Shown one piece after another: positions 1 through 64,000 of a DNA stretch of 64,000 nucleotides (position 1 is the first letter of the stretch; each line of letters begins with the position of its first letter). The notes under the pieces were generated by a model. That model was not told where the DNA came from, made no database searches, and saw nothing but the letters and a program-made list of their open reading frames with translations. Source of the stretch: Cryomorphaceae bacterium 1068 (GTDB lineage: Bacteria; Bacteroidota; Bacteroidia; Flavobacteriales_D; Cryomorphaceae). The stretch lies in the NCBI GenBank assembly GCA_027214385.1, contig JAPVXR010000001.1, positions 372,001 to 436,000 on the forward strand. The letters run 5' to 3'. The position numbers and the translations under genes were made by a program.

Positions 1-551
1 GTGGTCGTGTAGACGTCGATGCCCAATACATCGGCCAGCACGTCTGGAATCACATCGTCGTCGGGGCGAGGGCGGTTGTAGATCCAATCTACCAAAGTCA
101 GCGTGTCGACACGGTTTCCGTAAACGGTATTCGCACCATAGTCACGGATCCATATTGAGTTTGATTCCGCATCGACGATCTGGACATTGGCCATGCTCTC
201 CAGTGGTCCTCCTGCTGCGCTCCCCATGAGATAGCTCTCAGTGGAGCCCGGGTTTTCGCTGAATATAATCACTTGGGTTTCTTCCATTGCAGCTCGGGTG
301 ATCTGCTTGAGAATGCTTGGAAAACTTCTCCAAGTGATTGTTAATGCCTGAATCTCTTCCCACTCTGCCATAGTTCTGAGATTATCAAATGGGGGAGGAG
401 TCTCAATTCCTTTCGCCTGAGAAAAGTTGTAAGTGCTCATCTTAGCCTTCTCGGCTTCTGTCATATACCTAGGTAGTACTTGTTCAGATTCTTGGGAGAA
501 TGCCGTGAAGCTTAGAGCAAATATGCTCAGAGTAGTAAAGATTCTTTTCAT
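1..551 (-). CDS. Secreted agmatine deiminase / peptidyl-arginine deiminase-like protein (C-terminal part outside window)
   Basis: The gene runs off the left edge; 183 N-terminal residues are visible. A signal peptide (MKRIFTTLSIFALSFTAFSQ) is followed by a segment resembling the Porphyromonas-type deiminase family (PF04371): WEEIQALTITW near residue 60 and the family motif IWIRDYGA near residue 130, which supplies substrate-binding residues in agmatine deiminases. Cytosolic agmatine deiminases have no signal peptide. The secreted form is closer to bacterial peptidyl-arginine deiminases, and in this phylum such proteins often end in a T9SS sorting domain; that end lies outside the window. The family assignment is fairly sure. 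The substrate (free agmatine or protein arginine) and the export route are inference. The ATG at 551 lies just after a terminator hairpin that ends the upstream operon. Confidence 0.75.
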   Translation of the reverse strand, partial: MKRIFTTLSIFALSFTAFSQESEQVLPRYMTEAEKAKMSTYNFSQAKGIETPPPFDNLRTMAEWEEIQALTITWRSFPSILKQITRAAMEETQVIIFSENPGSTESYLMGSAAGGPLESMANVQIVDAESNSIWIRDYGANTVYGNRVDTLTLVDWIYNRPRPDDDVIPDVLADVLGIDVYTT

Positions 552-560
552 GCAAGCAAG

Positions 561-595
561 GTAAAAAGAAAGGCCCGAAATTTCTTTCGAGCCTT
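561..595 (-). terminator. Rho-independent terminator after the BlaR1-like gene
   Basis: An 11-bp stem with one mismatch (570-580 pairs with 585-595, 4-base loop) is followed on the minus strand by a T-rich run, TTTCTTTTTACC. It lies 23 bases past the stop of the BlaR1-like gene and just before the start of the deiminase-like gene, so it separates the two transcripts. Confidence 0.75.
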
Positions 596-618
596 CAAAT
601 GATCATAGGAATCTCAAT

Positions 619-1863
619 CTATTCCAATTCGAATTTAATCGGCAATGTCATCTTGACTTTCACCTTTTTACCACTTTGTTCCCCGGGAGTCCAAGCGGGC
701 ATTTTGCCTACGGTTTCAAGAGCTGCATTGCGCAGTGCCACACTTTGCACGGAAGCTTTTTCTACCACCTCCGGGTTGGTCACATTTCCTGCTTCGTCAA
801 TGACGAAAGTGACGAAAACCTTTCCTGTTTCATCAGCAGCGCTGGCCGATTTCGGGTAAACTGTGTTTTCTGACATGAAAGCAATCAAGCCCTCCATGCC
901 ATCTTTAAATTCAGGCATTTTTTCGACCACATCGAAAACTTCGTCTGAATTGGTTTGAGCCGTTTGTGCTATAGCCGAGGGTTCAGAGCTACTCGTTGTG
1001 GCAGACTCTTCCTTGGTACAACTGTGCAATAGCAGAGCCACTGCTAACACGGGAATGGTTAAGAGATACTTCATTTTACCTGTTTGTTTAGTTTGATTTA
1101 TCATTTGTATTCTGGATTTGAGAAGTGTTTTTTTAGAGAATTGATTGCCGAGCAAATTGACGGGAATTCCTCCCAAAGACTGACTTACCAGCACATGCGA
1201 GTAGGTAATGGTATTTGAAAATCTTTCACAGACCACTTCGTCTGCGCGAAACTCGTGGTTCTCCTCTAAGGCGAATTCCAGGTAGTAGACTGCCGGATTA
1301 AACCACCCGATAATTTTCACCAACTGGATCAAAAGTTTGTCCGCTGAGTGCTTCTCTTCAACATGAACCTTTTCGTGTTCAAGAATCCACTCTTTGTTTT
1401 CAGCGGGAATTTCCTTTCCTAAGGCGATGAGGTTAAAAAAGCTCCATGCTTCCTTTGAATCAGTTTCGACCAGCTTCAATGAGGAAATGGGACTCGTAGA
1501 ATTCCAAGTAAAAAAGGAGAGGGTACCTAAGAGTCTTTTGATGAAAATCGCAGACCCTACCATAATCCCTAAAACGTAGATTGAAGCCAGAACTTCTTGA
1601 AAGGAAAAGTTGAATACCGTTGGTGAATCCGCCAAGGTGTTAGGCGAGATGGTAATGGCCTCCAACCTTAAGCTGGGTAAAAGACCCGACACTGGTTCCA
1701 GATAGCTGATACCTGGAATGGTCCAGGCTATTAGGATGGAGGATAGTAAAACCATCCGGTTAGTCAGGTGATTCTTTTCTTTTCGCAAGGCGAAGAAATA
1801 AAAGATGGCGAATAGTGATAAGTACAAATTCGCCTCCAGCGCGTACAACAGGGCGTTCATCAT
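619..1863 (-). CDS. BlaR1/MecR1-type M56 metallopeptidase with C-terminal TonB domain
   Basis: Membrane sensor-protease of 414 residues. Several hydrophobic segments occupy roughly residues 1-130. The zinc-protease motif HEKVH (HExxH) lies near residue 165 in LEHEKVHVEEKHSADKL, and a further hydrophobic stretch lies near 275. After a low-complexity linker, about 85 C-terminal residues form a TonB-like C-terminal domain (GKVFVTFVIDEAGNV...). In this family the protease is thought to cleave the partner BlaI repressor when a signal arrives. In place of the penicillin-sensing domain of staphylococcal BlaR1 there is a TonB-type module, common in Bacteroidota, so the signal is unlikely to be simply a beta-lactam. 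Its start overlaps the blaI-like gene by 4 bases (ATGA), indicating translational coupling. No beta-lactamase gene is nearby. Confidence 0.85.
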   Translation of the reverse strand: MMNALLYALEANLYLSLFAIFYFFALRKEKNHLTNRMVLLSSILIAWTIPGISYLEPVSGLLPSLRLEAITISPNTLADSPTVFNFSFQEVLASIYVLGIMVGSAIFIKRLLGTLSFFTWNSTSPISSLKLVETDSKEAWSFFNLIALGKEIPAENKEWILEHEKVHVEEKHSADKLLIQLVKIIGWFNPAVYYLEFALEENHEFRADEVVCERFSNTITYSHVLVSQSLGGIPVNLLGNQFSKKTLLKSRIQMINQTKQTGKMKYLLTIPVLAVALLLHSCTKEESATTSSSEPSAIAQTAQTNSDEVFDVVEKMPEFKDGMEGLIAFMSENTVYPKSASAADETGKVFVTFVIDEAGNVTNPEVVEKASVQSVALRNAALETVGKMPAWTPGEQSGKKVKVKMTLPIKFELE

Positions 1864-2231
1864 TTCTTGTTGGTTTTAGCGTCCTCGATCATTTTTAAAA
1901 TTTCATCGAGATCGGATATGTCCATGTTCTTATCCTTTATGAAATAGGAGACCAAGTTTTTTGCTGAGCCGCCAAAGTAGCCTTCAACTACTTTTTCAGC
2001 GGTAAAGGCTCGGTACTCCTCCTTGCTGACAGTCGGGATATATTTATGTGATTTCCCAAAAGCCTTGTGGATGAGAAAGTCTTTGTTTTCTAGAATTCTG
2101 ACAATGGTCGATACAGTATTATACGCTGGTTTTGGCTCGGGATAGCGTTCTATGATTTCTCGAACGAAGCCACCCTTCAACTCCCATAAGTATTGCATTA
2201 CCTGCTCTTCAGCCTTCGTTAATGTTTTCAT
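1860..2231 (-). CDS. BlaI/MecI/CopY-family transcriptional repressor
   Basis: A 123-residue winged-helix repressor. The N-terminus (LTKAEEQVMQYLWELKGGFV) and the recognition-helix region PAYNTVSTIVRILENKDFL match the BlaI/MecI family, whose dimers bind dyad operators and are inactivated by cleavage by a BlaR1-type protease. The gene is first in a two-gene operon with the M56 protease, overlapping it by 4 bases. Two 18-bp dyads lie directly upstream and overlap the promoter, which fits autoregulation. The start ATG lies only 4 bases after the -7 element. The regulated genes beyond its own operon cannot be told from this window. Confidence 0.9.
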   Translation of the reverse strand: MKTLTKAEEQVMQYLWELKGGFVREIIERYPEPKPAYNTVSTIVRILENKDFLIHKAFGKSHKYIPTVSKEEYRAFTAEKVVEGYFGGSAKNLVSYFIKDKNMDISDLDEILKMIEDAKTNKK

Positions 2232-2235
2232 GAAT

Positions 2236-2279
2236 CAAATGTAACTAAAAAGATAGTTAAACAACTAATTATTTAGTTA
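2236..2279 (-). promoter_or_regulatory. blaI promoter overlapped by two BlaI-type operator dyads
   Basis: Dyad 1 (2242-2259) is TAACTA-N6-TAGTTA with perfect 6-base arms. Dyad 2 (2262-2279) is CAACTA-N6-TAGTTA with one mismatch. Their centres are 20 bp apart, about two helical turns. On the minus strand a -7 element TACATTTG (2236-2243) and a -33 TTG (2262-2264), 18 bases apart, match the Bacteroidota promoter. Dyad 1 fills the spacer and overlaps -7; dyad 2 overlaps -33. Repressor binding is inferred from this geometry. Confidence 0.75.
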
Positions 2280-2296
2280 ATATATGAAAAAGATTC

Positions 2297-2947
2297 TTAC
2301 TTGAACTCTATAAGTACTGCGTTCAGAGCTTCTTTAGGTATTCGGTGATCACCGTTGTATTCGTACCAGTGGGCCTCTGCTTTCAATTCGGCGAGATGAT
2401 CTTTGGTTCTTTGGATGTGTTCCTCGTTTAGAAAAGGGTCCTTATTTCCAATAACACAGTGCACCTTAAGGTTTTGTAAAGCAGTGGTTGCCTTCTGTGG
2501 TTTTAGGTCATGTGGAAAAGAGCCTGCCCACAGGATAGCTCGATTGAAGCGAGAAGATTTCCCCAAAGCTAACCATCGCATAGCTGTAGCCACTCCTTGG
2601 GAGAAGCCAAGTAGGATTATTTCTGAATTTGAAGAAATCTGCTGAGCGTCGTAGAGCTGATCTAGGTACTTCACGTAGTCGTCAATATCGTCTAGCCTTT
2701 CTTCTTTGGTCATCCACGAAGCTCCTACCCGTCCTGAAAATCCTTCTAAATAAAATCGATGAATTCCTTCAGGAGCAATCACAAAATTTTCGGAGGGATT
2801 CAGATGTCTGAAGCTTCGAATGAAATATTCGGCCAATTGACCATATCCGTGCAAGACGAACCAAACCCGCTTTGCCTTGGTTATATCGGAGCCATGGGTG
2901 AAATATCGAGCCGTTTTTTCAATTTTGATTTCTCTTTTTTCGCTCAT
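2297..2947 (-). CDS. Phospholipase/carboxylesterase-family alpha/beta hydrolase
   Basis: A 216-residue cytosolic serine hydrolase of the phospholipase/carboxylesterase (PF02230, LysoPL/YpfH-like) type. The visible elements are the oxyanion loop WFVLHGYGQ, the nucleophile elbow GFSQG, an acid residue in GNKDPF and a C-terminal catalytic histidine in NGDHRIP. Such enzymes hydrolyse small carboxyl esters or acyl groups; the substrate here is unknown. A longer reading from 2971 would cross the start of the divergent gene. The start at 2947 is preferred because a TACATTTG promoter element sits 4 bases upstream of it (2952-2959) and the homologous fold begins there. It is monocistronic and divergent from the next gene. 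Confidence 0.8.
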   Translation of the reverse strand: MSEKREIKIEKTARYFTHGSDITKAKRVWFVLHGYGQLAEYFIRSFRHLNPSENFVIAPEGIHRFYLEGFSGRVGASWMTKEERLDDIDDYVKYLDQLYDAQQISSNSEIILLGFSQGVATAMRWLALGKSSRFNRAILWAGSFPHDLKPQKATTALQNLKVHCVIGNKDPFLNEEHIQRTKDHLAELKAEAHWYEYNGDHRIPKEALNAVLIEFK

Positions 2948-2951
2948 AGGC

Positions 2952-2959
2952 CAAATGTA
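2952..2959 (-). promoter_or_regulatory. -7 promoter element before the esterase gene
   Basis: TACATTTG on the minus strand matches the Bacteroidota -7 consensus TAnnTTTG and ends 4 bases before the ATG at 2947. No clear -33 TTG/TTTG at 17-23 bases was found, so this is a weaker call than the blaI promoter. Confidence 0.4.
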
Positions 2960-2964
2960 ACGCA

Positions 2965-3561
2965 ATGGCAAAAGAATTTGTAGACCGTATACTCAATAAA
3001 CTCTTTGGAGATAAATCGGATTCGTCCCGGGAGGAAATGCCTCCTGTTAAAGAGAAACTAAAAAGAAGCGATAAGTTTCTTTATGATTTTCAGGAATGGA
3101 AAGACTCGAGCCGAAGTGCCGCAGTTTTTACTCGATTATCAAGTTTGCATGAGGATGTTCTTAATGGTCAGGAGACCGATTTACTCCATATTCATAAGAC
3201 TCCACAGGCCAATGGATTTTTCTTTGACGACCGAACCGGTATTGAAGTAGAAGAATTCAGTTTTATCCTCGATCATTTCAAAGACAGGGCTCTGGAAGAA
3301 GGTTATTCTATTTATTCCAGTGAGAAGCGATACCAAGAAAAATCCGATTCTGTCCAAGAAATGGAGCGTCACTACCTGAAGCCATCTTTGGATCCTTCTT
3401 TGGAATTACCGATTGATCAGCGTTACGGAAATATATTATTGGAGTATGTGGCCTACAACAAAAAGCCCGCCTATTTAAAGGTAATGGTAAGCTGTTATTC
3501 GGATAGGAATTATACCAATGCACTCGATTTTCGGCAATTGGCAGTGAAGCTTTTTAGTTGA
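2965..3561 (+). CDS. Hypothetical protein
   Basis: A 198-residue protein I do not recognise. It has no signal peptide or membrane segment. The N-terminal third is charged (KRSDKFLYDFQEW), and the C-terminal third looks like an alpha/beta fold (GNILLEYVAYNKKPAYLKVMVSCYSDRNYT). It is probably soluble and cytoplasmic. Codon use looks like that of its neighbours and the reading frame is long and clean, so it is likely a real gene. It is divergent from the esterase gene by 17 bases and its stop lies 1 base from the convergent stop of mltF. No function can be assigned. Confidence 0.7.
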   Translation: MAKEFVDRILNKLFGDKSDSSREEMPPVKEKLKRSDKFLYDFQEWKDSSRSAAVFTRLSSLHEDVLNGQETDLLHIHKTPQANGFFFDDRTGIEVEEFSFILDHFKDRALEEGYSIYSSEKRYQEKSDSVQEMERHYLKPSLDPSLELPIDQRYGNILLEYVAYNKKPAYLKVMVSCYSDRNYTNALDFRQLAVKLFS

Positions 3562-3562
3562 G

Positions 3563-5032
3563 CTAACTCTGGTCGATTACTCGACTGTAGTGCCTGTACT
3601 GATTGATGATTTTCTTGACGTATGTAACAGGCTCTTCACCACGGCAATAACCGTGTTTCACCACGTCTGATGTGTAGTATTCCTTTTGACTTTTGAGCTT
3701 AATGCATTCGGCTACGTTGTTCTCCCAAATCATGGGGTCATAGCCTAGTTCGGCCGCCAAGTTTGTAGCATCAAGTACATGACCTAATCCTGCATTGTAT
3801 GAGGCCAAAGTGAATTGGATTCTAATTTCAGGGTCAGCAATACGATCTTGCCAAAAGCTTTCCAACCTGCTTAAATGAAGAATTGCACCACGGATGTGTT
3901 CTCTCGGTCCCGATGAACTATCAACGCCATACATTTTGGCTGTAGCCGGCATAAATTGCATCAAACCAAATGCACCTGCCCATGAGCGTGCGTTCTCATT
4001 AAATTTGCTCTCTTGATACATTTGTGCTGCCAATAGTCTCCAATCCCAGTCGATTATGTCGGAGTACTCGCGGAGTAGCTCGTCATAATTGCTGATTCGA
4101 TTTCCATTTAGCGAAGAGAATTCTCCATTGTATTCCTCCCATTTTTCTTTGGGAGCTTTGAAGTACTTTTTGTAGATGTATGCATGAACGGAGTTTAATC
4201 GATCATTCTCAAACCAGTCATTCACAGCTTCCAATAGATTGGCGTTTGTCTTGCGAACGGCCCATCCGATTTGACGCGGAAAGCTCAGCTGTACTGATAC
4301 GTCTATATTGCTGTAATAGGTTGCGTTTAGGCTGGCTAGATTATCGTCAGCCACGGTGTAGTCGATTTCTCCATCGGCTACTTTTTGGATTAGCTTCTCA
4401 GGATCTATGTAGCCCGGAGCTTTAATGATTTCGAAAGAGATTCCTGATTCTTTCTGCAAGTTGATTAATCGCTCATAAGAAGGCGATCTGCGGTTGACGT
4501 AGATAGTTTTACCACTTAAATCCAAAGGTCTGAGTAGTAAATTTTTACTGATCTCACGATTGCTCATATTTTGGTGGTTATCCGGAAGCCTTTGTACCAA
4601 AACCAACTTAGTGAAATTATATGGTTCACTAAAAGCGGCTTTTTCCTGACGGTCGCTTGTAATGGCGAGGTTACAGGCTATTAGATCACCCTCTCCCTTG
4701 TTGAGCATATCAAACATGGTGTTCACGTCGGGGATCAGCTGAATCTCCAATTCCACGCCAATGCTTTTGGCAAATCGCTGAAGTAGCTCGTATTCGAAGC
4801 CCATGGCATGCCCTCTATAAATAAAGTATGAAGTAGAAGAATTGAGTGTCAGGGCTACAAGTTTCCCTCTGGCCTTTATTGCTTCAAGGTCAGGTCCCAC
4901 TATAACTTCTTCGGGTAATTCGATAGAAGCTGTTTGGACTTTGGGTGGTGCGTCGTCTTTTTCGCAACCTTGAGGGGTTACGGCCAGAAGAGAAATCACC
5001 ATCCATGCGATATGGTTGCGATGCTTTTGCAT
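3563..5032 (-). CDS. mltF: Membrane-bound lytic murein transglycosylase F
   Basis: A 489-residue protein with the two-domain MltF layout. An N-terminal solute-binding (SBP_bac_3) domain at about residues 50-290 includes GFEYELLQRFAKSIGVELE. It is followed by a soluble lytic transglycosylase domain at about 310-460, with the catalytic glutamate E341 in QESKFN and the Goose-lysozyme-type motifs GLMQFMPATA and SYNAGLGHV. It cleaves the MurNAc-GlcNAc bond of peptidoglycan, forming 1,6-anhydro ends, and the SBP domain allosterically senses muropeptides in characterised members. The N-terminus has a hydrophobic segment ending in TPQGC, a plausible lipobox (Cys23), so it probably sits in the outer membrane. 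MurQ, encoded 14 kb away, would recycle the resulting anhydro-muropeptides. Confidence 0.88.
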   Translation of the reverse strand: MQKHRNHIAWMVISLLAVTPQGCEKDDAPPKVQTASIELPEEVIVGPDLEAIKARGKLVALTLNSSTSYFIYRGHAMGFEYELLQRFAKSIGVELEIQLIPDVNTMFDMLNKGEGDLIACNLAITSDRQEKAAFSEPYNFTKLVLVQRLPDNHQNMSNREISKNLLLRPLDLSGKTIYVNRRSPSYERLINLQKESGISFEIIKAPGYIDPEKLIQKVADGEIDYTVADDNLASLNATYYSNIDVSVQLSFPRQIGWAVRKTNANLLEAVNDWFENDRLNSVHAYIYKKYFKAPKEKWEEYNGEFSSLNGNRISNYDELLREYSDIIDWDWRLLAAQMYQESKFNENARSWAGAFGLMQFMPATAKMYGVDSSSGPREHIRGAILHLSRLESFWQDRIADPEIRIQFTLASYNAGLGHVLDATNLAAELGYDPMIWENNVAECIKLKSQKEYYTSDVVKHGYCRGEEPVTYVKKIINQYRHYSRVIDQS

Positions 5033-5097
5033 GCGTTCAGATGCGGCACTTAGATTGCCAAATCAAAGCATGGATACGAGAGGAAGATTGAGAAGTT

Positions 5098-5688
5098 TCA
5101 AGAATTCAATTCTTCCAGCTTCAATTGAGTGGCAGAAATTAGATCGGGAAAGAAGATTTTAAAGTCATTTGATATAGCCTCGCCATGTTTGGCCAAAGCA
5201 GGAAGTGATTCTTCCATATTGGAGGGAAAACTTGCTCTTCGCGATAAGCCTGTCAGTGCCCGATGAATTCCTTCCTGAGTAGCGTAGTTCCCGAGCCAAT
5301 CCTGCATTTGCATGTACTGAAAGGTTCGTTCAGCTCGTTCATTAAAGACAGAGCGATAGCCGCCTAAAGTCAGGTAAATGAAATCAGTGTAATCGTTCAA
5401 ATCCTGATCGTGGTAATCCGACCAGTTGATAGCCAGGAAATGGTCATAAAAAACATCTTGTACGACACCCGCATACTTTCCAAAATGAGCGTATAGCCTT
5501 TCTCTACTTTGTAATGTGATTTCATGACTATCCGTAAAACTGTCTATAAATCGGTGTAAAACGATACCTTTTTGAATGGGTACATCGTAATTTTTCAGTG
5601 CATTTCCTTTTACCGTATCGGCTATGAAGTTTCCCACCATGATGGGTTTGATTTCGAAAGAGAGAAATTGGTGGGCTAAGAAATTCAT
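5098..5688 (-). CDS. Acyl carrier protein phosphodiesterase-like (AcpH family) protein
   Basis: A 196-residue protein of the ACP phosphodiesterase family (PF04336). Visible family traits are the N-terminus MNFLAHQFLS, GNFIADTVKG, GIVLHRFIDSFTDSH and the central DVFYDHFLAINW, which together supply the conserved His/Asp residues of this HD-like metal site. In E. coli the enzyme removes the phosphopantetheine group from holo-ACP. The start at 5688 is chosen over 5754 because the family begins with this methionine and the extra 22 residues would overlap the divergent kinase gene. Exact substrate in this organism is inferred. Confidence 0.82.
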   Translation of the reverse strand: MNFLAHQFLSFEIKPIMVGNFIADTVKGNALKNYDVPIQKGIVLHRFIDSFTDSHEITLQSRERLYAHFGKYAGVVQDVFYDHFLAINWSDYHDQDLNDYTDFIYLTLGGYRSVFNERAERTFQYMQMQDWLGNYATQEGIHRALTGLSRRASFPSNMEESLPALAKHGEAISNDFKIFFPDLISATQLKLEELNS

Positions 5689-5742
5689 AGGGGGTAAAGG
5701 TAAGCTCAGCAATTGAGTGGAGAAAGAAATCAATTCTACTGC

Positions 5743-5750
5743 TATCTTCG
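5743..5750 (+). promoter_or_regulatory. -7-like element before the kinase gene
   Basis: TATCTTCG (one difference from TAnnTTTG) ends 7 bases before the ATG at 5758. The same TAnnTTCG variant precedes the DUF58 gene at 63040-63047. No clear -33 element was found here. Confidence 0.3.
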
Positions 5751-5757
5751 TCACAAT

Positions 5758-6837
5758 ATGAGCGACGAAAAAGCACTCTATTGGCTCTCACAGGTGGCCG
5801 GCTGGTTTGGCTACATCCTGCTTATCCTATTCACCAATTTGGTGGTGGGTAATGTAGATGTAGGGATCGTAAAGGTTTTGATCGTCAACTTTATTCTTGG
5901 TGTGGGGCTTTCTCACCTTATGAGATTAGTGATTATCAAGAGTGGTTTGCTCAAAACAAAGATCTATAGACTACTGCCAAGATTGATCATCCTTTCGATT
6001 GTGACTGGTATTCTTGCAGCGTTTATATATGGCCTCATCTCCGATCTTTTTTTCGTCGATGTCGACCCGATTCTAGTGATGCCTTACGCCATTATCATCG
6101 AACTGATTATTCCATTTATCACCATCTTTCTTTTTTGGAATATCCTCTATTTTGCTGCCATCTATCTCAAAAATTACGAAAGAGAAGAAGTAAAGAATCT
6201 CCGTTTGACAGCGTCCATGAACGAGGTCGAGCTAAACAACCTCCGATCTCAAATGAATCCGCATTTCATTTTTAATGCATTGAATAGTATACGGGCGCTG
6301 GTAGATGAAAATCCGATTTTAGCCAAAAAGAGTATTACCCAAATGAGTCATATCCTGCGGAGCAGTCTCGCATCCGGAAAGAAGAAATTTGTGAATATCG
6401 GCGAAGAGATGAAAGTGGTGAAGGATTACTTGGAACTTGAGAAGATCAGGTATGAGGAACGCCTGAGTTTTTCAATTCAATTCGGCCCTGAACACATGAA
6501 CTGCTCCATACCTCCTCTATTAATTCAAACATTGGTAGAGAATGCCATCAAGCACGGTATAGCCCATTTGCCTTCAGGGGGCAAAGTCTCGGTGATTTCT
6601 GAATTTGTGGAAGGTGAATTATTGAAGATTTCTGTGATTAATACGGGCCAACTTTCAAAATCAAATGTGATAAATGATTCCACGGGGGTCGGACTTGAAA
6701 ATACCAAGCGAAGGTTAAAACTGCTCTACGGAGGAAAAGCAAATTTGAATATTTACAATCAGGGGAATGAAGTTGTTTGCGAAGTGCTCATTCCTTACAA
6801 ACTAATCAATGCTAAAAATGAAGGTACTTCTTATTGA
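5758..6837 (+). CDS. LytS/YpdA-type sensor histidine kinase
   Basis: A 359-residue membrane histidine kinase of the His_kinase family (PF06580). Four hydrophobic segments fill residues 10-150. The dimerisation/phosphoacceptor block QMNPHFIFNALNSIRAL carries the phosphorylated histidine near residue 180, and the ATPase N-box is LVENAIKHGI. There is no separate sensor domain, so the stimulus is probably perceived in the membrane segments. The start at 5758 (MSDEKALYW) is preferred to an upstream in-frame codon at 5713 because it follows a TATCTTCG promoter-like box. The 3' end overlaps the LytTR regulator gene by 20 bases, so the two form an operon and a cognate pair. Confidence 0.9.
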   Translation: MSDEKALYWLSQVAGWFGYILLILFTNLVVGNVDVGIVKVLIVNFILGVGLSHLMRLVIIKSGLLKTKIYRLLPRLIILSIVTGILAAFIYGLISDLFFVDVDPILVMPYAIIIELIIPFITIFLFWNILYFAAIYLKNYEREEVKNLRLTASMNEVELNNLRSQMNPHFIFNALNSIRALVDENPILAKKSITQMSHILRSSLASGKKKFVNIGEEMKVVKDYLELEKIRYEERLSFSIQFGPEHMNCSIPPLLIQTLVENAIKHGIAHLPSGGKVSVISEFVEGELLKISVINTGQLSKSNVINDSTGVGLENTKRRLKLLYGGKANLNIYNQGNEVVCEVLIPYKLINAKNEGTSY

Positions 6838-7546
6838 CGACGAGCGTCTGGCGCGCAAAGAGCTTTCAAGTCTATTGGAAAAGCACGATAATATTGAAAT
6901 TATCGGGGAGGCGCAAAATGCTGATGAGGCCAAAAAATTAATTGAGGAATTGAATCCGGATCTCATATTCCTCGATATTCAGATGCCTGGAAAGACAGGG
7001 TTTGAATTGCTGGAAGAGTTGGAAGCTACGCCGGAAGTTATCTTTGTCACAGCTTATGACGATTACGCTATTCGGGCATTCGAGGTAAACGCTCTTGATT
7101 ATCTGCTGAAGCCTGTAGATGAGTTAAGACTAGACCATGCCTTACTAAAGGTTCAAGAGAGAGTTGACAAAACGAAAGAGGATGACACCGAGTCTGAAAA
7201 TGATTCTCCATTAACTATGGAAGATCAAATTTTTCTCAAAGACGGCGATAAGTGTTGGTTTGTTACCCTCAAGGATATCAAGATGTTTGAGTCAGAAGGA
7301 AATTACGTTCGTGTATACTTCGGAAACAGCAAGCCCCTCATATTGAAAAGCCTTAACAACCTGGAGAAGCGCTTAATTGAAAAGGACTTTTTCCGCATTA
7401 ACCGTAAGTTCATAGTCAATTTAAAAGAGGTTATTCACATTGAACCTTGGTTTAACGGAGGACTTCAAATTAAACTGAAAACCGGCGAACAGTTGGAAGT
7501 TTCGCGCAGGCAGTCTGCTAAATTTAAGGATCTGTTGAGTCTTTGA
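6818..7546 (+). CDS. LytTR-family response regulator
   Basis: A 242-residue regulator: receiver domain at residues 1-115 (MKVLLIDDE acidic pocket, phosphoacceptor Asp in LIFLDIQMPG, Thr in VTAYD, Lys in YLLKPVD), an acidic linker, then a LytTR DNA-binding domain at about 135-240 (FLKDGDKCWFV, FESEGNYVRVY, FFRINRKFIVNL). The overlapping upstream kinase gene marks its partner. LytTR regulators bind direct repeats in promoters, and in Bacteroidota they often control envelope or exopolymer genes. The targets cannot be read here. A methionine 3 codons upstream is possible, but the receiver fold starts at MKVLLIDD. Confidence 0.92.
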   Translation: MKVLLIDDERLARKELSSLLEKHDNIEIIGEAQNADEAKKLIEELNPDLIFLDIQMPGKTGFELLEELEATPEVIFVTAYDDYAIRAFEVNALDYLLKPVDELRLDHALLKVQERVDKTKEDDTESENDSPLTMEDQIFLKDGDKCWFVTLKDIKMFESEGNYVRVYFGNSKPLILKSLNNLEKRLIEKDFFRINRKFIVNLKEVIHIEPWFNGGLQIKLKTGEQLEVSRRQSAKFKDLLSL

Positions 7547-7714
7547 AATAAGAATTCAACGACGTTTTGTGGATAACCAAAATTTCTAATCCTTCATTGA
7601 TCAATATTAGTCTGCCATAATCCGGCATTGGTAGAAATTCTCTTGATAATTCGATTAAAAACTCGAACCTTAGGGCAGCTAAAGGAGTAAGAGCTAATTG
7701 TAATCAAAAGATTT

Positions 7715-8134
7715 ATGGAAGCATTTATCAGAAGACCAACCAAATCCACCCCCTATGTTCATCTCGATACGAGAGAAGGTACATACTTGTTGGCAGGTAG
7801 ATCCATTCCTATTGATGCTGAGCAGTTTTTCGGCCCTATATTAGACTGGGTTGATGGTCTTTCTGCAAGTGAAGTTTCAGTTGTTGATTTCCGTTTTCGC
7901 TTCGATTTTTTCAATATCGCTTCTTCAAAAAGAATCTTATTCATACTCTACAAATTAGCCGACCTCCAAGAGAAAGGTGTCAAGGTGAATATTCACTGGA
8001 TGTACGAGCGATTCGATGAAGATATGCTTGAAATCGGCCAAGACTATAACGTTATGATCGATAGTCTTATTTTCACCTTTGAGGAATATGATTTGGTTGA
8101 GCGTCAAGAGCAGGCTTTCGCCAAACTTGGATAA
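7715..8134 (+). CDS. SiaC-family (DUF1987) regulatory phosphoprotein
   Basis: A 139-residue protein matching the SiaC family (PF09345): TKSTPYVHLDTREG near the start, then GRSIPIDAEQFFGPILDWV, a hydrophobic strand FRFRFDFFNIASSK and the C-terminal YNVMIDSLIFTFEE. In Pseudomonas, SiaC switches partners between a diguanylate cyclase and the SiaB kinase according to a phospho-threonine/serine. The SSK segment (residues ~69-71) is the region of that switch. No SiaA, SiaB or SiaD homologue is present in the window; the only signalling genes nearby are the LytS/LytTR pair, 168 bases upstream. The function here is therefore only suggested by family. Confidence 0.8.
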   Translation: MEAFIRRPTKSTPYVHLDTREGTYLLAGRSIPIDAEQFFGPILDWVDGLSASEVSVVDFRFRFDFFNIASSKRILFILYKLADLQEKGVKVNIHWMYERFDEDMLEIGQDYNVMIDSLIFTFEEYDLVERQEQAFAKLG

Positions 8135-8159
8135 AACATTCCCAATCACCCTACTTTAT

Positions 8160-8167
8160 TATCTTTG
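8160..8167 (+). promoter_or_regulatory. -7 promoter element
   Basis: TATCTTTG matches TAnnTTTG and lies 18 bases before the ATG at 8186, suggesting that the three-gene group starting there has its own promoter. No convincing -33 element was found. Confidence 0.35.
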
Positions 8168-8185
8168 CGCTCCTGAATCTAGGAT

Positions 8186-8446
8186 ATGCGCGTCGTTAAG
8201 GAAATTCCACACTTTCGTTTTAAGATCACCGTCTTTTCTTGGAATAATAAGTACATCATCAAAATTGAGGATGCCCACCTGGAGCAATCCTTTAAGATTG
8301 ATTCGACCGAAGTAGCAGGCTTAGACGAGCTGGAAGCTATGCTCACTGAAGACTTTCTCCTTTCTGTTTTAAAACGTTTTTCGGAAATGGGAAAAGATTT
8401 TGCCGACTCTTACCGCAACCGATACGCTAACCTCAATAAATCCTGA
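8186..8446 (+). CDS. Small hypothetical protein
   Basis: An 86-residue protein, not recognised. Its alternating hydrophobic pattern (KITVFSWNNKYIIKIEDAHLEQSFKI) looks like beta-strands, followed by a helical C-terminus (LLSVLKRFSEMGKDFADSY). It has no signal peptide. It is separated by only 2 bases from the OmpH-like gene and is probably co-transcribed with it. The conserved spacing and clean codon usage argue that it is real. Function unknown. Confidence 0.65.
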   Translation: MRVVKEIPHFRFKITVFSWNNKYIIKIEDAHLEQSFKIDSTEVAGLDELEAMLTEDFLLSVLKRFSEMGKDFADSYRNRYANLNKS

Positions 8447-8448
8447 AC

Positions 8449-9078
8449 ATGAAAAACATCTTATTTACATCAGCCTTGGCTGCTGTCCTTTTAATGGTCT
8501 CTTGCAACGATTCTCAAGTAAAAGATTTGCCAAATGAATCTGCTCAAAGCGCTGTTGACAGTGCGAAAATTGAGGTTGAAGTATCGGGTTTGAAAGTAGC
8601 TTTTATTTATGGAGACACAGTCAATACCAAGTACAGGTTTTTGATGGATGCGCAAGATGAGCTGGAAAAAGAGCAACGAGTGATTGAAGAACGAATCAAC
8701 CGAAAGTTGCAAAAAGCTGAGCAACGCGCTATGGAATTGCAAAAGCAGGCGCCTACCATGACCCAGATGCAAGTTCAGGAAGCCCAGCTGGAATTGCAGA
8801 ATTTAGATATCGAAATACAGCAGTTTCAAGAACGCCTCGCTACTGATTTTAGAAAAAGAGAAGTAGAGTTGCAGGTAGAGTATACAGGAAGAGTCAACAA
8901 GATGCTGGAAGAGTACAATTCCGATGGAACTTACGATATGATCTTAAATTTCCAACCGGGAGGAAATCTACTTTGGATTAAAGATTCATACGACATAACC
9001 GATGAGGTATTACAGAAGCTAAACGATCAGTATGATGCTGATCTTACCCAACAATCAGAAGAGAATACGACAGAGTAA
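8449..9078 (+). CDS. OmpH/Skp-family protein, predicted lipoprotein
   Basis: A 209-residue protein of the OmpH/Skp family (PF03938). The sequence AFIYGDTVNTKYRFLMDAQDEL resembles the strand and first helix of Skp. A long charged coiled coil follows (about residues 75-150, rich in E/Q/K/R), then a return strand (YDMILNFQPGGNLLWI). Classical Skp is a soluble periplasmic trimer that holds unfolded outer-membrane proteins. This one has a lipobox instead, LLMVSC with Cys near residue 19, so it should be membrane-anchored in the periplasm. It sits 2 bases after the small upstream gene and overlaps the DUF4924 gene by 1 base. The chaperone role is inferred from the family. Confidence 0.82.
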   Translation: MKNILFTSALAAVLLMVSCNDSQVKDLPNESAQSAVDSAKIEVEVSGLKVAFIYGDTVNTKYRFLMDAQDELEKEQRVIEERINRKLQKAEQRAMELQKQAPTMTQMQVQEAQLELQNLDIEIQQFQERLATDFRKREVELQVEYTGRVNKMLEEYNSDGTYDMILNFQPGGNLLWIKDSYDITDEVLQKLNDQYDADLTQQSEENTTE

Positions 9079-9617
9079 TGTATAGCATTGCAAAGCATAA
9101 ACAAAAGGAGAACATCTCAGAGTATCTCCTTTTTTTGTGGCAAATGGAAGACCTTTTGCGAGGCATTGATTTTGATTTATCCAGACTGGATGCTGAAATC
9201 CTGCCATCTATTGTAGATGAAGCCGAGCGATTGAAAACGAGAAGTTGGTTGGCAGAAATGGCCAGAGATATGGAGAGAAGCTCTCTTCAAGTGAGTGGTC
9301 ATCACCTCGAGACTTATGAAGTTTTGAATGAATTGGCGATGCTTCAACAAACACTGCTCACCATAACCAAAAGTGCACCCTTTATAAAAGCATATGAAGA
9401 GGCTCAACCTGTCTTAGAAGAGTTTAGAAAGAAAGGTGAGAAAGTTCCAAAGAGCGACATAGAAACAGCCCTTACTGCGCTTTATGGAGTCCTCACTTTG
9501 CGGATTGCAAAAAAAGAGGTCTCCGAAGAGACCTCTAAAGCAATGGCGCCTATATCGGCGTATTTGAGGGAGCTTACAAGAGCTTACCACTTAATGAAAT
9601 CCGGCAAACCCTTTTAG
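9078..9617 (+). CDS. DUF4924 family protein
   Basis: A 179-residue, largely alpha-helical cytoplasmic protein. The N-terminus (KQKENISEYLLFLWQMEDLLRG) fits DUF4924, a Bacteroidota-specific family of unknown function. No catalytic motif, signal peptide or membrane segment is seen. Its ATG shares one base with the stop of the OmpH-like gene, indicating translational coupling. Its 3' end overlaps the convergent M42 peptidase gene by 4 bases. Confidence 0.75.
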   Translation: MYSIAKHKQKENISEYLLFLWQMEDLLRGIDFDLSRLDAEILPSIVDEAERLKTRSWLAEMARDMERSSLQVSGHHLETYEVLNELAMLQQTLLTITKSAPFIKAYEEAQPVLEEFRKKGEKVPKSDIETALTALYGVLTLRIAKKEVSEETSKAMAPISAYLRELTRAYHLMKSGKPF

Positions 9618-10708
9618 TCGAAATAGCTAAAGCTTTCTCCTTTCTTTACTGTGAGCAGTGTTTCGTAAATCAGTTTGATCACATTCTCCACGTCATCTTT
9701 GTGTATGGTTTCTACTGTAGTGTGCATGTATCGCAGTGGCAAGGATATCAAGGCGCTGGCAACTCCTTTTCCTGAATATGCAAAAGCGTCGGTGTCTGTT
9801 CCCGTGCTGCGGCTCACTGCTGCCCGCTGAAACGGAATCTTCTTTGCCTCAGCGGTGGCAATAATCTTTTTCAAAAGATTGTTTTGCACCGCAGGTCCGT
9901 ATGTCAATACGGGTCCTTTCCCCGCATGGAAATCACCCTGCTCGATTTTATCTATCATCGGGGTTTGAGTGTCATGGCAAACGTCGGTGATGATAGCCAT
10001 ATTTGGCTCAAGCGTTCTGCTTATCATCTCGGCTCCACGGAGACCTATTTCCTCTTGAACGGAATTCACAATGTACAGGGTAAAGGGTAGCTTCTTTTTG
10101 TTTTCATGAAGTAGCCTTGCCACTTCGGCAATCATAAAACCACCCGCACGGTTGTCAAAGGCGCGACCTACGTAATACTTCTCGTTGAGAGTCATAAACT
10201 CATCTTCGAAAGTTACCACGCAGCCCACATGAACTCCTAGCTTTTCGACTTCATCTTTTGATGAACATCCGCAATCCAAGAAGATGTTTTTCATGCTCGG
10301 TGCTTCGTCCTTGCCGCTTGCCACATTTCTTGTGTGAATAGCAGGCCAACCGAAGACCGCTCTTACAGGACCTTTGTCCGTATGTATGACTACTCTCTTA
10401 CTTGGAGCAATCATATGGTCTGAACCACCATTTCGACGCAAGTAGATAAATCCCTTATCGGTGATGTAGTGTACAAACCAGCTAATCTCATCTGCATGGG
10501 CTTCAATAGCCACCTTGTAGTCTTGTCCCGGATTGATCACCGCAGCTACCGAACCGTAGATATCCGTTTGGTAATCGTCTATGTAGGGTTTTAAGTAATC
10601 GAGCCACATCTTCTGTCCTTGGGTTTCAAAACCTGTAGGAGAGGCATTGTTGATGTACTTTTCTAAAAAGGCAATAGATTTCTTATTGAGAATGGATTTT
10701 TGGGCCAT
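9614..10708 (-). CDS. M42-family metallo-aminopeptidase
   Basis: A 364-residue M42 (FrvX/glutamyl-aminopeptidase-like) dinuclear metallopeptidase. The metal ligands can be followed: H in IEAHADEI, D in FDNRAGG, the EE pair in QEEIGLRGAE, D in IITDVCHD and the C-terminal H in RYMHTTVE. These enzymes form large tetrahedral particles that trim short peptides from the N-terminus in the cytosol. The start at 10708 (MAQKSILNKK) is preferred over 10810, since the extra 34 residues are not part of the family and would extend towards the divergent TPR gene. No signal peptide is present. Confidence 0.9.
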   Translation of the reverse strand: MAQKSILNKKSIAFLEKYINNASPTGFETQGQKMWLDYLKPYIDDYQTDIYGSVAAVINPGQDYKVAIEAHADEISWFVHYITDKGFIYLRRNGGSDHMIAPSKRVVIHTDKGPVRAVFGWPAIHTRNVASGKDEAPSMKNIFLDCGCSSKDEVEKLGVHVGCVVTFEDEFMTLNEKYYVGRAFDNRAGGFMIAEVARLLHENKKKLPFTLYIVNSVQEEIGLRGAEMISRTLEPNMAIITDVCHDTQTPMIDKIEQGDFHAGKGPVLTYGPAVQNNLLKKIIATAEAKKIPFQRAAVSRSTGTDTDAFAYSGKGVASALISLPLRYMHTTVETIHKDDVENVIKLIYETLLTVKKGESFSYFD

Positions 10709-10821
10709 AAATATTGTTTTGAGCAAAAATAGCCTTTTCAACCAATGGCGATGAATAACTGTGGCAACCTTTAAGACTAATTTATACGTAGAACATGTAA
10801 ATTCATACAAATCTTATCCAC

Positions 10822-11916
10822 TTGAAAAGAACCTTACTCTTCACCTTTCTTATTTTCAGTATCTGCAGTTTTGCTCAGGATGATTCTCTTCTGGTAAAAG
10901 TAGCTGCTGATACGTTGGGAAAAGACATGCAAGAAGGTGGCATCTCCGTTGAAGCCCTTGGTCTTTACAACCTCGCTCTCCAAAAAGCCGAAGTACAAGA
11001 GACAGATTCTGCCATTATCTATTTTACAGAAGCCATCCAGCTCGAGCCCGAATTTGCCAAAGCATACTACAATCGTAGCTCTGCATTTTTGGTATTAAAT
11101 AATTTGAGTGGTGCGCTACTTGACATAGATCAGTACTTGGCTCTAACGGATACTGCCTCTAATGGATACTTCACACGAGCAGCTATTCTGGATGAACTGG
11201 GACGACAGGAAGATGCCTTGAGCGCATATCAAACTGCTGCGCAAAAAGAAGATCAAGCCGACTTGGCATACTTAGCCATCGGAAATATTCAATTGAGAAA
11301 TGAGGCTTATCAAGAGGCTGTCGACAACTATACCGCATATTTGCGGTATCACCCTTCTGACGGCATGGTGCTGCACGATCGGGGTTCGGCATATCAGCTT
11401 CTCCTTGACTTTAAATCAGCAGAGCGAGACTATCGACAAGCGGCATTAGTGAGCCCCGATTTGGCAACGGCTTTCGCCAATTTGGGAACCGTTTTGAGAA
11501 AATTAGAGCGCTACGATGAGGCAATTGATGCCTATACCGATGCACTCAAAATTGAACCGGAAGATGCAATGATTCTAAACAACAGGGGATATGCTTATTT
11601 CCTTGGGGAAGATTATGAGAAGGCTGTGGAAGATTTCAAAAACACAACGGCTCTATCACCGGAGTATGCTTATGCACACAATAATTTGGCTTCAGCCTAC
11701 ATCAGGCTGGAAAAGTACCAAGAAGCTGTTGACGCTGCCGGTCAGGCCATATCGCTCGATCCTGAGTATGGATTTGCCTATTTAAATCGCGGGATAGCAA
11801 GAGAGATGGTTCGCGACATTCGCGGTGCCTGTAGCGACTGGGAAATGGCAGCAACCCTTCACGTAAAAAATGCCGCTGATTACCAAGCTTCAGTTTGTAA
11901 ATACGTTGAGCCATGA
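10822..11916 (+). CDS. Periplasmic tetratricopeptide-repeat protein (TTG start)
   Basis: A 364-residue exported TPR protein. The start codon appears to be TTG at 10822, which gives a good signal peptide (MKRTLLFTFLIFSICSFAQ) with no ATG in frame nearby. About eight TPR units follow from residue 50 to 355, for example IIYFTEAIQLEPEFAKAYYN, AIDAYTDALKIEPEDAMIL and AVDAAGQAISLDPEYGFAYL. It is a protein-interaction scaffold in the periplasm. It overlaps the PorE-like gene by 4 bases (ATGA), so the two are translated together and may bind each other. A specific role in T9SS or envelope assembly is inference from that neighbour. Confidence 0.82.
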   Translation: MKRTLLFTFLIFSICSFAQDDSLLVKVAADTLGKDMQEGGISVEALGLYNLALQKAEVQETDSAIIYFTEAIQLEPEFAKAYYNRSSAFLVLNNLSGALLDIDQYLALTDTASNGYFTRAAILDELGRQEDALSAYQTAAQKEDQADLAYLAIGNIQLRNEAYQEAVDNYTAYLRYHPSDGMVLHDRGSAYQLLLDFKSAERDYRQAALVSPDLATAFANLGTVLRKLERYDEAIDAYTDALKIEPEDAMILNNRGYAYFLGEDYEKAVEDFKNTTALSPEYAYAHNNLASAYIRLEKYQEAVDAAGQAISLDPEYGFAYLNRGIAREMVRDIRGACSDWEMAATLHVKNAADYQASVCKYVEP

Positions 11917-13973
11917 GAACATTATTGATCATTCTCCTTTTGGGATTTGCTTCTATTGCTCATGCTCAGAATGTCCCGTTCGAAAAAGAAAACTTTCCCA
12001 ATGATAAGGATGGTTTTAAACTGGCAATTAAGAATATAAAAGAAGGAGATCGGATCTTTGAAGAAGACCGAAGAGCGTATTTCAATTTGGCTATTCCTTT
12101 TTACACCGCAGCTCATGAATTTAATCCTGACAACGCTGAGTTGAACTACAAATTGGGGGTGTGTTACTTGTTTTCTTCTCAGAAGAGAAAGAGTCTTCCT
12201 TTTTTGACGAAGGCTTATGAATCAGATGTCAATCTCGATCCATACAACATCCACTATTTACTCGGTTGGGCCCATCAACTCAACTCAAACTGGGATGTAG
12301 CCATCGCTGAGTTTGAAAAGCAATTAAAGGTGCTGACTGAATCTGACGGTGAACAAATTGAATTCCAAAAAGTGCAAAAACGCTTGACTGAGTCTAAGCA
12401 CGGAAAAGAATTCGAAAAATCACCTGTTCGGGTTTGGGTTGACAATCTCGGATCGGCAATAAATTCTGCTGCTCCTGAGTATGCTCCGCTTATTTCTACT
12501 GATGAGACATTACTGATCATAACCGCTAGAAGAGAATCAAATGAAGGAGGACTTAAAGACGAATCGGATAATTTACCCTTTGAGGATGTTTATTATAGCA
12601 GAAGTTCAGGCGGTGAATGGTCTCCCTTGAAAAACATTGGAAAGGATGTAAATACCTCTGGCCATGATGCTGGTTCGGGTCTTTCGCCTGATGGAAAAAC
12701 GCTTTTCGTATTCCGAGGTGACGTAAAGGGGGGAGGCGACATCTATCAATCCGTTTATCAAAACAACGAGTGGAGTAGACCTAAAGCACTTTACAAAACA
12801 ATCAATACGGATGCACACGAGTCTGCTGCAGCACTCTCTTTTGATGGACAATCGCTGTTTTTTATTAGCGAGAAAGAAGGTGGCTTCGGAGGTAAAGATA
12901 TCTATGAAGCGCAGTGGGATGTGGAAAAAGAAAGATGGGGGGAAGCCAAAAACTTGGGCCCTGTTGTCAATTCGCCCTATGACGAAGATGGGGTATACAT
13001 GCATCCCGACGGAAAAACCCTTTACTTCAGCTCAGAAGGTCATAACTCAATTGGGGGAAATGATATCTTCTATTCCGAATATGACGATGGAAGGTGGAAA
13101 ACACCGGTCAATCTGGGTATTCCTATAAATACACCGGACGATGATGTCTTCTTCAGTGTAGCCGCTGATGGCCGAACGGCTTACTATTCCTCAGATCGAG
13201 AAGAAGGTTATGGCGAAAAAGATATTTACAGATTGACATTTTTAGGGCCTGAAAAGCAACCAGTCCTCAATGTTGAAGATCGACTGATTGCCGGGTCGAA
13301 TGAGCGAAAAATCGAGATTCCACTACAACCCGCAGTAGAGATCCGAACCAGTAAAATGGTTCTCCTTATGGGATTGGTTTTAGATGACGAAACAGAGGCA
13401 CCTGTTGCCGCGACCATAGATTTGATCGATAATTCTACAGCTGAGGTTCTTGCTTCTTTTCAAGTTGAACCCTCTTCGGGTAAATACTTGGTTTCGTTAC
13501 CCGCAGGTAAAAATTACGGTTTGAATGTAAATGCTGATGGCTACCTTTTCAATTCGTTAAACTTCAATATTCCCGACTCAGCAGGCTATCGTGAGTTTTA
13601 CAAAGTCATCAAAATGAAGCGCATTAAGATAGGGGAGACCATTGTACTTCGAAATATTTTTTACGATTACAATAAAGCCACCATCCGCGATGAATCAACT
13701 GCTGAACTTGATCGATTAGAGAAGGTACTGGTTGAAAATCCAACCATAAAAGTTGAAATATCAGGCCACACCGATAATGTGGGAGGCGATGATTATAATC
13801 TCAATCTTTCGGAGCAGCGCGCTCAATCAGTTGTTTCACACTTGCAAAGCAATGGTATAGATCCATCGCGTATGATCGCAAAAGGATATGGTGAATCTCA
13901 ACCACTCGCTACCAATGATACTCCTGAAGGTCGACAAGAAAATCGCCGAACTGAGTTTAAAATTATCGATTGA
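11913..13973 (+). CDS. PorE-like outer-membrane protein: TPR, PD40 beta-propeller, regulatory domain, OmpA C-terminus
   Basis: A 686-residue exported protein. In order: signal peptide (RTLLIILLLGFASIAHAQ); a short helical/TPR region to about 170; PD40 repeats at about 185-435 with SPDGKTLF, SFDGQSLFF, HPDGKTLYFSS and AADGRTAYYSS blades; a CarboxypepD-regulatory-like Ig domain at about 475-555; and an OmpA-like peptidoglycan-binding domain at about 570-686 (IFYDYNKATIRDES, GHTDNVGGDDYN, NLSEQRAQSV, NRRTEF). This order is that of PorE, which ties the T9SS ring to peptidoglycan in Porphyromonas. Unlike PorE it has no lipobox. Several paralogues of this architecture are common in Flavobacteriia, so orthology to PorE itself is uncertain. 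Confidence 0.85.
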   Translation: MRTLLIILLLGFASIAHAQNVPFEKENFPNDKDGFKLAIKNIKEGDRIFEEDRRAYFNLAIPFYTAAHEFNPDNAELNYKLGVCYLFSSQKRKSLPFLTKAYESDVNLDPYNIHYLLGWAHQLNSNWDVAIAEFEKQLKVLTESDGEQIEFQKVQKRLTESKHGKEFEKSPVRVWVDNLGSAINSAAPEYAPLISTDETLLIITARRESNEGGLKDESDNLPFEDVYYSRSSGGEWSPLKNIGKDVNTSGHDAGSGLSPDGKTLFVFRGDVKGGGDIYQSVYQNNEWSRPKALYKTINTDAHESAAALSFDGQSLFFISEKEGGFGGKDIYEAQWDVEKERWGEAKNLGPVVNSPYDEDGVYMHPDGKTLYFSSEGHNSIGGNDIFYSEYDDGRWKTPVNLGIPINTPDDDVFFSVAADGRTAYYSSDREEGYGEKDIYRLTFLGPEKQPVLNVEDRLIAGSNERKIEIPLQPAVEIRTSKMVLLMGLVLDDETEAPVAATIDLIDNSTAEVLASFQVEPSSGKYLVSLPAGKNYGLNVNADGYLFNSLNFNIPDSAGYREFYKVIKMKRIKIGETIVLRNIFYDYNKATIRDESTAELDRLEKVLVENPTIKVEISGHTDNVGGDDYNLNLSEQRAQSVVSHLQSNGIDPSRMIAKGYGESQPLATNDTPEGRQENRRTEFKIID

Positions 13974-16900
13974 TTACTGTTTGGCTAAGATGATTTTATG
14001 GTGAGAAATTCCAGACTCGCCAACCACTTCAAGAATATAAGATCCGGGAGCCATCGAACCCAATGAAAGGTTTACGTTTTGTGTTCCCTGACTCATTTCA
14101 TGAGGACCTTCTTGGAACAAGAGTTTTCCGTCGGTTGACATCAAATGGAGTGAAACAGTTTCGGGATTGGTGAGCGTCAGTGCGATATTGACCTTATCAG
14201 TAGTGGGGTTTGGAAACAATTTCACTTCGCCGCTAAATGTTGATTGCTCAAAAGAGCTGAGTACATTGTTTTCAGAGAGGTTTATGTCATCGAGGTAAAT
14301 ATTGTTTCCTCCGTTATTGTAGAAAACAAATCGAAACCTGAAGTTTTCCGTTCGTTCCTCGGGTTGAATATTGGTCACTACCAAATAGTTCCATTCATCT
14401 TCGTTTTGGGGAATGAAATAAGTATCCGTTGGTTCGACTGAAGGTAAGGCGCTCGAGGCAGGGAATACCTTTTTGAAGGTCCAGTCATCGGTGCAGTCAG
14501 TATTTACAAATACTCGGAGAGCCTCGTAACCTGAATCCGTTTTTCTGGCAAAGGCTGCTCGCATGGAAATGAAAGCTGTGTCCAGTTGAGATAAGTCAAT
14601 GACTTGGCTGGTAAGTTCTATTTGGCCATTCCCGATCAGGTTATAGTTTTCTATGAAAACAGATTTATCACTCAAGAAACCTACTTCAGGATTAAAATCC
14701 CAAGTGATGTTCTGCTCAGGTTCTGATACAATCCAATCTTCCAAGTCTTCGGTTTGCTCTTCAAAATCTTCTGTATAGGGAGCACTTTCATTATTCAATA
14801 CTTGAATGTAGTTCGTTATCGTCAAGCTGTCTGTTACATCTCCATTTATCGCCTTAATCTTTACCGGATAAAAACCCGATTCTGAATAAGTAACTAGAGG
14901 GCTTGATTCAGTGCTTGATTCGGGTTGACCGCCTTCAAATGTCCATTCTACTCCAGAGGTGGCATTGAGCGATAGGTTATTAAATATTACTTCGCCGACT
15001 GGACAAATGGCGGTATTATTTGCAGAGAAATTAGGAATCGGTGCTAAGTCGTCCGAATTGAAGAATCCGTTTTTCCATACTCCTCGGCCGTAGGTTGCTA
15101 GGAAGATCTGTTGGGTTGAATAGTGAAATACGATTTGATTGACGATAACATTTGGCAGATCCTCATTGTATGGACTCCAATTTTCGAGATCACCGTCAAT
15201 GTAGAATACTCCTGCATCGGTGCCGGCGTAGATCGCGTCATTGCTGCCTTGAAGGTAGTGTAAGCAGTTCACGGGAATATTGGGCAAGTTGCCGGTTATA
15301 TTCTCCCAATTATCTCCTCCGTTGTCAGAGTAATATACTTTTTGACCTTCTTCGTATGCCGAAAGCCCTACCCAAATCCTATCGCTGTCTTGGGGATCTA
15401 CTTCTATCGAAGTGATGAACAAATTGGGGAGTCCATTTCCTATTTCATCCCACGTTTCGCCACCGTCTTCTGTTCGGTAAAGCAATTGAAAAGTGGAAGC
15501 CATAATCACATCGGGATTCGACGGGGCTACGCGTAGGGCTCTTAAAGTAGTCCCTGCGTTAAAATTGCTAATAGAGGTCCAAAAGCCCTCTTCATTTTTC
15601 CAAACATTTTCATACCCGGCAAAAAGAATATCAGGATTGGTCGGATGAATTTCAAAAGGAGTAACCCATGCCCCTGATTCATTTATGCCATCTGTGTAGT
15701 CTTGAAAAGAGAGACCTCCGTTGGTAGATCGTTGATACGCCCCTCCGGGGTAAGAGGCATACATGATGTCATCATTCGTATAGTCAATGGCCGCTCCGTT
15801 TCCATCTCCACCGAGTATGTGTTCGTATGCGTTGTCGCTACTGAAAAGATTTGTACCATTGTCTTGTGCACCAGCTAGAATTTTATCAGGATCACTCACT
15901 GAAACGGCAATCCTGTAGTACTGACTGATTTGAAGACCTTCGCTAATATCTTCCCACGCATTTCCATTATCTTCTGAGCGAAAAACACCTCCGTCGCTCC
16001 CACAATAGAGAGCGTTTCCAAAAAAGTCAAGCGAATGAATGTCTGCATGAGTGTATGCAATATTAGGTGGGTAGTACCAATGTGATTTGATACTCCAACT
16101 GTTTCCCCCATTCGTGGTTTCCCAAACGTTTATTCCTCCTACAAATACTCGGTCTTCATCAGTAGGCGAAGCGGCAATGGCCAAATCATACCAGCTTTGA
16201 CCACCCGGTGAATCTCCGCTTTGTGAGTACCCTAAAAGATTCGGTGAGTTGCTCATTAATTCAAAGGACTCTCCTTCATCGGTACTTCTATAAAAACCTT
16301 GAAATCCTGAGTCGCCGGCGTCTCCTGCCAGAATGTAGACCAATTGATCATTTGCAGCAGTAACGGCCATTTCCAAACGATTTACCTCTGAGGAAAAAGG
16401 TAAACCTGAAGTGATTTGATCAAAGCTTTCACCTCCGTTTTCAGACTTGTAGAATCTGGTTCCGGTAGTATATACGATATCTGAATTTCCCGGGTGAATG
16501 GCTACATCCCTCAAGAATATACTCAGTGGTTGATCCCAAGTTTCACCACCGTCCTCGGTAACGTATAGTCCCTGTGAAGACGTGACGTAAATCTTCTCAG
16601 GATTCTGAGGGTCCATCAGTAAGTCTGTGCAACGAATTTGATCTTCGATGTCAAAACCCAAATTAGTGGGCGTCCAAGAGTTTCCGCCATCTGTAGATTT
16701 AATGACACCAAAGCTGTAGGTGTCATTTGCGTCTCCATCTCCTGTCGCCAAATAAATGACATCTGTATTTTCGGGATTTACAGCTATGGCGCTTGCCCCT
16801 ATCGCAACCAATGTATCAGTAAGTGAGGTCCATGAGTCTCCGTTGTCAGTTGATTTCCATAGTCCACCTGCCGGTGTGGCCACATATATATGTTCTGAGT

Positions 16901-17291
16901 TGGTAGGATCAACATATGTTGCATTCACTCGGCCAAGCCCGGGGTTCCATCCGAATCCTGTCCATGAGGTGGGTCCAACAGGTGTCCACGGATTATCCGA
17001 TTTCATTTCTGAGCCACCCATCTTGTTCATCACCTTCAATGCCTCCATAAATTTCACTCCCGACACTCTTTCTCCGGAAGGATAGACGCGTGGTTCCATA
17101 AAGTATTCCCAGCGTTTGAATTGCTTGTAGCCGCGACCTCGTATGTACCCTTGATCTCCCCATTCTTCTTCAAAGGCCTCTTGAACCTCGTAGAAATTCA
17201 CATTATCGTCTGTCATCAGATCAACCCAAGTCTGGGCTTCTGAGTAAAGAGCTGCACATACAAAAACGAATAAAAACAGTAGTTTTCTCAT
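13974..17291 (-). CDS. T9SS-exported BNR/sortilin-type beta-propeller protein with PKD and sorting domain
   Basis: A 1105-residue secreted protein. A signal peptide (RKLLFLFVFVCAALYSEAQ) is followed by about ten Asp-box-like motifs of the form S-x-D-x-G-x-[ST]-W (for example STDGGNSW, TEDGGETW, SDNGGDNW) spread over residues 110-740, typical of sialidase/sortilin-type propellers. A PKD domain (about 755-835) and a jelly-roll-like region follow. The C-terminal ~80 residues form a type A T9SS sorting domain (LFPNPTTDKVNI ... GSYILEV). It should be exported by T9SS and anchored to the surface or released. No sialidase catalytic residues could be confirmed; adhesion or polymer binding is as likely. 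The start at 17291 is chosen for its signal peptide. The stop abuts the convergent PorE-like gene. Confidence 0.88.
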   Translation of the reverse strand: MRKLLFLFVFVCAALYSEAQTWVDLMTDDNVNFYEVQEAFEEEWGDQGYIRGRGYKQFKRWEYFMEPRVYPSGERVSGVKFMEALKVMNKMGGSEMKSDNPWTPVGPTSWTGFGWNPGLGRVNATYVDPTNSEHIYVATPAGGLWKSTDNGDSWTSLTDTLVAIGASAIAVNPENTDVIYLATGDGDANDTYSFGVIKSTDGGNSWTPTNLGFDIEDQIRCTDLLMDPQNPEKIYVTSSQGLYVTEDGGETWDQPLSIFLRDVAIHPGNSDIVYTTGTRFYKSENGGESFDQITSGLPFSSEVNRLEMAVTAANDQLVYILAGDAGDSGFQGFYRSTDEGESFELMSNSPNLLGYSQSGDSPGGQSWYDLAIAASPTDEDRVFVGGINVWETTNGGNSWSIKSHWYYPPNIAYTHADIHSLDFFGNALYCGSDGGVFRSEDNGNAWEDISEGLQISQYYRIAVSVSDPDKILAGAQDNGTNLFSSDNAYEHILGGDGNGAAIDYTNDDIMYASYPGGAYQRSTNGGLSFQDYTDGINESGAWVTPFEIHPTNPDILFAGYENVWKNEEGFWTSISNFNAGTTLRALRVAPSNPDVIMASTFQLLYRTEDGGETWDEIGNGLPNLFITSIEVDPQDSDRIWVGLSAYEEGQKVYYSDNGGDNWENITGNLPNIPVNCLHYLQGSNDAIYAGTDAGVFYIDGDLENWSPYNEDLPNVIVNQIVFHYSTQQIFLATYGRGVWKNGFFNSDDLAPIPNFSANNTAICPVGEVIFNNLSLNATSGVEWTFEGGQPESSTESSPLVTYSESGFYPVKIKAINGDVTDSLTITNYIQVLNNESAPYTEDFEEQTEDLEDWIVSEPEQNITWDFNPEVGFLSDKSVFIENYNLIGNGQIELTSQVIDLSQLDTAFISMRAAFARKTDSGYEALRVFVNTDCTDDWTFKKVFPASSALPSVEPTDTYFIPQNEDEWNYLVVTNIQPEERTENFRFRFVFYNNGGNNIYLDDINLSENNVLSSFEQSTFSGEVKLFPNPTTDKVNIALTLTNPETVSLHLMSTDGKLLFQEGPHEMSQGTQNVNLSLGSMAPGSYILEVVGESGISHHKIILAKQ

Positions 17292-17384
17292 AGAACTTTG
17301 GAACTTTGCCGAAAAATAGAACTTATTGTGGTTGAATTCGGGCAATCATAAAGTCAAAATTGTAATTCCAAACTATTGCAGTGT

Positions 17385-18056
17385 ATGAAGGTTATCGAGA
17401 CGAAAGATGGTAGTAAGTCATTATATCTCCCGGAATTGGATGAAACCTATCATTCTACGCATGGTGCACTCCAAGAATCACAGCATGTTTATATTAAGTC
17501 AGGGATTGAGTACTTAGTAGATCAAAATAATCCGAAACTTATAAAAGTCTTTGAGATGGGTTTTGGAACGGGGCTCAATGCCTATCTCACTTCCGATTTC
17601 GCAAGGAAATCAAACTGCAAAATTCACTATCGAACCATTGAAAAATACCCATTAAGTATTTCTGATCACTGCAGCTTGGGATATTCGCTCTTACTACCAT
17701 CACCTGATTACGCTCGAGATTGTCATGCTATTGCCGGAGCTACTTGGGGGCAAAAGGTGGAGATCAATTCGAATTTTATTCTGGAAAAAATTGAGGGTGA
17801 CTTTTTTGATTATTCAGATCAGGAAAGCAGTTTTGATTTACTCTACTTTGATGCTTTCGGACATCGCGCTCAAAGTGAGCTTTGGGAAATTGAAGTATTT
17901 CAAATTTGTGCTTCGTTATTGCGAAAGGGTGGAATCTTGGTGACTTACGCTTCAAAAGGTTCGGCCAGAAGAAACATGATTTCAGCAGGGTTTGAGGTAG
18001 AGAAAATTCCCGGAGCACCCGGGAAAAGAGAAATGATGAGAGCCACGAAGTTGTAA
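17385..18056 (+). CDS. mnmD: tRNA U34 5-methylaminomethyl-2-thiouridine methyltransferase, MnmD-type
   Basis: A 223-residue SAM-dependent methyltransferase resembling the MnmD half of bacterial MnmC. Family features are the N-terminal YHSTHGALQESQHVYIKSG, the SAM loop FEMGFGTGLNAYL and the later acidic/aromatic motif LLYFDAFGHRAQSELW. The enzyme makes the last methylation of mnm5s2U at the wobble position of tRNA. The fused FAD-dependent MnmC1 domain of E. coli is absent, as in many Bacteroidota. The start is the ATG at 17385, since in-frame codons upstream are only TTG. Its stop overlaps the Nudix gene start by one base. Confidence 0.85.
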   Translation: MKVIETKDGSKSLYLPELDETYHSTHGALQESQHVYIKSGIEYLVDQNNPKLIKVFEMGFGTGLNAYLTSDFARKSNCKIHYRTIEKYPLSISDHCSLGYSLLLPSPDYARDCHAIAGATWGQKVEINSNFILEKIEGDFFDYSDQESSFDLLYFDAFGHRAQSELWEIEVFQICASLLRKGGILVTYASKGSARRNMISAGFEVEKIPGAPGKREMMRATKL

Positions 18057-18475
18057 TGAGTTTTCCCTTTAACGTAAGAGTATACGGTGCGTTGATTTGT
18101 GAAAATCACATCCTCCTGAGCGACGAAACAATAAAGGATTTTTCATTTACCAAATTGCCGGGTGGCGGGCTTGAATTTGGTGAAGGAACGCCTGATTGTC
18201 TCAAGCGAGAATTTCGAGAAGAAACGGGGCTTGATGTGGAAGTTGTGAGACATATTTATACCACCGACTTTTTTCAGATTTCTGCATTCAACAAGGATCA
18301 CCAGGTGATTTCAATCTACTATTTGGTGAAATCAGAGGGACTAGAAAGTATTAGACCAATTGAGCCAAGGGAGGCAAATCAGCAATTTAAGTGGATTCAA
18401 CTTCGTGATCTGTGCGAAGAGCATTTCACCTTTCCCATTGATAAAAAGCTCGTCTCAGAATTAAAAAAGCTCTAG
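18056..18475 (+). CDS. Nudix hydrolase
   Basis: A 139-residue Nudix-family pyrophosphohydrolase. The Nudix box is intact and runs from Gly near residue 39 to Leu near 61 (core REFREETGL, with the G-x5-E-x7-REUxEExGU spacing), so the metal-binding glutamates are present. These enzymes hydrolyse nucleoside diphosphates linked to another moiety; the substrate cannot be predicted. It is translationally coupled to mnmD (one-base overlap) and runs 15 bases into the convergent hypothetical gene. Confidence 0.88.
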   Translation: MSFPFNVRVYGALICENHILLSDETIKDFSFTKLPGGGLEFGEGTPDCLKREFREETGLDVEVVRHIYTTDFFQISAFNKDHQVISIYYLVKSEGLESIRPIEPREANQQFKWIQLRDLCEEHFTFPIDKKLVSELKKL

Positions 18476-19039
18476 TCGCTTTTGAACGTAACCCGAGATG
18501 GAATCTGCCACTTTTGTGGGTTTCTTAGTGCGCCAATTCACTTCTTGTAATCGGCCCCCTAGTACAAAGTAATTGTCTGCGCCTACTTCATCGAATTCCT
18601 TAAGAACGTGATCTCTAAAATTGACTAATGCGATCCATCCATCTGTTTCTGAAATGTCTTCAAACCACTCCTCATAATAGCAATCATCGGAGTAGTGGAA
18701 ATTCAATACGTTCTCACCGATTAAAATGAATTTGTCTATTCCTAAGCCGATGAAATGGTCTGCCAGATCACGCTTTAAAAACATAATGTCGTTGTGCAAA
18801 CAATCATTCCACTCGCCAAAGAGCTCAAGAATCACAATGCCCTCATTATAATTGGCGTATAGTACTTTTACAAAGAGGGAAGGAGAGCCGAATTGATCCC
18901 ACTGCGGGTGTATGAGGTGATCGTATAGTGCATTGGTGAATTCAAATTCACTGTATTCATTTCCATAAAAAGGAGATCGAGGGTCTTCCTCTGCAGTGTA
19001 AAATTCCCTCCAGTTAAAATATGGCTCAATACTGTGCAT
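18461..19039 (-). CDS. Conserved-looking hypothetical protein
   Basis: A 192-residue soluble protein, rich in aromatic and acidic residues (HSDDCYYEEWFEDIS is an example around residues 120-135). It has no signal peptide, membrane segment or known catalytic motif. Predicted strands (SLFVKVLYANYNEGIVILELFGEW) and a helix (FLKRDLADHFIGLGIDKFILIGENV) suggest a mixed alpha/beta fold. It lies 5 bases downstream of murQ on the same strand and is probably in that operon. Function unknown; the long frame and codon use support it as real. Confidence 0.65.
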   Translation of the reverse strand: MHSIEPYFNWREFYTAEEDPRSPFYGNEYSEFEFTNALYDHLIHPQWDQFGSPSLFVKVLYANYNEGIVILELFGEWNDCLHNDIMFLKRDLADHFIGLGIDKFILIGENVLNFHYSDDCYYEEWFEDISETDGWIALVNFRDHVLKEFDEVGADNYFVLGGRLQEVNWRTKKPTKVADSISGYVQKRLELF

Positions 19040-19044
19040 TAATC

Positions 19045-19845
19045 TTATTTCCTGTTTATCGCCTCCCTCACACTGCCGTGCTTTAGAAGCAATTCATTTG
19101 CTTTTTGATAGTCGATTCCTAACGCATCCATCACCATTCTTGTTCCTCGGTCTACCAATTTATTATTGCTTAACTGCATATCTACCATTCTATTCCCTTT
19201 TACCCTTCCCAGCTGGATCATCAAGCTGGTTGAGATCATATTGAGAACAAGCTTTTGAGCCGTTCCGGCCTTCATTCGGGTGCTACCCGTTACGTATTCA
19301 GGTCCCGTGATTATTTCGATGGGGTATTCTACGGCTTCCGCCAATGGTGACCCTTCGTTGCAGGTAATGGCACTGGTAAGAATGCCGTTTTGTCGCGCTT
19401 CTTTTACGGCACCGATTACATAGGGTGTAGTGCCTGAAGCAGCAATTCCAACGACCGTATCTTCAGGACCAATCTTGTGCTCAGTCAAATCTTTCCAGCC
19501 TTGATTTTCACTGTCCTCCGCAAATTCGACCGCCTTTCGAATGGCTGAGTCACCTCCTGCGATAATTCCTATGACCAAGCCATGCGGCACACCGAAGGTC
19601 GGTGGGCATTCAGAAGCATCGACTATTCCCAGTCGGCCGCTTGTGCCGGCTCCTATATAAAAAAGGCGGCCACCGTTTTTCATTCGCTTGGTAGCTTCAA
19701 ATACAAATTGTTCAATCTGCGGCAGCTTTTCGCTGATGGCTTGGTGAACTCTGGCATCTTCCTGATTGAGTTCGGTTAAGATTGTTCCGATACTTTTCTT
19801 TTCTAAGTCGTCGTAATGAGACTCTTTTTCGGTGTGTTTCTTCAC
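19045..19845 (-). CDS. murQ: N-acetylmuramic acid 6-phosphate etherase
   Basis: A 266-residue cytosolic SIS-domain lyase that splits the D-lactyl ether of MurNAc-6-P to GlcNAc-6-P, a step in cell-wall recycling. The signature is clear: GGRLFYIGAGTSGRLGIVDASECPPTFG with the catalytic glutamate, GIAASGTTPYV, and the C-terminal TGSTRMKAGTAQKLVLNM. It is slightly shorter than E. coli MurQ, which is usual in this phylum. It pairs functionally with the lytic transglycosylase MltF encoded earlier in the window. It is preceded by a terminator and followed by a hypothetical gene 5 bases on. Confidence 0.93.
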   Translation of the reverse strand: MKKHTEKESHYDDLEKKSIGTILTELNQEDARVHQAISEKLPQIEQFVFEATKRMKNGGRLFYIGAGTSGRLGIVDASECPPTFGVPHGLVIGIIAGGDSAIRKAVEFAEDSENQGWKDLTEHKIGPEDTVVGIAASGTTPYVIGAVKEARQNGILTSAITCNEGSPLAEAVEYPIEIITGPEYVTGSTRMKAGTAQKLVLNMISTSLMIQLGRVKGNRMVDMQLSNNKLVDRGTRMVMDALGIDYQKANELLLKHGSVREAINRK

Positions 19846-19851
19846 GGCGTA

Positions 19852-19892
19852 AAGGTAAAAAGAAAGCCCCTTCGCATAGGCGAAAGGGCTTC
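19852..19892 (-). terminator. Rho-independent terminator after the esterase gene
   Basis: A 12-bp stem with one mismatch (19864-19875 with 19880-19891) is followed on the minus strand by TTTCTTTTTACC. It ends the TonB receptor/esterase transcript before murQ. The flank closely resembles the terminator at 561-595. Confidence 0.8.
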
Positions 19893-19914
19893 AAGATTAA
19901 TTCAATTCTTAGTA

Positions 19915-21648
19915 CTAGTTAAAAAGAACTTTTTTGGTAACCTGATTGTCATCAAAGACTACGCGCATGAGGTATACTCCATCGCTAAAGTCAGTCCGAT
20001 TCATTGAGTAGATTCCTGAATTCACTACTTCATTCATGACAACGCGACCTGTGATGTCCATAAGCTCAACTCTGCGAATAACGAATTCATCATTTCGAAT
20101 CGTCAATTCTCCCTGAGTAGGATTAGGATAAACAATGGTTGAGTTTTCATAAACTACATCATCGGTACTATTTGGACCACAGCTAGCTCCCTCTAAACCT
20201 AATACACACATAATACGCGGCACGGCGTATCCTTGAATAGTATCAATGTAGGCAAGACCTTTTTCAGGACCCATTCCCGGATTTCCAAGAATACCGGTCT
20301 GATGAAGTTCTTGCGCGTTAAAAGCAGTTCCTGCTGCAGCATTTGTAGCAGCAACTACAGCTTCAAGGGTTGGAAGATCCCAGAAATCCCAAGGCCCACT
20401 CTCATTAAAGAAAGGAACACCAGGAATTGGCTCATTTATCGGAAGAAGAATTGGGAACAATCCCTCAGGAGTGGATGCTACCGTCATGGTAGGTTGTGTC
20501 GGAAGAATATAGTCAAACGTCTCTCCATACAATGAACGAGCGCGATCGGTAAATGGATCTGAAGGCATCGTTTGAATAATATCATTATTACCAAGATCAT
20601 TCGCATTTTGAACAAATACGTTTGCTCCGCTCACATCTACAACATTTTCATTCGTAGTAGGAACGACTACAGTTCCATCATCAAACGGCGCAAATGGATC
20701 TCTGATACAATGGAAGCTTACCATTGGAACTTCTCCCGCATCAAGCCAAGAGCTATCGGCAAGTGCTCCACCTGCGTTTACACCCATGTGAATTTCTTTG
20801 GATATTCCAGCTTCTTGACGTGGGTCGGGCAGTCTTGTCGCGCCTGGTCCACCGTCAATGTCACCATCAATGGCCGGAATAACATATGGCCCATCGTTTC
20901 CCTGAAATTTGGGCAAACTGGCTATTTCTTCAACATAATCATCAAGTGTAACATAAGCTTGTGCAACGTATCCTCCTGAGCCCTGTCCGAATAGGACGAT
21001 TTTATCAGGGTCAATTCCATAAGGATTTCCGTCATCTACAGAAGCCTTGAAAAACCGGACAGCGCTTTGTGTGTCGTGCAATGCACGGTAAACCGCTTGA
21101 AGCAAAGTTCCACGACGTACGTCTGCATCAGTTGACTCAGGGTTCCATCCGAGACGGTAGTTAATAGAAGCCGCAACAAATCCTCTTCTAGCCCATTGAC
21201 GGCAGAGGTTTACACCTGCGCTGTCTATTTTATCACCAGTAATAGAACCGTTGAAAAGAGCGGGAAGGAAGTTACCCGTATGGATGAAAATAATCAGTGG
21301 ACGCGAATCCAAATCATCTTCTCCGGGAGGAGTGTATATGTCCATCTCCAATGATGAGAGTTTTACCAATGTCTGATCTCCACCTGGTGCTCCTGTCGGA
21401 ATGAAATATTCTGTTGGGAATGGTTCATCATTGTCAATATTTTCATTCAACGCTGTCATTTCAGCGGTCCAAGTCGCAGGATCAGTAAGGATACCGGGAA
21501 TAGAGAATGGATTCACATTGGCTCCAAATACCACGTCATTTTCGACCTCGTTCGAGGAGAAAATCTCTGTAGCATATCGCTGCGCTTGTGTTTGTAACGA
21601 GGCTGCTAGGAATAATCCCAGACTTAGGCCGAGTAGGTGTTTCTTCAT
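19915..21648 (-). CDS. T9SS-exported carboxylesterase-type alpha/beta hydrolase
   Basis: A 577-residue exported enzyme. After a signal peptide (KKHLLGLSLGLFLAASLQTQAQ) comes a carboxylesterase-like fold at about residues 95-300: strand RPLIIFIHTGNF, NYRLGW, and the nucleophile elbow GQGSGG near 215. The acidic residue may be in RDPFAPF near 330; the catalytic histidine was not located with confidence. The last ~75 residues form a type A T9SS sorting domain (VYPNPTQGELTI ... GVYLMRVVF). It should act outside the cell or on the surface. It lies 41 bases downstream of a TonB receptor gene on the same strand and is closed by a terminator, so substrate cleavage and uptake may be coupled. The start at 21648 gives the clean signal peptide. 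Confidence 0.8.
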   Translation of the reverse strand: MKKHLLGLSLGLFLAASLQTQAQRYATEIFSSNEVENDVVFGANVNPFSIPGILTDPATWTAEMTALNENIDNDEPFPTEYFIPTGAPGGDQTLVKLSSLEMDIYTPPGEDDLDSRPLIIFIHTGNFLPALFNGSITGDKIDSAGVNLCRQWARRGFVAASINYRLGWNPESTDADVRRGTLLQAVYRALHDTQSAVRFFKASVDDGNPYGIDPDKIVLFGQGSGGYVAQAYVTLDDYVEEIASLPKFQGNDGPYVIPAIDGDIDGGPGATRLPDPRQEAGISKEIHMGVNAGGALADSSWLDAGEVPMVSFHCIRDPFAPFDDGTVVVPTTNENVVDVSGANVFVQNANDLGNNDIIQTMPSDPFTDRARSLYGETFDYILPTQPTMTVASTPEGLFPILLPINEPIPGVPFFNESGPWDFWDLPTLEAVVAATNAAAGTAFNAQELHQTGILGNPGMGPEKGLAYIDTIQGYAVPRIMCVLGLEGASCGPNSTDDVVYENSTIVYPNPTQGELTIRNDEFVIRRVELMDITGRVVMNEVVNSGIYSMNRTDFSDGVYLMRVVFDDNQVTKKVLFN

Positions 21649-21689
21649 ACGTGCTTTGTTTTTGCTATTTGAATTGTAAAATAAGACAT

Positions 21690-24635
21690 TTATCGATTTA
21701 GCCATTCATAAATTATGGAAAAGTAGGCCATTCTTCCAACGTAAGGTCCACCGTAAACAGTGAATACTCTATTGTCAGTAAGATTCGAAGCTCCTAATTT
21801 CAGTGTGGTGTTGATCTTTTTGAAATTGGTCATCACGGCTGCATCCACCATGTAGTATGACGGAACAAAACCTGTAAACTGCGGACTGCCTTCGAAAATA
21901 AACCCATCTACCCATTTGGCATTCACACTGAATCCCCAGTTTTTGAGTCTCATGAAGCCCAGATCTGTTTTTAGGTCTCTTGCATTTATTCCAACGTTTA
22001 CTTTGTGTTCAGGCGTATTAAACGCCGGGATGATCGGATCATCTTCACCACTCACCAGATTGTTCCAGCTATAATTGGTTGTGAGAGCGAAAGTTTTGTA
22101 GAAATAGTAATTTACTCCAACTGAGAATCCTTGGGTTGTAACGGTTTCTGTGGCATTGGCCGCAACTCTGAAAACCTGTAAGCTGGTAAAGTCAGGTCGC
22201 TCGGCTTGAGGAGTATAAGGCAGTGTCAAACCAATGTTGAAACCAATGAAATCCTCATAGAAGGTGTAATAATAGCTAGCGTCCACATAAATCTTGTTTG
22301 ACAAGGTACTTCGATATCCGACCTCAAATGTTCTGGCTTTTTCTGGTCGGATAGGGTCAACATTGAAAAATTCGAGACGATTCCAGTCGAAGAGAGAACT
22401 GTTCCGTGCTTCATCAAAGGATTCCAAAGTAACTAAAGAATCTTGCCCTGACAAATTACCAAGTAGAATGGCCCGGCCGACATCATAGTACAGAAACTGA
22501 TCGGCCATTGTGGGATTACGAACGGCTGATGATACACCTGCTCTCAGCACAGTGTTTTCGTTTAATTGAAATACTAAACTTGCTGCAGGAGAGACAATAG
22601 CATCGAAATTTTCATTCTTATCTACTCTTAAAGTCGCTTGAAGTATTAGCCTTTCATCGATAAATTTCTTCTCTAATCCAACATAAGCTCCGGCTTGCCA
22701 ATTGGTAACAGTTCGATAGCTCGAGTCCGTTCTCACGATTGAAGTAGTACCGTCTTCATTCATGATCGTTTCTCGTGTGTATTCCAGAGTATCTTCAAAG
22801 ATTGTTCCGCGTGAATTGGGACGATAAAGTCTACCGCTACCTCCAACTCTTATTTTCGCAAACCTTGTGTCAAAAATATATTCTCCCTGTGCGTGATACA
22901 AACTGGACTTGTCGTAAAAGCGAGATCCGCCCTCTGTGAATAATCGAGAAGTCACATCGTTAAAGAGTGAATCAAATCTTGCCGTTCCCGGTTCGAAATA
23001 GGCATTTTCACCCTGTCCTTTGGTAGTTCTCTGAATGAGATCGTTGTACTCTTGCATGAACTCTGCGTTGTCCTGTGCCCACTGCAATTGATCGCTCTGA
23101 ACCATCATCCTCCAGGCAGTATTTGCCTCAGCAAAGCCTGGAGCTGTGCCTGTTTCGGGATCAAAAAAGTCAATAAAATTAGGTCGCGTAGAAGAGTATT
23201 CAGTACTATCAGGACTCGGCATTCCTGCCATGAAAAGCTCGTCATTAAAAGTCTGATAGTTTTGAGAGTACGAACGGTAATACGTACCCTCCGTCATGTG
23301 CGCATCTGACATTAATGCTCCCGTCAAAACGGCATCGTAGCTATTGCCTGCGTCCTCGCTGGTTGCATAAGCTCTGAAGAAAAACTTGTCCTTCTTCTCA
23401 ATCTGTACTTTGTGCTGGAAAAATTGAATATCTCTTAGGCTGTAGCGGTTGTCTCCTTGATAGACCGTCGTACCGTTTCCATAATTAAAGTAGTAGTCAA
23501 GCACCAAATCGTCCTTGATTTTGTAGTATAATCCTGCACTGGTCTTAAGGTTTCTGGTATCGTAATCGGCCAGGTCTATTTCGCGGTATCCGGGGCGGTA
23601 AACCCTCGTCAAAGCCGGTCTCTGTTCAATGCTAGGTCCCAGGTCGTTGATGAAAATATTTCCACCGGTTGTTACTTCATCTCCATATCTGTTCACAGCA
23701 TCATAGCCCGAGAAGTTTGTTTCATCGACGGCTAATCCTTCTATAGCGTCGTAATTTTCAGCTTCCCAATCCAAAGCACTCAAATAGAATACGTTCAACT
23801 TGTATCCAAATTTCTCTTTTCCGTCTTTGTTTTTAAAGACCTCAGCCCAACGAATTGCTCCTTCAAAAAGCGATCGTTCTCCGGCTTTGAGGGAAACAGT
23901 CAATCCAGGAAAAAGAAATGGATCCTTAGTCTTCATATCGATGACTCCATTAAAGGCTCCCGGGCCGTAATATGCCGAGCTCGCACCAGCCACGATATCG
24001 ACAGATTGTACATCCAAGTCTGAGGCTCCCAAGAAATTTCCGAGTGAAAAGTTCAAACCAGGTGATTGATTGTCTACTCCATCGATTAGTTGAAGCGAAC
24101 GAACGGGAGATGTGCTGTTAAAACCTCTGGTATTGAGTATTTTAAAACCTAAGCTAGCTGATGTGATGTCAACACCTTTTAGATTTCCCAGACCTTCATA
24201 AAAGCTTCCGGAGGGTGCCTCTTTGATTGCTATCACGTCCATAGACTCAACTGTAAGTGGGGCCTGTTTACTTTTTTCACTGATCCTACTTCCTACTATC
24301 TCCACTTCGTTTATCAAAACATTGTCAGTGCCCAAAGCCACTTTTACCTTTTCGTCAAAGGAGCTTACAGTATACTCTTGAGCCGTATACCCCAAGAAAT
24401 TTATAATCAAAGTGATTGGCGGGTTCTGACTTACATCGAGTGAGAAATTACCGTCAATATCAGTGGTGGTTCCAGTGGTTGTTCCCTTTATTACAACGGA
24501 TGCACCGATCAGGGTTTCGCCTGTGTCATCGTCCGAAATCGTCCCTTTAATAGTGCCTTGTGAGTAGGAAAAAGAGCTAATTAATGCAAAAATTAGTGCG
24601 AACACCGCCGCCTTCCACGTTATCGTCAAATTCAT
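21690..24635 (-). CDS. TonB-dependent receptor with carboxypeptidase-regulatory N-terminal domain
   Basis: A 981-residue outer-membrane transporter. A signal peptide (TWKAAVFALIFALISSFSYSQ) leads into a CarboxypepD_reg-like domain at about 25-110 (GTIKGTISDDDTGETLIGA). A plug domain follows at about 125-250 (VDIVAGASSAYYGPGAFNGVIDM), then a 22-strand-type barrel ending in an aromatic residue region (VYGGPYVGRMAYFSIIYEWL). It imports a substrate across the outer membrane using TonB energy. There is no SusD partner; the next gene is an exported esterase, which hints at an ester-containing or lipid-like substrate (inference). An upstream in-frame TTG at 24680 is possible, but the signal peptide fits the ATG. 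Confidence 0.9.
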   Translation of the reverse strand: MNLTITWKAAVFALIFALISSFSYSQGTIKGTISDDDTGETLIGASVVIKGTTTGTTTDIDGNFSLDVSQNPPITLIINFLGYTAQEYTVSSFDEKVKVALGTDNVLINEVEIVGSRISEKSKQAPLTVESMDVIAIKEAPSGSFYEGLGNLKGVDITSASLGFKILNTRGFNSTSPVRSLQLIDGVDNQSPGLNFSLGNFLGASDLDVQSVDIVAGASSAYYGPGAFNGVIDMKTKDPFLFPGLTVSLKAGERSLFEGAIRWAEVFKNKDGKEKFGYKLNVFYLSALDWEAENYDAIEGLAVDETNFSGYDAVNRYGDEVTTGGNIFINDLGPSIEQRPALTRVYRPGYREIDLADYDTRNLKTSAGLYYKIKDDLVLDYYFNYGNGTTVYQGDNRYSLRDIQFFQHKVQIEKKDKFFFRAYATSEDAGNSYDAVLTGALMSDAHMTEGTYYRSYSQNYQTFNDELFMAGMPSPDSTEYSSTRPNFIDFFDPETGTAPGFAEANTAWRMMVQSDQLQWAQDNAEFMQEYNDLIQRTTKGQGENAYFEPGTARFDSLFNDVTSRLFTEGGSRFYDKSSLYHAQGEYIFDTRFAKIRVGGSGRLYRPNSRGTIFEDTLEYTRETIMNEDGTTSIVRTDSSYRTVTNWQAGAYVGLEKKFIDERLILQATLRVDKNENFDAIVSPAASLVFQLNENTVLRAGVSSAVRNPTMADQFLYYDVGRAILLGNLSGQDSLVTLESFDEARNSSLFDWNRLEFFNVDPIRPEKARTFEVGYRSTLSNKIYVDASYYYTFYEDFIGFNIGLTLPYTPQAERPDFTSLQVFRVAANATETVTTQGFSVGVNYYFYKTFALTTNYSWNNLVSGEDDPIIPAFNTPEHKVNVGINARDLKTDLGFMRLKNWGFSVNAKWVDGFIFEGSPQFTGFVPSYYMVDAAVMTNFKKINTTLKLGASNLTDNRVFTVYGGPYVGRMAYFSIIYEWLNR

Positions 24636-24775
24636 TCGTTGTAGAAATAATGGTGTCAATTTTACACCTCGGAGTGCCAAAATAAAGAAATCATCGATGT
24701 GACGCGACTTACCGTCTCAATTTTTAGGAAATATTTTCTGCACAATTGAATTGTTGAGCAATTCCTTGCGCACAC

Positions 24776-27178
24776 TTAATTGTATAATGGTGGATAGGAA
24801 AACGGGTCAAATTCATGCATGATTCCGTAGGCCGCTTCAACTATATCCTCGTGATTTGGCTTCGAAAAGTAGTCACCATCAGTCCCATAAGCCGGTCGAT
24901 GAGCCTTTGCTGAAAGGGTTATTGGCTTGCTGTCGAGATGGAAATATCCATCTTGTTCATTTAAAATTTTGTCAAGAAGAAAAGCAGAGGCGCCACCAGG
25001 CACATCTTCATCTACAATCATGAGTCGATTAGTCTTTTTCAGACTTTCAACAACCATGTGATTTTTATCGAAAGGCAATAAAGTTCTGGCATCTATTAGC
25101 TCAACGTCCACATTCATCGAGCTAAGTGACTCTACCGCTTCTTCAACAATATTGAATGTGGATCCGTATGACACGATAGTGAGATCTGTTCCTGCCTTCA
25201 CAATCTCAGGTATTCCCAATGCTACCTTATATTCACTCAGGTTTGACGGTAGTCGTTCTTTACTGCGGTATGCGTTCAACGGTTCTACTACTAAAGCGGG
25301 ATCATCTCCTTGCAGTAAGGTGTTGAACATACCTGCGGCAGTAGTCATGTTTCGGGGAACACAAATGTGAATCCCTCGGATAGCGCCGAGAATAGCTCCC
25401 ATTGGTGAGCCCGAATGCCAAACCCCTTCTAATCTGTGGCCTCTTGTGCGAACAATCAATGGGGCCTTTTGACCTCCTTTGGTGCGGTATTGAACTGTTG
25501 CCAAATCATCGCTCATTATTTGCAGGGCATAAAGCAAGTAGTCCAAATACTGGATCTCGGCAATAGGTCGGAGTCCGCGCATCGCCATGCCGATTCCCTG
25601 GCCTATAATGGTGGCTTCTCGAATACCCGTATCAGAAACTCGAATTTCTCCAAACGCTTCCTGCATTCCTTCCATACTCTGATTGACTCCACCGATCTTT
25701 CCAACGTCCTCGCCAAAGGTTAAAACCTCCGGGTATTTCTTAAACAGTGCAGCAAAATTATCGCGTAGTACAATTCGTCCATCGACCTTTTCATCAGAGT
25801 CGTAGGTCGGTTTGATTTCTCCGATTTTTAGAGGAGATTGTTCGCTTTCGCTGTACAAATGAGAGCTGTAACGATCGTTATTGAGACTCCGATAATTCTC
25901 TATCCATAATTGCAATTCGCTGCGGATCGGATCATCACTATCTCGAAAACTATAAAGTAATTTTCTTGCACCTGAAAGCAAATCTTTGCGAAGAGGTTCC
26001 GTTAAGGACTTCAGGTCGTTTTGAACAGACCGGATCTCTCCGTTTCCTTCTGCCTTTTCAAAAATTGAGAATAACTGTTCGCGTTCAGTTAATATATCAT
26101 CCTGAAACTCTTTCCACGCTTCTTTCTGTGCTGAGCGAACATCTTTCTTTGCTTGCTTGGCTATGGCTTCTAACTCTTCTTCCGTAGATAAGTCGTGCTC
26201 GAGAATCCAAGTCTTAAACTTGACAATGCAATCGTGTTCTTTTGCCCACTCCAATTGTGCTTTTGACTTATATCGTTCATGTGAACCTGATGTGGAGTGG
26301 CCTTGAGGTTGAGTTACCTCCTCGACGTGTATAAGCACAGGGACATGCTCTTTGCGAGATATAGCTACAGCATCTTCATATGTTTTTATGAGGTTGACAT
26401 AATCCCAGCCTCTTACTTTGAAAATTTCATATCCCGGGCTATTCTCTGACCTCTGAAATCCTTTGAGAGCTTCAGAAATACTACCTTTTGTTGTTTGATA
26501 TTTTTTAGGAACAGAAATTCCATATCCATCATCCCAAACGGACATGACCATGGGTATTTGCAAAACACCGGCGGCATTGATGGATTCCCAAAATACTCCT
26601 TCACTGGTGCTTGCATCACCTATGGTTCCAAACGCTACTTCATTTCCCTGATTTGAGAATTTTTCAAATCCTGCATGAAGTTCCTTGTTTTTACGATAGA
26701 TTTTTGAGGCTTGCGCCAACCCAACAAGTCGGGGCATTTGTCCCGCAGTGGGAGAGATGTCTGCAGAAGAATTTTTTTGAGTTGTAAGATTCTTCCAGTT
26801 TCCATTTTCATCCAGATTTCTGGTACTGAAGTGTCCGCCCATCTGCCTGCCTGCGCTGGCTGGTTCTTTCACAGGGTCGGGGTGTGCATATAAACCGGCA
26901 AAAGCTTCTTTTACTGATAGCGCCCCTATGGCCATCATAAAAGTTTGATCACGGTAGTATCCGGATCGAAAATCGCCATTTTGAAATTGCTTCGCCATGG
27001 CAATTTGAGCCAATTCTTTTCCGTCTCCGAAAATTCCGAATTTGGCTTTTCCCGTCAGAACTTCTTTTCTACCCAAAAGTGAAGCCTCACGGCTCTCGCA
27101 TGCTAATTTATAATCTGTAATAATCTCTTGAATAAACGCTTCCTCCTCTACGGAAACGTTTTGTTCTTCGGTCGTCAT
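24776..27178 (-). CDS. Alpha-keto acid dehydrogenase E1 component, alpha and beta subunits fused
   Basis: An 800-residue thiamine-diphosphate enzyme. The N-terminal half is an E1-alpha (GKELAQIAMAKQF, GDASTSEGVFWESINAAG with the ThDP-binding GDG-type region, and the phosphorylation-loop-like HSTSGSHERYKS). The C-terminal half from about residue 470 is an E1-beta (VLTFGEDVGKIGGV, GIAMRGLRPIAEIQYLDYLL, DARTLLPFD). The alpha-beta fusion is typical of Bacteroidota 2-oxoisovalerate/pyruvate-type dehydrogenases. The E1 decarboxylates the keto acid and acylates E2 lipoate. Substrate (branched-chain keto acid versus pyruvate) is not decided by sequence alone; no E2 or E3 gene is adjacent. The start at 27178 (MTTEEQNV) is preferred over 27211. 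Confidence 0.88.
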   Translation of the reverse strand: MTTEEQNVSVEEEAFIQEIITDYKLACESREASLLGRKEVLTGKAKFGIFGDGKELAQIAMAKQFQNGDFRSGYYRDQTFMMAIGALSVKEAFAGLYAHPDPVKEPASAGRQMGGHFSTRNLDENGNWKNLTTQKNSSADISPTAGQMPRLVGLAQASKIYRKNKELHAGFEKFSNQGNEVAFGTIGDASTSEGVFWESINAAGVLQIPMVMSVWDDGYGISVPKKYQTTKGSISEALKGFQRSENSPGYEIFKVRGWDYVNLIKTYEDAVAISRKEHVPVLIHVEEVTQPQGHSTSGSHERYKSKAQLEWAKEHDCIVKFKTWILEHDLSTEEELEAIAKQAKKDVRSAQKEAWKEFQDDILTEREQLFSIFEKAEGNGEIRSVQNDLKSLTEPLRKDLLSGARKLLYSFRDSDDPIRSELQLWIENYRSLNNDRYSSHLYSESEQSPLKIGEIKPTYDSDEKVDGRIVLRDNFAALFKKYPEVLTFGEDVGKIGGVNQSMEGMQEAFGEIRVSDTGIREATIIGQGIGMAMRGLRPIAEIQYLDYLLYALQIMSDDLATVQYRTKGGQKAPLIVRTRGHRLEGVWHSGSPMGAILGAIRGIHICVPRNMTTAAGMFNTLLQGDDPALVVEPLNAYRSKERLPSNLSEYKVALGIPEIVKAGTDLTIVSYGSTFNIVEEAVESLSSMNVDVELIDARTLLPFDKNHMVVESLKKTNRLMIVDEDVPGGASAFLLDKILNEQDGYFHLDSKPITLSAKAHRPAYGTDGDYFSKPNHEDIVEAAYGIMHEFDPFSYPPLYN

Positions 27179-27265
27179 GTAGGTGGCATTTAGATGCTGC
27201 AAAGATAGCAAAAGCGAATGCCATTTTTCAGTAGTGGGTGGGGATTCATAAGAACGGTCTGCTGC

Positions 27266-27451
27266 TCAATGCTTTCCCAGCCAAACGGAAGGGACGATGT
27301 TTGGCATCGAATAAGTGGCGGTTGTTTTTTCTGCTTCGGGTGGTTTCTCTGTAAATGGGGCCGCATGCGTGAAACCATAAATCATAGTAAGAAAGGCTAC
27401 AACTACGAAGCATCCTATCAGGATCAGGGCGGGTGCATATTTCTTGGTCAT
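27266..27451 (-). CDS. Small single-pass membrane protein
   Basis: A 61-residue ORF with an ATG start, a lysine-flanked hydrophobic helix at residues 6-27 (PALILIGCFVVVAFLTMIYG), then a proline- and glutamate-rich tail ending at VWLGKH. The composition is that of a small inner-membrane protein with a periplasmic tail. It lies on the same strand as its neighbours, between the PspC gene and the E1 gene, 87 bases before the latter. I do not recognise it. A perfect hairpin sits just before its start, so its expression may depend on read-through from the PspC operon or on a promoter I did not find. Confidence 0.5.
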   Translation of the reverse strand: MTKKYAPALILIGCFVVVAFLTMIYGFTHAAPFTEKPPEAEKTTATYSMPNIVPSVWLGKH

Positions 27452-27467
27452 GGCTTTGAGTTTTTTT

Positions 27468-27498
27468 AAAGCAGGCCCTGCCTAAAAGGGCCTGCTTT
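27468..27498 (-). terminator. Strong hairpin downstream of the PspC gene (terminator or attenuator)
   Basis: A perfect 11-bp stem (AAAGCAGGCCC at 27468-27478 pairs with 27488-27498, 9-base loop) lies 30 bases after the PspC stop and 17 bases before the small membrane-protein start. The stem's minus-strand 3' arm ends in CTTT but is followed by A residues rather than a T-run, so its termination efficiency is uncertain. Confidence 0.5.
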
Positions 27499-27528
27499 AT
27501 GTTGTTTGGTTTGTTTAATGGTTAGCAG

Positions 27529-29262
27529 TTAATCATTGTCTTTATTAATGTCTAAGTCTTCTGGTAATTCCGCTTCAATCTGCTTGGCTGATTCTTGTAA
27601 AATGTCTTCCCTTGCCTGTGCTTTTTCCTCTTCACTAATTGGGCAAGTCCTACACTTTAGTCCTTTCTCTGTCATCAGCCACGTATGGCCCAACATATTT
27701 CGGTCACGGGTATTGGTGACATTCGGAATATCGTAGATCACCTCCTTAGAACTAGGTGCTAGTGTTATAGCTTTTCCTATAGGAATGTAGAGAATGTAGC
27801 GTGCTTTTTGAGACCTTACCTTATTTCCCTTTTCAAGAATGAAATAAGGTGATACCCTCAAACTATCGTTGCTTATCGACCAGCTCGATTTCATTTGACG
27901 AGCGTTCCTGATGGCATCTTTTTGCGAAGAACCTCTCGCCGATTTTTCAACTTCAAAAAGAAAACGATCTCCAGCTGCTTGCCTAGTGGTTAATGTGTTC
28001 TTTCCGACGTACACTACATTAGTCGAATCAACCCATGGAATTGTTACACCACCTTCGAAAAAAATCGAGCCGTCAATAAAGTCTCCGGAAAATTTGAATC
28101 GAGTGAGTTCGCTTCCTTCAATATCCAAAATCAGAGTATCAATGCGAGAATCGACATCCATTTGCAGGGTTTCCGTAAATCTTGCTTTCGTTTGACGATT
28201 CTCGAATAATTGAACACCACTGGCAGCTAGTAACCCAATACCTACGAACCAAATGACAATTAATGCTATCGCAACGATACCCGAGTAGCGAATCTTCTGA
28301 AAGAGTATTCTGATTCCAAGTAAGAGTATTGAAACGGCCGGAACTCCTAGTACCAGTGCTATTCCTCCTACGAATAGTCCTCTATTGGTAGAGTCAGCCA
28401 AGGTAGAATTCATAAACTCTCTTAGCTCACCGGAACCGGTAGCTGATAGAAACGAATCAATTCCAAAGAGTCCGGTAATCAGAGCCATTAACGCGAATGC
28501 TCCTGCCAGAAAAAAGACTACTCCCAAGATTTTTGCCAAGACGACAATCAGGACTTTCAGAATTCTTCCGAGTGCATCGAAAAAATCACTGATGACGTCG
28601 CCTAGATGCTTTCCCGCGCTGTTGACGCGGTCACCGCTGATGTCATTTCTTTTACCAAAATCTTTGATATCGTCTTTGATATCCGAAAATGACTCATTTA
28701 CTTTCTTTGAGATATTGTTTACTGTAACTGCTTCACCCCTCATCTGGAGTTTCTCAGCAGTGGTTTTTGCCTTCGGTATAATCAAGGCAAGTATAATGTA
28801 CACGATTGGTCCCACACCGAATGCGATCGTTGAGATTACAAACAGGGCTCTTAGAATAATTGGATCCCAGCCCAAGTAGGCACTTAGACCGCTACAAACT
28901 CCAAATAATAGTTTGTCATCAGGATCCCGGAAAACACGCTTTTCGTACTTTTTTCCTGAGGTTTTTCTCTTAAACTCCTGTTCCATTTCTTCATCTTCTG
29001 CATCGATGTAGTCTTCAGGTTTACCCATAATAGCAATGACCGCTTCTACATCTTCAAAGACGATTACCTGCTTGCTTTCATTGATTCTTTCTGAGAAGAG
29101 TTCAGAAACCCTCAATTCGATATCAGATATTATTTCGTCTGCACTTTGGTGACCTTCGAATGAGTTCCGAATCGCCTCCAAGTATTTTTCCAATTTGGCG
29201 AAGGCATCTTCTTCTATACTGAAAATGCGTCCGCCTATGTTTACGTTTATTGTCTTATTCAT
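27529..29262 (-). CDS. PspC-domain membrane protein
   Basis: A 577-residue inner-membrane protein. Residues 1-105 are soluble and acidic (VNIGGRIFSIEEDAFAKLEKYLEAI). A PspC domain lies at about 107-165 (KRVFRDPDDKLLFGVCSGLSAYLGWDP then the hydrophobic IVYIILALIIP). Further membrane segments follow at about 235-350, then a beta-rich periplasmic region with a DUF2807-like look (TLILDIEGSELTRFKF). PspC proteins take part in envelope stress responses. It is the second full gene after padR (5-base gap), an arrangement seen repeatedly in Bacteroidota, and it is probably repressed by that PadR. Confidence 0.85.
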   Translation of the reverse strand: MNKTINVNIGGRIFSIEEDAFAKLEKYLEAIRNSFEGHQSADEIISDIELRVSELFSERINESKQVIVFEDVEAVIAIMGKPEDYIDAEDEEMEQEFKRKTSGKKYEKRVFRDPDDKLLFGVCSGLSAYLGWDPIILRALFVISTIAFGVGPIVYIILALIIPKAKTTAEKLQMRGEAVTVNNISKKVNESFSDIKDDIKDFGKRNDISGDRVNSAGKHLGDVISDFFDALGRILKVLIVVLAKILGVVFFLAGAFALMALITGLFGIDSFLSATGSGELREFMNSTLADSTNRGLFVGGIALVLGVPAVSILLLGIRILFQKIRYSGIVAIALIVIWFVGIGLLAASGVQLFENRQTKARFTETLQMDVDSRIDTLILDIEGSELTRFKFSGDFIDGSIFFEGGVTIPWVDSTNVVYVGKNTLTTRQAAGDRFLFEVEKSARGSSQKDAIRNARQMKSSWSISNDSLRVSPYFILEKGNKVRSQKARYILYIPIGKAITLAPSSKEVIYDIPNVTNTRDRNMLGHTWLMTEKGLKCRTCPISEEEKAQAREDILQESAKQIEAELPEDLDINKDND

Positions 29263-29267
29263 GATAG

Positions 29268-29597
29268 TCAGTCCTTGGTAGTGGTTTGTTTAACGGCGTG
29301 AACCAATTCATTCCATGTTTGGCTCAATTCGCTTAGAAATTGTTCTCCTAGCTCGGTGAGCTTATAGTATTTTCTCGGGGGGCCTGATTTGGATTCCTCC
29401 CAGCGGTAGTCCAGAAGACCCGCATTCTTGAGTCGCGTCAGCAAGGGATAGAGAGTACCCTCAACTACGATGAGCTTTGATTCCTTTAGCTCGCCTATAA
29501 TATCCGATGGATACATTTCTTTTTGGCTGAGCAGTTGAAGAATCACAAACTCAAGGACTCCTTTCCGCATTTGCGCTTTTGTGTTTTCAATCTTCAT
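29268..29597 (-). CDS. PadR-family transcriptional regulator
   Basis: A 109-residue winged-helix regulator of the PadR family: RKGVLEFVILQLLSQKEMYPSDIIGELKES, then VEGTLYPLLTRLKNAGLLDYRWEES and GPPRKYYKLTELGEQFL, the typical PadR wing. Its ATG overlaps the stop of a 30-codon upstream ORF (ATGA), and pspC follows 5 bases on. Three AGTAC-centred repeats around the upstream promoter are candidate operators. The inducing signal is unknown. Confidence 0.92.
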   Translation of the reverse strand: MKIENTKAQMRKGVLEFVILQLLSQKEMYPSDIIGELKESKLIVVEGTLYPLLTRLKNAGLLDYRWEESKSGPPRKYYKLTELGEQFLSELSQTWNELVHAVKQTTTKD

Positions 29598-29686
29598 AAT
29601 TGGAGTCGTTCTGATTCGTGAATTAGGTGCTGAATTTCCCTGCCATAGGGATTTTTGTATTCGGCCCCTGTTTTTGAATTTGCCAT
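29594..29686 (-). CDS. 30-residue ORF translationally coupled to padR (leader peptide or micro-protein)
   Basis: An ATG-started ORF of 30 codons whose TGA overlaps the padR start in an ATGA arrangement. The peptide begins MANSKTGAEYKNPYG and ends IQHLIHESERLQL, hydrophilic with an amphipathic helical end and no signal peptide. It begins about 25-30 bases after the predicted transcription start, so in the mRNA it would be the first ORF. It may be a real micro-protein or only a device to deliver ribosomes to padR. Conservation was not tested. Confidence 0.45.
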   Translation of the reverse strand: MANSKTGAEYKNPYGREIQHLIHESERLQL

Positions 29687-29716
29687 TTATTTAACTTGTT
29701 TAATGTTTAACCGATA

Positions 29717-29779
29717 CAAACATACATATTTAATACAGTACTATGCAAAACAAAGTACCATAATTTAACCAAGTACTAT
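29717..29779 (-). promoter_or_regulatory. padR-pspC promoter with three phased AGTAC repeats
   Basis: On the minus strand, a -33 TTTG (29746-29749) and a -7 TATGTTTG (29717-29724) are separated by 21 bases, a good Bacteroidota promoter. Three copies of AGTAC[TC]AT (plus-strand 29737-29744, 29754-29761, 29772-29779) are spaced 17 and 18 bp apart, one inside the spacer and two upstream. They are candidate PadR operator half-sites. Confidence 0.6.
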
Positions 29780-29878
29780 TTGGGTGGTTTTATTTGAGGA
29801 TAAATGGTTGGTGTTGTAGTTTTTTGAAACCTTCACCGCTTATTCAGGTATACTTTCGAGAATAAAGAAACCTCAAGC

Positions 29879-30016
29879 ATGAAAAAGTTATTCTCCATAG
29901 TAATAGGAATAGCAGTTGTGGCTCTGATCCAATCCTGTTCAAGCGGACAAAAGAAATGCGCGGCTTACACCAAGCATGATACGAGCAACCAGCCATCCTA
30001 TCACGAGGTGCAATAA
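29879..30016 (+). CDS. Very small lipoprotein
   Basis: A 45-residue ORF: lysine-rich start, hydrophobic helix (FSIVIGIAVVALIQ) and lipobox-like IQSC with Cys20, then a short hydrophilic tail (GQKKCAAYTKHDTSN) with a second cysteine. Tiny lipoproteins with a KKC-A-Y motif after the lipobox are common in Bacteroidota; their function is unknown. A strong terminator lies 31 bases downstream, which supports it as an independent transcription unit. Confidence 0.7.
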   Translation: MKKLFSIVIGIAVVALIQSCSSGQKKCAAYTKHDTSNQPSYHEVQ

Positions 30017-30047
30017 GCATCCAAGAAACCTGCAAGATCAAGAATAC

Positions 30048-30079
30048 GAATCGGCCTATGTGCCGATTCTTTTTGTTTC
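30048..30079 (+). terminator. Rho-independent terminator after the small lipoprotein
   Basis: A perfect 8-bp stem GAATCGGC/GCCGATTC (30048-30055 with 30062-30069, 6-base loop) is followed by TTTTTGTTTCT. Confidence 0.88.
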
Positions 30080-30098
30080 TAACCCTCTTATTAATGCG

Positions 30099-30106
30099 TA
30101 ATTTTG
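30099..30106 (+). promoter_or_regulatory. -7 promoter element before cinA
   Basis: TAATTTTG matches TAnnTTTG and ends 4 bases before the GTG start at 30111. A TTTG in the T-run of the preceding terminator is 23 bases upstream, at the long end of accepted spacing. Confidence 0.45.
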
Positions 30107-30110
30107 CGCT

Positions 30111-31370
30111 GTGAAAGCGGAGATAATTACCATTGGCGACGAGATATTAATCGGTCAAACCATAGATACCAATTCAGCCTGGCTTGGGGAGCAACTTCAT
30201 CTGATAGGTGTAAAGCTGAATAGAATAGTTACCATCAGCGACACCCCTGAGGCCATTCGTGACTCTATAGACGATTCTTTTAATCGAGCCGATTTGATAT
30301 TGATGACCGGCGGGCTTGGGCCTACCCAAGATGATGTGACCAAAGTAACTTTAGTAGAATTTTTTGGGACTACCCTTGAGCGGAATCAAGAAGTTTTAGA
30401 TGAGATCGATTCCTACTTTACGGCCAAGGGATTGCAAATGCTCGAGTCGAACCGCAAACAGGCCGATCTTCCCAAAGACGCTAAAATCCTTCGCAATACC
30501 AGAGGCACCGCAATGGGAATGTGGTTTGAGAAAAATGGGAAAGTATTGATCTCAATGCCTGGAGTGCCTTACGAAATGAAAGGCATAATGCAGGACCATG
30601 GTCTACGAATGCTCCAAGATTTCTTCCCCACAAAGACAATCCTGCATCAGACGATTCAAACACAAGGCATCGGTGAAAGCTTTCTTGCCGAGATAATCAG
30701 CGATTGGGAAACTGCATTAAGAAATGACGGTGTATCTCTGGCTTATTTGCCTTCACCTGGCTTGGTTAAGTTGCGACTTACTGCTTATGCTGATAGTGCT
30801 AATAAAGACGAGGTATCTGATAAAATAGCACATTACATTTCGGAGTTAGAAAGGAGGATTCCTGAATATATTTTTGGGAGGGAAAAGGATACGGTCGCAA
30901 AAGCTGTTCAGGATCTTTTTCAGTCTCGCGGCTTGACTTTGGCAGCCGCCGAAAGTTGTACCGGTGGATTAATTGCTCACGAGATCACTTCTATTCCGGG
31001 TTCTTCAGCCCACTTTATGGGATCTATGGTTACATACAGCAACCAAGCTAAGACGATCATTTTAGGTGTAAAGGAAGAAAGCCTGGAAGAGTATGGTGCT
31101 GTGAGTGAACAGGTGGTTAGAGAAATGGCTGAAGGAGTGAGGCAGAAACTGGGTTCAGATTATGCAATTGCTACTTCAGGAGTAGCAGGTCCTGATGGTG
31201 GTACCGAAGAAAAACCGGTTGGAACGGTATGGGTTTCTGTCGCAGGTCCTGGAAAAACCTTGTCAAAAAGACTCAATTTGGGTAAAAGTCGTGAGCGAAA
31301 CATCAGAATATCAATGCTTAGCGTCTTGAATTGGTTGAGACAAGAAATTATTTCGGGAACCTTTGAATAA
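30111..31370 (+). CDS. cinA: CinA: nicotinamide mononucleotide deamidase with molybdopterin-binding-like domain (GTG start)
   Basis: A 419-residue CinA protein. The N-terminal MoCF_biosynth-like domain (residues 1-170) has AEIITIGDEILIGQTIDTN and LMTGGLGPTQDDVTK. The C-terminal CinA/PncC domain (about 255-415) has AAAESCTGGLIAHEIT, IPGSSAHFMGSMVTYSN and SGVAGPDGGT. It acts in pyridine-nucleotide recycling (NMN deamidase and, in some, ADP-ribose pyrophosphatase). The GTG at 30111 is the only sensible start: it gives the canonical N-terminus and follows a promoter element. It lies upstream of the rpmB cluster with a 57-base gap. Confidence 0.92.
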   Translation: MKAEIITIGDEILIGQTIDTNSAWLGEQLHLIGVKLNRIVTISDTPEAIRDSIDDSFNRADLILMTGGLGPTQDDVTKVTLVEFFGTTLERNQEVLDEIDSYFTAKGLQMLESNRKQADLPKDAKILRNTRGTAMGMWFEKNGKVLISMPGVPYEMKGIMQDHGLRMLQDFFPTKTILHQTIQTQGIGESFLAEIISDWETALRNDGVSLAYLPSPGLVKLRLTAYADSANKDEVSDKIAHYISELERRIPEYIFGREKDTVAKAVQDLFQSRGLTLAAAESCTGGLIAHEITSIPGSSAHFMGSMVTYSNQAKTIILGVKEESLEEYGAVSEQVVREMAEGVRQKLGSDYAIATSGVAGPDGGTEEKPVGTVWVSVAGPGKTLSKRLNLGKSRERNIRISMLSVLNWLRQEIISGTFE

Positions 31371-31427
31371 TAGATAGAAAATACCGTTATTTGCACCCCA
31401 CTTTTTACACCCTAAAGGACAGTAATC

Positions 31428-31667
31428 ATGGCTAAAGCATGTGAACTTACGGGCAAGACAGCAATGGTTGGTAACAATGTTTCGTTTTCGAACAGAAGAA
31501 CCAAGCGTCGCTTTAACCCGAATTTGATAAGAAAGAAATTTTACCTCGCAGAGGAGAAAAAATGGATCGAACTGACAATTTCGACTTCAGCTCTTCGCAC
31601 GGTTAACAAGATTGGATTAGCCAAAGCTTTGAAAAGAGCGAAAGAAAAAGGCTATTACAACGGATAA
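31428..31667 (+). CDS. rpmB: 50S ribosomal protein L28
   Basis: A 79-residue bL28: [29 protein letters not shown] and the C-terminal [20 protein letters not shown] are standard. It is a component of the large subunit near the E site. It is the first gene of the L28-L33-DUF4295-FtsY-RimO cluster found widely in Bacteroidota; rpmG follows 11 bases on. Confidence 0.97.
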
Positions 31668-31678
31668 TAAGAGTAGAA

Positions 31679-31861
31679 ATGGCAAAGAAAGGCAATCGCG
31701 TTCAAGTTATTTTGGAATGCACTGAGCACAAGGAGACGGGCATGCCCGGAACTTCTCGTTACATCACTACCAAGAATAGAAAAAACACTCCGGACAGAAT
31801 GGAGCTCAAGAAGTACAATCCTATCTTGAAGAAAAAGACTGTCCACAAGGAGATTAAATAA
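31679..31861 (+). CDS. rpmG: 50S ribosomal protein L33
   Basis: A 60-residue bL33: [25 protein letters not shown], then [22 protein letters not shown]. Only one of the four cysteines of the zinc-binding (C+) form is present, so this is the zinc-free C- type. It lies between rpmB and the DUF4295 gene with gaps of 11 and 9 bases, surely one operon. Confidence 0.97.
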
Positions 31862-31870
31862 TACTGAGTC

Positions 31871-32026
31871 ATGGCAAAGAAGACCGTAGCAACACTCCAG
31901 ACAGGTGGCGGAAAGAACCACTCAAAAGTGATTAAGATGATAAAGTCTAAATCAGGTTCTTACAGCTTTCGTGAAGAAATCGTAACCAACGATAAAGTGG
32001 GCGACTTCTTCAAAGAAGACAAATAG
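31871..32026 (+). CDS. DUF4295 family small basic protein
   Basis: A 51-residue, strongly basic protein (MAKKTVATLQTGGGKNHSKV ... IKMIKSKSGSYSFREEIV) of the Bacteroidota-specific DUF4295 family. Its fixed position directly after rpmG and its ribosomal-protein-like composition suggest a ribosome-associated role. A phylum-specific large-subunit protein named bL38 has been described from the Flavobacterium ribosome structure; whether it is this family I cannot confirm here. A strong terminator follows its stop. Confidence 0.85.
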   Translation: MAKKTVATLQTGGGKNHSKVIKMIKSKSGSYSFREEIVTNDKVGDFFKEDK

Positions 32027-32047
32027 TCCTCCATGTAATAATTTTAC

Positions 32048-32084
32048 AAGCCTTTTTCCAAAATTCGGAAAAAGGCTTTTTGTG
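32048..32084 (+). terminator. Rho-independent terminator after the L28-L33-DUF4295 operon
   Basis: A perfect 12-bp stem AAGCCTTTTTCC/GGAAAAAGGCTT (32048-32059 with 32067-32078, 7-base loop) followed by TTTGTGTTTT. Confidence 0.9.
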
Positions 32085-32101
32085 TTTTAATAGATCAAAG
32101 C

Positions 32102-33055
32102 ATGGGAATCTTTAATTTTTTCTCGAAAGACAAGAAGGAAAAGCTTGACGAAGGTTTGGAAAAAACCAAAACCGGTCTGTTTTCCAAACTTACCAAAGCC
32201 GTCGCCGGAAAGTCAAAGGTTGACGAAGAAGTGCTCGATGAACTCGAGGAGATCTTGATCTCTTCGGACGTTGGAGTGAATACTACGCTCAAAATCATAG
32301 AGCGCATCGAAGAGCGAGTAGCCAAGGATAAATACCTCGGTACAGGAGAACTCGACAAGATTCTTCGTGAAGAAATAGCTGCTTTGCTTGAAGAGAATAA
32401 TTCAGGAGTTGCCACTGAATATTCTGTTCCTGATACCCATAAGCCTTATGTGATCATGGTAGTGGGTGTGAACGGAGTTGGTAAAACGACCACTATCGGA
32501 AAGTTGGCTTATCAGTTTAAGAAGATCGGAAAGAAAGTTGTGTTAGGAGCAGCTGATACTTTCCGTGCGGCAGCGGTAGATCAACTCATTATATGGTCTG
32601 AAAGAGCAGGAGTTCCAATTGTCTCTCAAGGTATGGGTGCTGATCCTGCTTCAGTAGCATTCGATACCCTTCAATCTGCGGTAACGCAAAATGCCGATGT
32701 GGTATTGATTGATACGGCCGGAAGGCTCCACAACAAAGTGAACTTAATGAATGAGCTGACCAAGATTCGCCGCGTGATGGATAAGATCGTCCCGGGAGCG
32801 CCCCATGAGGTGCTTTTGGTATTGGACGGGAGTACTGGTCAAAATGCCATTGAGCAAGCGCGTCAGTTCACTAAAGCCACAGAGGTAACGGCTTTAGCAT
32901 TGACTAAAATCGACGGCACTGCCAAAGGAGGTGTCGTCATAGGAATATCAGATGAATTTAAAATTCCCGTAAAGTACATCGGGGTAGGAGAGGGAATGGA
33001 GCACTTACAAGTGTTTAATAAATACGAATTTGTTGATTCCCTTTTCAGCAAGTAA
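32102..33055 (+). CDS. ftsY: Signal recognition particle receptor FtsY
   Basis: A 317-residue SRP GTPase. The N-terminal helical N domain (to about 105) is followed by the G domain with G1 GVNGVGKTTTIGKLA, G2 DTFRAAA, G3 DTAGRLHNK and G4 TKIDGTAKGG, ending in VKYIGVGEGMEHLQVF. It docks the SRP-ribosome complex at the inner membrane for co-translational insertion. There is no long acidic A domain as in E. coli; only a short charged N-terminus. It lies between the ribosomal cluster and rimO (8-base gap). Confidence 0.96.
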   Translation: MGIFNFFSKDKKEKLDEGLEKTKTGLFSKLTKAVAGKSKVDEEVLDELEEILISSDVGVNTTLKIIERIEERVAKDKYLGTGELDKILREEIAALLEENNSGVATEYSVPDTHKPYVIMVVGVNGVGKTTTIGKLAYQFKKIGKKVVLGAADTFRAAAVDQLIIWSERAGVPIVSQGMGADPASVAFDTLQSAVTQNADVVLIDTAGRLHNKVNLMNELTKIRRVMDKIVPGAPHEVLLVLDGSTGQNAIEQARQFTKATEVTALALTKIDGTAKGGVVIGISDEFKIPVKYIGVGEGMEHLQVFNKYEFVDSLFSK

Positions 33056-33063
33056 GGTGTAGG

Positions 33064-34380
33064 ATGAAGACGAAGACCCTAAAAAAGAACAAGGTTAATG
33101 TAGTTACTCTAGGCTGCTCAAAGAATATCTACGACAGTGAGGTAATGATGAACCAGCTTCAGGCAAATAAGTATGACGTGGTGCATGAAAGTGACGACGG
33201 AGATGCCTCAGTCGTTATCATCAATACCTGTGGATTTATCGATAATGCCAAGCAAGAGAGTATTGACACCATTATTCAATGGGCTGATGCCAAAGAGCGT
33301 GGATTTGTAGATAAAGTCTACGTTACGGGATGTCTTTCGGAACGGTATAAGGGAGATCTTGAAACAGAAATCCCCGAAGTGGATGCCTATTTCGGTACGC
33401 GTGAATTACCTCGATTGCTGAAAACTCTGAAGGCTGATTACAAGCATGAGTTAGTGGGAGAGCGATTGCTCACGACTCCATCTCATTACGCCTATTTCAA
33501 AATTGCAGAGGGATGTGACCGACCTTGCTCGTTTTGTGCCATTCCGCTAATGCGTGGTAAGCACCGCTCAACTCCAATCGAGGAATTGGTGGAGCAAGCC
33601 AAGGGACTTGCAGCGAAAGGAGTAAAAGAGCTGATGCTTATTGCACAAGATTTAACTTATTACGGCCTTGATATTTATAAGAAGCGAGAGTTAGCGAAAT
33701 TGCTTCAGGCTTTAGCTGATGTGGAAGGAATCGAATGGATTCGTTTGCACTACGCCTTTCCGAGTGGCTTTCCTATGGAGGTGCTCGATGTGATGCGCGA
33801 GCATCCAAACGTTTGCCTATATCTCGATATCCCACTTCAACACGCCTCAACGCGAATGCTCAAAGCGATGCGACGAGGAATCACCCGAGAGAAGACGACT
33901 GAATTGATCCGCAAAATTCGCGAGCAGGTTCCCGGAATCGCTGTGAGAACAACCCTCATTTCCGGATACCCTGGCGAGAGTGAAGAAGACCACGCTGAAA
34001 TGTTGGAATGGGTTGGCGAAATGCGCTTTGACCGATTGGGCTGTTTCACCTATTCGCACGAGGAGAATACGCATGCTTTTAATTCGGAGGACGACGTCCC
34101 TGAAGAATTGAAGAAGCAACGTGCCGATGAAATTATGGAATTGCAAAGCGGCATTTCACACGAGATCAATCAAGAAAAAGTTGGTAAAACCTTTAAGGTG
34201 ATGATCGATCGAGTAGAAGGTAACGACTACATCGGTCGCACCGAATTTGACTCACCCGAGGTGGACAACGAAGTGATTATTCCTAAATCGACGGGCTATG
34301 CGCGGATTGGTGATTTTGCCGAAGTGAAGATCACGGATTGTGCTCCGTATGATCTCTATGGGGAGTTGGTCGCTCCTTAA
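33064..34380 (+). CDS. rimO: Ribosomal protein S12 methylthiotransferase
   Basis: A 438-residue radical-SAM enzyme. The N-terminal UPF0004 domain has three cluster cysteines (LGCSKN, NTCGF, TGCLS). The radical-SAM motif CDRPCSFC (CxxxCxxC) lies near residue 155 with the RimO-typical AIPLMRGKHRS after it, and a C-terminal TRAM domain ends the protein (GKTFKVMIDR ... YDLYGELV). It adds a methylthio group to an aspartate of uS12. The MLIAQDLTYYG and DIPLQHAS motifs distinguish RimO from MiaB. It is co-directional with ftsY. Confidence 0.96.
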   Translation: MKTKTLKKNKVNVVTLGCSKNIYDSEVMMNQLQANKYDVVHESDDGDASVVIINTCGFIDNAKQESIDTIIQWADAKERGFVDKVYVTGCLSERYKGDLETEIPEVDAYFGTRELPRLLKTLKADYKHELVGERLLTTPSHYAYFKIAEGCDRPCSFCAIPLMRGKHRSTPIEELVEQAKGLAAKGVKELMLIAQDLTYYGLDIYKKRELAKLLQALADVEGIEWIRLHYAFPSGFPMEVLDVMREHPNVCLYLDIPLQHASTRMLKAMRRGITREKTTELIRKIREQVPGIAVRTTLISGYPGESEEDHAEMLEWVGEMRFDRLGCFTYSHEENTHAFNSEDDVPEELKKQRADEIMELQSGISHEINQEKVGKTFKVMIDRVEGNDYIGRTEFDSPEVDNEVIIPKSTGYARIGDFAEVKITDCAPYDLYGELVAP

Positions 34381-34584
34381 GAATTCCTTCAGTCTTATAG
34401 TAGATTTCATCTTTTGTTAATCTGCTCTCCACATGTTTTTGAATACTGTGAGCTCCTTCCCTTCTAGGAGTTGACTTATGCAAGTCTCTTGCTTGAGGCT
34501 GGAGTGAATTGTTTAGCAAGTCCTAAGAAACCCTAAATAAAACGGCGCATTTTTCCGATATTTGCCCCCTCAAAATAAACCTCT

Positions 34585-36273
34585 ATGAGCGACGACAAAA
34601 AAGTCATATTCTCCATGGTGAAGGTCAATAAGACCACACCTCAAGGAAAGCAAATACTCAAAGACATATACCTCTCCTTTTTCTACGGAGCGAAAATCGG
34701 AATCCTCGGTCTCAACGGGGCGGGAAAATCAACGGTGTTGAAGATTATCGCTGGTCTAGATGAAGCCTACAAAGGCGAAGTAGTTCGTTCTCCTGGATAC
34801 ACTCTTGGCTACTTGCCGCAGGAACCCGAATTGGATGAATCCAAAACAGTGAAGGAAATCGTGATGGAAGGGGTGAAAGAAATTACCGACGTACTTCAGG
34901 AATATGAAGACATCAATAACAAGTTCATGGACGAAGAGATCATGAACGACCCCGACAAAATGCAGAAGTTGATCGATCGCCAAGCGGAAGTACAGGAGCG
35001 GATCGAAGCACTCGGTGCATGGGACTTGGATACGAAATTAGAGATCGCCATGGATGCCCTTCGAACGCCTGAAGGTGATACTCCTGTAAAGAACCTTTCG
35101 GGTGGGGAACGTCGTCGCGTCGCACTGTGCCGACTCCTTTTGCAAGAGCCTGATATCTTGCTACTCGATGAGCCTACCAACCACCTCGATGCCGAATCGG
35201 TAATGTGGCTGGAGCAGCACCTACAACAGTACAAAGGAACGGTACTGGCCGTGACTCACGACCGTTACTTCCTAGACAATGTAGCGGGATGGATTCTCGA
35301 GCTCGACCGCGGACAGGGTATTCCTTGGGAAGGAAACTATAGCTCGTGGCTCGACCAGAAATCCAAGAGACTTGCGCAGGAAGAGAAAAAAGAGAGCAAG
35401 CGACGAAAAGAATTGGAGCGCGAGTTGGAATGGGTTCGCATGAATCCAAAAGGCCGCCAAGCCAAGAATAAAGCACGTATCGCCAACTACGACAAGATGA
35501 TGGCTGAAGGCACCAAGGACAAGGAACAACGCATTTCCTTGGCTATTCCTAACGGTCCACGACTCGGGAACGAAGTAATCGAAGCGGTGGATGTGTCGAA
35601 AGGATACGGCGACCGTCTGCTTTACGAAGGACTGAATTTCAAATTGCCACCCGCAGGTATCGTGGGAATCATAGGACCGAACGGTGCAGGTAAAACCACT
35701 TTATTTCGCATGATAATGGGTGAGGAAAAACCCGATTCAGGTGAATTCAAAATCGGCGAAACGGTAGAAATCGGATATGTGGATCAGCAACATGATGATC
35801 TCGATCCAGAGAAAACAGTCTGGGAAGTTGTTTCAGGTGGAACGGAGTTTTTGGAAGTAGGCGGAGAGAAAGTCAACTCACGTGCTTACTGCTCCAAATT
35901 CAACTTTAATGGCCCCGAGCAGAACAAGAAAGTCGGAGTGCTTTCCGGTGGCGAGCGAAACCGACTGCACTTGGCAATGACTTTAAAAACAGAAGCAAAC
36001 GTGCTCCTGCTCGATGAGCCGACCAACGATATTGATGTGAATACTCTTCGTGCTTTGGAAGAAGGTATTCAGAGTTTCGCGGGCTGCGCCGTGGTAATCT
36101 CTCACGACCGCTGGTTCCTCGACCGAATCTGTACGCATATTCTCGCATTCGAGGGAGACTCACAAGTGTACTATTTCGAAGGTTCGTTTAGCGAATACGA
36201 AGAAAACAAGAAGAAACGATTGGGTGATGTGAGCCCGAAGCGGATTAAGTATCGGAAGTTGGTACGTGGATAA
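34585..36273 (+). CDS. ettA: Energy-dependent translational throttle protein EttA (ABC-F)
   Basis: A 562-residue soluble ABC-F ATPase with two ABC domains. Domain 1 has GLNGAGKST, the signature LSGGERRRVALCRLL and LLLDEPTNHLDAESV. Domain 2 has GPNGAGKTT, LSGGERNRLHLAMTL and LLLDEPTNDIDVNTLRALEE. The linker contains RRKELERELEWVRMNPKGRQAKNKARI. The long arm insert in domain 1 (residues about 90-135) and PTNDIDVNTLRALEE mark EttA. It binds the ribosomal E site and gates the first elongation steps by ATP level. A 204-base gap precedes it, with no clear promoter except a GATATTTG near 34557. Confidence 0.95.
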   Translation: MSDDKKVIFSMVKVNKTTPQGKQILKDIYLSFFYGAKIGILGLNGAGKSTVLKIIAGLDEAYKGEVVRSPGYTLGYLPQEPELDESKTVKEIVMEGVKEITDVLQEYEDINNKFMDEEIMNDPDKMQKLIDRQAEVQERIEALGAWDLDTKLEIAMDALRTPEGDTPVKNLSGGERRRVALCRLLLQEPDILLLDEPTNHLDAESVMWLEQHLQQYKGTVLAVTHDRYFLDNVAGWILELDRGQGIPWEGNYSSWLDQKSKRLAQEEKKESKRRKELERELEWVRMNPKGRQAKNKARIANYDKMMAEGTKDKEQRISLAIPNGPRLGNEVIEAVDVSKGYGDRLLYEGLNFKLPPAGIVGIIGPNGAGKTTLFRMIMGEEKPDSGEFKIGETVEIGYVDQQHDDLDPEKTVWEVVSGGTEFLEVGGEKVNSRAYCSKFNFNGPEQNKKVGVLSGGERNRLHLAMTLKTEANVLLLDEPTNDIDVNTLRALEEGIQSFAGCAVVISHDRWFLDRICTHILAFEGDSQVYYFEGSFSEYEENKKKRLGDVSPKRIKYRKLVRG

Positions 36274-36296
36274 TTGACGATATTACGAGGTATTAA

Positions 36297-36345
36297 GTAT
36301 AAAGACGGGTTTTACTCTTAATACTTAATACTGCCGTCTTAATAC
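36297..36345. repeat. Long-loop inverted repeat in the hisS leader
   Basis: GTATAAAGACGG (36297-36308) and CCGTCTTAATAC (36334-36345) form 12-base arms with one mismatch around a 25-base loop, which itself contains TTAATACTTAATACT. It lies 10 bases before hisS. It could be a leader hairpin or an intergenic repeat. Confidence 0.5.
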
Positions 36346-36355
36346 TGAATAACAT

Positions 36356-37732
36356 ATGCCCAACACCCCTAAAGGAACAAGAGATTTTCTGCCTGACGTC
36401 GTTCGCAAGCGAAACTACATCTTCGGGACGATACGTGCGGTTTTTGAGAAGTACGGCTATCAGCCGATTGAGACTCCCGCGATGGAGAACTTGGAAACCT
36501 TAACAGGGAAGTATGGCGATGAAGGGGATCGATTGATTTTTAAGATTCTACAACGCGATCAAAAATTACAGAAAGCACTCAGCGCTGTCCTAAATCAAGG
36601 AGAAACTGAAGATGGGAAGTTGTCGGAAAAAAATCTGGCGGATATTGCATTAAGATACGACCTCACCGTTCCCTTTGCGCGATTCGTCGTCCAGCACCAA
36701 AACGACCTCAGCTTCCCTTTCAGGCGCTACCAAATTCAACCTGTTTGGAGAGCTGACCGTCCGCAGAAAGGCCGCTACCGCGAGTTTTTTCAATGCGATG
36801 CCGATGTGGTGGGAACCGATTCGCTGAGATGTGAAGTGGAGTATTGCCAGATTTTCGATGAGGTATTTTCCGAGCTGGGATTGCCTGTTGAGATTCGTCT
36901 CAATAACCGAAAACTGCTCGCAGCTCTGGCCGAATACATCGGTGAGAAAGACCGTTTGGTGCCGATGACCATCGCCATTGACAAGCTGGACAAGATGCCT
37001 ATGAATGCCGTTTTGGAAGATTTGCGAAAGCAGGAGTTTCCCGAGTCGGCCATCGATAAGCTTAAAAGTTTTTTGGAAATAGCCGCCGAGAAATTGCCCA
37101 ATGCCGAGATGCTGAATCGAGTTGCAACGCTTTTGGGCGAAAGCCCAGAAGGTCAAAAAGGAGTAGAGGAACTCCGATTTATCTTGGAAAAGATTGAGAA
37201 GCTAGGAATGGAATCGGCCAAAATCGTTTTGGACTTGAGTCTTGCCCGCGGACTGAATTATTACACTGGTGCCATTTTCGAGGTGAGGCCATTGACAGAA
37301 AGTCAAGTAGGTAGTATCTGTGGCGGCGGACGTTATGACGACCTCACGGGAATTTTCGGAATGCCGAACATGTCGGGAGTAGGAATCTCTTTTGGTGCCG
37401 ACCGAATCTACGATCTTCTCGAAGCCGAGAATGCCTTTCCCGATAAGGAGACCGAAGGCACGAAATTGCTTTTTGTGAATTTTGGCGAAAGCGAAGCCGA
37501 CTACTGCCACAATGCTTTGGTGAAAATCAGAAAGGCAGGCATCCGTGCGGAGCTTTATCCCGATGGGGCCAAGATGAAAAAGCAAATGAAGTACGCCAAC
37601 GACAAACAAGTACCTTTTGTGGCACTAGTGGGGGAGAACGAGATGAACAGTGGCCACCTGACCCTGAAAGACATGGAGAGCGGCGAGCAATTTGCCCTCG
37701 ACATTGACGAACTCATTCAAAAACTCACTTGA
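36356..37732 (+). CDS. hisS: Histidine--tRNA ligase
   Basis: A 458-residue class II aminoacyl-tRNA synthetase. PKGTRDFLPD starts the family; motif 2 is FRRYQIQPVWRADRPQKGR; the histidine-specific loops are LARGLNYYTGAIFEV and GGGRYDDL; the C-terminal anticodon-binding domain begins near residue 365 (LLFVNFGESE). It charges tRNA-His in the cytosol. Its stop overlaps the ATG of the histidine ammonia-lyase gene by one base. A hairpin-capable leader lies just before the start. Confidence 0.96.
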   Translation: MPNTPKGTRDFLPDVVRKRNYIFGTIRAVFEKYGYQPIETPAMENLETLTGKYGDEGDRLIFKILQRDQKLQKALSAVLNQGETEDGKLSEKNLADIALRYDLTVPFARFVVQHQNDLSFPFRRYQIQPVWRADRPQKGRYREFFQCDADVVGTDSLRCEVEYCQIFDEVFSELGLPVEIRLNNRKLLAALAEYIGEKDRLVPMTIAIDKLDKMPMNAVLEDLRKQEFPESAIDKLKSFLEIAAEKLPNAEMLNRVATLLGESPEGQKGVEELRFILEKIEKLGMESAKIVLDLSLARGLNYYTGAIFEVRPLTESQVGSICGGGRYDDLTGIFGMPNMSGVGISFGADRIYDLLEAENAFPDKETEGTKLLFVNFGESEADYCHNALVKIRKAGIRAELYPDGAKMKKQMKYANDKQVPFVALVGENEMNSGHLTLKDMESGEQFALDIDELIQKLT

Positions 37733-39237
37733 TGCAACACGCCATTTCTGATGAATATTTAACCCTGGACAAAGTAGACGAGATCGTTCGTTCAGGTGCG
37801 AAGTTGGAGTTGAGTGAAGGAGCGAAGAAGAAAATTATCAAGTGCCGGGAGTATCTGGACCAACGAATGGAGAAATCCGATGATCCGATCTATGGAATTA
37901 ACACTGGGTTCGGTTCATTGTGCAACACCACAATCAGCAATGAAAGTCTTGGGCAATTGCAGCAAAATCTGGTGACCTCCCATGCGGCGGGAACGGGAAA
38001 AACAATTCGGCCCGAGCTGATCAGATTGATGCTTTTGCTAAAGATTCAAGGCTTGTCTTACGGCCATTCGGGCGCTACACTTGAATTGGTAGAGCGATTG
38101 ATTTGGCATTATAACAACAATGTCCTTCCTGTGATTTACGATCAAGGAAGCCTCGGCGCTTCGGGCGATCTGGCCCCATTGGCCCACTTGGCCTTGCCGT
38201 TGCTCGGTCTCGGCGAAGTTTGGGAAAAAGGCGAGAAGCGTCCAACTGCTCAGATTTTGGCCAATTACGGCTTGGAGCCTTTGGCTTTGAAAAGTAAGGA
38301 GGGCTTGGCGATGCTGAACGGTACTCAGTTTATGAGTGCTTATGGAGTGGCCATTTGCCTGGATGCAAAACGGCTACTCGACATGGCCGACCTGATTGGC
38401 GCGACGTCTCTCGAGGCGTATGATGGACGCCCCGAACCGTTTAACGATGCGGTGCATGTAGTGCGTCGTCAGCCGGGACAGCGAATGGTGGCAGAGCATT
38501 TCCGAAACCTGCTGGGCGACAGCGAGAATTTCTACAAGGCCAAAGCCCACGTTCAGGATCCCTATAGTTTCCGTTGCATTCCTCAAGTGCATGGAGCGGC
38601 CCGCGATGCGGTGAACCACTGCCTCGATGTTTTTGAGAATGAGATCAATTCCGTTACTGACAACCCTACCATCTTTCCCGAAATGGATGAGATCATTTCG
38701 GCAGGAAATTTCCACGGAGAACCTTTGGCACTGGCCCTGGATTTTATGGCGATTGCTATGGCCGAGATCGGCAGCATTTCCGAACGGAGAATTTATAAAT
38801 TGGTGGGAGGAACCCGTGGTTTGCCCGCCTTCCTGGTCGCGAACCCAGGATTGAACTCGGGATTTATGATCCCTCAATACACAGCCGCGAGTATCGTGAG
38901 CAAGAACAAGCAGCTCTGCACGCCCGCCTCTGTTGATACCATTGACTCGTCCAACGGGCAGGAAGACCACGTGAGTATGGGAGCCAACGCTGCTGTGAAA
39001 ACCATGGAAGTTGTAGAAAACGTGCAGTCCGTTCTAGCCATTGAGCTTTTGAATGCCTGCCAAGCGCTTCACCTTAGGGGAACGGAAGGTTGTGCTTCCG
39101 GCATCAAAAACCTGTATGCCGCTTACCGCAAAACTGTTCCTGCTATCGAGCACGATCAAGAGATGTACTTATTAATTGCGAAGAGCAAGGAGTTTTTAGA
39201 TGAACTTTTGGTGAGTAAGTATCTTCAAAAGAAATGA
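37732..39237 (+). CDS. hutH: Histidine ammonia-lyase
   Basis: A 501-residue MIO-dependent aromatic amino acid lyase. The MIO prosthetic group forms from Ala-Ser-Gly in GSLGASGDLAPLAHLAL near residue 145. The selectivity motif LVTSHAAGTGK carries the Ser-His pair typical of histidine lyases rather than the HL or FL of tyrosine or phenylalanine lyases. GTQFMSAYG, DNPTIFPE and QEDHVSMGANA are further family motifs. It deaminates histidine to urocanate. No other hut gene is in the window. The one-base overlap with hisS is notable because both enzymes use histidine. Confidence 0.92.
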   Translation: MQHAISDEYLTLDKVDEIVRSGAKLELSEGAKKKIIKCREYLDQRMEKSDDPIYGINTGFGSLCNTTISNESLGQLQQNLVTSHAAGTGKTIRPELIRLMLLLKIQGLSYGHSGATLELVERLIWHYNNNVLPVIYDQGSLGASGDLAPLAHLALPLLGLGEVWEKGEKRPTAQILANYGLEPLALKSKEGLAMLNGTQFMSAYGVAICLDAKRLLDMADLIGATSLEAYDGRPEPFNDAVHVVRRQPGQRMVAEHFRNLLGDSENFYKAKAHVQDPYSFRCIPQVHGAARDAVNHCLDVFENEINSVTDNPTIFPEMDEIISAGNFHGEPLALALDFMAIAMAEIGSISERRIYKLVGGTRGLPAFLVANPGLNSGFMIPQYTAASIVSKNKQLCTPASVDTIDSSNGQEDHVSMGANAAVKTMEVVENVQSVLAIELLNACQALHLRGTEGCASGIKNLYAAYRKTVPAIEHDQEMYLLIAKSKEFLDELLVSKYLQKK

Positions 39238-39342
39238 TGAATATGACAATGAAGAATTTAAAATGAGGATTGTCCGCTCTCGACTCGTGACACAATTTTA
39301 GGGCCGTTTGCTAATCAGTTAGCAGGAACGCTAATCGAACTT

Positions 39343-39405
39343 GAACATTTTTAATTCTCAATTGCTCATTCTTAATCGAACATCCCTAATTGAACATTCT
39401 TAATT
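39343..39405 (+). repeat. 14-bp imperfect tandem repeat at the start of a membrane-protein gene
   Basis: Three contiguous 14-base units (39364-39377, 39378-39391, 39392-39405) follow the pattern GAACATtctTAATT. A fourth clear copy at 39343-39356 is out of phase by half a unit. The last unit runs into the earliest possible TTG start of the next gene. Confidence 0.6.
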
Positions 39406-39880
39406 GCACCATTTGAAACCTATCCATACCCAATTCTTCAAAGTCATTTGTTTCCTGAGTTTGCTCAACGCGTCTTACGGAATTATCTCGGGAGTGCTCG
39501 GAGCCATCGCTCCGCCGGATGTGGATCAGGCCTTTATAGATGGCTTCATGGAGCGGCTTGATCAATTTGAATTACCGATGGAAGGGCTTCGCGACGATGT
39601 AAAGACCTATTACCTCAACCTGATGCTGACGATGGGAAATGTAGCAGCTGCCAATTTTCTCTTTTTTGGGATTGAGATGATCGGGGTCATATTGATGTTT
39701 CGACTCAACCGAATCGGTTTTGTACTCTACATCGCTTCGCAAATCGGTTTGGCATTTATTCCTGCCGTCTTTGGTGGCTTTAGCCAATTTGGAATTGCCG
39801 TGCTTGTTTTCACCTTGCTTTGGAATCTGGTTTGGATCATCATGTACCAAACACAAGTCAAGAAATTCCCCAAGGAGTGA
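39404..39880 (+). CDS. Hypothetical four-helix membrane protein (non-ATG start)
   Basis: Up to 158 residues with about four transmembrane segments (FFKVICFLSLLNASYGIISG, then three between residues 65 and 150) and a short extracytoplasmic loop after the first helix (DQAFIDGFMERLDQFELP). No family recognised. No in-frame ATG precedes the first helix; the candidates are TTG at 39404 or 39413. The earlier one lies inside a 14-bp tandem repeat, so 39413 is at least as likely. Its stop overlaps the GTG start of the hydrolase gene by 3 bases, so the two are coupled. Confidence 0.6.
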   Translation: MHHLKPIHTQFFKVICFLSLLNASYGIISGVLGAIAPPDVDQAFIDGFMERLDQFELPMEGLRDDVKTYYLNLMLTMGNVAAANFLFFGIEMIGVILMFRLNRIGFVLYIASQIGLAFIPAVFGGFSQFGIAVLVFTLLWNLVWIIMYQTQVKKFPKE

Positions 39881-40566
39881 AAAAGATTTACCTCTTTTCC
39901 GGCATGGGTGCCGATACTCGCCTATTTAAAAATCTCGGCTCGATCGAAGGCTACGAATTGGTTCCATTGGAATTTATTCATCCCAAAGAATCGAAAACGT
40001 TAAGGGACTATGCACAGCTTTTAGCGGAGCACTACACTTTCGAAGAGCCTTATTTTCTCGGTGGAATTTCCATGGGTGGAATGATTGCTCAGGAGCTGGC
40101 GCACGTAACCAATCCCTCGGGATTGGTGCTCATCTCCACAGCGACTTCACGAGCAGAAATGCCCCTGCTATTTGAATGGGCTCGCCAACTTCGATTGGCT
40201 TCACTTTTTAATAAACCCGCTCTTGAAGGCATAGCCAAATTTGCCGATCAGTTTACGATGAAGTCTCCCGAAGGGCGGAAGCTATTTTTGGATATGCTTC
40301 ACGATTCTGATCCTGATTTCATGAAGTTTGGGGCTAAGTCTATCCTCGAATGGGAACCACCTGAAAACAAGCTTCCCACGGTGCGCATCCACGGAACGAT
40401 CGACCGGGTTTTCCCCGCATCAAAGATCACCGATGCTACGATGATCGAAGGAGGCAATCATTTTATGATTTTTGAGAGAGGGGAGGAAATAACGAAAATT
40501 ATTTCCCAAACAATTGATGATATATTGGTTAGAATAAATTACCTCTCAGACGAATGCCGCTCATAA
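39877..40566 (+). CDS. Alpha/beta hydrolase (GTG start)
   Basis: A 229-residue alpha/beta hydrolase: KKIYLFSGMGADTRLF (oxyanion region), nucleophile elbow GGISMGG near residue 70, acid residue in HGTIDRVFP and catalytic histidine in EGGNHFMIF. The GTG at 39877 overlaps the upstream stop (GTGA) and gives the normal N-terminus; the open frame upstream has no homologous look. Substrate unknown; the family includes esterases and acyl-transfer hydrolases. Confidence 0.82.
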   Translation: MKKIYLFSGMGADTRLFKNLGSIEGYELVPLEFIHPKESKTLRDYAQLLAEHYTFEEPYFLGGISMGGMIAQELAHVTNPSGLVLISTATSRAEMPLLFEWARQLRLASLFNKPALEGIAKFADQFTMKSPEGRKLFLDMLHDSDPDFMKFGAKSILEWEPPENKLPTVRIHGTIDRVFPASKITDATMIEGGNHFMIFERGEEITKIISQTIDDILVRINYLSDECRS

Positions 40567-40722
40567 CCTTATGGCCGCCGTTCGTACAAAAGTTGATTCC
40601 CTTGCATATTATTCTTTCACCTTTGCGCAGTTATCCAGTCGGTATTTTTACGATTCCCGTGCAACCTTTTGGGATTTACGTGTCACTAGGAGCAAGAACC
40701 AAAACGAAACAATAAATTAACC

Positions 40723-43083
40723 ATGAGAATTATCACACTAATGCTTGTACTCGTGAGTGCTTCAGCGCTTGCGCAGTCCAAGTATACCTTGAGCGGATAC
40801 CTGCGGGATTCTGAGAACGGGGAAGGCCTGATCGGTGCCACCGTTTACGTGGACGAAATCGCTTCCGGAACCACTACAAATGTTTACGGTTTCTACTCGA
40901 TTTCTTTGCCGGAAGGCACGTACAACATTACTTTCAATTACCTTGGTTTTGCCGCGCAAACGGAATCTGTAGAATTAACCGGCGATCGCACATACGACGT
41001 CGAAATGCAACCAGATCGAAAACTACTCCAAGTCGTTGAGGTCACCGCCGATAAAGCAAATGAGAATGTCAAGAACCTCGACATAGGAGTTGAGAAGATG
41101 GATGCTCAAATGGTGAAGGATATCCCACAATTCATGGGAGAGGTAGATATCATCAGAAGTATTCAGCTTTTACCGGGAGTTTCTACAGTGGGAGAAGGAG
41201 CTACGGGGTTCAACGTTCGCGGAGGAAATATCGATCAAAACCTTATTCTTTTGGATGAGGCCACGGTATTTAATTCCTCTCATCTGTTCGGTTTTTTCTC
41301 GGTGTTCAATGCCGATGCCGTAAAGGATTTGACGCTTTACAAAGGTGGTGTTCCCGCCAAGTACGGTGGGCGGCTTTCCAGTGTTCTAGACGTTCGTCAA
41401 AAAGAGGGAAACTCTAAAAAGTTTGCAGGCAACGCTGGTATCGGACTGGTATCAAGTCGATTATTACTTGAAGGTCCTATCATCAAAGACAAGATGTCAT
41501 TTATGGTCGCAGGTCGACGCTCATACGGCGATATTTTGCTACCCATATTTAATGAGGACTTCAGAGGGGACAAACTATTCTTCTACGATGTAAACGCCAA
41601 GCTGAACTACAAGATTGACGAAAAGAATCGACTTTTTCTTTCCGGTTACTTCGGCGCAGACCGTTTTAAATTCGGCAATGATTTTGAAAGCTACTGGGGA
41701 AACAATACAGCCACTTTGCGATGGAATCACCTCTTTAACCCAAGACTGTTCTCCAACTTTTCTGCCGTTTATAGTGACTATGAATACTCTCTCGGTGTGC
41801 CGGAAGGTGTAAACGCATTTGAGTGGGAAGCGGGGATTCAAAACACAGCTTTTAAAGCTGATTTTTCATTTTTCCCCAATGTAAAGAACACCATAGAGTT
41901 TGGTGCGCACGCTACGTTCTACAGCTTTTCTCCCGGTCGTGCCGAAGGAATTGGAGAGCAGTCTATTTTCAATGTAATTGAAGTACAAGGAGAAAATGCA
42001 CTGGAAGCTGCTGCTTACATCAGTAATAAGCAAACCATCACAGAAAGACTCTCCATTGAATATGGTGTGCGGTACAGCCATTTCTTCAATTACGGTGCGC
42101 GTGATGTATTTATGTACGAAGACGACATTCCGAGTTCGGATTTAGCCATCGTGGATACCGTGAGTTTCGGAAACAGAGAAGTAATTGCCGATTTTGGTGG
42201 ATTTGAGCCAAGGTTTGCAATCAACTATACCTTTTCTGAACGATCGTCGATTAAGGCAGGGTACAATCGAATGCGTCAGTACATCCAACTCGTTTCAAAT
42301 ACCACCGCAGCTACTCCGATCGACATTTGGACGCCTGCCGGTAAGTATGTGGATCCTGCGATTGCCGATCAGATTTCGGTTGGGTACTTCCGCAATTTTG
42401 ATGACAATATGTACCAAGCATCGGTGGAGGTCTATTACAAGGACTACCAAAATCTGCTGGACTATAAGGACAATGCAGAGCTGCTGCTCAATGACAATGT
42501 GGAGACGGAGCTTTTGCAAGGAATTGGAAGAGCATATGGTTTGGAATTTCAAGTCGAGAAAGTGAAAGGTAGAATGACCGGTTGGGTGAGTTATACCTTA
42601 AGCCGAAGTGAGCTCCAAGTGGATGGCATCAATCGAAACGATTGGTATGCATCGAATTACGACAAAACTCATGACATTTCCGTAGTGGCTCAATTTAAAC
42701 TTAACGAAAAGTGGAAGTTTGGTGGAAACTTTGCCTTTATGACGGGGCGACCGATTACTTATCCCGATTCCAGGTACGTGTACGAAGGAATCGTTGTTCC
42801 AAACTATACCAATCGAAATGGGGCCAGAACACCGGCTTATCACCGCTTGGATTTTTCTGCCACCTTGATTCCCAATGAAACGGATAAAGTTTTTTTCTTT
42901 TTCAATAGACCGGATACTTGGGAAGGGTCATGGACCTTCTCCCTTTACAATGCCTATGGACGAAGAAACCCATACAGCATTTTCTTCCGTCAAAATGAAG
43001 ACAATCCCGCTCAGACTGAAGCAGTGCGCTTGAGCATCTTCGGAAGCATTATTCCGGGCGTTACTTATAACCTCAAATTTTAA
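40723..43083 (+). CDS. TonB-dependent receptor with carboxypeptidase-regulatory domain
   Basis: A 786-residue outer-membrane receptor. Signal peptide (RIITLMLVLVSASALAQ), a CarboxypepD_reg-like domain at 20-105 (YTLSGYLRDSENGEGLIGATVYV), a plug at about 120-235 (LLPGVSTVGEGATGFNVRGG, LYKGGVPAKYGGRLSSVLDV), then the barrel. It lacks the long SusC-type extension and has no SusD. The next gene, 5 bases on, is a DUF4249 lipoprotein, the usual partner of this receptor class in Bacteroidota. The substrate is unknown; many relatives are regulated by iron or copper, but no site was seen here. Confidence 0.9.
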   Translation: MRIITLMLVLVSASALAQSKYTLSGYLRDSENGEGLIGATVYVDEIASGTTTNVYGFYSISLPEGTYNITFNYLGFAAQTESVELTGDRTYDVEMQPDRKLLQVVEVTADKANENVKNLDIGVEKMDAQMVKDIPQFMGEVDIIRSIQLLPGVSTVGEGATGFNVRGGNIDQNLILLDEATVFNSSHLFGFFSVFNADAVKDLTLYKGGVPAKYGGRLSSVLDVRQKEGNSKKFAGNAGIGLVSSRLLLEGPIIKDKMSFMVAGRRSYGDILLPIFNEDFRGDKLFFYDVNAKLNYKIDEKNRLFLSGYFGADRFKFGNDFESYWGNNTATLRWNHLFNPRLFSNFSAVYSDYEYSLGVPEGVNAFEWEAGIQNTAFKADFSFFPNVKNTIEFGAHATFYSFSPGRAEGIGEQSIFNVIEVQGENALEAAAYISNKQTITERLSIEYGVRYSHFFNYGARDVFMYEDDIPSSDLAIVDTVSFGNREVIADFGGFEPRFAINYTFSERSSIKAGYNRMRQYIQLVSNTTAATPIDIWTPAGKYVDPAIADQISVGYFRNFDDNMYQASVEVYYKDYQNLLDYKDNAELLLNDNVETELLQGIGRAYGLEFQVEKVKGRMTGWVSYTLSRSELQVDGINRNDWYASNYDKTHDISVVAQFKLNEKWKFGGNFAFMTGRPITYPDSRYVYEGIVVPNYTNRNGARTPAYHRLDFSATLIPNETDKVFFFFNRPDTWEGSWTFSLYNAYGRRNPYSIFFRQNEDNPAQTEAVRLSIFGSIIPGVTYNLKF

Positions 43084-43088
43084 TAGCC

Positions 43089-43949
43089 ATGAAACGAACT
43101 TTATATAAAAACCTCTTTTTGTTTTTGGCCGCTACAGCAATACTAAGCTCTTGCCAAGATGTTGTAGAACTCGACTTGCCCGAAGGCGATGAATTCTTAG
43201 TCGTAGAAGGTTGGATTACCAATGAAAATCGGCCGCATGATGTTATTCTCACCACTACGGCCGCCTATTTTGACGAAGCCGATCCCGCGCCCGTGTCCGG
43301 AGCCAATGTCTTTATCCGCGACAATGAAGGAATGGAAACTCTATTGACGGAAACAAGCCCGGGCGTTTATACTTATCCCGATTCGGGAACTGTTGGTAAA
43401 GCCTACCAACTGGAGATTGTCTTAGAAAATGGAAAACGCTACTTGTCTTCTTTCGAGGAAATTTTCGAGCCTGTTCCGATTCTAGATATCCAATGGCAGC
43501 TATCGGAAGATGAACCCGATGTAGATGACGGTGAAAATATCGATGATATTTACGATGTCCTTATCTTTACCATAGAGCCTGCCGGTCTTGGTGACAACTA
43601 CCGCTGGCGTTCTATTCTGAACGGAGAAGAAGCGCGTGAACCGTTCGATATTTTTGTTACTGATGACCAATTCGTAGACGGAAATCCAATTCCTGATTTT
43701 AACGTGACGGATGAACTTTACTCTCAGTTTGATACAGTTGTGATCATTCAAGAACGCATCTCGCGTGACGCACGCGAATTCTTACAATTGTTGCAAACGC
43801 AGACAGCCTTTGTGGGTGGACCTTTCGATCCTCCTCCTTCACCCATTCGAGGAAACATTGAAAATGTGAATGATCCTGATGATATAGCGCTGGGCTTTTT
43901 CGGAGCTTCAGGAAGAGATAGGGCCACGATTGTGGTGGGAGTGGAGTGA
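43089..43949 (+). CDS. DUF4249 lipoprotein, partner of the TonB receptor
   Basis: A 286-residue exported lipoprotein of the DUF4249 family. The lipobox ILSSC places the acylated cysteine near residue 22. It is followed by the typical VELDLPEGDEFLVVEGWITNE and a beta-rich body (GANVFIRDNEGMETLL, GKAYQLEI). The fold contains an Ig-like N-terminal domain. It is probably attached to the outer-membrane surface as an accessory of the receptor encoded 5 bases upstream. The function is inferred from this conserved pairing. Confidence 0.87.
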   Translation: MKRTLYKNLFLFLAATAILSSCQDVVELDLPEGDEFLVVEGWITNENRPHDVILTTTAAYFDEADPAPVSGANVFIRDNEGMETLLTETSPGVYTYPDSGTVGKAYQLEIVLENGKRYLSSFEEIFEPVPILDIQWQLSEDEPDVDDGENIDDIYDVLIFTIEPAGLGDNYRWRSILNGEEAREPFDIFVTDDQFVDGNPIPDFNVTDELYSQFDTVVIIQERISRDAREFLQLLQTQTAFVGGPFDPPPSPIRGNIENVNDPDDIALGFFGASGRDRATIVVGVE

Positions 43950-44016
43950 GTTTTTTGAAGTTTTAAGACCGAAGTACAAAGTCATTTTGATAGGTGGCCT
44001 TCTTAATACTTCGTAC

Positions 44017-45447
44017 CTAATACATCGTTATCAGATACGCCACCAGCATCGCCAGCGGAAAAATGATCACAGGGGCCAATACAAAGAAGTAACCACCGCT
44101 GATTCTAAAGTCTTTTTGCTCGAGTAGATTCGTGCTGTAGGCTATTGCATTCGGGGGAGTAGAGACAGGTAGAAAAAGGGCGCATGAGGCGCAGAGCGCC
44201 ACAATCAATGGAACCGAAAGTTGGTAGGTGCCTGATAGCCCGAGTGCTATCGGAACTAGAATCGAGGTAGCTGCCGTGTTTGACATGACATTGCTCAAGG
44301 CCAAAGTCAAATACCCAAAAAGGATGGCCAAGACGACCATGGGCATATTGATGCTTTCCAGCAATACGATAAATTCATTGGCAAGGCCAACATCAACGAT
44401 GGCATGACCAAGGGCAAGACCACCGGCAACGAGCATCAGAGTGTCCCATGGTAGTGATCTGACTTCATCAGCGCGGATGATTCGCGTAAGCGTGAGAATA
44501 ACAATTGGTACAGCGGAGGTTGCCGCCAAAGGAATACCGTGTAAAGTTTCGGTACTCCAAAGCAATACGGTAAAAACCAACGTGAAAATCATGATGTTAC
44601 GTTCTTTTTTGTCAACTGGATGCGCTTCGTCTTCTTTCTCCATGAAGCTCAAGTCGAGTTCTTTGACTTGAGGGACATACCTTTTGCTTAGATAAACCCA
44701 AAAACTCCAAACCAAGAATAGGGCTAGTGGAACTCCAAAAGCCATCCAGGTGAGGAACTCGATTTTGATGTCAACAGCCTCTAGAGCCCCTACTGCAATG
44801 GCATTTGGCGTACTACCGATTATAGTTCCCAAACCACCAACGGATGCTGCTGCAGGGATTCCGATCAATAGGCTTTTGGTCATCGGTGCTTCCTTTCCCA
44901 GGCTTCGAGCCAATGGCAGAATACTGGTAATCATCATGGCAGCAGTGGCTGTATTCGACATGACCATGCTCGCGACGGCAGTCATCATCATAAGTCCAAA
45001 GAGAAGGCTAGTCGGTTTGGACCCAAACCGCTTTACGGTAAATTGAAACAGGGCTTTATCGAGTTGCACTCGCTGCATTCCTTCGGCAAGGAAGAACCCT
45101 CCCAATAAGAGCCAAATAACATTACTTGTCCAAGTGCCCACGTAGACCGATACGTCCATAGGCGATACGAGGAAGTAGTCTGAGCCCAGTACAAAGACCA
45201 GATAGGCAATGATGAAGATTCCCACGGCAAAAGGAGGAATGGCTTCAGTAAGCCACAAGCCGACTGCGAGAATGAGTAGGAATAGCACGTAGTTCATCGC
45301 GGGAGACGAATCCGGTATATCAATGAAATAGGCTATTCCGAGCGCTATTATGACATTCCCAATAAAAGTGGAAGTGTTGAATAAATAGTGAAATGCTTTC
45401 TTTCGATAGTGACGGAATGCGGCTCTTCTGGAGTCGTATGTTGCCAT
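44017..45447 (-). CDS. SLC13/DASS-family sodium:anion symporter
   Basis: A 476-residue inner-membrane transporter with 11-12 hydrophobic segments. The two sodium-site SNT motifs are visible: SNTATAAMMITSILPLARS in the first half and SNVMSNTAATSILVP in the second; GIPAAASVGGLGTIIGSTPNAIAVG is the substrate-binding clamshell loop. The family imports dicarboxylates, citrate or sulfate with Na+. The substrate is undetermined, though PckA encoded nearby fits dicarboxylate use. It starts 3 bases after the DUF4159 stop, so they share a transcript. Confidence 0.9.
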   Translation of the reverse strand: MATYDSRRAAFRHYRKKAFHYLFNTSTFIGNVIIALGIAYFIDIPDSSPAMNYVLFLLILAVGLWLTEAIPPFAVGIFIIAYLVFVLGSDYFLVSPMDVSVYVGTWTSNVIWLLLGGFFLAEGMQRVQLDKALFQFTVKRFGSKPTSLLFGLMMMTAVASMVMSNTATAAMMITSILPLARSLGKEAPMTKSLLIGIPAAASVGGLGTIIGSTPNAIAVGALEAVDIKIEFLTWMAFGVPLALFLVWSFWVYLSKRYVPQVKELDLSFMEKEDEAHPVDKKERNIMIFTLVFTVLLWSTETLHGIPLAATSAVPIVILTLTRIIRADEVRSLPWDTLMLVAGGLALGHAIVDVGLANEFIVLLESINMPMVVLAILFGYLTLALSNVMSNTAATSILVPIALGLSGTYQLSVPLIVALCASCALFLPVSTPPNAIAYSTNLLEQKDFRISGGYFFVLAPVIIFPLAMLVAYLITMY

Positions 45448-45450
45448 TTT

Positions 45451-46116
45451 CTAAGGTGTTTCTGTTTTTTCGCCTACCAGAGCGTACTGAACCAAGTTGG
45501 CGCCCATCCTCAGGGCTTCTTGACGAGTCTCTTCAGGATCATTGTGCACGGCAGGATCTTCCCAACCATCTCCGAGATCAGACTCTACGCTATAGAAGAG
45601 TACAAGTCTTCCTTCGTGAAAGATTCCGTAACCGCGCGGCGGCGCTCCATCATGTTCGTGAACTTTTGGCAGCCCTTTGTTGAAGTCGTATTTCTGGTGG
45701 TAGATGGGATGGTCAAAAGGAATTTCAACCAACTCCTTTTCGGGGAAAACCTGCTCTAGCTGATTTCTCAAAAAAGCATCCATTCCATAATTATCGTCAA
45801 TGTGCAGAAAGCCACCTCCAAGTAGATAAAGCCGAAGGTTTTCACGGTCATTGCTGTTGAACACCACATTTCCGTGCCCCGTCATGTGGATGAAAGGATA
45901 GTTGAATATATCAGGGCTACCTACCTCAACATATTTCGTTTCACCAATACTCATGTTGAGTTGCTCACGGCAAAACTCCGCCAGATTGGGAACGGAAGTC
46001 GGATTGGAGTACCAGTCTCCTCCGCCACGGTATTGAAGTACCGCCAATGAAAATGAGCCGTCTTGGGCAAAGACGGAATTTGAAATCAATACGAAAAGGA
46101 AGAGAAGTTTTTTCAT
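45451..46116 (-). CDS. DUF4159 domain protein, exported
   Basis: A 221-residue protein with a signal peptide (KKLLFLFVLISNSVFAQ) and a DUF4159 domain: LAVLQYRGGGDWYSNPTSVPN, FIHMTGHGNVVF, GGGFLHIDDNYGMD and GAPPRGYGIFHEGRLVLFYS. DUF4159 proteins look like glutamine-amidotransferase-fold proteins and often accompany the MoxR/DUF58/vWA cluster, of which a DUF58 gene lies at the right end of the window. Function unknown. A TATATTTG promoter element lies 7 bases before the ATG. Confidence 0.85.
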   Translation of the reverse strand: MKKLLFLFVLISNSVFAQDGSFSLAVLQYRGGGDWYSNPTSVPNLAEFCREQLNMSIGETKYVEVGSPDIFNYPFIHMTGHGNVVFNSNDRENLRLYLLGGGFLHIDDNYGMDAFLRNQLEQVFPEKELVEIPFDHPIYHQKYDFNKGLPKVHEHDGAPPRGYGIFHEGRLVLFYSVESDLGDGWEDPAVHNDPEETRQEALRMGANLVQYALVGEKTETP

Positions 46117-46123
46117 GCTCAGT

Positions 46124-46131
46124 CAAATATA
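46124..46131 (-). promoter_or_regulatory. -7 promoter element before the DUF4159 gene
   Basis: TATATTTG on the minus strand matches TAnnTTTG and ends 7 bases before the ATG at 46116. No convincing -33 element was seen. Confidence 0.4.
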
Positions 46132-46134
46132 AAC

Positions 46135-46830
46135 TTAACGCGAAGACATTTGAAGCATTGCCACGGCCAAAATTCCTGCCGTTTCGGTGCGCAATCTGTT
46201 TTCATTCAGCACAACTCCTTTAAATCCTGCCTGTTCCGCTAGTTCAACTTCCTCCAGAGTGAAATCACCTTCGGGCCCGATCAAGATCAGCGATTCAGAT
46301 CCTTCGGGGTTTACCTCAATGGGTGTGCGCTTTTTGTCGCTAATGCAGTGGGCGATCAATCCCCCGTTGCTATCTTTTCTCACAAGTTCTTCGAAAGTAA
46401 TCATCGGCCTAAGGATCGGGACAAAAGCTCTTTGGGATTGCTTTGAAGCATTGAGAATAATTTTCTCAGACCTTTCATCTTTGATTCTCGCTCTCTCCGT
46501 TCGTTTAGAAATCAATGGAACGATTTCGCTTATGCCAAGTTCGGTTGCCTTTTCCAAGAACCACTCGAATCTACTCAGGTTTTTTGTAGGTGAAATAGCT
46601 ACTGTCACACGGTGAAGTGGTTTAGGGTAGCTCTTCTTCTCCAAAACACTCACCTTGACATCCAGCTTGGAGATTTGGCTGATTTTGGCAGTGTATTGCA
46701 CGCCTTTTCCGTCTCCGATCAGAACTTCATCGCCCTCCCTCAATCGAAGAACACGCGCAGCGTGCTTGCTCTCCTCAGGATTGAGAAAGCCATGTTTCGG
46801 ATCGAATTCAGGGTCTAAGAAGAAGTGCAT
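46135..46830 (-). CDS. rsmE: 16S rRNA (uracil1498-N3)-methyltransferase
   Basis: A 231-residue SPOUT methyltransferase. An N-terminal PUA-like domain (LNPEESKHAARVLRLREGDEV) is followed by the trefoil-knot domain with ATELGISEIVPLISKRTER, ASKQSQRAFVP, LIGPEGDFTLEEVELAE and the C-terminal LRTETAGILAVAML. It methylates N3 of U1498 in 16S rRNA. The start at 46830 (MHFFLDPEF) is chosen over 46863 because it fits the family and the longer form would run into the pckA terminator hairpin. Confidence 0.94.
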   Translation of the reverse strand: MHFFLDPEFDPKHGFLNPEESKHAARVLRLREGDEVLIGDGKGVQYTAKISQISKLDVKVSVLEKKSYPKPLHRVTVAISPTKNLSRFEWFLEKATELGISEIVPLISKRTERARIKDERSEKIILNASKQSQRAFVPILRPMITFEELVRKDSNGGLIAHCISDKKRTPIEVNPEGSESLILIGPEGDFTLEEVELAEQAGFKGVVLNENRLRTETAGILAVAMLQMSSR

Positions 46831-46835
46831 TATTT

Positions 46836-46868
46836 GAGAAAAAGAAACCCCATGGAAATCCATGGGGC
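46836..46868 (-). terminator. Rho-independent terminator after pckA
   Basis: A perfect 8-bp stem CCCCATGG/CCATGGGG (46848-46855 with 46860-46867, 4-base loop), followed on the minus strand by TTTCTTTTTCTC. Confidence 0.85.
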
Positions 46869-46890
46869 TTCATTGAGTAATGTATTGTGT

Positions 46891-48504
46891 TTAAGCGTTC
46901 TCTTTTACTTGAGGTGCTGCGTTCAGAATTTCTTCAGATACGCCTGACTCAAACTTTTTGAAATTGTCTACAAACTTGCCTGCAAGGACATTGGCCTTAT
47001 TGTCGTAGGCATCTTTGTCGGCCCAAGTATTTCTCGGGTTCAAAATCTCTGTAGGAACATTTGGACATTCATTTGGAATAGCCAATCCGAATATCTCATG
47101 ATTGTGGTAATCAACATTATCAAGATGCCCGTCAAGAGCTGCGTGAATCATGGCTCTCGTGAACTTTAATTTGATTCGGCTTCCTGTTCCGTAGGCACCA
47201 CCTGACCAACCTGTGTTGATCAACCAAACATTGGCTCCGCTTTTTTCCATTTTGTCAGCTAGCATTTCTGCGTAAACCCCCGGATGCAATGGCATAAATG
47301 GCGCTCCGAAACAAGCCGAAAATGCGCCAACAGGTTCTGTGATTCCTTCTTCAGTTCCGGCAACCTTTGCCGTGTAACCTGAAATAAAGTGGTAAGAGGC
47401 TTGGGCGGGAGTCAGTTTACTGATCGGAGGCAACACTCCGAAAGCATCAGCAGTTAAAAAGAATACGTTCTTTGGAACTCCTCCTCTCGAAGGACTTACC
47501 GCATTCTCAATATGGTGAATTGGGTAACTAACTCTCGTATTTTCAGTTTTAGTCGAATCCGTATAATCCGGCTCAGATGTACCTTCTTTGAAAACGATGT
47601 TTTCCAAAATAGCTCCAAATTTGATCGCTCGGTAAATTTCAGGTTCTTGTTCCTCGGTAAGATCAATACATTTCGCATAACATCCCCCTTCGAAGTTGAA
47701 GACGCTATCGTCTGACCAACCATGCTCATCATCTCCGATCAATCCTCGCTCAGGATCTGAAGAAAGTGTTGTTTTACCAGTTCCTGATAAACCGAAGAAA
47801 ATGGCTGTATCTCCGTCTTTGCCAATGTTGGCAGAGCAGTGCATAGCCAGTACATTCTTCTGGTGTGGAAGGATAAAGTTTAATACACTGAACATCCCTT
47901 TCTTGATTTCACCAGTGTATCCAGTCCCACCTACAATGGCCATTTTACGGGTGAAGTTGATGATGGCGAAGTTTGGCTGGCGTGTTCCGTCTAACTCAGG
48001 AACAGCAAAGAAATTTGGGGCACAAACAATATTCCATTCGGGATCGTTTTTATCGATTTCCTCGTTCGTCAAACGCAGGAACATATTGTCTACAAACATA
48101 TTGCTCCAAGGCAATTCGGTGACAACCCTTACCGGTACACGATACTTAGGATCGTCGCAAATGGCTGCATCCTTCACATAGACTTCGCGGCCTGTTAGGT
48201 AGGCGCACATGCGGTCATAAAGGCGATCGAAAGCGTCGGAATCAAATTTCTTATTGATATCACCCCACCAAACGGCATCGCGGGTAATATCGTCTTCTAC
48301 AATAAATCTGTCTTTAGGAGATCTTCCTGTAAAGTCTCCCGTGTCAATAGCTAAAGCACCTGTGCTTGAAAGCGACCCTAGTCCTAGAACCAACGTTTCT
48401 TCTACCAATTCGGCTGGTGTTAAGTTCCAAAATGCGCTTCCCACATTTTCTAAACCCAGATAAGAGAGATCGTGTTTCTCAGGAATTCTTCCGTAATTAT
48501 TCAT
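46891..48504 (-). CDS. pckA: Phosphoenolpyruvate carboxykinase (ATP)
   Basis: A 537-residue ATP-dependent PEP carboxykinase: GDFTGRSPKDRFIVED, the kinase-1a P-loop FFGLSGTGKTTLSSDP, the metal-binding GDDEHGWSDDSVFNFEGGCYAK and the 3' region GWSGGAYGTGSRIKLKFTR. It interconverts oxaloacetate and PEP, the first step of gluconeogenesis from TCA intermediates. It is monocistronic, with its own terminator and a -7 element TACCTTTG 36 bases upstream. Confidence 0.97.
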   Translation of the reverse strand: MNNYGRIPEKHDLSYLGLENVGSAFWNLTPAELVEETLVLGLGSLSSTGALAIDTGDFTGRSPKDRFIVEDDITRDAVWWGDINKKFDSDAFDRLYDRMCAYLTGREVYVKDAAICDDPKYRVPVRVVTELPWSNMFVDNMFLRLTNEEIDKNDPEWNIVCAPNFFAVPELDGTRQPNFAIINFTRKMAIVGGTGYTGEIKKGMFSVLNFILPHQKNVLAMHCSANIGKDGDTAIFFGLSGTGKTTLSSDPERGLIGDDEHGWSDDSVFNFEGGCYAKCIDLTEEQEPEIYRAIKFGAILENIVFKEGTSEPDYTDSTKTENTRVSYPIHHIENAVSPSRGGVPKNVFFLTADAFGVLPPISKLTPAQASYHFISGYTAKVAGTEEGITEPVGAFSACFGAPFMPLHPGVYAEMLADKMEKSGANVWLINTGWSGGAYGTGSRIKLKFTRAMIHAALDGHLDNVDYHNHEIFGLAIPNECPNVPTEILNPRNTWADKDAYDNKANVLAGKFVDNFKKFESGVSEEILNAAPQVKENA

Positions 48505-48540
48505 AGTAAATGGTTTAATTCTTCAGTTGGTGTTACATGT

Positions 48541-48548
48541 CAAAGGTA
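48541..48548 (-). promoter_or_regulatory. -7 promoter element of pckA
   Basis: TACCTTTG on the minus strand matches TAnnTTTG and lies 36 bases before the ATG at 48504, giving a leader of about 30 bases. No good -33 element was found. Confidence 0.45.
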
Positions 48549-48639
48549 AGGGTTTGAGGTCATAATAGAGAATGAGAATTCCTGACTTTTGACAGTTTGT
48601 ATCGTGGAAAAGTTTATTAAACAGGATCATTTTAACAAA

Positions 48640-49065
48640 TCAATCAACAGATATCCCTGTCTTCTTTGCTGTCCAAGCCCTGTATGCAAAGAACAGCCAG
48701 CCTACAATTAGTAATAAGCCTCCAATAGGAGTAATTGGTCCCAACACGGACTTCCAAGATTCAATGCCCAAAAGATCTCGAGTGCTTAAGAGATAAATAG
48801 AAATACTGAAGAATATAATACCCCCAATGAAGAGAGAGGAGAGAATCTTGAAATTTTTCGTGCTGAGTAATTTACTCCCTGAAAATCCAAGGACGATGAG
48901 TGCCAAAGAGTGCCACACTTGATAGCGGACACCTGTTTTGAAACTGTCTAGCTGCTCAGCTGAAATAAGCGCCTCGAGAGCATGAGCACCAAGCGCCCCG
49001 AGTATGACCGCCATGGCCATAGAAAGAGCACCGATGGCAATTGTTGACTTTTCGATTGAATTCAT
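48640..49065 (-). CDS. DUF423 family small membrane protein
   Basis: A 141-residue inner-membrane protein with four hydrophobic helices: IAIGALSMAMAVILGALGAHAL, VWHSLALIVLGFSG, SSLFIGGIIFFSISIYLL and ITPIGGLLLIVGWLFFAYRAW. The GAFGAHAL-like motif in helix 1 and TPIGG before helix 4 are typical of DUF423 (YwdK-type). Function unknown. A TATTTTTG element ends 4 bases before the ATG, and the terminator of the upstream lipoprotein cassette lies between the two. Confidence 0.88.
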   Translation of the reverse strand: MNSIEKSTIAIGALSMAMAVILGALGAHALEALISAEQLDSFKTGVRYQVWHSLALIVLGFSGSKLLSTKNFKILSSLFIGGIIFFSISIYLLSTRDLLGIESWKSVLGPITPIGGLLLIVGWLFFAYRAWTAKKTGISVD

Positions 49066-49069
49066 TTGT

Positions 49070-49077
49070 CAAAAATA
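49070..49077 (-). promoter_or_regulatory. -7 promoter element before the DUF423 gene
   Basis: TATTTTTG on the minus strand matches TAnnTTTG and ends 4 bases before the ATG at 49065, implying a near-leaderless mRNA. No -33 element at normal spacing. Confidence 0.4.
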
Positions 49078-49082
49078 GTCAA

Positions 49083-49116
49083 GAACAAAAAAAGGCGACC
49101 CTTCCTGGCCGCCTTT
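49083..49116 (-). terminator. Rho-independent terminator after the CsgG/LPP20 lipoprotein cassette
   Basis: Stem AAAGGCG/CGCCTTT (49091-49097 with 49110-49116) followed on the minus strand by a run TTTTTTTGTTCTTG. It lies 22 bases past the stop of the last cassette gene. Confidence 0.8.
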
Positions 49117-49137
49117 CCTGATTCATAGAGTCGAGGA

Positions 49138-49728
49138 TCAGTTTTTCTTCAATTTTTCCATCTCTTGGTTGAAGGTTTCTTTGAACTGTTCGTAGTCATA
49201 GTCAATTTTCAACCTTTCGTCTTGAGATAACCTTTCATTCATAGCACCGATCAAGTCTTGTCCGCTCAACTCGATTGCCACATAGTATTTGTAGTTTCCG
49301 GTCTCCGTAACTTTCACTGCCTTTTGGCAAATGGTCTTAGTACCTGTTAGTTCTTGGTCCAGAACTTCACGGGTCAAACCTTCAAATCTTTCTTCTACCT
49401 CTTCGCGGTTGTTGAATTCACGTGAATTCACGTAGTTATCAATTGTTCCTTGGATGGTTGTATTGATCGCAGAGGCTAAATCAGCTCTCGCATTACTGAA
49501 TGCTTTCTTTTTGGCTGTGGCCTGATCCATGCTTTCTCCCAAACCATTTGATCTGAAGAATTCATCGTTGCTGAAATACTCTTCTCCGGCGCAGTACTCG
49601 TTAATTAAAACTTCTCCTGCGGGAGCTGCTACTTCTTTGTTTTTCTTGCAAGCCGTGAAGGCTAGTCCTACCGCCAAAAATAAAAAGGCAGTTTTTGCAA
49701 TTCCGGTGCTTCGTGCAATTGTTCTCAT
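49138..49728 (-). CDS. LPP20-like lipoprotein (third gene of the cassette)
   Basis: A 196-residue exported lipoprotein: hydrophobic segment and lipobox LAFTAC (Cys near 27), then CKKNKEVAAP. The body contains the LPP20-like segment ATAKKKAFSNARADLASAINTTIQG near residue 75, then a helix and a strand (YKYYVAIELSGQDLIGAM). The C-terminus is charged and helical. LPP20/FlgP-type domains form outer-membrane or periplasmic rings in other bacteria. It lies 56 bases after the longer LPP20 gene and is closed by a terminator. The function is unknown; family membership is by motif and moderate. Confidence 0.65.
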   Translation of the reverse strand: MRTIARSTGIAKTAFLFLAVGLAFTACKKNKEVAAPAGEVLINEYCAGEEYFSNDEFFRSNGLGESMDQATAKKKAFSNARADLASAINTTIQGTIDNYVNSREFNNREEVEERFEGLTREVLDQELTGTKTICQKAVKVTETGNYKYYVAIELSGQDLIGAMNERLSQDERLKIDYDYEQFKETFNQEMEKLKKN

Positions 49729-49784
49729 TGTTTCCGTATTAGGTTGTTAGTTTATTCAGAAATTGTGCCAAATGGCTATTGTGT

Positions 49785-51158
49785 TTAAAATAAGTCGTTT
49801 GCGAGCTTTCTCATCAGCTCTGATTCAATGTTTTTAGTGAAATTTTGATAAGCTTTGAGTCCGGCCTTCTCAAAAGTGAGGTCAACTCCTTTAATATCGG
49901 TTTTCGAAATCTTGTATACACTTTCACTTTTTCGAGCATCGATTACATTGGCATCGAGCTCGAGTCTTACAGTTGAAAATCCCTGTGATTCTCCCGTAGA
50001 CTTCGTATCAGATTTTAATTCGATGATTACGTCGGCTTTTTTGGGATCTTTCGTAAACCGCACCCCCTTTCTATTGAGCGACGCGATAATGGCAGCACTT
50101 ATTGGTTCACCGCTCATTTCGTTTCCCAAATTTCTTTCATCAGCATCGATGTGCACCAAGGGTGGTGAATAGTCGATCCGAGAAGAGATGCTTTTGCCTC
50201 TCAAAGATTCAGTCAGCTTTCGCATAAAGCTGTCTCCCTTGAAAGGTTCAAAAAGTTGTTCTGTATCGATTTCGGTTGAAAGCATATTTGGCTTAGTAGA
50301 CCGTTCTGCTTCCGAAATGGGTATAGTAATTCTGCCATTGACATTGGTGGAAAGCGAACCCTTGATTCTTCCGTACTGGCCTTGGTAAACGTAGTTGATA
50401 GGAACACCCGAAAGCGGTTGGCCCGATTCTGAATCAGCCACCGATAGTTCTGCTTCGGTTTGGTAACTGTTTTGAAAAGTGAGTCTTGGCTTATTGCTTA
50501 GGTCCAATACCACTCCGTCGAGCATTGATTTGAGTCCGCTGAATAGTTCATTGTCGAGCAATATTGATTGCCCGCGAAAGACAGCCTCGTTTTTGTCTGC
50601 CCAGAACTCCTCGATGGCTTGAAGGCCTCTCAAGTAATAGTCGACCGATTCAGAGTAGCGTCCATCAGCTTCGGCGGCTTCGGCTTTCGCTAGAAAGTCC
50701 AAAGCCAATGACTCAGCCGATTCTTTTTTCTGTCGTTGCTTTTCTGCATATGTGGATTTATCGAGCCGGTAATAAACCCAATATGCATCGGCATCTTCAA
50801 ACTGTTCTACAAGCTGAAAATCTTCCAAATCAAGATTGGTGCTCGTTCGTATGGTTTCTCTGAACTCTTGTTCAAATTTGTATTCGCGTTCAAGGGTGTA
50901 TAAGAGAGAGTTGGAATTGACGTTCACTTTTATTTCTGAGGCTAAATCGCTTAAGGCATTCTCTTTGGCCGCACTTCTGAAATCAGTTCCCGGCGTTTTT
51001 TGGGCAACTCCAATTCCCACATAGTAAGAGTTGGTAATTGGTCTACTTTGAACCCAAGTGGGCGAAGCAGGGAAGTTCTCTGTTGTAGCAACTTTTTTTT
51101 GGCTTGAACAAGAAAATAGAAGGACGGTACATAAAAAGACATAGCTCAGAACTCTCAT
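49785..51158 (-). CDS. LPP20-domain lipoprotein with C-terminal extension (second gene of the cassette)
   Basis: A 457-residue exported lipoprotein. Lipobox LLFSC (Cys about 17). An LPP20-like domain at about 30-135 has PTWVQSRPITNSYYVGIGVA and SAAKENALSDLASEIKVNV, followed by ADAYWVYYRLDKSTYAEKQRQ. A helical stretch (about 150-200) with a TPR-like unit comes next, then an Ig-like segment at about 230-290 (GQPLSGVPINYVYQG). The C-terminal alpha/beta domain (about 345-457) has GEPISAAIIASLNRKGVRFTKDPKKADVIIEL, resembling the nucleotide-free TolB/FlgT-type folds. It overlaps the CsgG-like gene by 4 bases, so the two are made together. Function unknown. Confidence 0.65.
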   Translation of the reverse strand: MRVLSYVFLCTVLLFSCSSQKKVATTENFPASPTWVQSRPITNSYYVGIGVAQKTPGTDFRSAAKENALSDLASEIKVNVNSNSLLYTLEREYKFEQEFRETIRTSTNLDLEDFQLVEQFEDADAYWVYYRLDKSTYAEKQRQKKESAESLALDFLAKAEAAEADGRYSESVDYYLRGLQAIEEFWADKNEAVFRGQSILLDNELFSGLKSMLDGVVLDLSNKPRLTFQNSYQTEAELSVADSESGQPLSGVPINYVYQGQYGRIKGSLSTNVNGRITIPISEAERSTKPNMLSTEIDTEQLFEPFKGDSFMRKLTESLRGKSISSRIDYSPPLVHIDADERNLGNEMSGEPISAAIIASLNRKGVRFTKDPKKADVIIELKSDTKSTGESQGFSTVRLELDANVIDARKSESVYKISKTDIKGVDLTFEKAGLKAYQNFTKNIESELMRKLANDLF

Positions 51159-52546
51159 TGGCGCATAAGTTTTGTGAGTTCTGAGGCGAGGTCAGAAGCT
51201 ACGCTTGAGTAGGCACTATTTGCTAATTGATCTACTGTTTGCAATGTCCTTTCGGCTCTCAACATACCTAAGAGTCGGTTTTTGTCAGAACGAGATGTAA
51301 TCACTCCATCATCATTTGCAGGGTAGAGTTTCGTAGCTTCACCTTCATACGACGCATAATACACATCATCAGAAATCTTTTTTTCTGCGATGTCAGAAAA
51401 CAGTACCTCACCGGTTTCCAGCGAGATGGCTTTGTACTGGAATGAGATGGATACTTCATTCGCATTGTAGTACTCTTTGTATGTTACCGGCTTATACCTC
51501 GTCTGGTAGTAGTGTTTGTCAGTCTCTTTATTGTAAAGTTTTACTCGGTACCCTTCAAACCCTTTCTTTTCAGAAACTTTCAATCGGCCCCTGCGCTCGG
51601 CGTAGGAAATGACGGTTCCCGTTATAATTGCCTTTGCGCCGAGCAAGTTTCCAACTTCTACAGCAGTCCCTTCATCGACAATTCCGCTCAGGCTCATTCT
51701 TTGTTCTTCCAGAATCAACTCCAAGTTATCTCTTTCGACAATTTTCAAAAAGGGATCATTGATCGCCGACAGTTCGGTAATGACAAAAGCAGTCAGTCTA
51801 TCGTTCACTCCTTTTTGCTTAGAACTATTCTTGAACTCACCTATTGCCACAGGGAATTTGCCTAAGTCGAGACACTCATCCCGAAGTACAGCTACATCTT
51901 TGTAATTGGGATCAACCCGATAGATTTCATCAAATTCGTAGTAAGCCAATCTGTATCTCCCACCATCAAAATGCTGCACTGCTGCGATGTAAAGTGGTTC
52001 GTTTACGGCAGTGTTTTTAAGAGCTGAAACATCCTTATAACCAGGTTCCAACTGCTCTATTTCCTTTAGCAAGATGGTAGCCTGATTGAACTTCTTATCA
52101 GCCATCAATTCGTTGCTCTCGTTATATAGCTCCTTGATGTATGCGGCTTTTACATCTTCATAGTCATCAGTAATGTAGCGTGGGTAGGTTAGGTCTATTC
52201 CCAATCGCTCCACCTTATCGTGGTAAGCCATGGCTTCCAAATAGGAATAAACCGCTTCTTTGGTTTCTCCCATGGCCTTGGTTTTGGTGAATTCATCCAC
52301 CTTGTTATTCAGCATTCGCTGGCCCATTTTGGTCAAGCCAATACGGGCATCTACATTGTTTCGATTTTTGAGTAGGGAATTGTAATAAAAGAGAGCAGCA
52401 TCTGAGTATAGTCCTGCCTCTTCAAGCTTTACAGCCTTTTTTGACAGCGATTTTGAGCCATTGCATCCGTATGCTATGAAGCATATCGCCATACAATAGA
52501 CCAGCTTTCTGATCAGTTTAACGTTGTATGTTTTGAGTAGAGGCAT
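51155..52546 (-). CDS. CsgG-like lipoprotein with N-terminal helical repeats (first gene of the cassette)
   Basis: A 463-residue exported lipoprotein. The N-terminus has a signal ending in IAYGC (Cys about 28). Residues 35-205 are TPR-like helices (AGLYSDAALFYYNSLLKNR, FNQATILLKEIEQLEPGYKD, YRLAYYEFDEIYRVDPNYKD). From about 210 a CsgG-family domain follows: ITELSAINDPFLKIVERDNLELILEEQRMSLSG and AVEVGNLLGAKAIITGTVIS, the hallmark R-D/L-ILEEQ and LGA-AIITG motifs, then SFQYKAISLETGEVLFSD. CsgG is the curli export pore, but related domains also occur in HfaB, LpoB and FlgT-type proteins. No csgA, B, E or F is near. It is likely the base of an outer-membrane complex. Confidence 0.75.
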   Translation of the reverse strand: MPLLKTYNVKLIRKLVYCMAICFIAYGCNGSKSLSKKAVKLEEAGLYSDAALFYYNSLLKNRNNVDARIGLTKMGQRMLNNKVDEFTKTKAMGETKEAVYSYLEAMAYHDKVERLGIDLTYPRYITDDYEDVKAAYIKELYNESNELMADKKFNQATILLKEIEQLEPGYKDVSALKNTAVNEPLYIAAVQHFDGGRYRLAYYEFDEIYRVDPNYKDVAVLRDECLDLGKFPVAIGEFKNSSKQKGVNDRLTAFVITELSAINDPFLKIVERDNLELILEEQRMSLSGIVDEGTAVEVGNLLGAKAIITGTVISYAERRGRLKVSEKKGFEGYRVKLYNKETDKHYYQTRYKPVTYKEYYNANEVSISFQYKAISLETGEVLFSDIAEKKISDDVYYASYEGEATKLYPANDDGVITSRSDKNRLLGMLRAERTLQTVDQLANSAYSSVASDLASELTKLMRQ

Positions 52547-52846
52547 TTCTTGTCTTAAGAAGAAAATTGCAATTTATTACTGTAGCCTCTGAGCTCATGT
52601 TTTGAATTACCGTCTTTCAAAGACGAGTGATCCATTGATTTATGAAAATATTCAGGTAAATTTTTAATCATGTTTAAGAGGTCAGAAGCTAAATTAACTT
52701 TTTTCTGTTCAGAGATTAGCAACGCTCGTGCCAAATGCTCCAATCAAGTTATGCAGTAGCTCTGTTGAAAAGAAGATACGTGAGAATTTATGATGGGTTA
52801 CCATAGAGTCATAACTTCGTTTTCCCTAGAATAAAGAATTGCCATT
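52547..52846. other. Divergent intergenic region between the lipoprotein cassette and the dehydrogenase-like gene
   Basis: About 300 bases with no supported gene. A 62-codon frame on the minus strand (52555-52743) starts only with TTG and looks unlike a protein. The region must hold both promoters. A weak TAGAATAAAGAATTG lies just before the plus-strand gene; no clear TAnnTTTG was found for either direction, and no hairpin or repeat stands out. Confidence 0.5.
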
Positions 52847-54202
52847 ATGCAAAATGTATTGATCCTTGGAGCGGGGAGATCGTCCGTTTCACTTTTGGAT
52901 TATTTGATAGAAAGATCAGGACAAAATCAGTGGAAGATTATCATTGCTGATGCGAATCCCGAAGCTGCTAAATCTCTGGTAGACGATGCCGATGTAGAAT
53001 TGGTTCAGCTCGACGCCAAAAATGACTCGCAGCGGATGAAGTTGATTTCCCAAGCTGATCTGGTCATAAGCATGTTGCCGGCCTTCTTGCACATTTTAGT
53101 GGCAAAAGATTGCCTTAATGCAGGCAAGAATTTGATAACACCAAGCTACGTCAGTAAAGAGATGCGCGAGTTGGAAGATCAAGTAAAAGAAAAGGGTTTG
53201 ATCTTCTTGAACGAGCTCGGAGTTGACCCGGGTATAGACCATATGTCGGCAATGAAACTCCTTGATGAAATAAGATCTCAAGGAAATGAAATAGCCTGTT
53301 TCGAAAGCTTTACCGGTGGTTTGGTAGCTCCCGAGAGTGATAACAATCCGTGGAATTACAAGTTCACTTGGAATCCGCGCAACGTAGTACTTGCCGGACA
53401 AGGTGGTGCGGTGCAGTTTAAACACAATGGCAGATTCAAATACATTCCTTACCAAAAGCTATTTAGACGTACTGAGATTATTGAGATTCCAGGGTATGGT
53501 CGCTTCGAAGGATACGCCAATCGCGATTCGCTGAACTATCGAGGTACTTACGATCTGAAAGGTATACCTACTATTTATCGCGGAACTCTGCGTCGTGTGG
53601 GTTTTTGTAGAGCTTGGAATATTTTTGTGCAAATGGGAATGACCGATGATTCTTATACTATTGAGGATTGTCCGAATATGACGCATCGTCAATTTACAAA
53701 TGCGTTTTTGGCTTTTAATCAAAACGACAGTGTAGAGCTAAAGTTGATGCACTACATGAAGCTGGATCAGGATAGCGAGATCATTGATAAATTGAAATGG
53801 ATCGGAATATTTGATGACGAACCGATAGGGTTGGATAAACCATCTAGTCCTGCTCAAATCCTACAGCACATTCTGGAGAAGAAATGGACACTAGATCCAG
53901 GTGATAAAGACATGATTGTCATGTGGCATAAACTCTGCTACAAGAAGCCAGGTGAAGAAGAATTGAAAGAGATTAATTCGAGTCTCGTTGTGATAGGGGA
54001 CGAAAGTCCTCGAACGGCGATGGCCAAGACTGTAGGACTTCCTGTTGGCATGGCCGCAAGACTGGTTTTAAACGGTGAGTTCAAGATCTCCGGGGTGCAC
54101 ATTCCTACAATTCCTGAGCTGTATAAGCCAATATTATCCGAGCTAGAGGAGCATGGAATTGAATTCAACGAAAGAGAAATAGAAAATGCTAGCTTAGGGT
54201 AG
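52847..54202 (+). CDS. Saccharopine dehydrogenase-family oxidoreductase
   Basis: A 451-residue enzyme resembling the saccharopine reductase (glutamate-forming) half of LYS9/AASS. The Rossmann motif LILGAGRSSVSLLDYL is at the N-terminus, followed by ADANPEAAKSLVDDADVELVQLDA and ISMLPAFLHILVAKDCLNAGK. The central FLNELGVDPGIDHMSAMKLLDE and SFTGGLVAPESDNNPWNYKFTWNPR are typical of the family. It could take part in lysine catabolism through saccharopine; a partner lysine-ketoglutarate reductase is not in the window. The last 9 bases overlap the convergent lipoprotein gene. Confidence 0.85.
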   Translation: MQNVLILGAGRSSVSLLDYLIERSGQNQWKIIIADANPEAAKSLVDDADVELVQLDAKNDSQRMKLISQADLVISMLPAFLHILVAKDCLNAGKNLITPSYVSKEMRELEDQVKEKGLIFLNELGVDPGIDHMSAMKLLDEIRSQGNEIACFESFTGGLVAPESDNNPWNYKFTWNPRNVVLAGQGGAVQFKHNGRFKYIPYQKLFRRTEIIEIPGYGRFEGYANRDSLNYRGTYDLKGIPTIYRGTLRRVGFCRAWNIFVQMGMTDDSYTIEDCPNMTHRQFTNAFLAFNQNDSVELKLMHYMKLDQDSEIIDKLKWIGIFDDEPIGLDKPSSPAQILQHILEKKWTLDPGDKDMIVMWHKLCYKKPGEEELKEINSSLVVIGDESPRTAMAKTVGLPVGMAARLVLNGEFKISGVHIPTIPELYKPILSELEEHGIEFNEREIENASLG

Positions 54203-54979
54203 AGCTACCGAAACAATCGGGCTCGGCTCTGCCGAAAGATTAGGGAAAGTCAACGTCCCGTCTTGGTTTGTGATTTCAAGATTGAAATTAGCGTCACCGT
54301 AGAATTGTGCGTAGATGACATCTCCTGATTTAACACCCAAAAGATCAAAAATTTGATCATTGTAGTTTAAAGTAATCTCAGGTGATGTGGAAGTGTAGTG
54401 AGCCTGGAAGAGGTAATTTTCCGTACTCAAAAACTCATCGGTTCCCCAAAAAACGCGGTAACCTTTCGCTTGACCGGTTGGCGGTGGGGCTGGGCTCATC
54501 ACGGCCGACATATCCAAATTCCATATCGTGTCTTCGCCCATTTCAGTAAAGGTGAGATCGAGCTCAATATCTTCAAATTGAGTTATCGGAAGCTTTGTCA
54601 ACACAAAAGTCGGGATGGTCTGAAATCCATTAAAAACGGGGTATTCAGGATTTACCGTACTAATTCGAATTCCTCTTTGTTCAATCGTTCCGTAGCCCTC
54701 TTTTTGAAGGGTAAATGCATAAGTTCCAACGGGAGCTCCGCCCAACTGCCACTGCCCGACATTGTCAGCGTCAAGGAAAAACTCACGGAAGCCCACTTCG
54801 AGTTGAAGCTCCACTCCGTCGCGCTCTTCATACAAGGGCTGCTGAAACTCATTTTGAGTCAATACCTTTCCTCTGATCCCTATGCTGCTGGGGAAATCAC
54901 TTTCGTCATCACCATCATTGTTGCATGACGCCAATACTAGAAGCAAAAACAGGGTGTAAAAGAAACTGCGTTTAATCAT
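54194..54979 (-). CDS. Hypothetical lipoprotein with carboxypeptidase-regulatory-like domain
   Basis: A 261-residue exported lipoprotein: signal peptide and lipobox LVLASC (Cys about 18), then an acidic NNDGDDESD stretch as seen in surface-exposed lipoproteins of this phylum. Residues 35-125 look like a CarboxypepD_reg/Ig-type domain (GIRGKVLTQNEFQQPLYEE, GTYAFTLQKEGYGTIEQRGI). The rest is beta-rich without known motifs. The start at 54979 (MIKRSFFY) gives a proper signal peptide; an in-frame codon at 55012 is less likely. Function unknown; it ends convergently in the dehydrogenase-like gene. Confidence 0.7.
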   Translation of the reverse strand: MIKRSFFYTLFLLLVLASCNNDGDDESDFPSSIGIRGKVLTQNEFQQPLYEERDGVELQLEVGFREFFLDADNVGQWQLGGAPVGTYAFTLQKEGYGTIEQRGIRISTVNPEYPVFNGFQTIPTFVLTKLPITQFEDIELDLTFTEMGEDTIWNLDMSAVMSPAPPPTGQAKGYRVFWGTDEFLSTENYLFQAHYTSTSPEITLNYNDQIFDLLGVKSGDVIYAQFYGDANFNLEITNQDGTLTFPNLSAEPSPIVSVALP

Positions 54980-55080
54980 TTTACTCGGAGTGAAAAACGT
55001 AATAGTGCGCAAGATAAAACAATTCCGTTGATGGGATTCCCTACCAATAGAGAGATACGAAGATAGGATTGTAAATAGTT

Positions 55081-55797
55081 TTAGCTCTTGGAATCGTCGA
55101 AAAGGTAGAAGTCACGGGTCAACTCAACATATTCTTCGCTGTATTGATGTCTGCCGTATTTTTCGATGACCAACTCGGCACGTTCTGTTGGTTGATTGCT
55201 TTTTCCAAAAACTCCCATAATGCGGTGAAAAGGTTTCGTCGCCGTTGGCTTTACTTCTGTTCTTCTTTCTTCAAAGAATCCGATTTTGCGCATCGCAGCG
55301 CTGAAAGCGATGTAGGTCTCAGTCGGGTAAATCACTGCTATTTTTCCATTTTCAGCCAGTAGGGCAGTGGCTTTCGCCAAATCACCAGGGCTCAGTGTAT
55401 GGGCGTGCCGCGCTTCGGTTCTACCTTCATTCTCTGAGACCAGAGAATTGGTGAAAAATGGAGGATTAGAGACGATCAGGTCGAAACGATCTTCCGTTTT
55501 AAAGTCTTGAATGTTGGTCTTGACCAGTTTTAGCCTTTCGGCGAATGGGGAATTCCTAAAATTGAACTCCGCATCATAAAGTGCATCACTGTTGGGTTCA
55601 ATAGCCGTAATGCGCGCGTCAGGAAATCGCTGTGTCAACATCAAAGCAATGAGCCCGGTACCTGCTCCGATATCAAGAATTTTTTTGGGAACTCCTCTAC
55701 CGGCCCATGCTCCCAATAGAACTCCATCCGTGCCCACTTTCATTGGTGCGTGGTTCTGGCGGATCGTGAATTGCTTAAAACGGAAGGGTCTGCTCAC
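55081..55797 (-). CDS. trmN6: tRNA1(Val) A37 N6-methyltransferase
   Basis: A 238-residue SAM-dependent N6-adenine methyltransferase of the TrmN6 (YfiC) type: KFGTDGVLLGAW-like VGTDGVLLGAWAG, the SAM loop LDIGAGTGLIALML, AIEPNSDALYDAEFN and the catalytic NPPFF in LIVSNPPFFTNSL. It modifies A37 of tRNA1(Val). Its start is 1 base from the rimM stop, so it is translated from the rpsP-rimM transcript or from an internal start after the terminator upstream of rimM. Confidence 0.9.
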   Translation of the reverse strand: MSRPFRFKQFTIRQNHAPMKVGTDGVLLGAWAGRGVPKKILDIGAGTGLIALMLTQRFPDARITAIEPNSDALYDAEFNFRNSPFAERLKLVKTNIQDFKTEDRFDLIVSNPPFFTNSLVSENEGRTEARHAHTLSPGDLAKATALLAENGKIAVIYPTETYIAFSAAMRKIGFFEERRTEVKPTATKPFHRIMGVFGKSNQPTERAELVIEKYGRHQYSEEYVELTRDFYLFDDSKS

Positions 55798-55798
55798 T

Positions 55799-56329
55799 CT
55801 ATTTATTCACATCCACGAGTCCTTCGGGAAGGTCCACCAAGATTTGTTTTTTTGCCTTATCGACTTTTTTTACGAAAAGGTCGTTTATGGGAATTAAGAC
55901 TTCTGCTTTTCCATCATTCACTTCAAGCAGTGGATTATTGGAGTAGTCCAATACTTTCAAAACCATTCCTAAGTTTCCGTGACTCTCATCGATTACCTCC
56001 ATGCCTTCCAAGTCGTGCAAATAATATTCGTCTCCGGGAAGTGGGGGAAGATCTGTCAAAGGCAGGTAAACTCGTTTGCCTGAAAGTCTCACCGAGTCAT
56101 CTTTGGTTTCAACGCCTTCCAGTTTTATATCGGCATAACCATCGTTTTTCAATCGAAAAACATCAATAAAAAATGGAGTTAATACCCCGTTTAAATCTAC
56201 CAGAATCCGATCTAGTTCTTGGTAGTTTTCGGGTTCATCCACATCGAGAAATAGAGAGAGCTCCCCTTTAAAACCTTTGCTCTTGGCAATGTGTCCTAAG
56301 TTGAAACAGTCTTTGTGAGATAATATCAT
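55799..56329 (-). CDS. rimM: Ribosome maturation factor RimM
   Basis: A 176-residue RimM: the N-terminal beta-barrel starts CFNLGHIAKSKGFKGELSLFLDVDEPENY, and the C-terminal PRC-barrel has LPPLPGDEYYLHDLEGMEVIDE and VLIPINDLFVKKVDKAKKQILVDLPEGL. It assists assembly of the 30S head through binding uS19. It lies between rpsP and trmN6; in many bacteria trmD and rplS follow, but here trmN6 takes that place. An intrinsic terminator lies between rpsP and rimM. Confidence 0.93.
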   Translation of the reverse strand: MILSHKDCFNLGHIAKSKGFKGELSLFLDVDEPENYQELDRILVDLNGVLTPFFIDVFRLKNDGYADIKLEGVETKDDSVRLSGKRVYLPLTDLPPLPGDEYYLHDLEGMEVIDESHGNLGMVLKVLDYSNNPLLEVNDGKAEVLIPINDLFVKKVDKAKKQILVDLPEGLVDVNK

Positions 56330-56336
56330 AGGTATA

Positions 56337-56369
56337 AAAAAACCTTCGACAGAATCTGCCGAAGGTTTT
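56337..56369 (-). terminator. Rho-independent terminator between rpsP and rimM
   Basis: Stem AACCTTCG/CGAAGGTT with an inner CAGA/TCTG pairing (about 56341-56367), followed on the minus strand by a run of seven T residues (GGTTTTTTTATACC). Confidence 0.82.
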
Positions 56370-56392
56370 CGAATTTGATGATTGGAAAAGAA

Positions 56393-57238
56393 TTACTTCT
56401 TCTCTTCCTCTTTGTTTTCTTTTTCTTCAGCAGGAGCTTCTTCCTTCGCTTCGGCTTTAGGCTCTTCACCTTTCTCTTCCTTAGCAGGAGCTTCTTCTTT
56501 TGCCTCTTCGGCCTTAGCTTCTACAGGATCAGCTTCGGGAGTGGGTACAGGAGTTTTCTCCTCAGCTGTTCCTTCAGCTACTTCAGCTTTCTCTTCCTTA
56601 GCAGGAGCTTCTTCTTTTGCTTCAGCTTTCGGCTCTTCAGCTTGAGCTGGAGCTTCTTCAACTTTAGCCTCTTCCGCCGGAGCTGCTTCCGCTTCAGCAG
56701 CAGGAGTTTCTTCAGTAGGAGCTTCCGCTTGATCTACAGGAGTTTCAGTCGCTTCAGCAACTTCCTCTGCTACAGGTTCAGGAGTATTGGCAGCGGCAAT
56801 AGCGGCTGCACGTGCTTGGCTCTTTTCAGCTTCAGCCGCAAGTCTTTCTTTTCTGGCGGTATCAGATGCGGTATCCAAGCCTTTTTGTTTGGCTTCGATT
56901 TTCTCTTGTTTCTGTTCCAACCAAGCAGTAAAACGCTTTTCGGCTTCCTCTTCAGAGAATGCACCTTTTTGAACACCTCTCATGAGGTGATTCTTGTAAA
57001 GCACACCTTTGTAAGACAAAATTGCTCTTGCCGTATCAGTTGGTTGTGCTCCGTTTACCAACCACTGCGCTGCAGTATCTACGTCTACCTCTATAGTAGC
57101 CGGGTTGGTGTTGGGGTTGTAGAATCCGAGGCGCTCAATGTATTTACCATCTCGTGGTGAACGCGCGTCAGCGGCTACGATGTGGAAGTAAGGTTGTCCT
57201 TTTCTTCCGTGACGTTGAAGTCTAATTTTTACTGGCAT
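56393..57238 (-). CDS. rpsP: 30S ribosomal protein S16 with very long acidic C-terminal tail
   Basis: A 281-residue bS16. Residues 1-95 are a normal S16 (VKIRLQRHGRKGQPYFHIVAADAR, GKYIERLGFYNPNT, GAQPTDTARAILS). Residues 96-150 are a charged helix (EKRFTAWLEQKQEKIEAKQ). Residues 151-281 are low complexity, almost only E, A, P, K, with repeats such as EEAPAKEEK. A normal S16 has about 80-100 residues, and Bacteroidota forms with an extended tail are known but usually shorter. The tail DNA contains an exact 33-bp duplication (56471-56503 and 56588-56620). The start is the standard MPVKIRL. It heads the rpsP-rimM-trmN6 group. Confidence 0.93.
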   Translation of the reverse strand: MPVKIRLQRHGRKGQPYFHIVAADARSPRDGKYIERLGFYNPNTNPATIEVDVDTAAQWLVNGAQPTDTARAILSYKGVLYKNHLMRGVQKGAFSEEEAEKRFTAWLEQKQEKIEAKQKGLDTASDTARKERLAAEAEKSQARAAAIAAANTPEPVAEEVAEATETPVDQAEAPTEETPAAEAEAAPAEEAKVEEAPAQAEEPKAEAKEEAPAKEEKAEVAEGTAEEKTPVPTPEADPVEAKAEEAKEEAPAKEEKGEEPKAEAKEEAPAEEKENKEEEKK

Positions 57239-57395
57239 AAATCATTAAATATTGAGGTACGAAAACCTCCGTTATTAATTTTTAGGGCCGCAAATATCTG
57301 CTTTTTATTTGAATACGCGAAGGAAATGATCAGTTTTTAAGAGAATAAACTGCACTGATCAGTTTGCAGGATTCCATTTACTGAGGTCAAAGGTA

Positions 57396-57403
57396 TATTT
57401 TTG
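57396..57403 (+). promoter_or_regulatory. -7 promoter element before the HD hydrolase gene
   Basis: TATTTTTG matches TAnnTTTG and ends 5 bases before the ATG at 57409. No -33 element at normal spacing. Confidence 0.35.
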
Positions 57404-57408
57404 AGGCC

Positions 57409-58053
57409 ATGAGTCTTGTAGAAAGTATTGTTGAATTGGTAAAGGCCACCTTTGAAGGAGAAGGTACCGGCCACGATTGGTACCACATCGATCGGGTTAG
57501 AAAAGTAGCTCTGAAACTCGCACAGTCCGAGGGAGCAGACATGGAGGTAGTTGAGTTGGCTGCTTTGCTCCACGATATTGCAGATCACAAATTTCACGAC
57601 AACGACCTTACTGCAGGGCCTGCCAAGGCGAAGTCGATCATATTGGAATATGGAGGCGATCAGGAACTTGCCGATCGGGTGAGCACGATCATCACCGAAA
57701 CCAGCTTTAAAGGCGCAGGGGTTGAAACGCCCGTTTCATCCATCGAGTCGGCCGTGGTGCAAGATGCCGACAGGCTCGATGCCATTGGTGCCATCGGGAT
57801 AGCAAGAACATTCGCTTATGGAGGCCACCGCAACCAACCCATTCACGATCCTGTACTGGAGCCTACTCTTCACGGCAATTTCGAGGCTTACGCCAAAACG
57901 CGGACATCTACGATCAACCATTTCTACGAAAAGCTACTTCTACTAAAGGATAGAATGAATACGAATTCAGGCAAGGGAATGGCAGAGGAAAGACACGCTT
58001 TTATGGAATCGTTTCTGGAGCAGTTTCATAGAGAATGGGAGGGGAGACGGTGA
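57409..58053 (+). CDS. HD-domain phosphohydrolase
   Basis: A 214-residue HD-superfamily protein of the YedJ/YpgQ type (COG1418): H in GTGHDWYHIDRVRKVA, the HD pair in ALLHDIADHKFHDND, and the D in VQDADRLDAIGAIGIARTFAYGG. These metal-dependent enzymes hydrolyse nucleoside phosphates or related compounds. The GxHDWxHxxRV start is typical. It lies 94 bases upstream of dnaE on the same strand. Confidence 0.9.
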   Translation: MSLVESIVELVKATFEGEGTGHDWYHIDRVRKVALKLAQSEGADMEVVELAALLHDIADHKFHDNDLTAGPAKAKSIILEYGGDQELADRVSTIITETSFKGAGVETPVSSIESAVVQDADRLDAIGAIGIARTFAYGGHRNQPIHDPVLEPTLHGNFEAYAKTRTSTINHFYEKLLLLKDRMNTNSGKGMAEERHAFMESFLEQFHREWEGRR

Positions 58054-58119
58054 TCGAATAAGTCACTTCCGACTTATTAATTCTTATTAACACCGCCTCA
58101 AATTCGGAATGGGATTCGG

Positions 58120-58127
58120 TATTTTTG
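58120..58127 (+). promoter_or_regulatory. -7 promoter element of dnaE
   Basis: TATTTTTG matches TAnnTTTG, 20 bases before the ATG at 58148. It lies inside the longer in-frame reading from 58109, so it favours the 58148 start. No good -33 element was found. Confidence 0.45.
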
Positions 58128-58147
58128 TGTCAAACAGCACCCCACCC

Positions 58148-61100
58148 ATGTTTCTGATTTTTGATACCGAGACCACCGGTCTTCCCAATAATTACAATGC
58201 TCCTGTAACCGATAGCGAGAACTGGCCCCGAGTCGTTCAGATCGCTTGGCAGTTGCACGACGAAACGGGAAAACTGATCTCGGCCGAAAATCTGATTGTA
58301 AAACCGGATGGTTTTACCATTCCGTACAACTCAGTGAAAATTCACGGGATTACCACCGAGCGAGCGCTGGAAGAGGGGCTTCCTCTCACAGAAGTCTTGG
58401 CGAGATTTGAAGAGGCTCGAGCCAAAGCCAAATACGTTGCCGGTCACAACATTGAATTCGACGTCAACGTCATCGGTGCTGAATTCTTCAGAGCAGGATT
58501 GCCTTATCCCGTCGTTGATGCGCCTCAGCTCGATACCAAAGATCTTTCGACTGAGTATTGTGCCATTCCCGGTGGAAGAGGCGGTAAGTTTAAATGGCCT
58601 ACACTCACCGAACTCCACCACAAATTATTCGGAGTGGGGTTTGAAGATGCCCACGATGCGGCTTACGATGTGGACGCAACGGCAAAGTGCTTCTTCGCGC
58701 TGATCGAGCGAAAAGTCTTCACGGTCGACGAAGTAACCAATCCCGCCGAGATCGTTTACGAGCCACCGACATTAGCCGCAGCCAATTTCAAGAAGGCTCC
58801 CGAAATGGCTCCCGAAACGGCCACCGACCTCAAGCAGGTCAATAAAGCTGATATCGGAGAGATGGAAGACATGGTCTTCGCACACCTTCATTGCCACACG
58901 CAGTTTTCGATACTCCAATCTACGTCTACTGTGGGTAGTTTGGTGGCTAAGGCCAAAGAATACGGCATGCCTGCCGTGGCAATGACCGATCATGGAAATA
59001 TGATGGCGGCCTTTCACTTCGTGCGTGAGGCTTTGGCAAATGATGTCACTCCGATTGTGGGTTGTGAATTCAACCTTAGCGCTGATCTCGCTGACAAAAC
59101 CAAAAAAGACAACGGATACCAGACCGTTCTTTTGGCCAAGAATAAGGCGGGTTACCACAATTTGGCCAAGCTTTCTTCGATCTCATTCACTCAAGGGTTT
59201 TACTACGTTCCTCGAATCGATCGCAAAACACTTATCGAACTAAAAGGAGACATCATTGCCACCACTGGTGGACTTTGGGGAGAGGTGCCTTTCTTGATTC
59301 TAAACGTTGGCGAAAGCCAAGCTGAGGAGGCCTTCGTTTGGTGGAAAGAGCAATTCGGTGAGGATTTTTACATCGAGCTCAATCGTCACGGAATTCCGGA
59401 AGAGGACATCGTTAACGAGACGTTGATCAAGTTCGGAGAGAAGTATGGCGTAAAAGCAATCGCTTCAAACAATACCTATTACACCGATAAAAGTGATGCC
59501 ACCACACACGACATTCTGCTCTGTGTGCGCGATGCCGAATCGGTGAACAAACCGAAGAAATACGTTGGAAAGCGCGGGCGCGAATACCGCTATGGCTTTC
59601 CCAACGACGAGTTTTATTTCAAGTCGGGGGATGAGATGAAGAAGCTCTTTGCCGACATGCCGCAGGCCATTGAGAATATGGAAGAACTGTTGGCAAAATT
59701 CGAGAGTTACGAGCTAGCGAGCGAAGTACTTCTGCCCAAATTTGATATTCCTGAGCAATTTCTTGATGCCAAGGATAATGAAGACGGCGGAAAAAGAGGA
59801 GAGAACGCCTACCTGCGCCATCTTACTCTTGAAGGCGCGAAGAAGCGCTATGGGGAAATCACTCCCGAAATTCAGGAGCGCCTCGATTTTGAGCTGCAAA
59901 CTATCGAGAACACCGGCTATCCGGGTTACTTTTTGATCGTTCAGGATTTTTGCCGAGAGGCTCGCGATCAGGGTGTTTCCGTTGGGCCAGGCCGTGGGTC
60001 CGCCGCAGGATCGGCTGTAGCCTATTGCATTGGTATCACGAATGTGGATCCGATCAAGTACGACCTCCTTTTCGAGCGTTTCCTCAATCCCGATCGTGTA
60101 TCGCTTCCCGATATCGATATCGACTTTGACGACGAAGGCCGCCAAAAAGTAATCGATTATGTAATTGAAAAATATGGTTCCAATCAGGTAGCTCAAATTA
60201 TAACCTACGGGACGATGGCGGCCAAATCGTCTGTACGCGATGCAGGTCGTGTGATGGAGTTGTCTCTTTCTGATACTGATCGCATTGCGAAGCTTATCCC
60301 CAACTCGAAGCTGAAGAAGCTGTTCAAAATGGACGACAAGACCATCAAAGACAGTTTTCGCGATGATGAGGTGGTTGGTATCAATGAACTTTTGGCTTTA
60401 GCCAAAGGAAAAGGATTGGAGTCGGACGTGGTGAACCAGGCCCACTCTATGGAGGGTTCTGTCAGGAATACCGGGATTCATGCCTGTGGAGTGATCATTA
60501 CCCCTGATGACATCACCAAATTCGTTCCTGTCGCTCTTGCGAAGGACAGCGACATGTGGTGTACGCAGTTCGACAACTCCGTGGTAGAAGATGCCGGACT
60601 ACTCAAGATGGACTTCCTCGGGTTGAAAACGCTTACCCTGATTAAGGATGCCGTGGTGATTGTAAAAGAGCGGTATGGGACTGATATTGATCCCGATGAA
60701 ATTCCACTAGACGACCCAAAAACGTACGAGCTTTTCCAGCGCGGTGATACAGTTGGAGTTTTCCAATACGAATCGCCAGGGATGCAGGCGCATATGAAGG
60801 ACTTGAAGCCGACGACCTTTGATGACCTCATTGCCATGAACGCCCTCTACCGTCCGGGGCCGATGGAGTACATTCCCAGCTTCATTCGCCGGAAGCACGG
60901 AGAAGAGGAAATTTCTTACGACTTGCCTGATTGCGAAGAGCTTTTGACCAGTACCTACGGAATCACCGTCTACCAAGAGCAGGTGATGTTGCTTTCGCAA
61001 AAATTGGCTGATTTCACCAAAGGTGAGGCCGACGTTTTGCGAAAGGCAATGGGTAAGAAGAAGCACGATGTCCTGGCCAAAATGAAGCCTCAGTTCATCG

Positions 61101-62425
61101 AGCAGGCCAAAGCCAAGGGCCACGATGAAAAGGTACTGGAAAAGATTTGGAAGGATTGGGAAGCTTTTGCATCCTACGCCTTCAACAAGTCTCACTCCAC
61201 TTGCTACGCTTGGGTGGCCTTTCAAACGGCGTATCTTAAGGCTAATTATCCCGCAGCCTACATGGCTTCGGTGCTCAGCAATAACATGAACGATATCAAG
61301 CAGGTGACCTTCTTTATGGAAGAGTGTCGCCGCTTGGGAACGCCTGTACTCGGGCCGAGTGTGAATGAGTCAAATCTGAAATTCACTGTCAACGAAAACG
61401 ATCAAATTCGCTTTGGAATGGCGGCCATCAAAGGAGTAGGGGGGAATGCCGTGCGTGCCATTGTCGAAGAGCGCGAAGCCAACGGTCCTTACAAAGATAT
61501 TTATGACTTCGTGACGCGTACGGACAAGAGACACGTCAACAGAAAATGCTTGGAAAACCTAGCATTGGCAGGAGCCTTGGACTGTTTTGAATCCGTTCAC
61601 CGCAGTCAGTACTTTGCCGAGACAGCGAGTGGTGCCAACTTCGCCGAACAATTGGTGAAATTTGGAGGAGCCTTGCAAGATTCACAGGATGCCCCACCCG
61701 ACCTTTTCGGAAATACCGTAGCCGTAGAAGTGCAAACTCCCGTAGCCCCTCCTGTGGCTCCATGGGGTACACTGGAGCGATTGAACAAAGAGAAGGAAGT
61801 AGTCGGGATTTACATCTCAGCCCATCCACTTGACGATTTTAAGCTGGAGCTTGAAAACTTCACCCGTGGTGATATTCGATTGCTCAGCGACCTCCATCCG
61901 ATCAATGGAAAGGAATTGGCATTAGCCGGAATGATGGGAGCCGTTCAGCACCGTATGAGCAAAAACGGAAATCCCTTTGGAACTTTCGAGCTGGAAGACT
62001 TTTTCGATACCCATAAGTTCTTCCTTTTTGCTGAAGACTACTTGAAGTTGAAACACTTTTTGATCACAGGAGCTTTCGTATTGGTTCGTGGGAAGGTCAT
62101 GCCCAAGAAATGGAGCAAGACAGGTGAGTTGGAATTTAAAATTACAGGAATCGAATTGCTAAATGAGCTCAGGGAGAAGCGCACCAAGAAAGTGCTGCTC
62201 GAGGTTAGAGCTGAGGATATTTCCGAGGAGTTACTGAAAGGATTGGAGCCGCTAATGCACAAAAATGGAAACGGAGGCACCTGCGCTGTGGAGTTTCGTG
62301 TGGTTGATCCTGTGCGAAAACTTTCCGTTCGTATGCCATCTCGATCTATGAGAATAGATTTATCCAATGATTCCATAAAGCAATTAGATACCATTCACGG
62401 AGTCAGCTACAAGTTAAAGGCTTAA
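58148..62425 (+). CDS. dnaE: DNA polymerase III alpha subunit with fused N-terminal 3'-5' exonuclease
   Basis: A 1425-residue replicative polymerase. Residues 1-185 form a DnaQ-like exonuclease with ExoI FDTETTGLP, ExoII HNIEFDVNVI and ExoIII HDAAYDVDA (the epsilon-type H-x-A-x-x-D). A PHP domain follows at about 240-520; it begins HLHCHTQFS (H246, H248), but three usual metal ligands are altered (see findings). The polymerase core has GPGRGSAAGSAVAY and the catalytic PDIDIDFDD near 653. Helix-hairpin and OB-fold regions end the protein. The exonuclease fusion is seen in Flavobacteriia. The start at 58148 (MFLIFDTET) begins the exonuclease fold and follows a promoter element; the codon at 58109 is unlikely. 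It carries out chromosome replication, with proofreading in cis. Confidence 0.95.
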   Translation: MFLIFDTETTGLPNNYNAPVTDSENWPRVVQIAWQLHDETGKLISAENLIVKPDGFTIPYNSVKIHGITTERALEEGLPLTEVLARFEEARAKAKYVAGHNIEFDVNVIGAEFFRAGLPYPVVDAPQLDTKDLSTEYCAIPGGRGGKFKWPTLTELHHKLFGVGFEDAHDAAYDVDATAKCFFALIERKVFTVDEVTNPAEIVYEPPTLAAANFKKAPEMAPETATDLKQVNKADIGEMEDMVFAHLHCHTQFSILQSTSTVGSLVAKAKEYGMPAVAMTDHGNMMAAFHFVREALANDVTPIVGCEFNLSADLADKTKKDNGYQTVLLAKNKAGYHNLAKLSSISFTQGFYYVPRIDRKTLIELKGDIIATTGGLWGEVPFLILNVGESQAEEAFVWWKEQFGEDFYIELNRHGIPEEDIVNETLIKFGEKYGVKAIASNNTYYTDKSDATTHDILLCVRDAESVNKPKKYVGKRGREYRYGFPNDEFYFKSGDEMKKLFADMPQAIENMEELLAKFESYELASEVLLPKFDIPEQFLDAKDNEDGGKRGENAYLRHLTLEGAKKRYGEITPEIQERLDFELQTIENTGYPGYFLIVQDFCREARDQGVSVGPGRGSAAGSAVAYCIGITNVDPIKYDLLFERFLNPDRVSLPDIDIDFDDEGRQKVIDYVIEKYGSNQVAQIITYGTMAAKSSVRDAGRVMELSLSDTDRIAKLIPNSKLKKLFKMDDKTIKDSFRDDEVVGINELLALAKGKGLESDVVNQAHSMEGSVRNTGIHACGVIITPDDITKFVPVALAKDSDMWCTQFDNSVVEDAGLLKMDFLGLKTLTLIKDAVVIVKERYGTDIDPDEIPLDDPKTYELFQRGDTVGVFQYESPGMQAHMKDLKPTTFDDLIAMNALYRPGPMEYIPSFIRRKHGEEEISYDLPDCEELLTSTYGITVYQEQVMLLSQKLADFTKGEADVLRKAMGKKKHDVLAKMKPQFIEQAKAKGHDEKVLEKIWKDWEAFASYAFNKSHSTCYAWVAFQTAYLKANYPAAYMASVLSNNMNDIKQVTFFMEECRRLGTPVLGPSVNESNLKFTVNENDQIRFGMAAIKGVGGNAVRAIVEEREANGPYKDIYDFVTRTDKRHVNRKCLENLALAGALDCFESVHRSQYFAETASGANFAEQLVKFGGALQDSQDAPPDLFGNTVAVEVQTPVAPPVAPWGTLERLNKEKEVVGIYISAHPLDDFKLELENFTRGDIRLLSDLHPINGKELALAGMMGAVQHRMSKNGNPFGTFELEDFFDTHKFFLFAEDYLKLKHFLITGAFVLVRGKVMPKKWSKTGELEFKITGIELLNELREKRTKKVLLEVRAEDISEELLKGLEPLMHKNGNGGTCAVEFRVVDPVRKLSVRMPSRSMRIDLSNDSIKQLDTIHGVSYKLKA

Positions 62426-62450
62426 TTTTGTGCCCTATTTGAACAACGTC

Positions 62451-62477
62451 GTTTAGTTGTCAAAGCGACAACGAAAC
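62451..62477 (+). repeat. 27-bp dyad upstream of the thioredoxin gene
   Basis: Arms GTTTaGTTGTC and GACAACgAAAC (11 bases each, one mismatch) around a 5-base spacer. It is not followed by a T-run, and a -7 element lies 6 bases downstream, so an operator or leader structure is more likely than a terminator. Confidence 0.55.
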
Positions 62478-62483
62478 TTGAAA

Positions 62484-62491
62484 TACTTTTG
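62484..62491 (+). promoter_or_regulatory. -7 promoter element of the thioredoxin gene
   Basis: TACTTTTG matches TAnnTTTG and lies 18 bases before the ATG at 62510. A TTG within the upstream dyad is 24 bases away, slightly long for a -33 element. Confidence 0.45.
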
Positions 62492-62509
62492 ATCTCAAAT
62501 TATACTATC

Positions 62510-62827
62510 ATGGCAGTTGAATTTACACAAGCAAACTTCGAAGAAATGGCACTTAAATCAGACAAACCGGTTTTGATCGATTTCTGGGCAGAATGGTGCG
62601 GACCATGCAGAATGGTCGGACCTGTAGTCGAAGAGATTGCAAAAGAATACGATGGAAAAGCCGTTATCGGAAAAGTAAACGTGGATGAGAATCCTGAAAT
62701 TTCGATGAAGTACGGAATCCGTAACATTCCTACGATCCTTTTCTTGAAGAATGGAGAAGTAGTTGATAAGAGTGTAGGAGCTGTTCCTAAGAACGTTCTG
62801 ACTGAAAAGCTTGATAGCCAAATGTAA
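62510..62827 (+). CDS. trxA: Thioredoxin
   Basis: A 105-residue thioredoxin with the active site WCGPCR, preceded by VLIDFWAEW and followed by the cis-proline segment RNIPTILFLKNGE. It is a general cytosolic disulfide reductase. The ATG at 62510 (MAVEFTQ) is chosen over a TTG at 62489, which overlaps the promoter element. It has a dyad upstream of the promoter and its own downstream terminator. Confidence 0.96.
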   Translation: MAVEFTQANFEEMALKSDKPVLIDFWAEWCGPCRMVGPVVEEIAKEYDGKAVIGKVNVDENPEISMKYGIRNIPTILFLKNGEVVDKSVGAVPKNVLTEKLDSQM

Positions 62828-62992
62828 TCTGTGGCTGCCTGAATAATCCGCTACCTGCGTTATTCTTGTTTTGTAATCAGTCATTGACATTTGTCAACTC
62901 CCTGAATTCCAAAACTTCGAAAGCCTTGTTATCGAATTTTCATTTCAGCCACATTATTTGTTGTTAGTTCAGGCTAACTTTAAAAGTAATTA

Positions 62993-63017
62993 AAAGCGCC
63001 CCTAAGGCGCTTTTTTT
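62993..63017 (+). terminator. Rho-independent terminator between trxA and the DUF58 gene
   Basis: A perfect 8-bp stem AAAGCGCC/GGCGCTTT (62993-63000 with 63006-63013, 5-base loop) continuing into a T-run. It lies 165 bases past the trxA stop; nothing else is seen in that gap. Confidence 0.85.
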
Positions 63018-63047
63018 GGTTTAGCACCGTTGGTTTTTCTAACTTCG
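63015..63047 (+). promoter_or_regulatory. Promoter of the DUF58 gene
   Basis: A -33 TTTG (63015-63018) and a -7-like TAACTTCG (63040-63047) are 21 bases apart. The latter ends 5 bases before the ATG at 63053. The -33 lies in the T-run of the preceding terminator. Confidence 0.5.
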
Positions 63048-63052
63048 ACTTT

Positions 63053-63976
63053 ATGCCATTAAACATTGATCGCAATCGGTACCAAAACCTCACCAAGGTT
63101 GAATTCTTGGCCAAACAAGTGGTGGAGGGTTTCATTACCGGATTACATAAAAGTCCTTTTCACGGTTTCTCGGTAGAGTTTGCCGAACACCGTATATACA
63201 ATACAGGCGAGAGCACGCGACACATCGATTGGAAACTCGCAGCCAGAACAGAGAAGCTTTTCGTAAAACGCTACGAGGAGGAGACCAATTTACGCTGTCG
63301 GATTCTTCTTGATACTTCGGGATCCATGCGCTATCCCGAGCCAAAAGGCGACGATGAACACAGCAAGTTTACCTTTTCCGTTTATGCAGCCGCAGCTCTG
63401 ACTGAAATTATGCGTCGGCAACGAGATGCGGTAGGTTTTACCACCTTCGATGAAGGAGTGAATTTTCATTCACCGGCCAAGAGCACTACTGCACACCACA
63501 AATTTCTCTTCACCGAGATGGAGAAGATTATGGCGGATGAGGGAACAGGAGCTAAAACGTCTGCGGTTGACGCTTTTCACGAAGTCGCAGAGCGAATCCC
63601 GCGACGCTCCCTTGTGATTGTGTTCAGCGATATGTTCGACAATTCAGATCGTGAGGAAGAGCTGTTTTCAGCACTTCAGCATTTGAAGTTCAATAAACAT
63701 GAGGTGGTGCTTTTTCACGTTACAGACAAGAAGACCGAACTCGACTTCGATTTTGAAAACAGACCATATACCTTTATCGACACTGAAACAGGTGAGCAAG
63801 TGAAGGCGCACCCGAATGAGATACGGGAAACTTACCTCACGGAGATCAAAAAATTCCGAGAAGAGCTTAAAATTCGCTGTGGACAGTACGGTATTGATTT
63901 AGTTGAGGCCGATATTGCCGAAGGCTTTAATCAAATCTTGCTCAAGTTTTTGATTAAGAGGGGGAAAATGAAGTGA
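63053..63976 (+). CDS. DUF58 domain protein (vWA-like, MoxR-associated family)
   Basis: A 307-residue protein of the DUF58 family: EFLAKQVVEGFITGLHKSPFHGFSVEFAEHR at the start, STRHIDWKLAARTEKLFVKRYEEE, then a vWA-like MIDAS motif DTSGS near residue 90 and FSDMFD later. In many genomes it is encoded with a MoxR AAA+ ATPase and vWA/DUF4159 proteins and is thought to help assemble or activate envelope complexes. No MoxR gene is in the window; the next gene lies beyond the right edge. No membrane segment is seen. Confidence 0.9.
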   Translation: MPLNIDRNRYQNLTKVEFLAKQVVEGFITGLHKSPFHGFSVEFAEHRIYNTGESTRHIDWKLAARTEKLFVKRYEEETNLRCRILLDTSGSMRYPEPKGDDEHSKFTFSVYAAAALTEIMRRQRDAVGFTTFDEGVNFHSPAKSTTAHHKFLFTEMEKIMADEGTGAKTSAVDAFHEVAERIPRRSLVIVFSDMFDNSDREEELFSALQHLKFNKHEVVLFHVTDKKTELDFDFENRPYTFIDTETGEQVKAHPNEIRETYLTEIKKFREELKIRCGQYGIDLVEADIAEGFNQILLKFLIKRGKMK

Positions 63977-64000
63977 TTGCGAATCATTTCAAATCAAAGT

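Follow-up and report, generated by a model that had tools for sequence, protein, structure and literature searches.

A conserved cassette of CsgG-like and LPP20-like lipoproteins in Bacteroidota as a candidate periplasmic collar of the outer membrane

The characterised folds closest to the proteins described here, those of PelC, the PqiC family, FlgT, CsgG and TraT, mostly belong to rings; LptE and GNA1162 share the fold and are not known to form rings. PelC builds a periplasmic 12-mer ring around the TPRs of PelB (PMC12141448), and PqiC assembles as a toroid of eight subunits (PMC10897342). Among LPP20/SHS2 proteins, those that form rings tend to carry a beta-hairpin insert after the SHS2 helix (PMC12222027). 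The surface-export signal of Bacteroidota lipoproteins is K-(D/E)2, with the acidic pair as its core, and a divergent form, KKEVEEE, is found in MucG (PMC5080379).

The locus under study lies in a stretch of 64,000 nucleotides from Cryomorphaceae bacterium 1068 (the window), in which three minus-strand ORFs of 463, 457 and 196 amino acids, named here A, B and C, are contained within positions 49138-52546. Features are listed by window position, with their basis in brackets.

51155..52546, minus strand: gene A, lipoprotein (lipobox Cys28) with TPR-like helices at residues 31-228 and a CsgG-like domain at 229-463 (PF03783, AF2, VIA)
51155..51158, minus strand: 4-base overlap of the A stop and the B start, ATGA on the coding strand, translational coupling (sequence)
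49785..51158, minus strand: gene B, lipoprotein (Cys17) with an LPP20/SHS2 domain at 31-146, a helical linker, an MG/Ig-like domain at 214-332 and a FlgT/TolB-N/CsgG-like domain at 331-457 (PF02169, HP1454 profile, AF2, VIA)
49138..49728, minus strand: gene C, small LPP20-like lipoprotein of 196 amino acids (Cys27) with extra invariant cysteines 46 and 134 (sub-threshold PF02169, hhalign, invariant columns)
49088..49119, minus strand: intrinsic terminator 3' of C, 13-bp stem and T-run (scan; fold -22.7 kcal/mol, z -2.5)

The spacing between B and C is 56 bases. On the upstream side, a divergent saccharopine-dehydrogenase-like gene lies 300 bases from A; on the downstream side of the cassette, the next genes encode a DUF423 protein and a protein like PEP carboxykinase. 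A sequence-only reading of this DNA had described an operon of three lipoproteins, the first two with overlapping genes, closed by a terminator. All of these elements were recovered at the positions listed, and the lipobox cysteine is invariant in the alignments of all three proteins.

The same reading had called A a CsgG-like protein with TPRs. In a Pfam profile search, A matched PF03783 (CsgG) with E 4e-15 and 56.1 bits, over the cut-off of 20.8, and the domain was detected in 21/21 A orthologues, which secures the first part of the assignment. The TPR part stands in a weaker form: TPR_19 is sub-threshold in the window's own A (E 0.0018), but it reaches E 1e-3 or better in 13/21 orthologues, and residues 31-228 are all-helical in the AF2 model (pLDDT 87.4, weak at 274-302). 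A match to PF13036 (LpoB) is just under the cut-off (E 5e-4, 20.4 bits, cut-off 22.3) and is found at E 1e-3 or better in 11 of the 21 orthologues. Four folds are tied as the nearest to A according to VIA: PelC (Z 13.7, rmsd 2.3 over 118 residues), the PqiC-family protein XCC0632 (2iqi, Z 13.4), the Vibrio LPHT ring chain/FlgT (Z 13.3), and CsgG (Z 13.0, rmsd 5.3, 170 residues), the last of which is also the top Foldseek (E 1.4e-6) and the top Pfam match. Rows of 14-3-3 proteins in the fold list reflect a common helical arrangement and carry no functional meaning. Placement of A in the CsgG domain family is based on Pfam and fold, and not on direct hhalign alignment with E. coli CsgG, which is weak (E 0.013).

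Gene B had been read as a large LPP20-domain protein with a TolB/FlgT-like C-terminus, and both assignments are borne out. The match to PF02169 (LPP20) has E 3.8e-12 and 46.9 bits (cut-off 25.9) and recurs at E 1e-3 or better in all 21 orthologues. In the AF2 model (pLDDT 82.6), the LPP20 domain resembles Lpp20 (VIA Z 10.2), the MG/Ig-like domain resembles complement C5 MG4 (Z 11.2), and the C-terminus resembles the Vibrio LPHT ring chain (Z 10.1); the nearest folds of this last domain include LPHT/FlgT, LptE, PelC and TolB-N, among others, all at Z ~10. FlgT (3w1e) aligns in domain order to residues 44-457 of B; the MG/Ig domain inserted in B makes the rmsd large. The C-terminus of B shows no sequence relation to the CsgG domain of A in hhalign, and the two are alike only through common fold neighbours. 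The LPP20 domain aligns to the HP1454 (4kzs) profile almost without gaps (E 9.5e-6), and the model is helical at 81-110, with low confidence there; thus, the beta-hairpin insert of ring-forming LPP20/SHS2 proteins was not seen in B.

Gene C, proposed to be LPP20-like, does not reach the family cut-off, with 19.1 bits against 25.9 and E 0.0017 for PF02169. Weak matches to this profile are present in 15 of 20 C orthologues (best 4.8e-4). A profile-profile comparison of mature C, with its signal peptide removed, with the LPP20 domain of B gave an hhalign score of 34.0 (E 4.5e-5), whereas the best of 40 column-shuffled controls scored 18.6 and the best of the other domains 17.7. Judged from these scores, the LPP20-like label is real but remote. 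In addition to the lipobox Cys27, the two invariant cysteines at positions 46 and 134 suggest a disulfide.

Gene B is present in 25/60 sampled relatives, including all genomes of its own family, and 20 of these loci, all from order-level relatives, were retrieved for analysis of gene order. A and B are adjacent in all 20, overlapping by 4 bases in 16, and C comes next in 19. A further set of 80 named Bacteroidota genomes, which partly overlaps with the 20 loci, was located via C and spans Flavobacteriales, Cytophagales, Chitinophaga-like and Bacteroidales genomes. In this set, 48 loci carry A-B-C, 24 carry B-C, and 8 have C alone; in six of the latter, a separate A-B pair resides elsewhere in the genome. 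The conserved gene neighbourhood is evident in both sets, and its recurrence is far above chance. The gene set is old and extends through several orders of Bacteroidota. Full-length A and B are uncommon in the phylum-wide sample and most sampled families are without the cassette, so that its distribution is broad but patchy.

Clustering of ORFs neighbouring the cassette loci disclosed a fourth conserved member, one that the sequence-only reading had no means of noticing. In 12 of the 20 order-level genomes and in 34 of the 48 named A-B-C loci, the gene immediately preceding A on the same strand encodes an exported protein of ~280-350 amino acids that carries a DUF4476 domain (PF14771, E 5e-22) at its C-terminus. 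No DUF4476 match was obtained in the window's genome, in its congener, or in two more family members in which the gene is missing beside A. The gene has been lost in this genus. Since it precedes A in most relatives and is missing here, the ancestral unit was likely DUF4476-A-B-C, with a dispensable DUF4476 member.

In order to address the orientation of the lipoproteins, 196 proteins were scanned for the surface signal, 162 of them with a strict lipobox (A 36/47, B 56/70, C 70/79). An acidic pair at positions +2 to +6 after the lipobox cysteine was found in none of the 162, which favours a location of A, B and C on the periplasmic face of the outer membrane. The N-terminal KKNKEV of C resembles the KKEVEEE of MucG, and by this resemblance C may be exposed at the cell surface.

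The absence of curli and flagella, suggested earlier from the gene neighbourhood, extends to the genome as a whole. CsgF (PF10614), present in 25/244 genomes of the phylum, has no match in this genome, and neither has the FliF/YscJ family. A second CsgG or a second LPP20 protein over threshold was not found either, leaving one of each. For comparison with true pores, we assembled 17 Bacteroidota CsgG proteins encoded beside CsgF or CsgF-like genes, together with E. coli CsgG. All 18 keep recognisable TM1 (GGxGARYFG) and TM2 (KTILS...FRF...LLE...NEP) motifs, and these are absent from all 21 A orthologues. The model of A does have long beta hairpins at the positions of TM1 and TM2. Single-sequence scores of beta faces were too noisy, and we used orthologue averaging with the Bacteroidota CsgG proteins as a control. 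In the true CsgG, averaged over the 18 proteins, TM strand faces range from -0.35 to -0.05 kcal/mol per residue, with 11-25% of charged residues. The best hairpin faces in A range from +0.26 to +0.67 kcal/mol per residue (mean of 21 orthologues), with 19-39% charge in hairpin segments and 30-39% in both strands of the long hairpin, and no hydrophobic face; this measure is coarse and only moderately discriminating on its own, while the motif difference is clear. A curli system is ruled out by the missing CsgF and by the lack of TM hairpin motifs in A, and a flagellar H-ring by the missing FliF. Of the ring or channel envisaged in the sequence-only reading, the channel is thus not supported.

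An undescribed outer-membrane ring is plausible by analogy, because the closest characterised folds are mostly rings. The reading we favour, and to which we give about even weight, is that the products of the A-B-C operon form a periplasm-facing, lipid-anchored ring or scaffold of the collar type on the outer membrane. The lipids of all three proteins would be anchored in the inner leaflet of the outer membrane, with the proteins facing the periplasm. A and B, the invariant and translationally coupled pair, would join by way of their CsgG/PelC/FlgT-type domains into an oligomeric ring or scaffold, from which the helical repeats of A and the MG/Ig domain of B would reach into the periplasm and grip a client. 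The client could be a barrel of the outer membrane, the cell wall, or a machine that spans the envelope; C would serve as an accessory subunit. The role would be that of a collar, as in PelC, PqiC or the FlgT H-ring, and not that of a secretion pore. Retention of the A-B pair even where C sits elsewhere in the genome speaks for the collar, and the lack of a visible ring-type hairpin insert in the LPP20/SHS2 domain of B speaks against it, as does the occurrence of the fold in LptE and GNA1162. In a more specific version, which we consider rather unlikely, A and B of Bacteroidota that have neither flagella nor curli would form a hetero-oligomeric double ring on the inside of the outer membrane, the DUF4476 protein and C being accessories or clients; this would represent a new kind of envelope machine.

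The main rival, unlikely in our estimate, regards A and B as monomeric periplasmic lipoproteins that build no ring and either activate an envelope enzyme, such as a peptidoglycan synthase in the manner of LpoB and PBP1B, or sense envelope stress. The sub-threshold LpoB match of A and its orthologues is in line with such a regulator, and so are the unseen ring insert of B and, in one distant lineage, the proximity of B to genes for a lytic transglycosylase and SH3/M48 peptidases. However, no peptidoglycan gene adjoins the cassette within its own order, and two coupled, fold-related subunits with TPR and MG domains suggest an assembly. In addition, UB2H (PF14814), the domain of PBP1B on which LpoB docks, has no match in the genome, while the E. 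coli control was matched, and this weakens activation of the LpoB-PBP1B style in particular.

Chance proximity or mere common expression of three unrelated lipoprotein genes, with no joint function, is an improbable explanation. It would account for B-C without A in many Cytophagales and for solitary C in some lineages, but not easily for the 4-base coupling of A and B that is kept across families, nor for the A-B pair that stays together where C has relocated. Quite improbable, and ranked last among the mechanisms considered, is a true CsgG-type channel through the outer membrane that would secrete some substrate, perhaps the DUF4476 protein. This is what the best Foldseek and Pfam matches of A and the long hairpins of its model would suggest, yet these hairpins are charged and devoid of the hydrophobic face and motifs of the pore, and A-B-C has been retained in a genus from which the DUF4476 gene is gone.

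A full-text search of an open library of papers disclosed no description of this cassette, and literature on the LPP20 family, on CsgG in Bacteroidetes and on DUF4476 yielded nothing relevant. The parts all come from known fold families; as far as we could find, their combination, how widely it occurs, and its presence where flagella and curli are lacking have not been described. Folds that serve in the curli pore, in Pel export, in Pqi lipid transport and in the flagellar H-ring recur here as a fixed set in the absence of a flagellum or curli. If the ring is true, it would be a new machine of the outer membrane, in a phylum with envelope biology unlike that of E. coli. If it is not, the cassette would be a counter-example to the habit of labelling such proteins as curli channels.

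Compared with known systems, A shares with CsgG, the nonameric secretion channel of curli, the PF03783 domain, the lipoprotein nature and the fold, and differs from it in the TPR-like N-terminal half, in charged hairpins without TM1 and TM2, and in having no CsgF partner. LpoB is approached only through the sub-threshold PF13036 match, and the genome has no UB2H to receive it. With PelC and the PelBC system, A has in common the small CsgG-like lipoprotein fold and TPRs on the periplasmic face of the outer membrane; the TPRs there belong to the barrel protein PelB, whereas A carries them in one chain with the ring-type domain. PqiC is likewise an outer-membrane lipoprotein of the same fold class, as represented by XCC0632, but A has an extra TPR domain and no PqiB-like gene among conserved neighbours. 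More generally, no barrel or MCE partner gene was recognised among the clustered conserved neighbours of the cassette. HP1454 and Lpp20 of Helicobacter pylori carry an LPP20 domain like that of B, and their C-terminal domains are different. FlgT, FlgO and FlgP are components of the flagellar H-ring and basal disk, while the organism studied here is without a flagellum. FlgP is LPP20-like, as is C, and has a beta-hairpin insert of which none is seen in B. FlgT shows the same order as B, LPP20/SHS2 followed by a TolB-N-like domain, from which B differs by its inserted MG/Ig domain and helical linker.

The small LPP20-like lipoprotein C, last gene of the A-B-C cassette, has a C-like second lipoprotein (E 1.2e-22) in the same genome, encoded at a separate site with neither A nor B adjoining it:

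G000:C5:21644-22096 (L139:7573-8118), minus strand: C-like lipoprotein gene

The combination of one C and one C-like paralogue, the latter without a neighbouring A or B, was also found in Cytophagales-like genomes (family f19 and genome G015). At the Bacteroidales loci L072, L093, L094 and L099, C is the first gene of a different conserved set, whose remaining members lie downstream of it:

3' of C: exported proteins of about 345, 885, 340 and 280 aa

One of these loci, L094, additionally contains two caspase-like genes and a further LPP20-type protein.

The divergent neighbour of A, the TPR-like and CsgG-domain lipoprotein, is nearly always the same in Flavobacteriales, which may reflect either a common promoter region or no more than synteny, and in the window it adjoins A:

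window 52847-54202, divergent from A: saccharopine-dehydrogenase-like gene

In a distant family (L145:5406-7442), a CsgG-domain protein of 206 aa without TPRs is encoded directly 5' of B, the LPP20 and FlgT/TolB-N-like lipoprotein, and together they possibly represent a minimal version of the A-B pair. In a further lineage (loci L144 and L148), genes for B and a C-like protein are found near a lytic transglycosylase gene (L144) or near SH3/M48 peptidase genes, hinting at a cell-wall connection.

Frames of Bacteroidota curli CsgG (L150-L168) comprise about 455-504 codons, compared with 277 in E. coli CsgG, from which they differ by a C-terminal extension.
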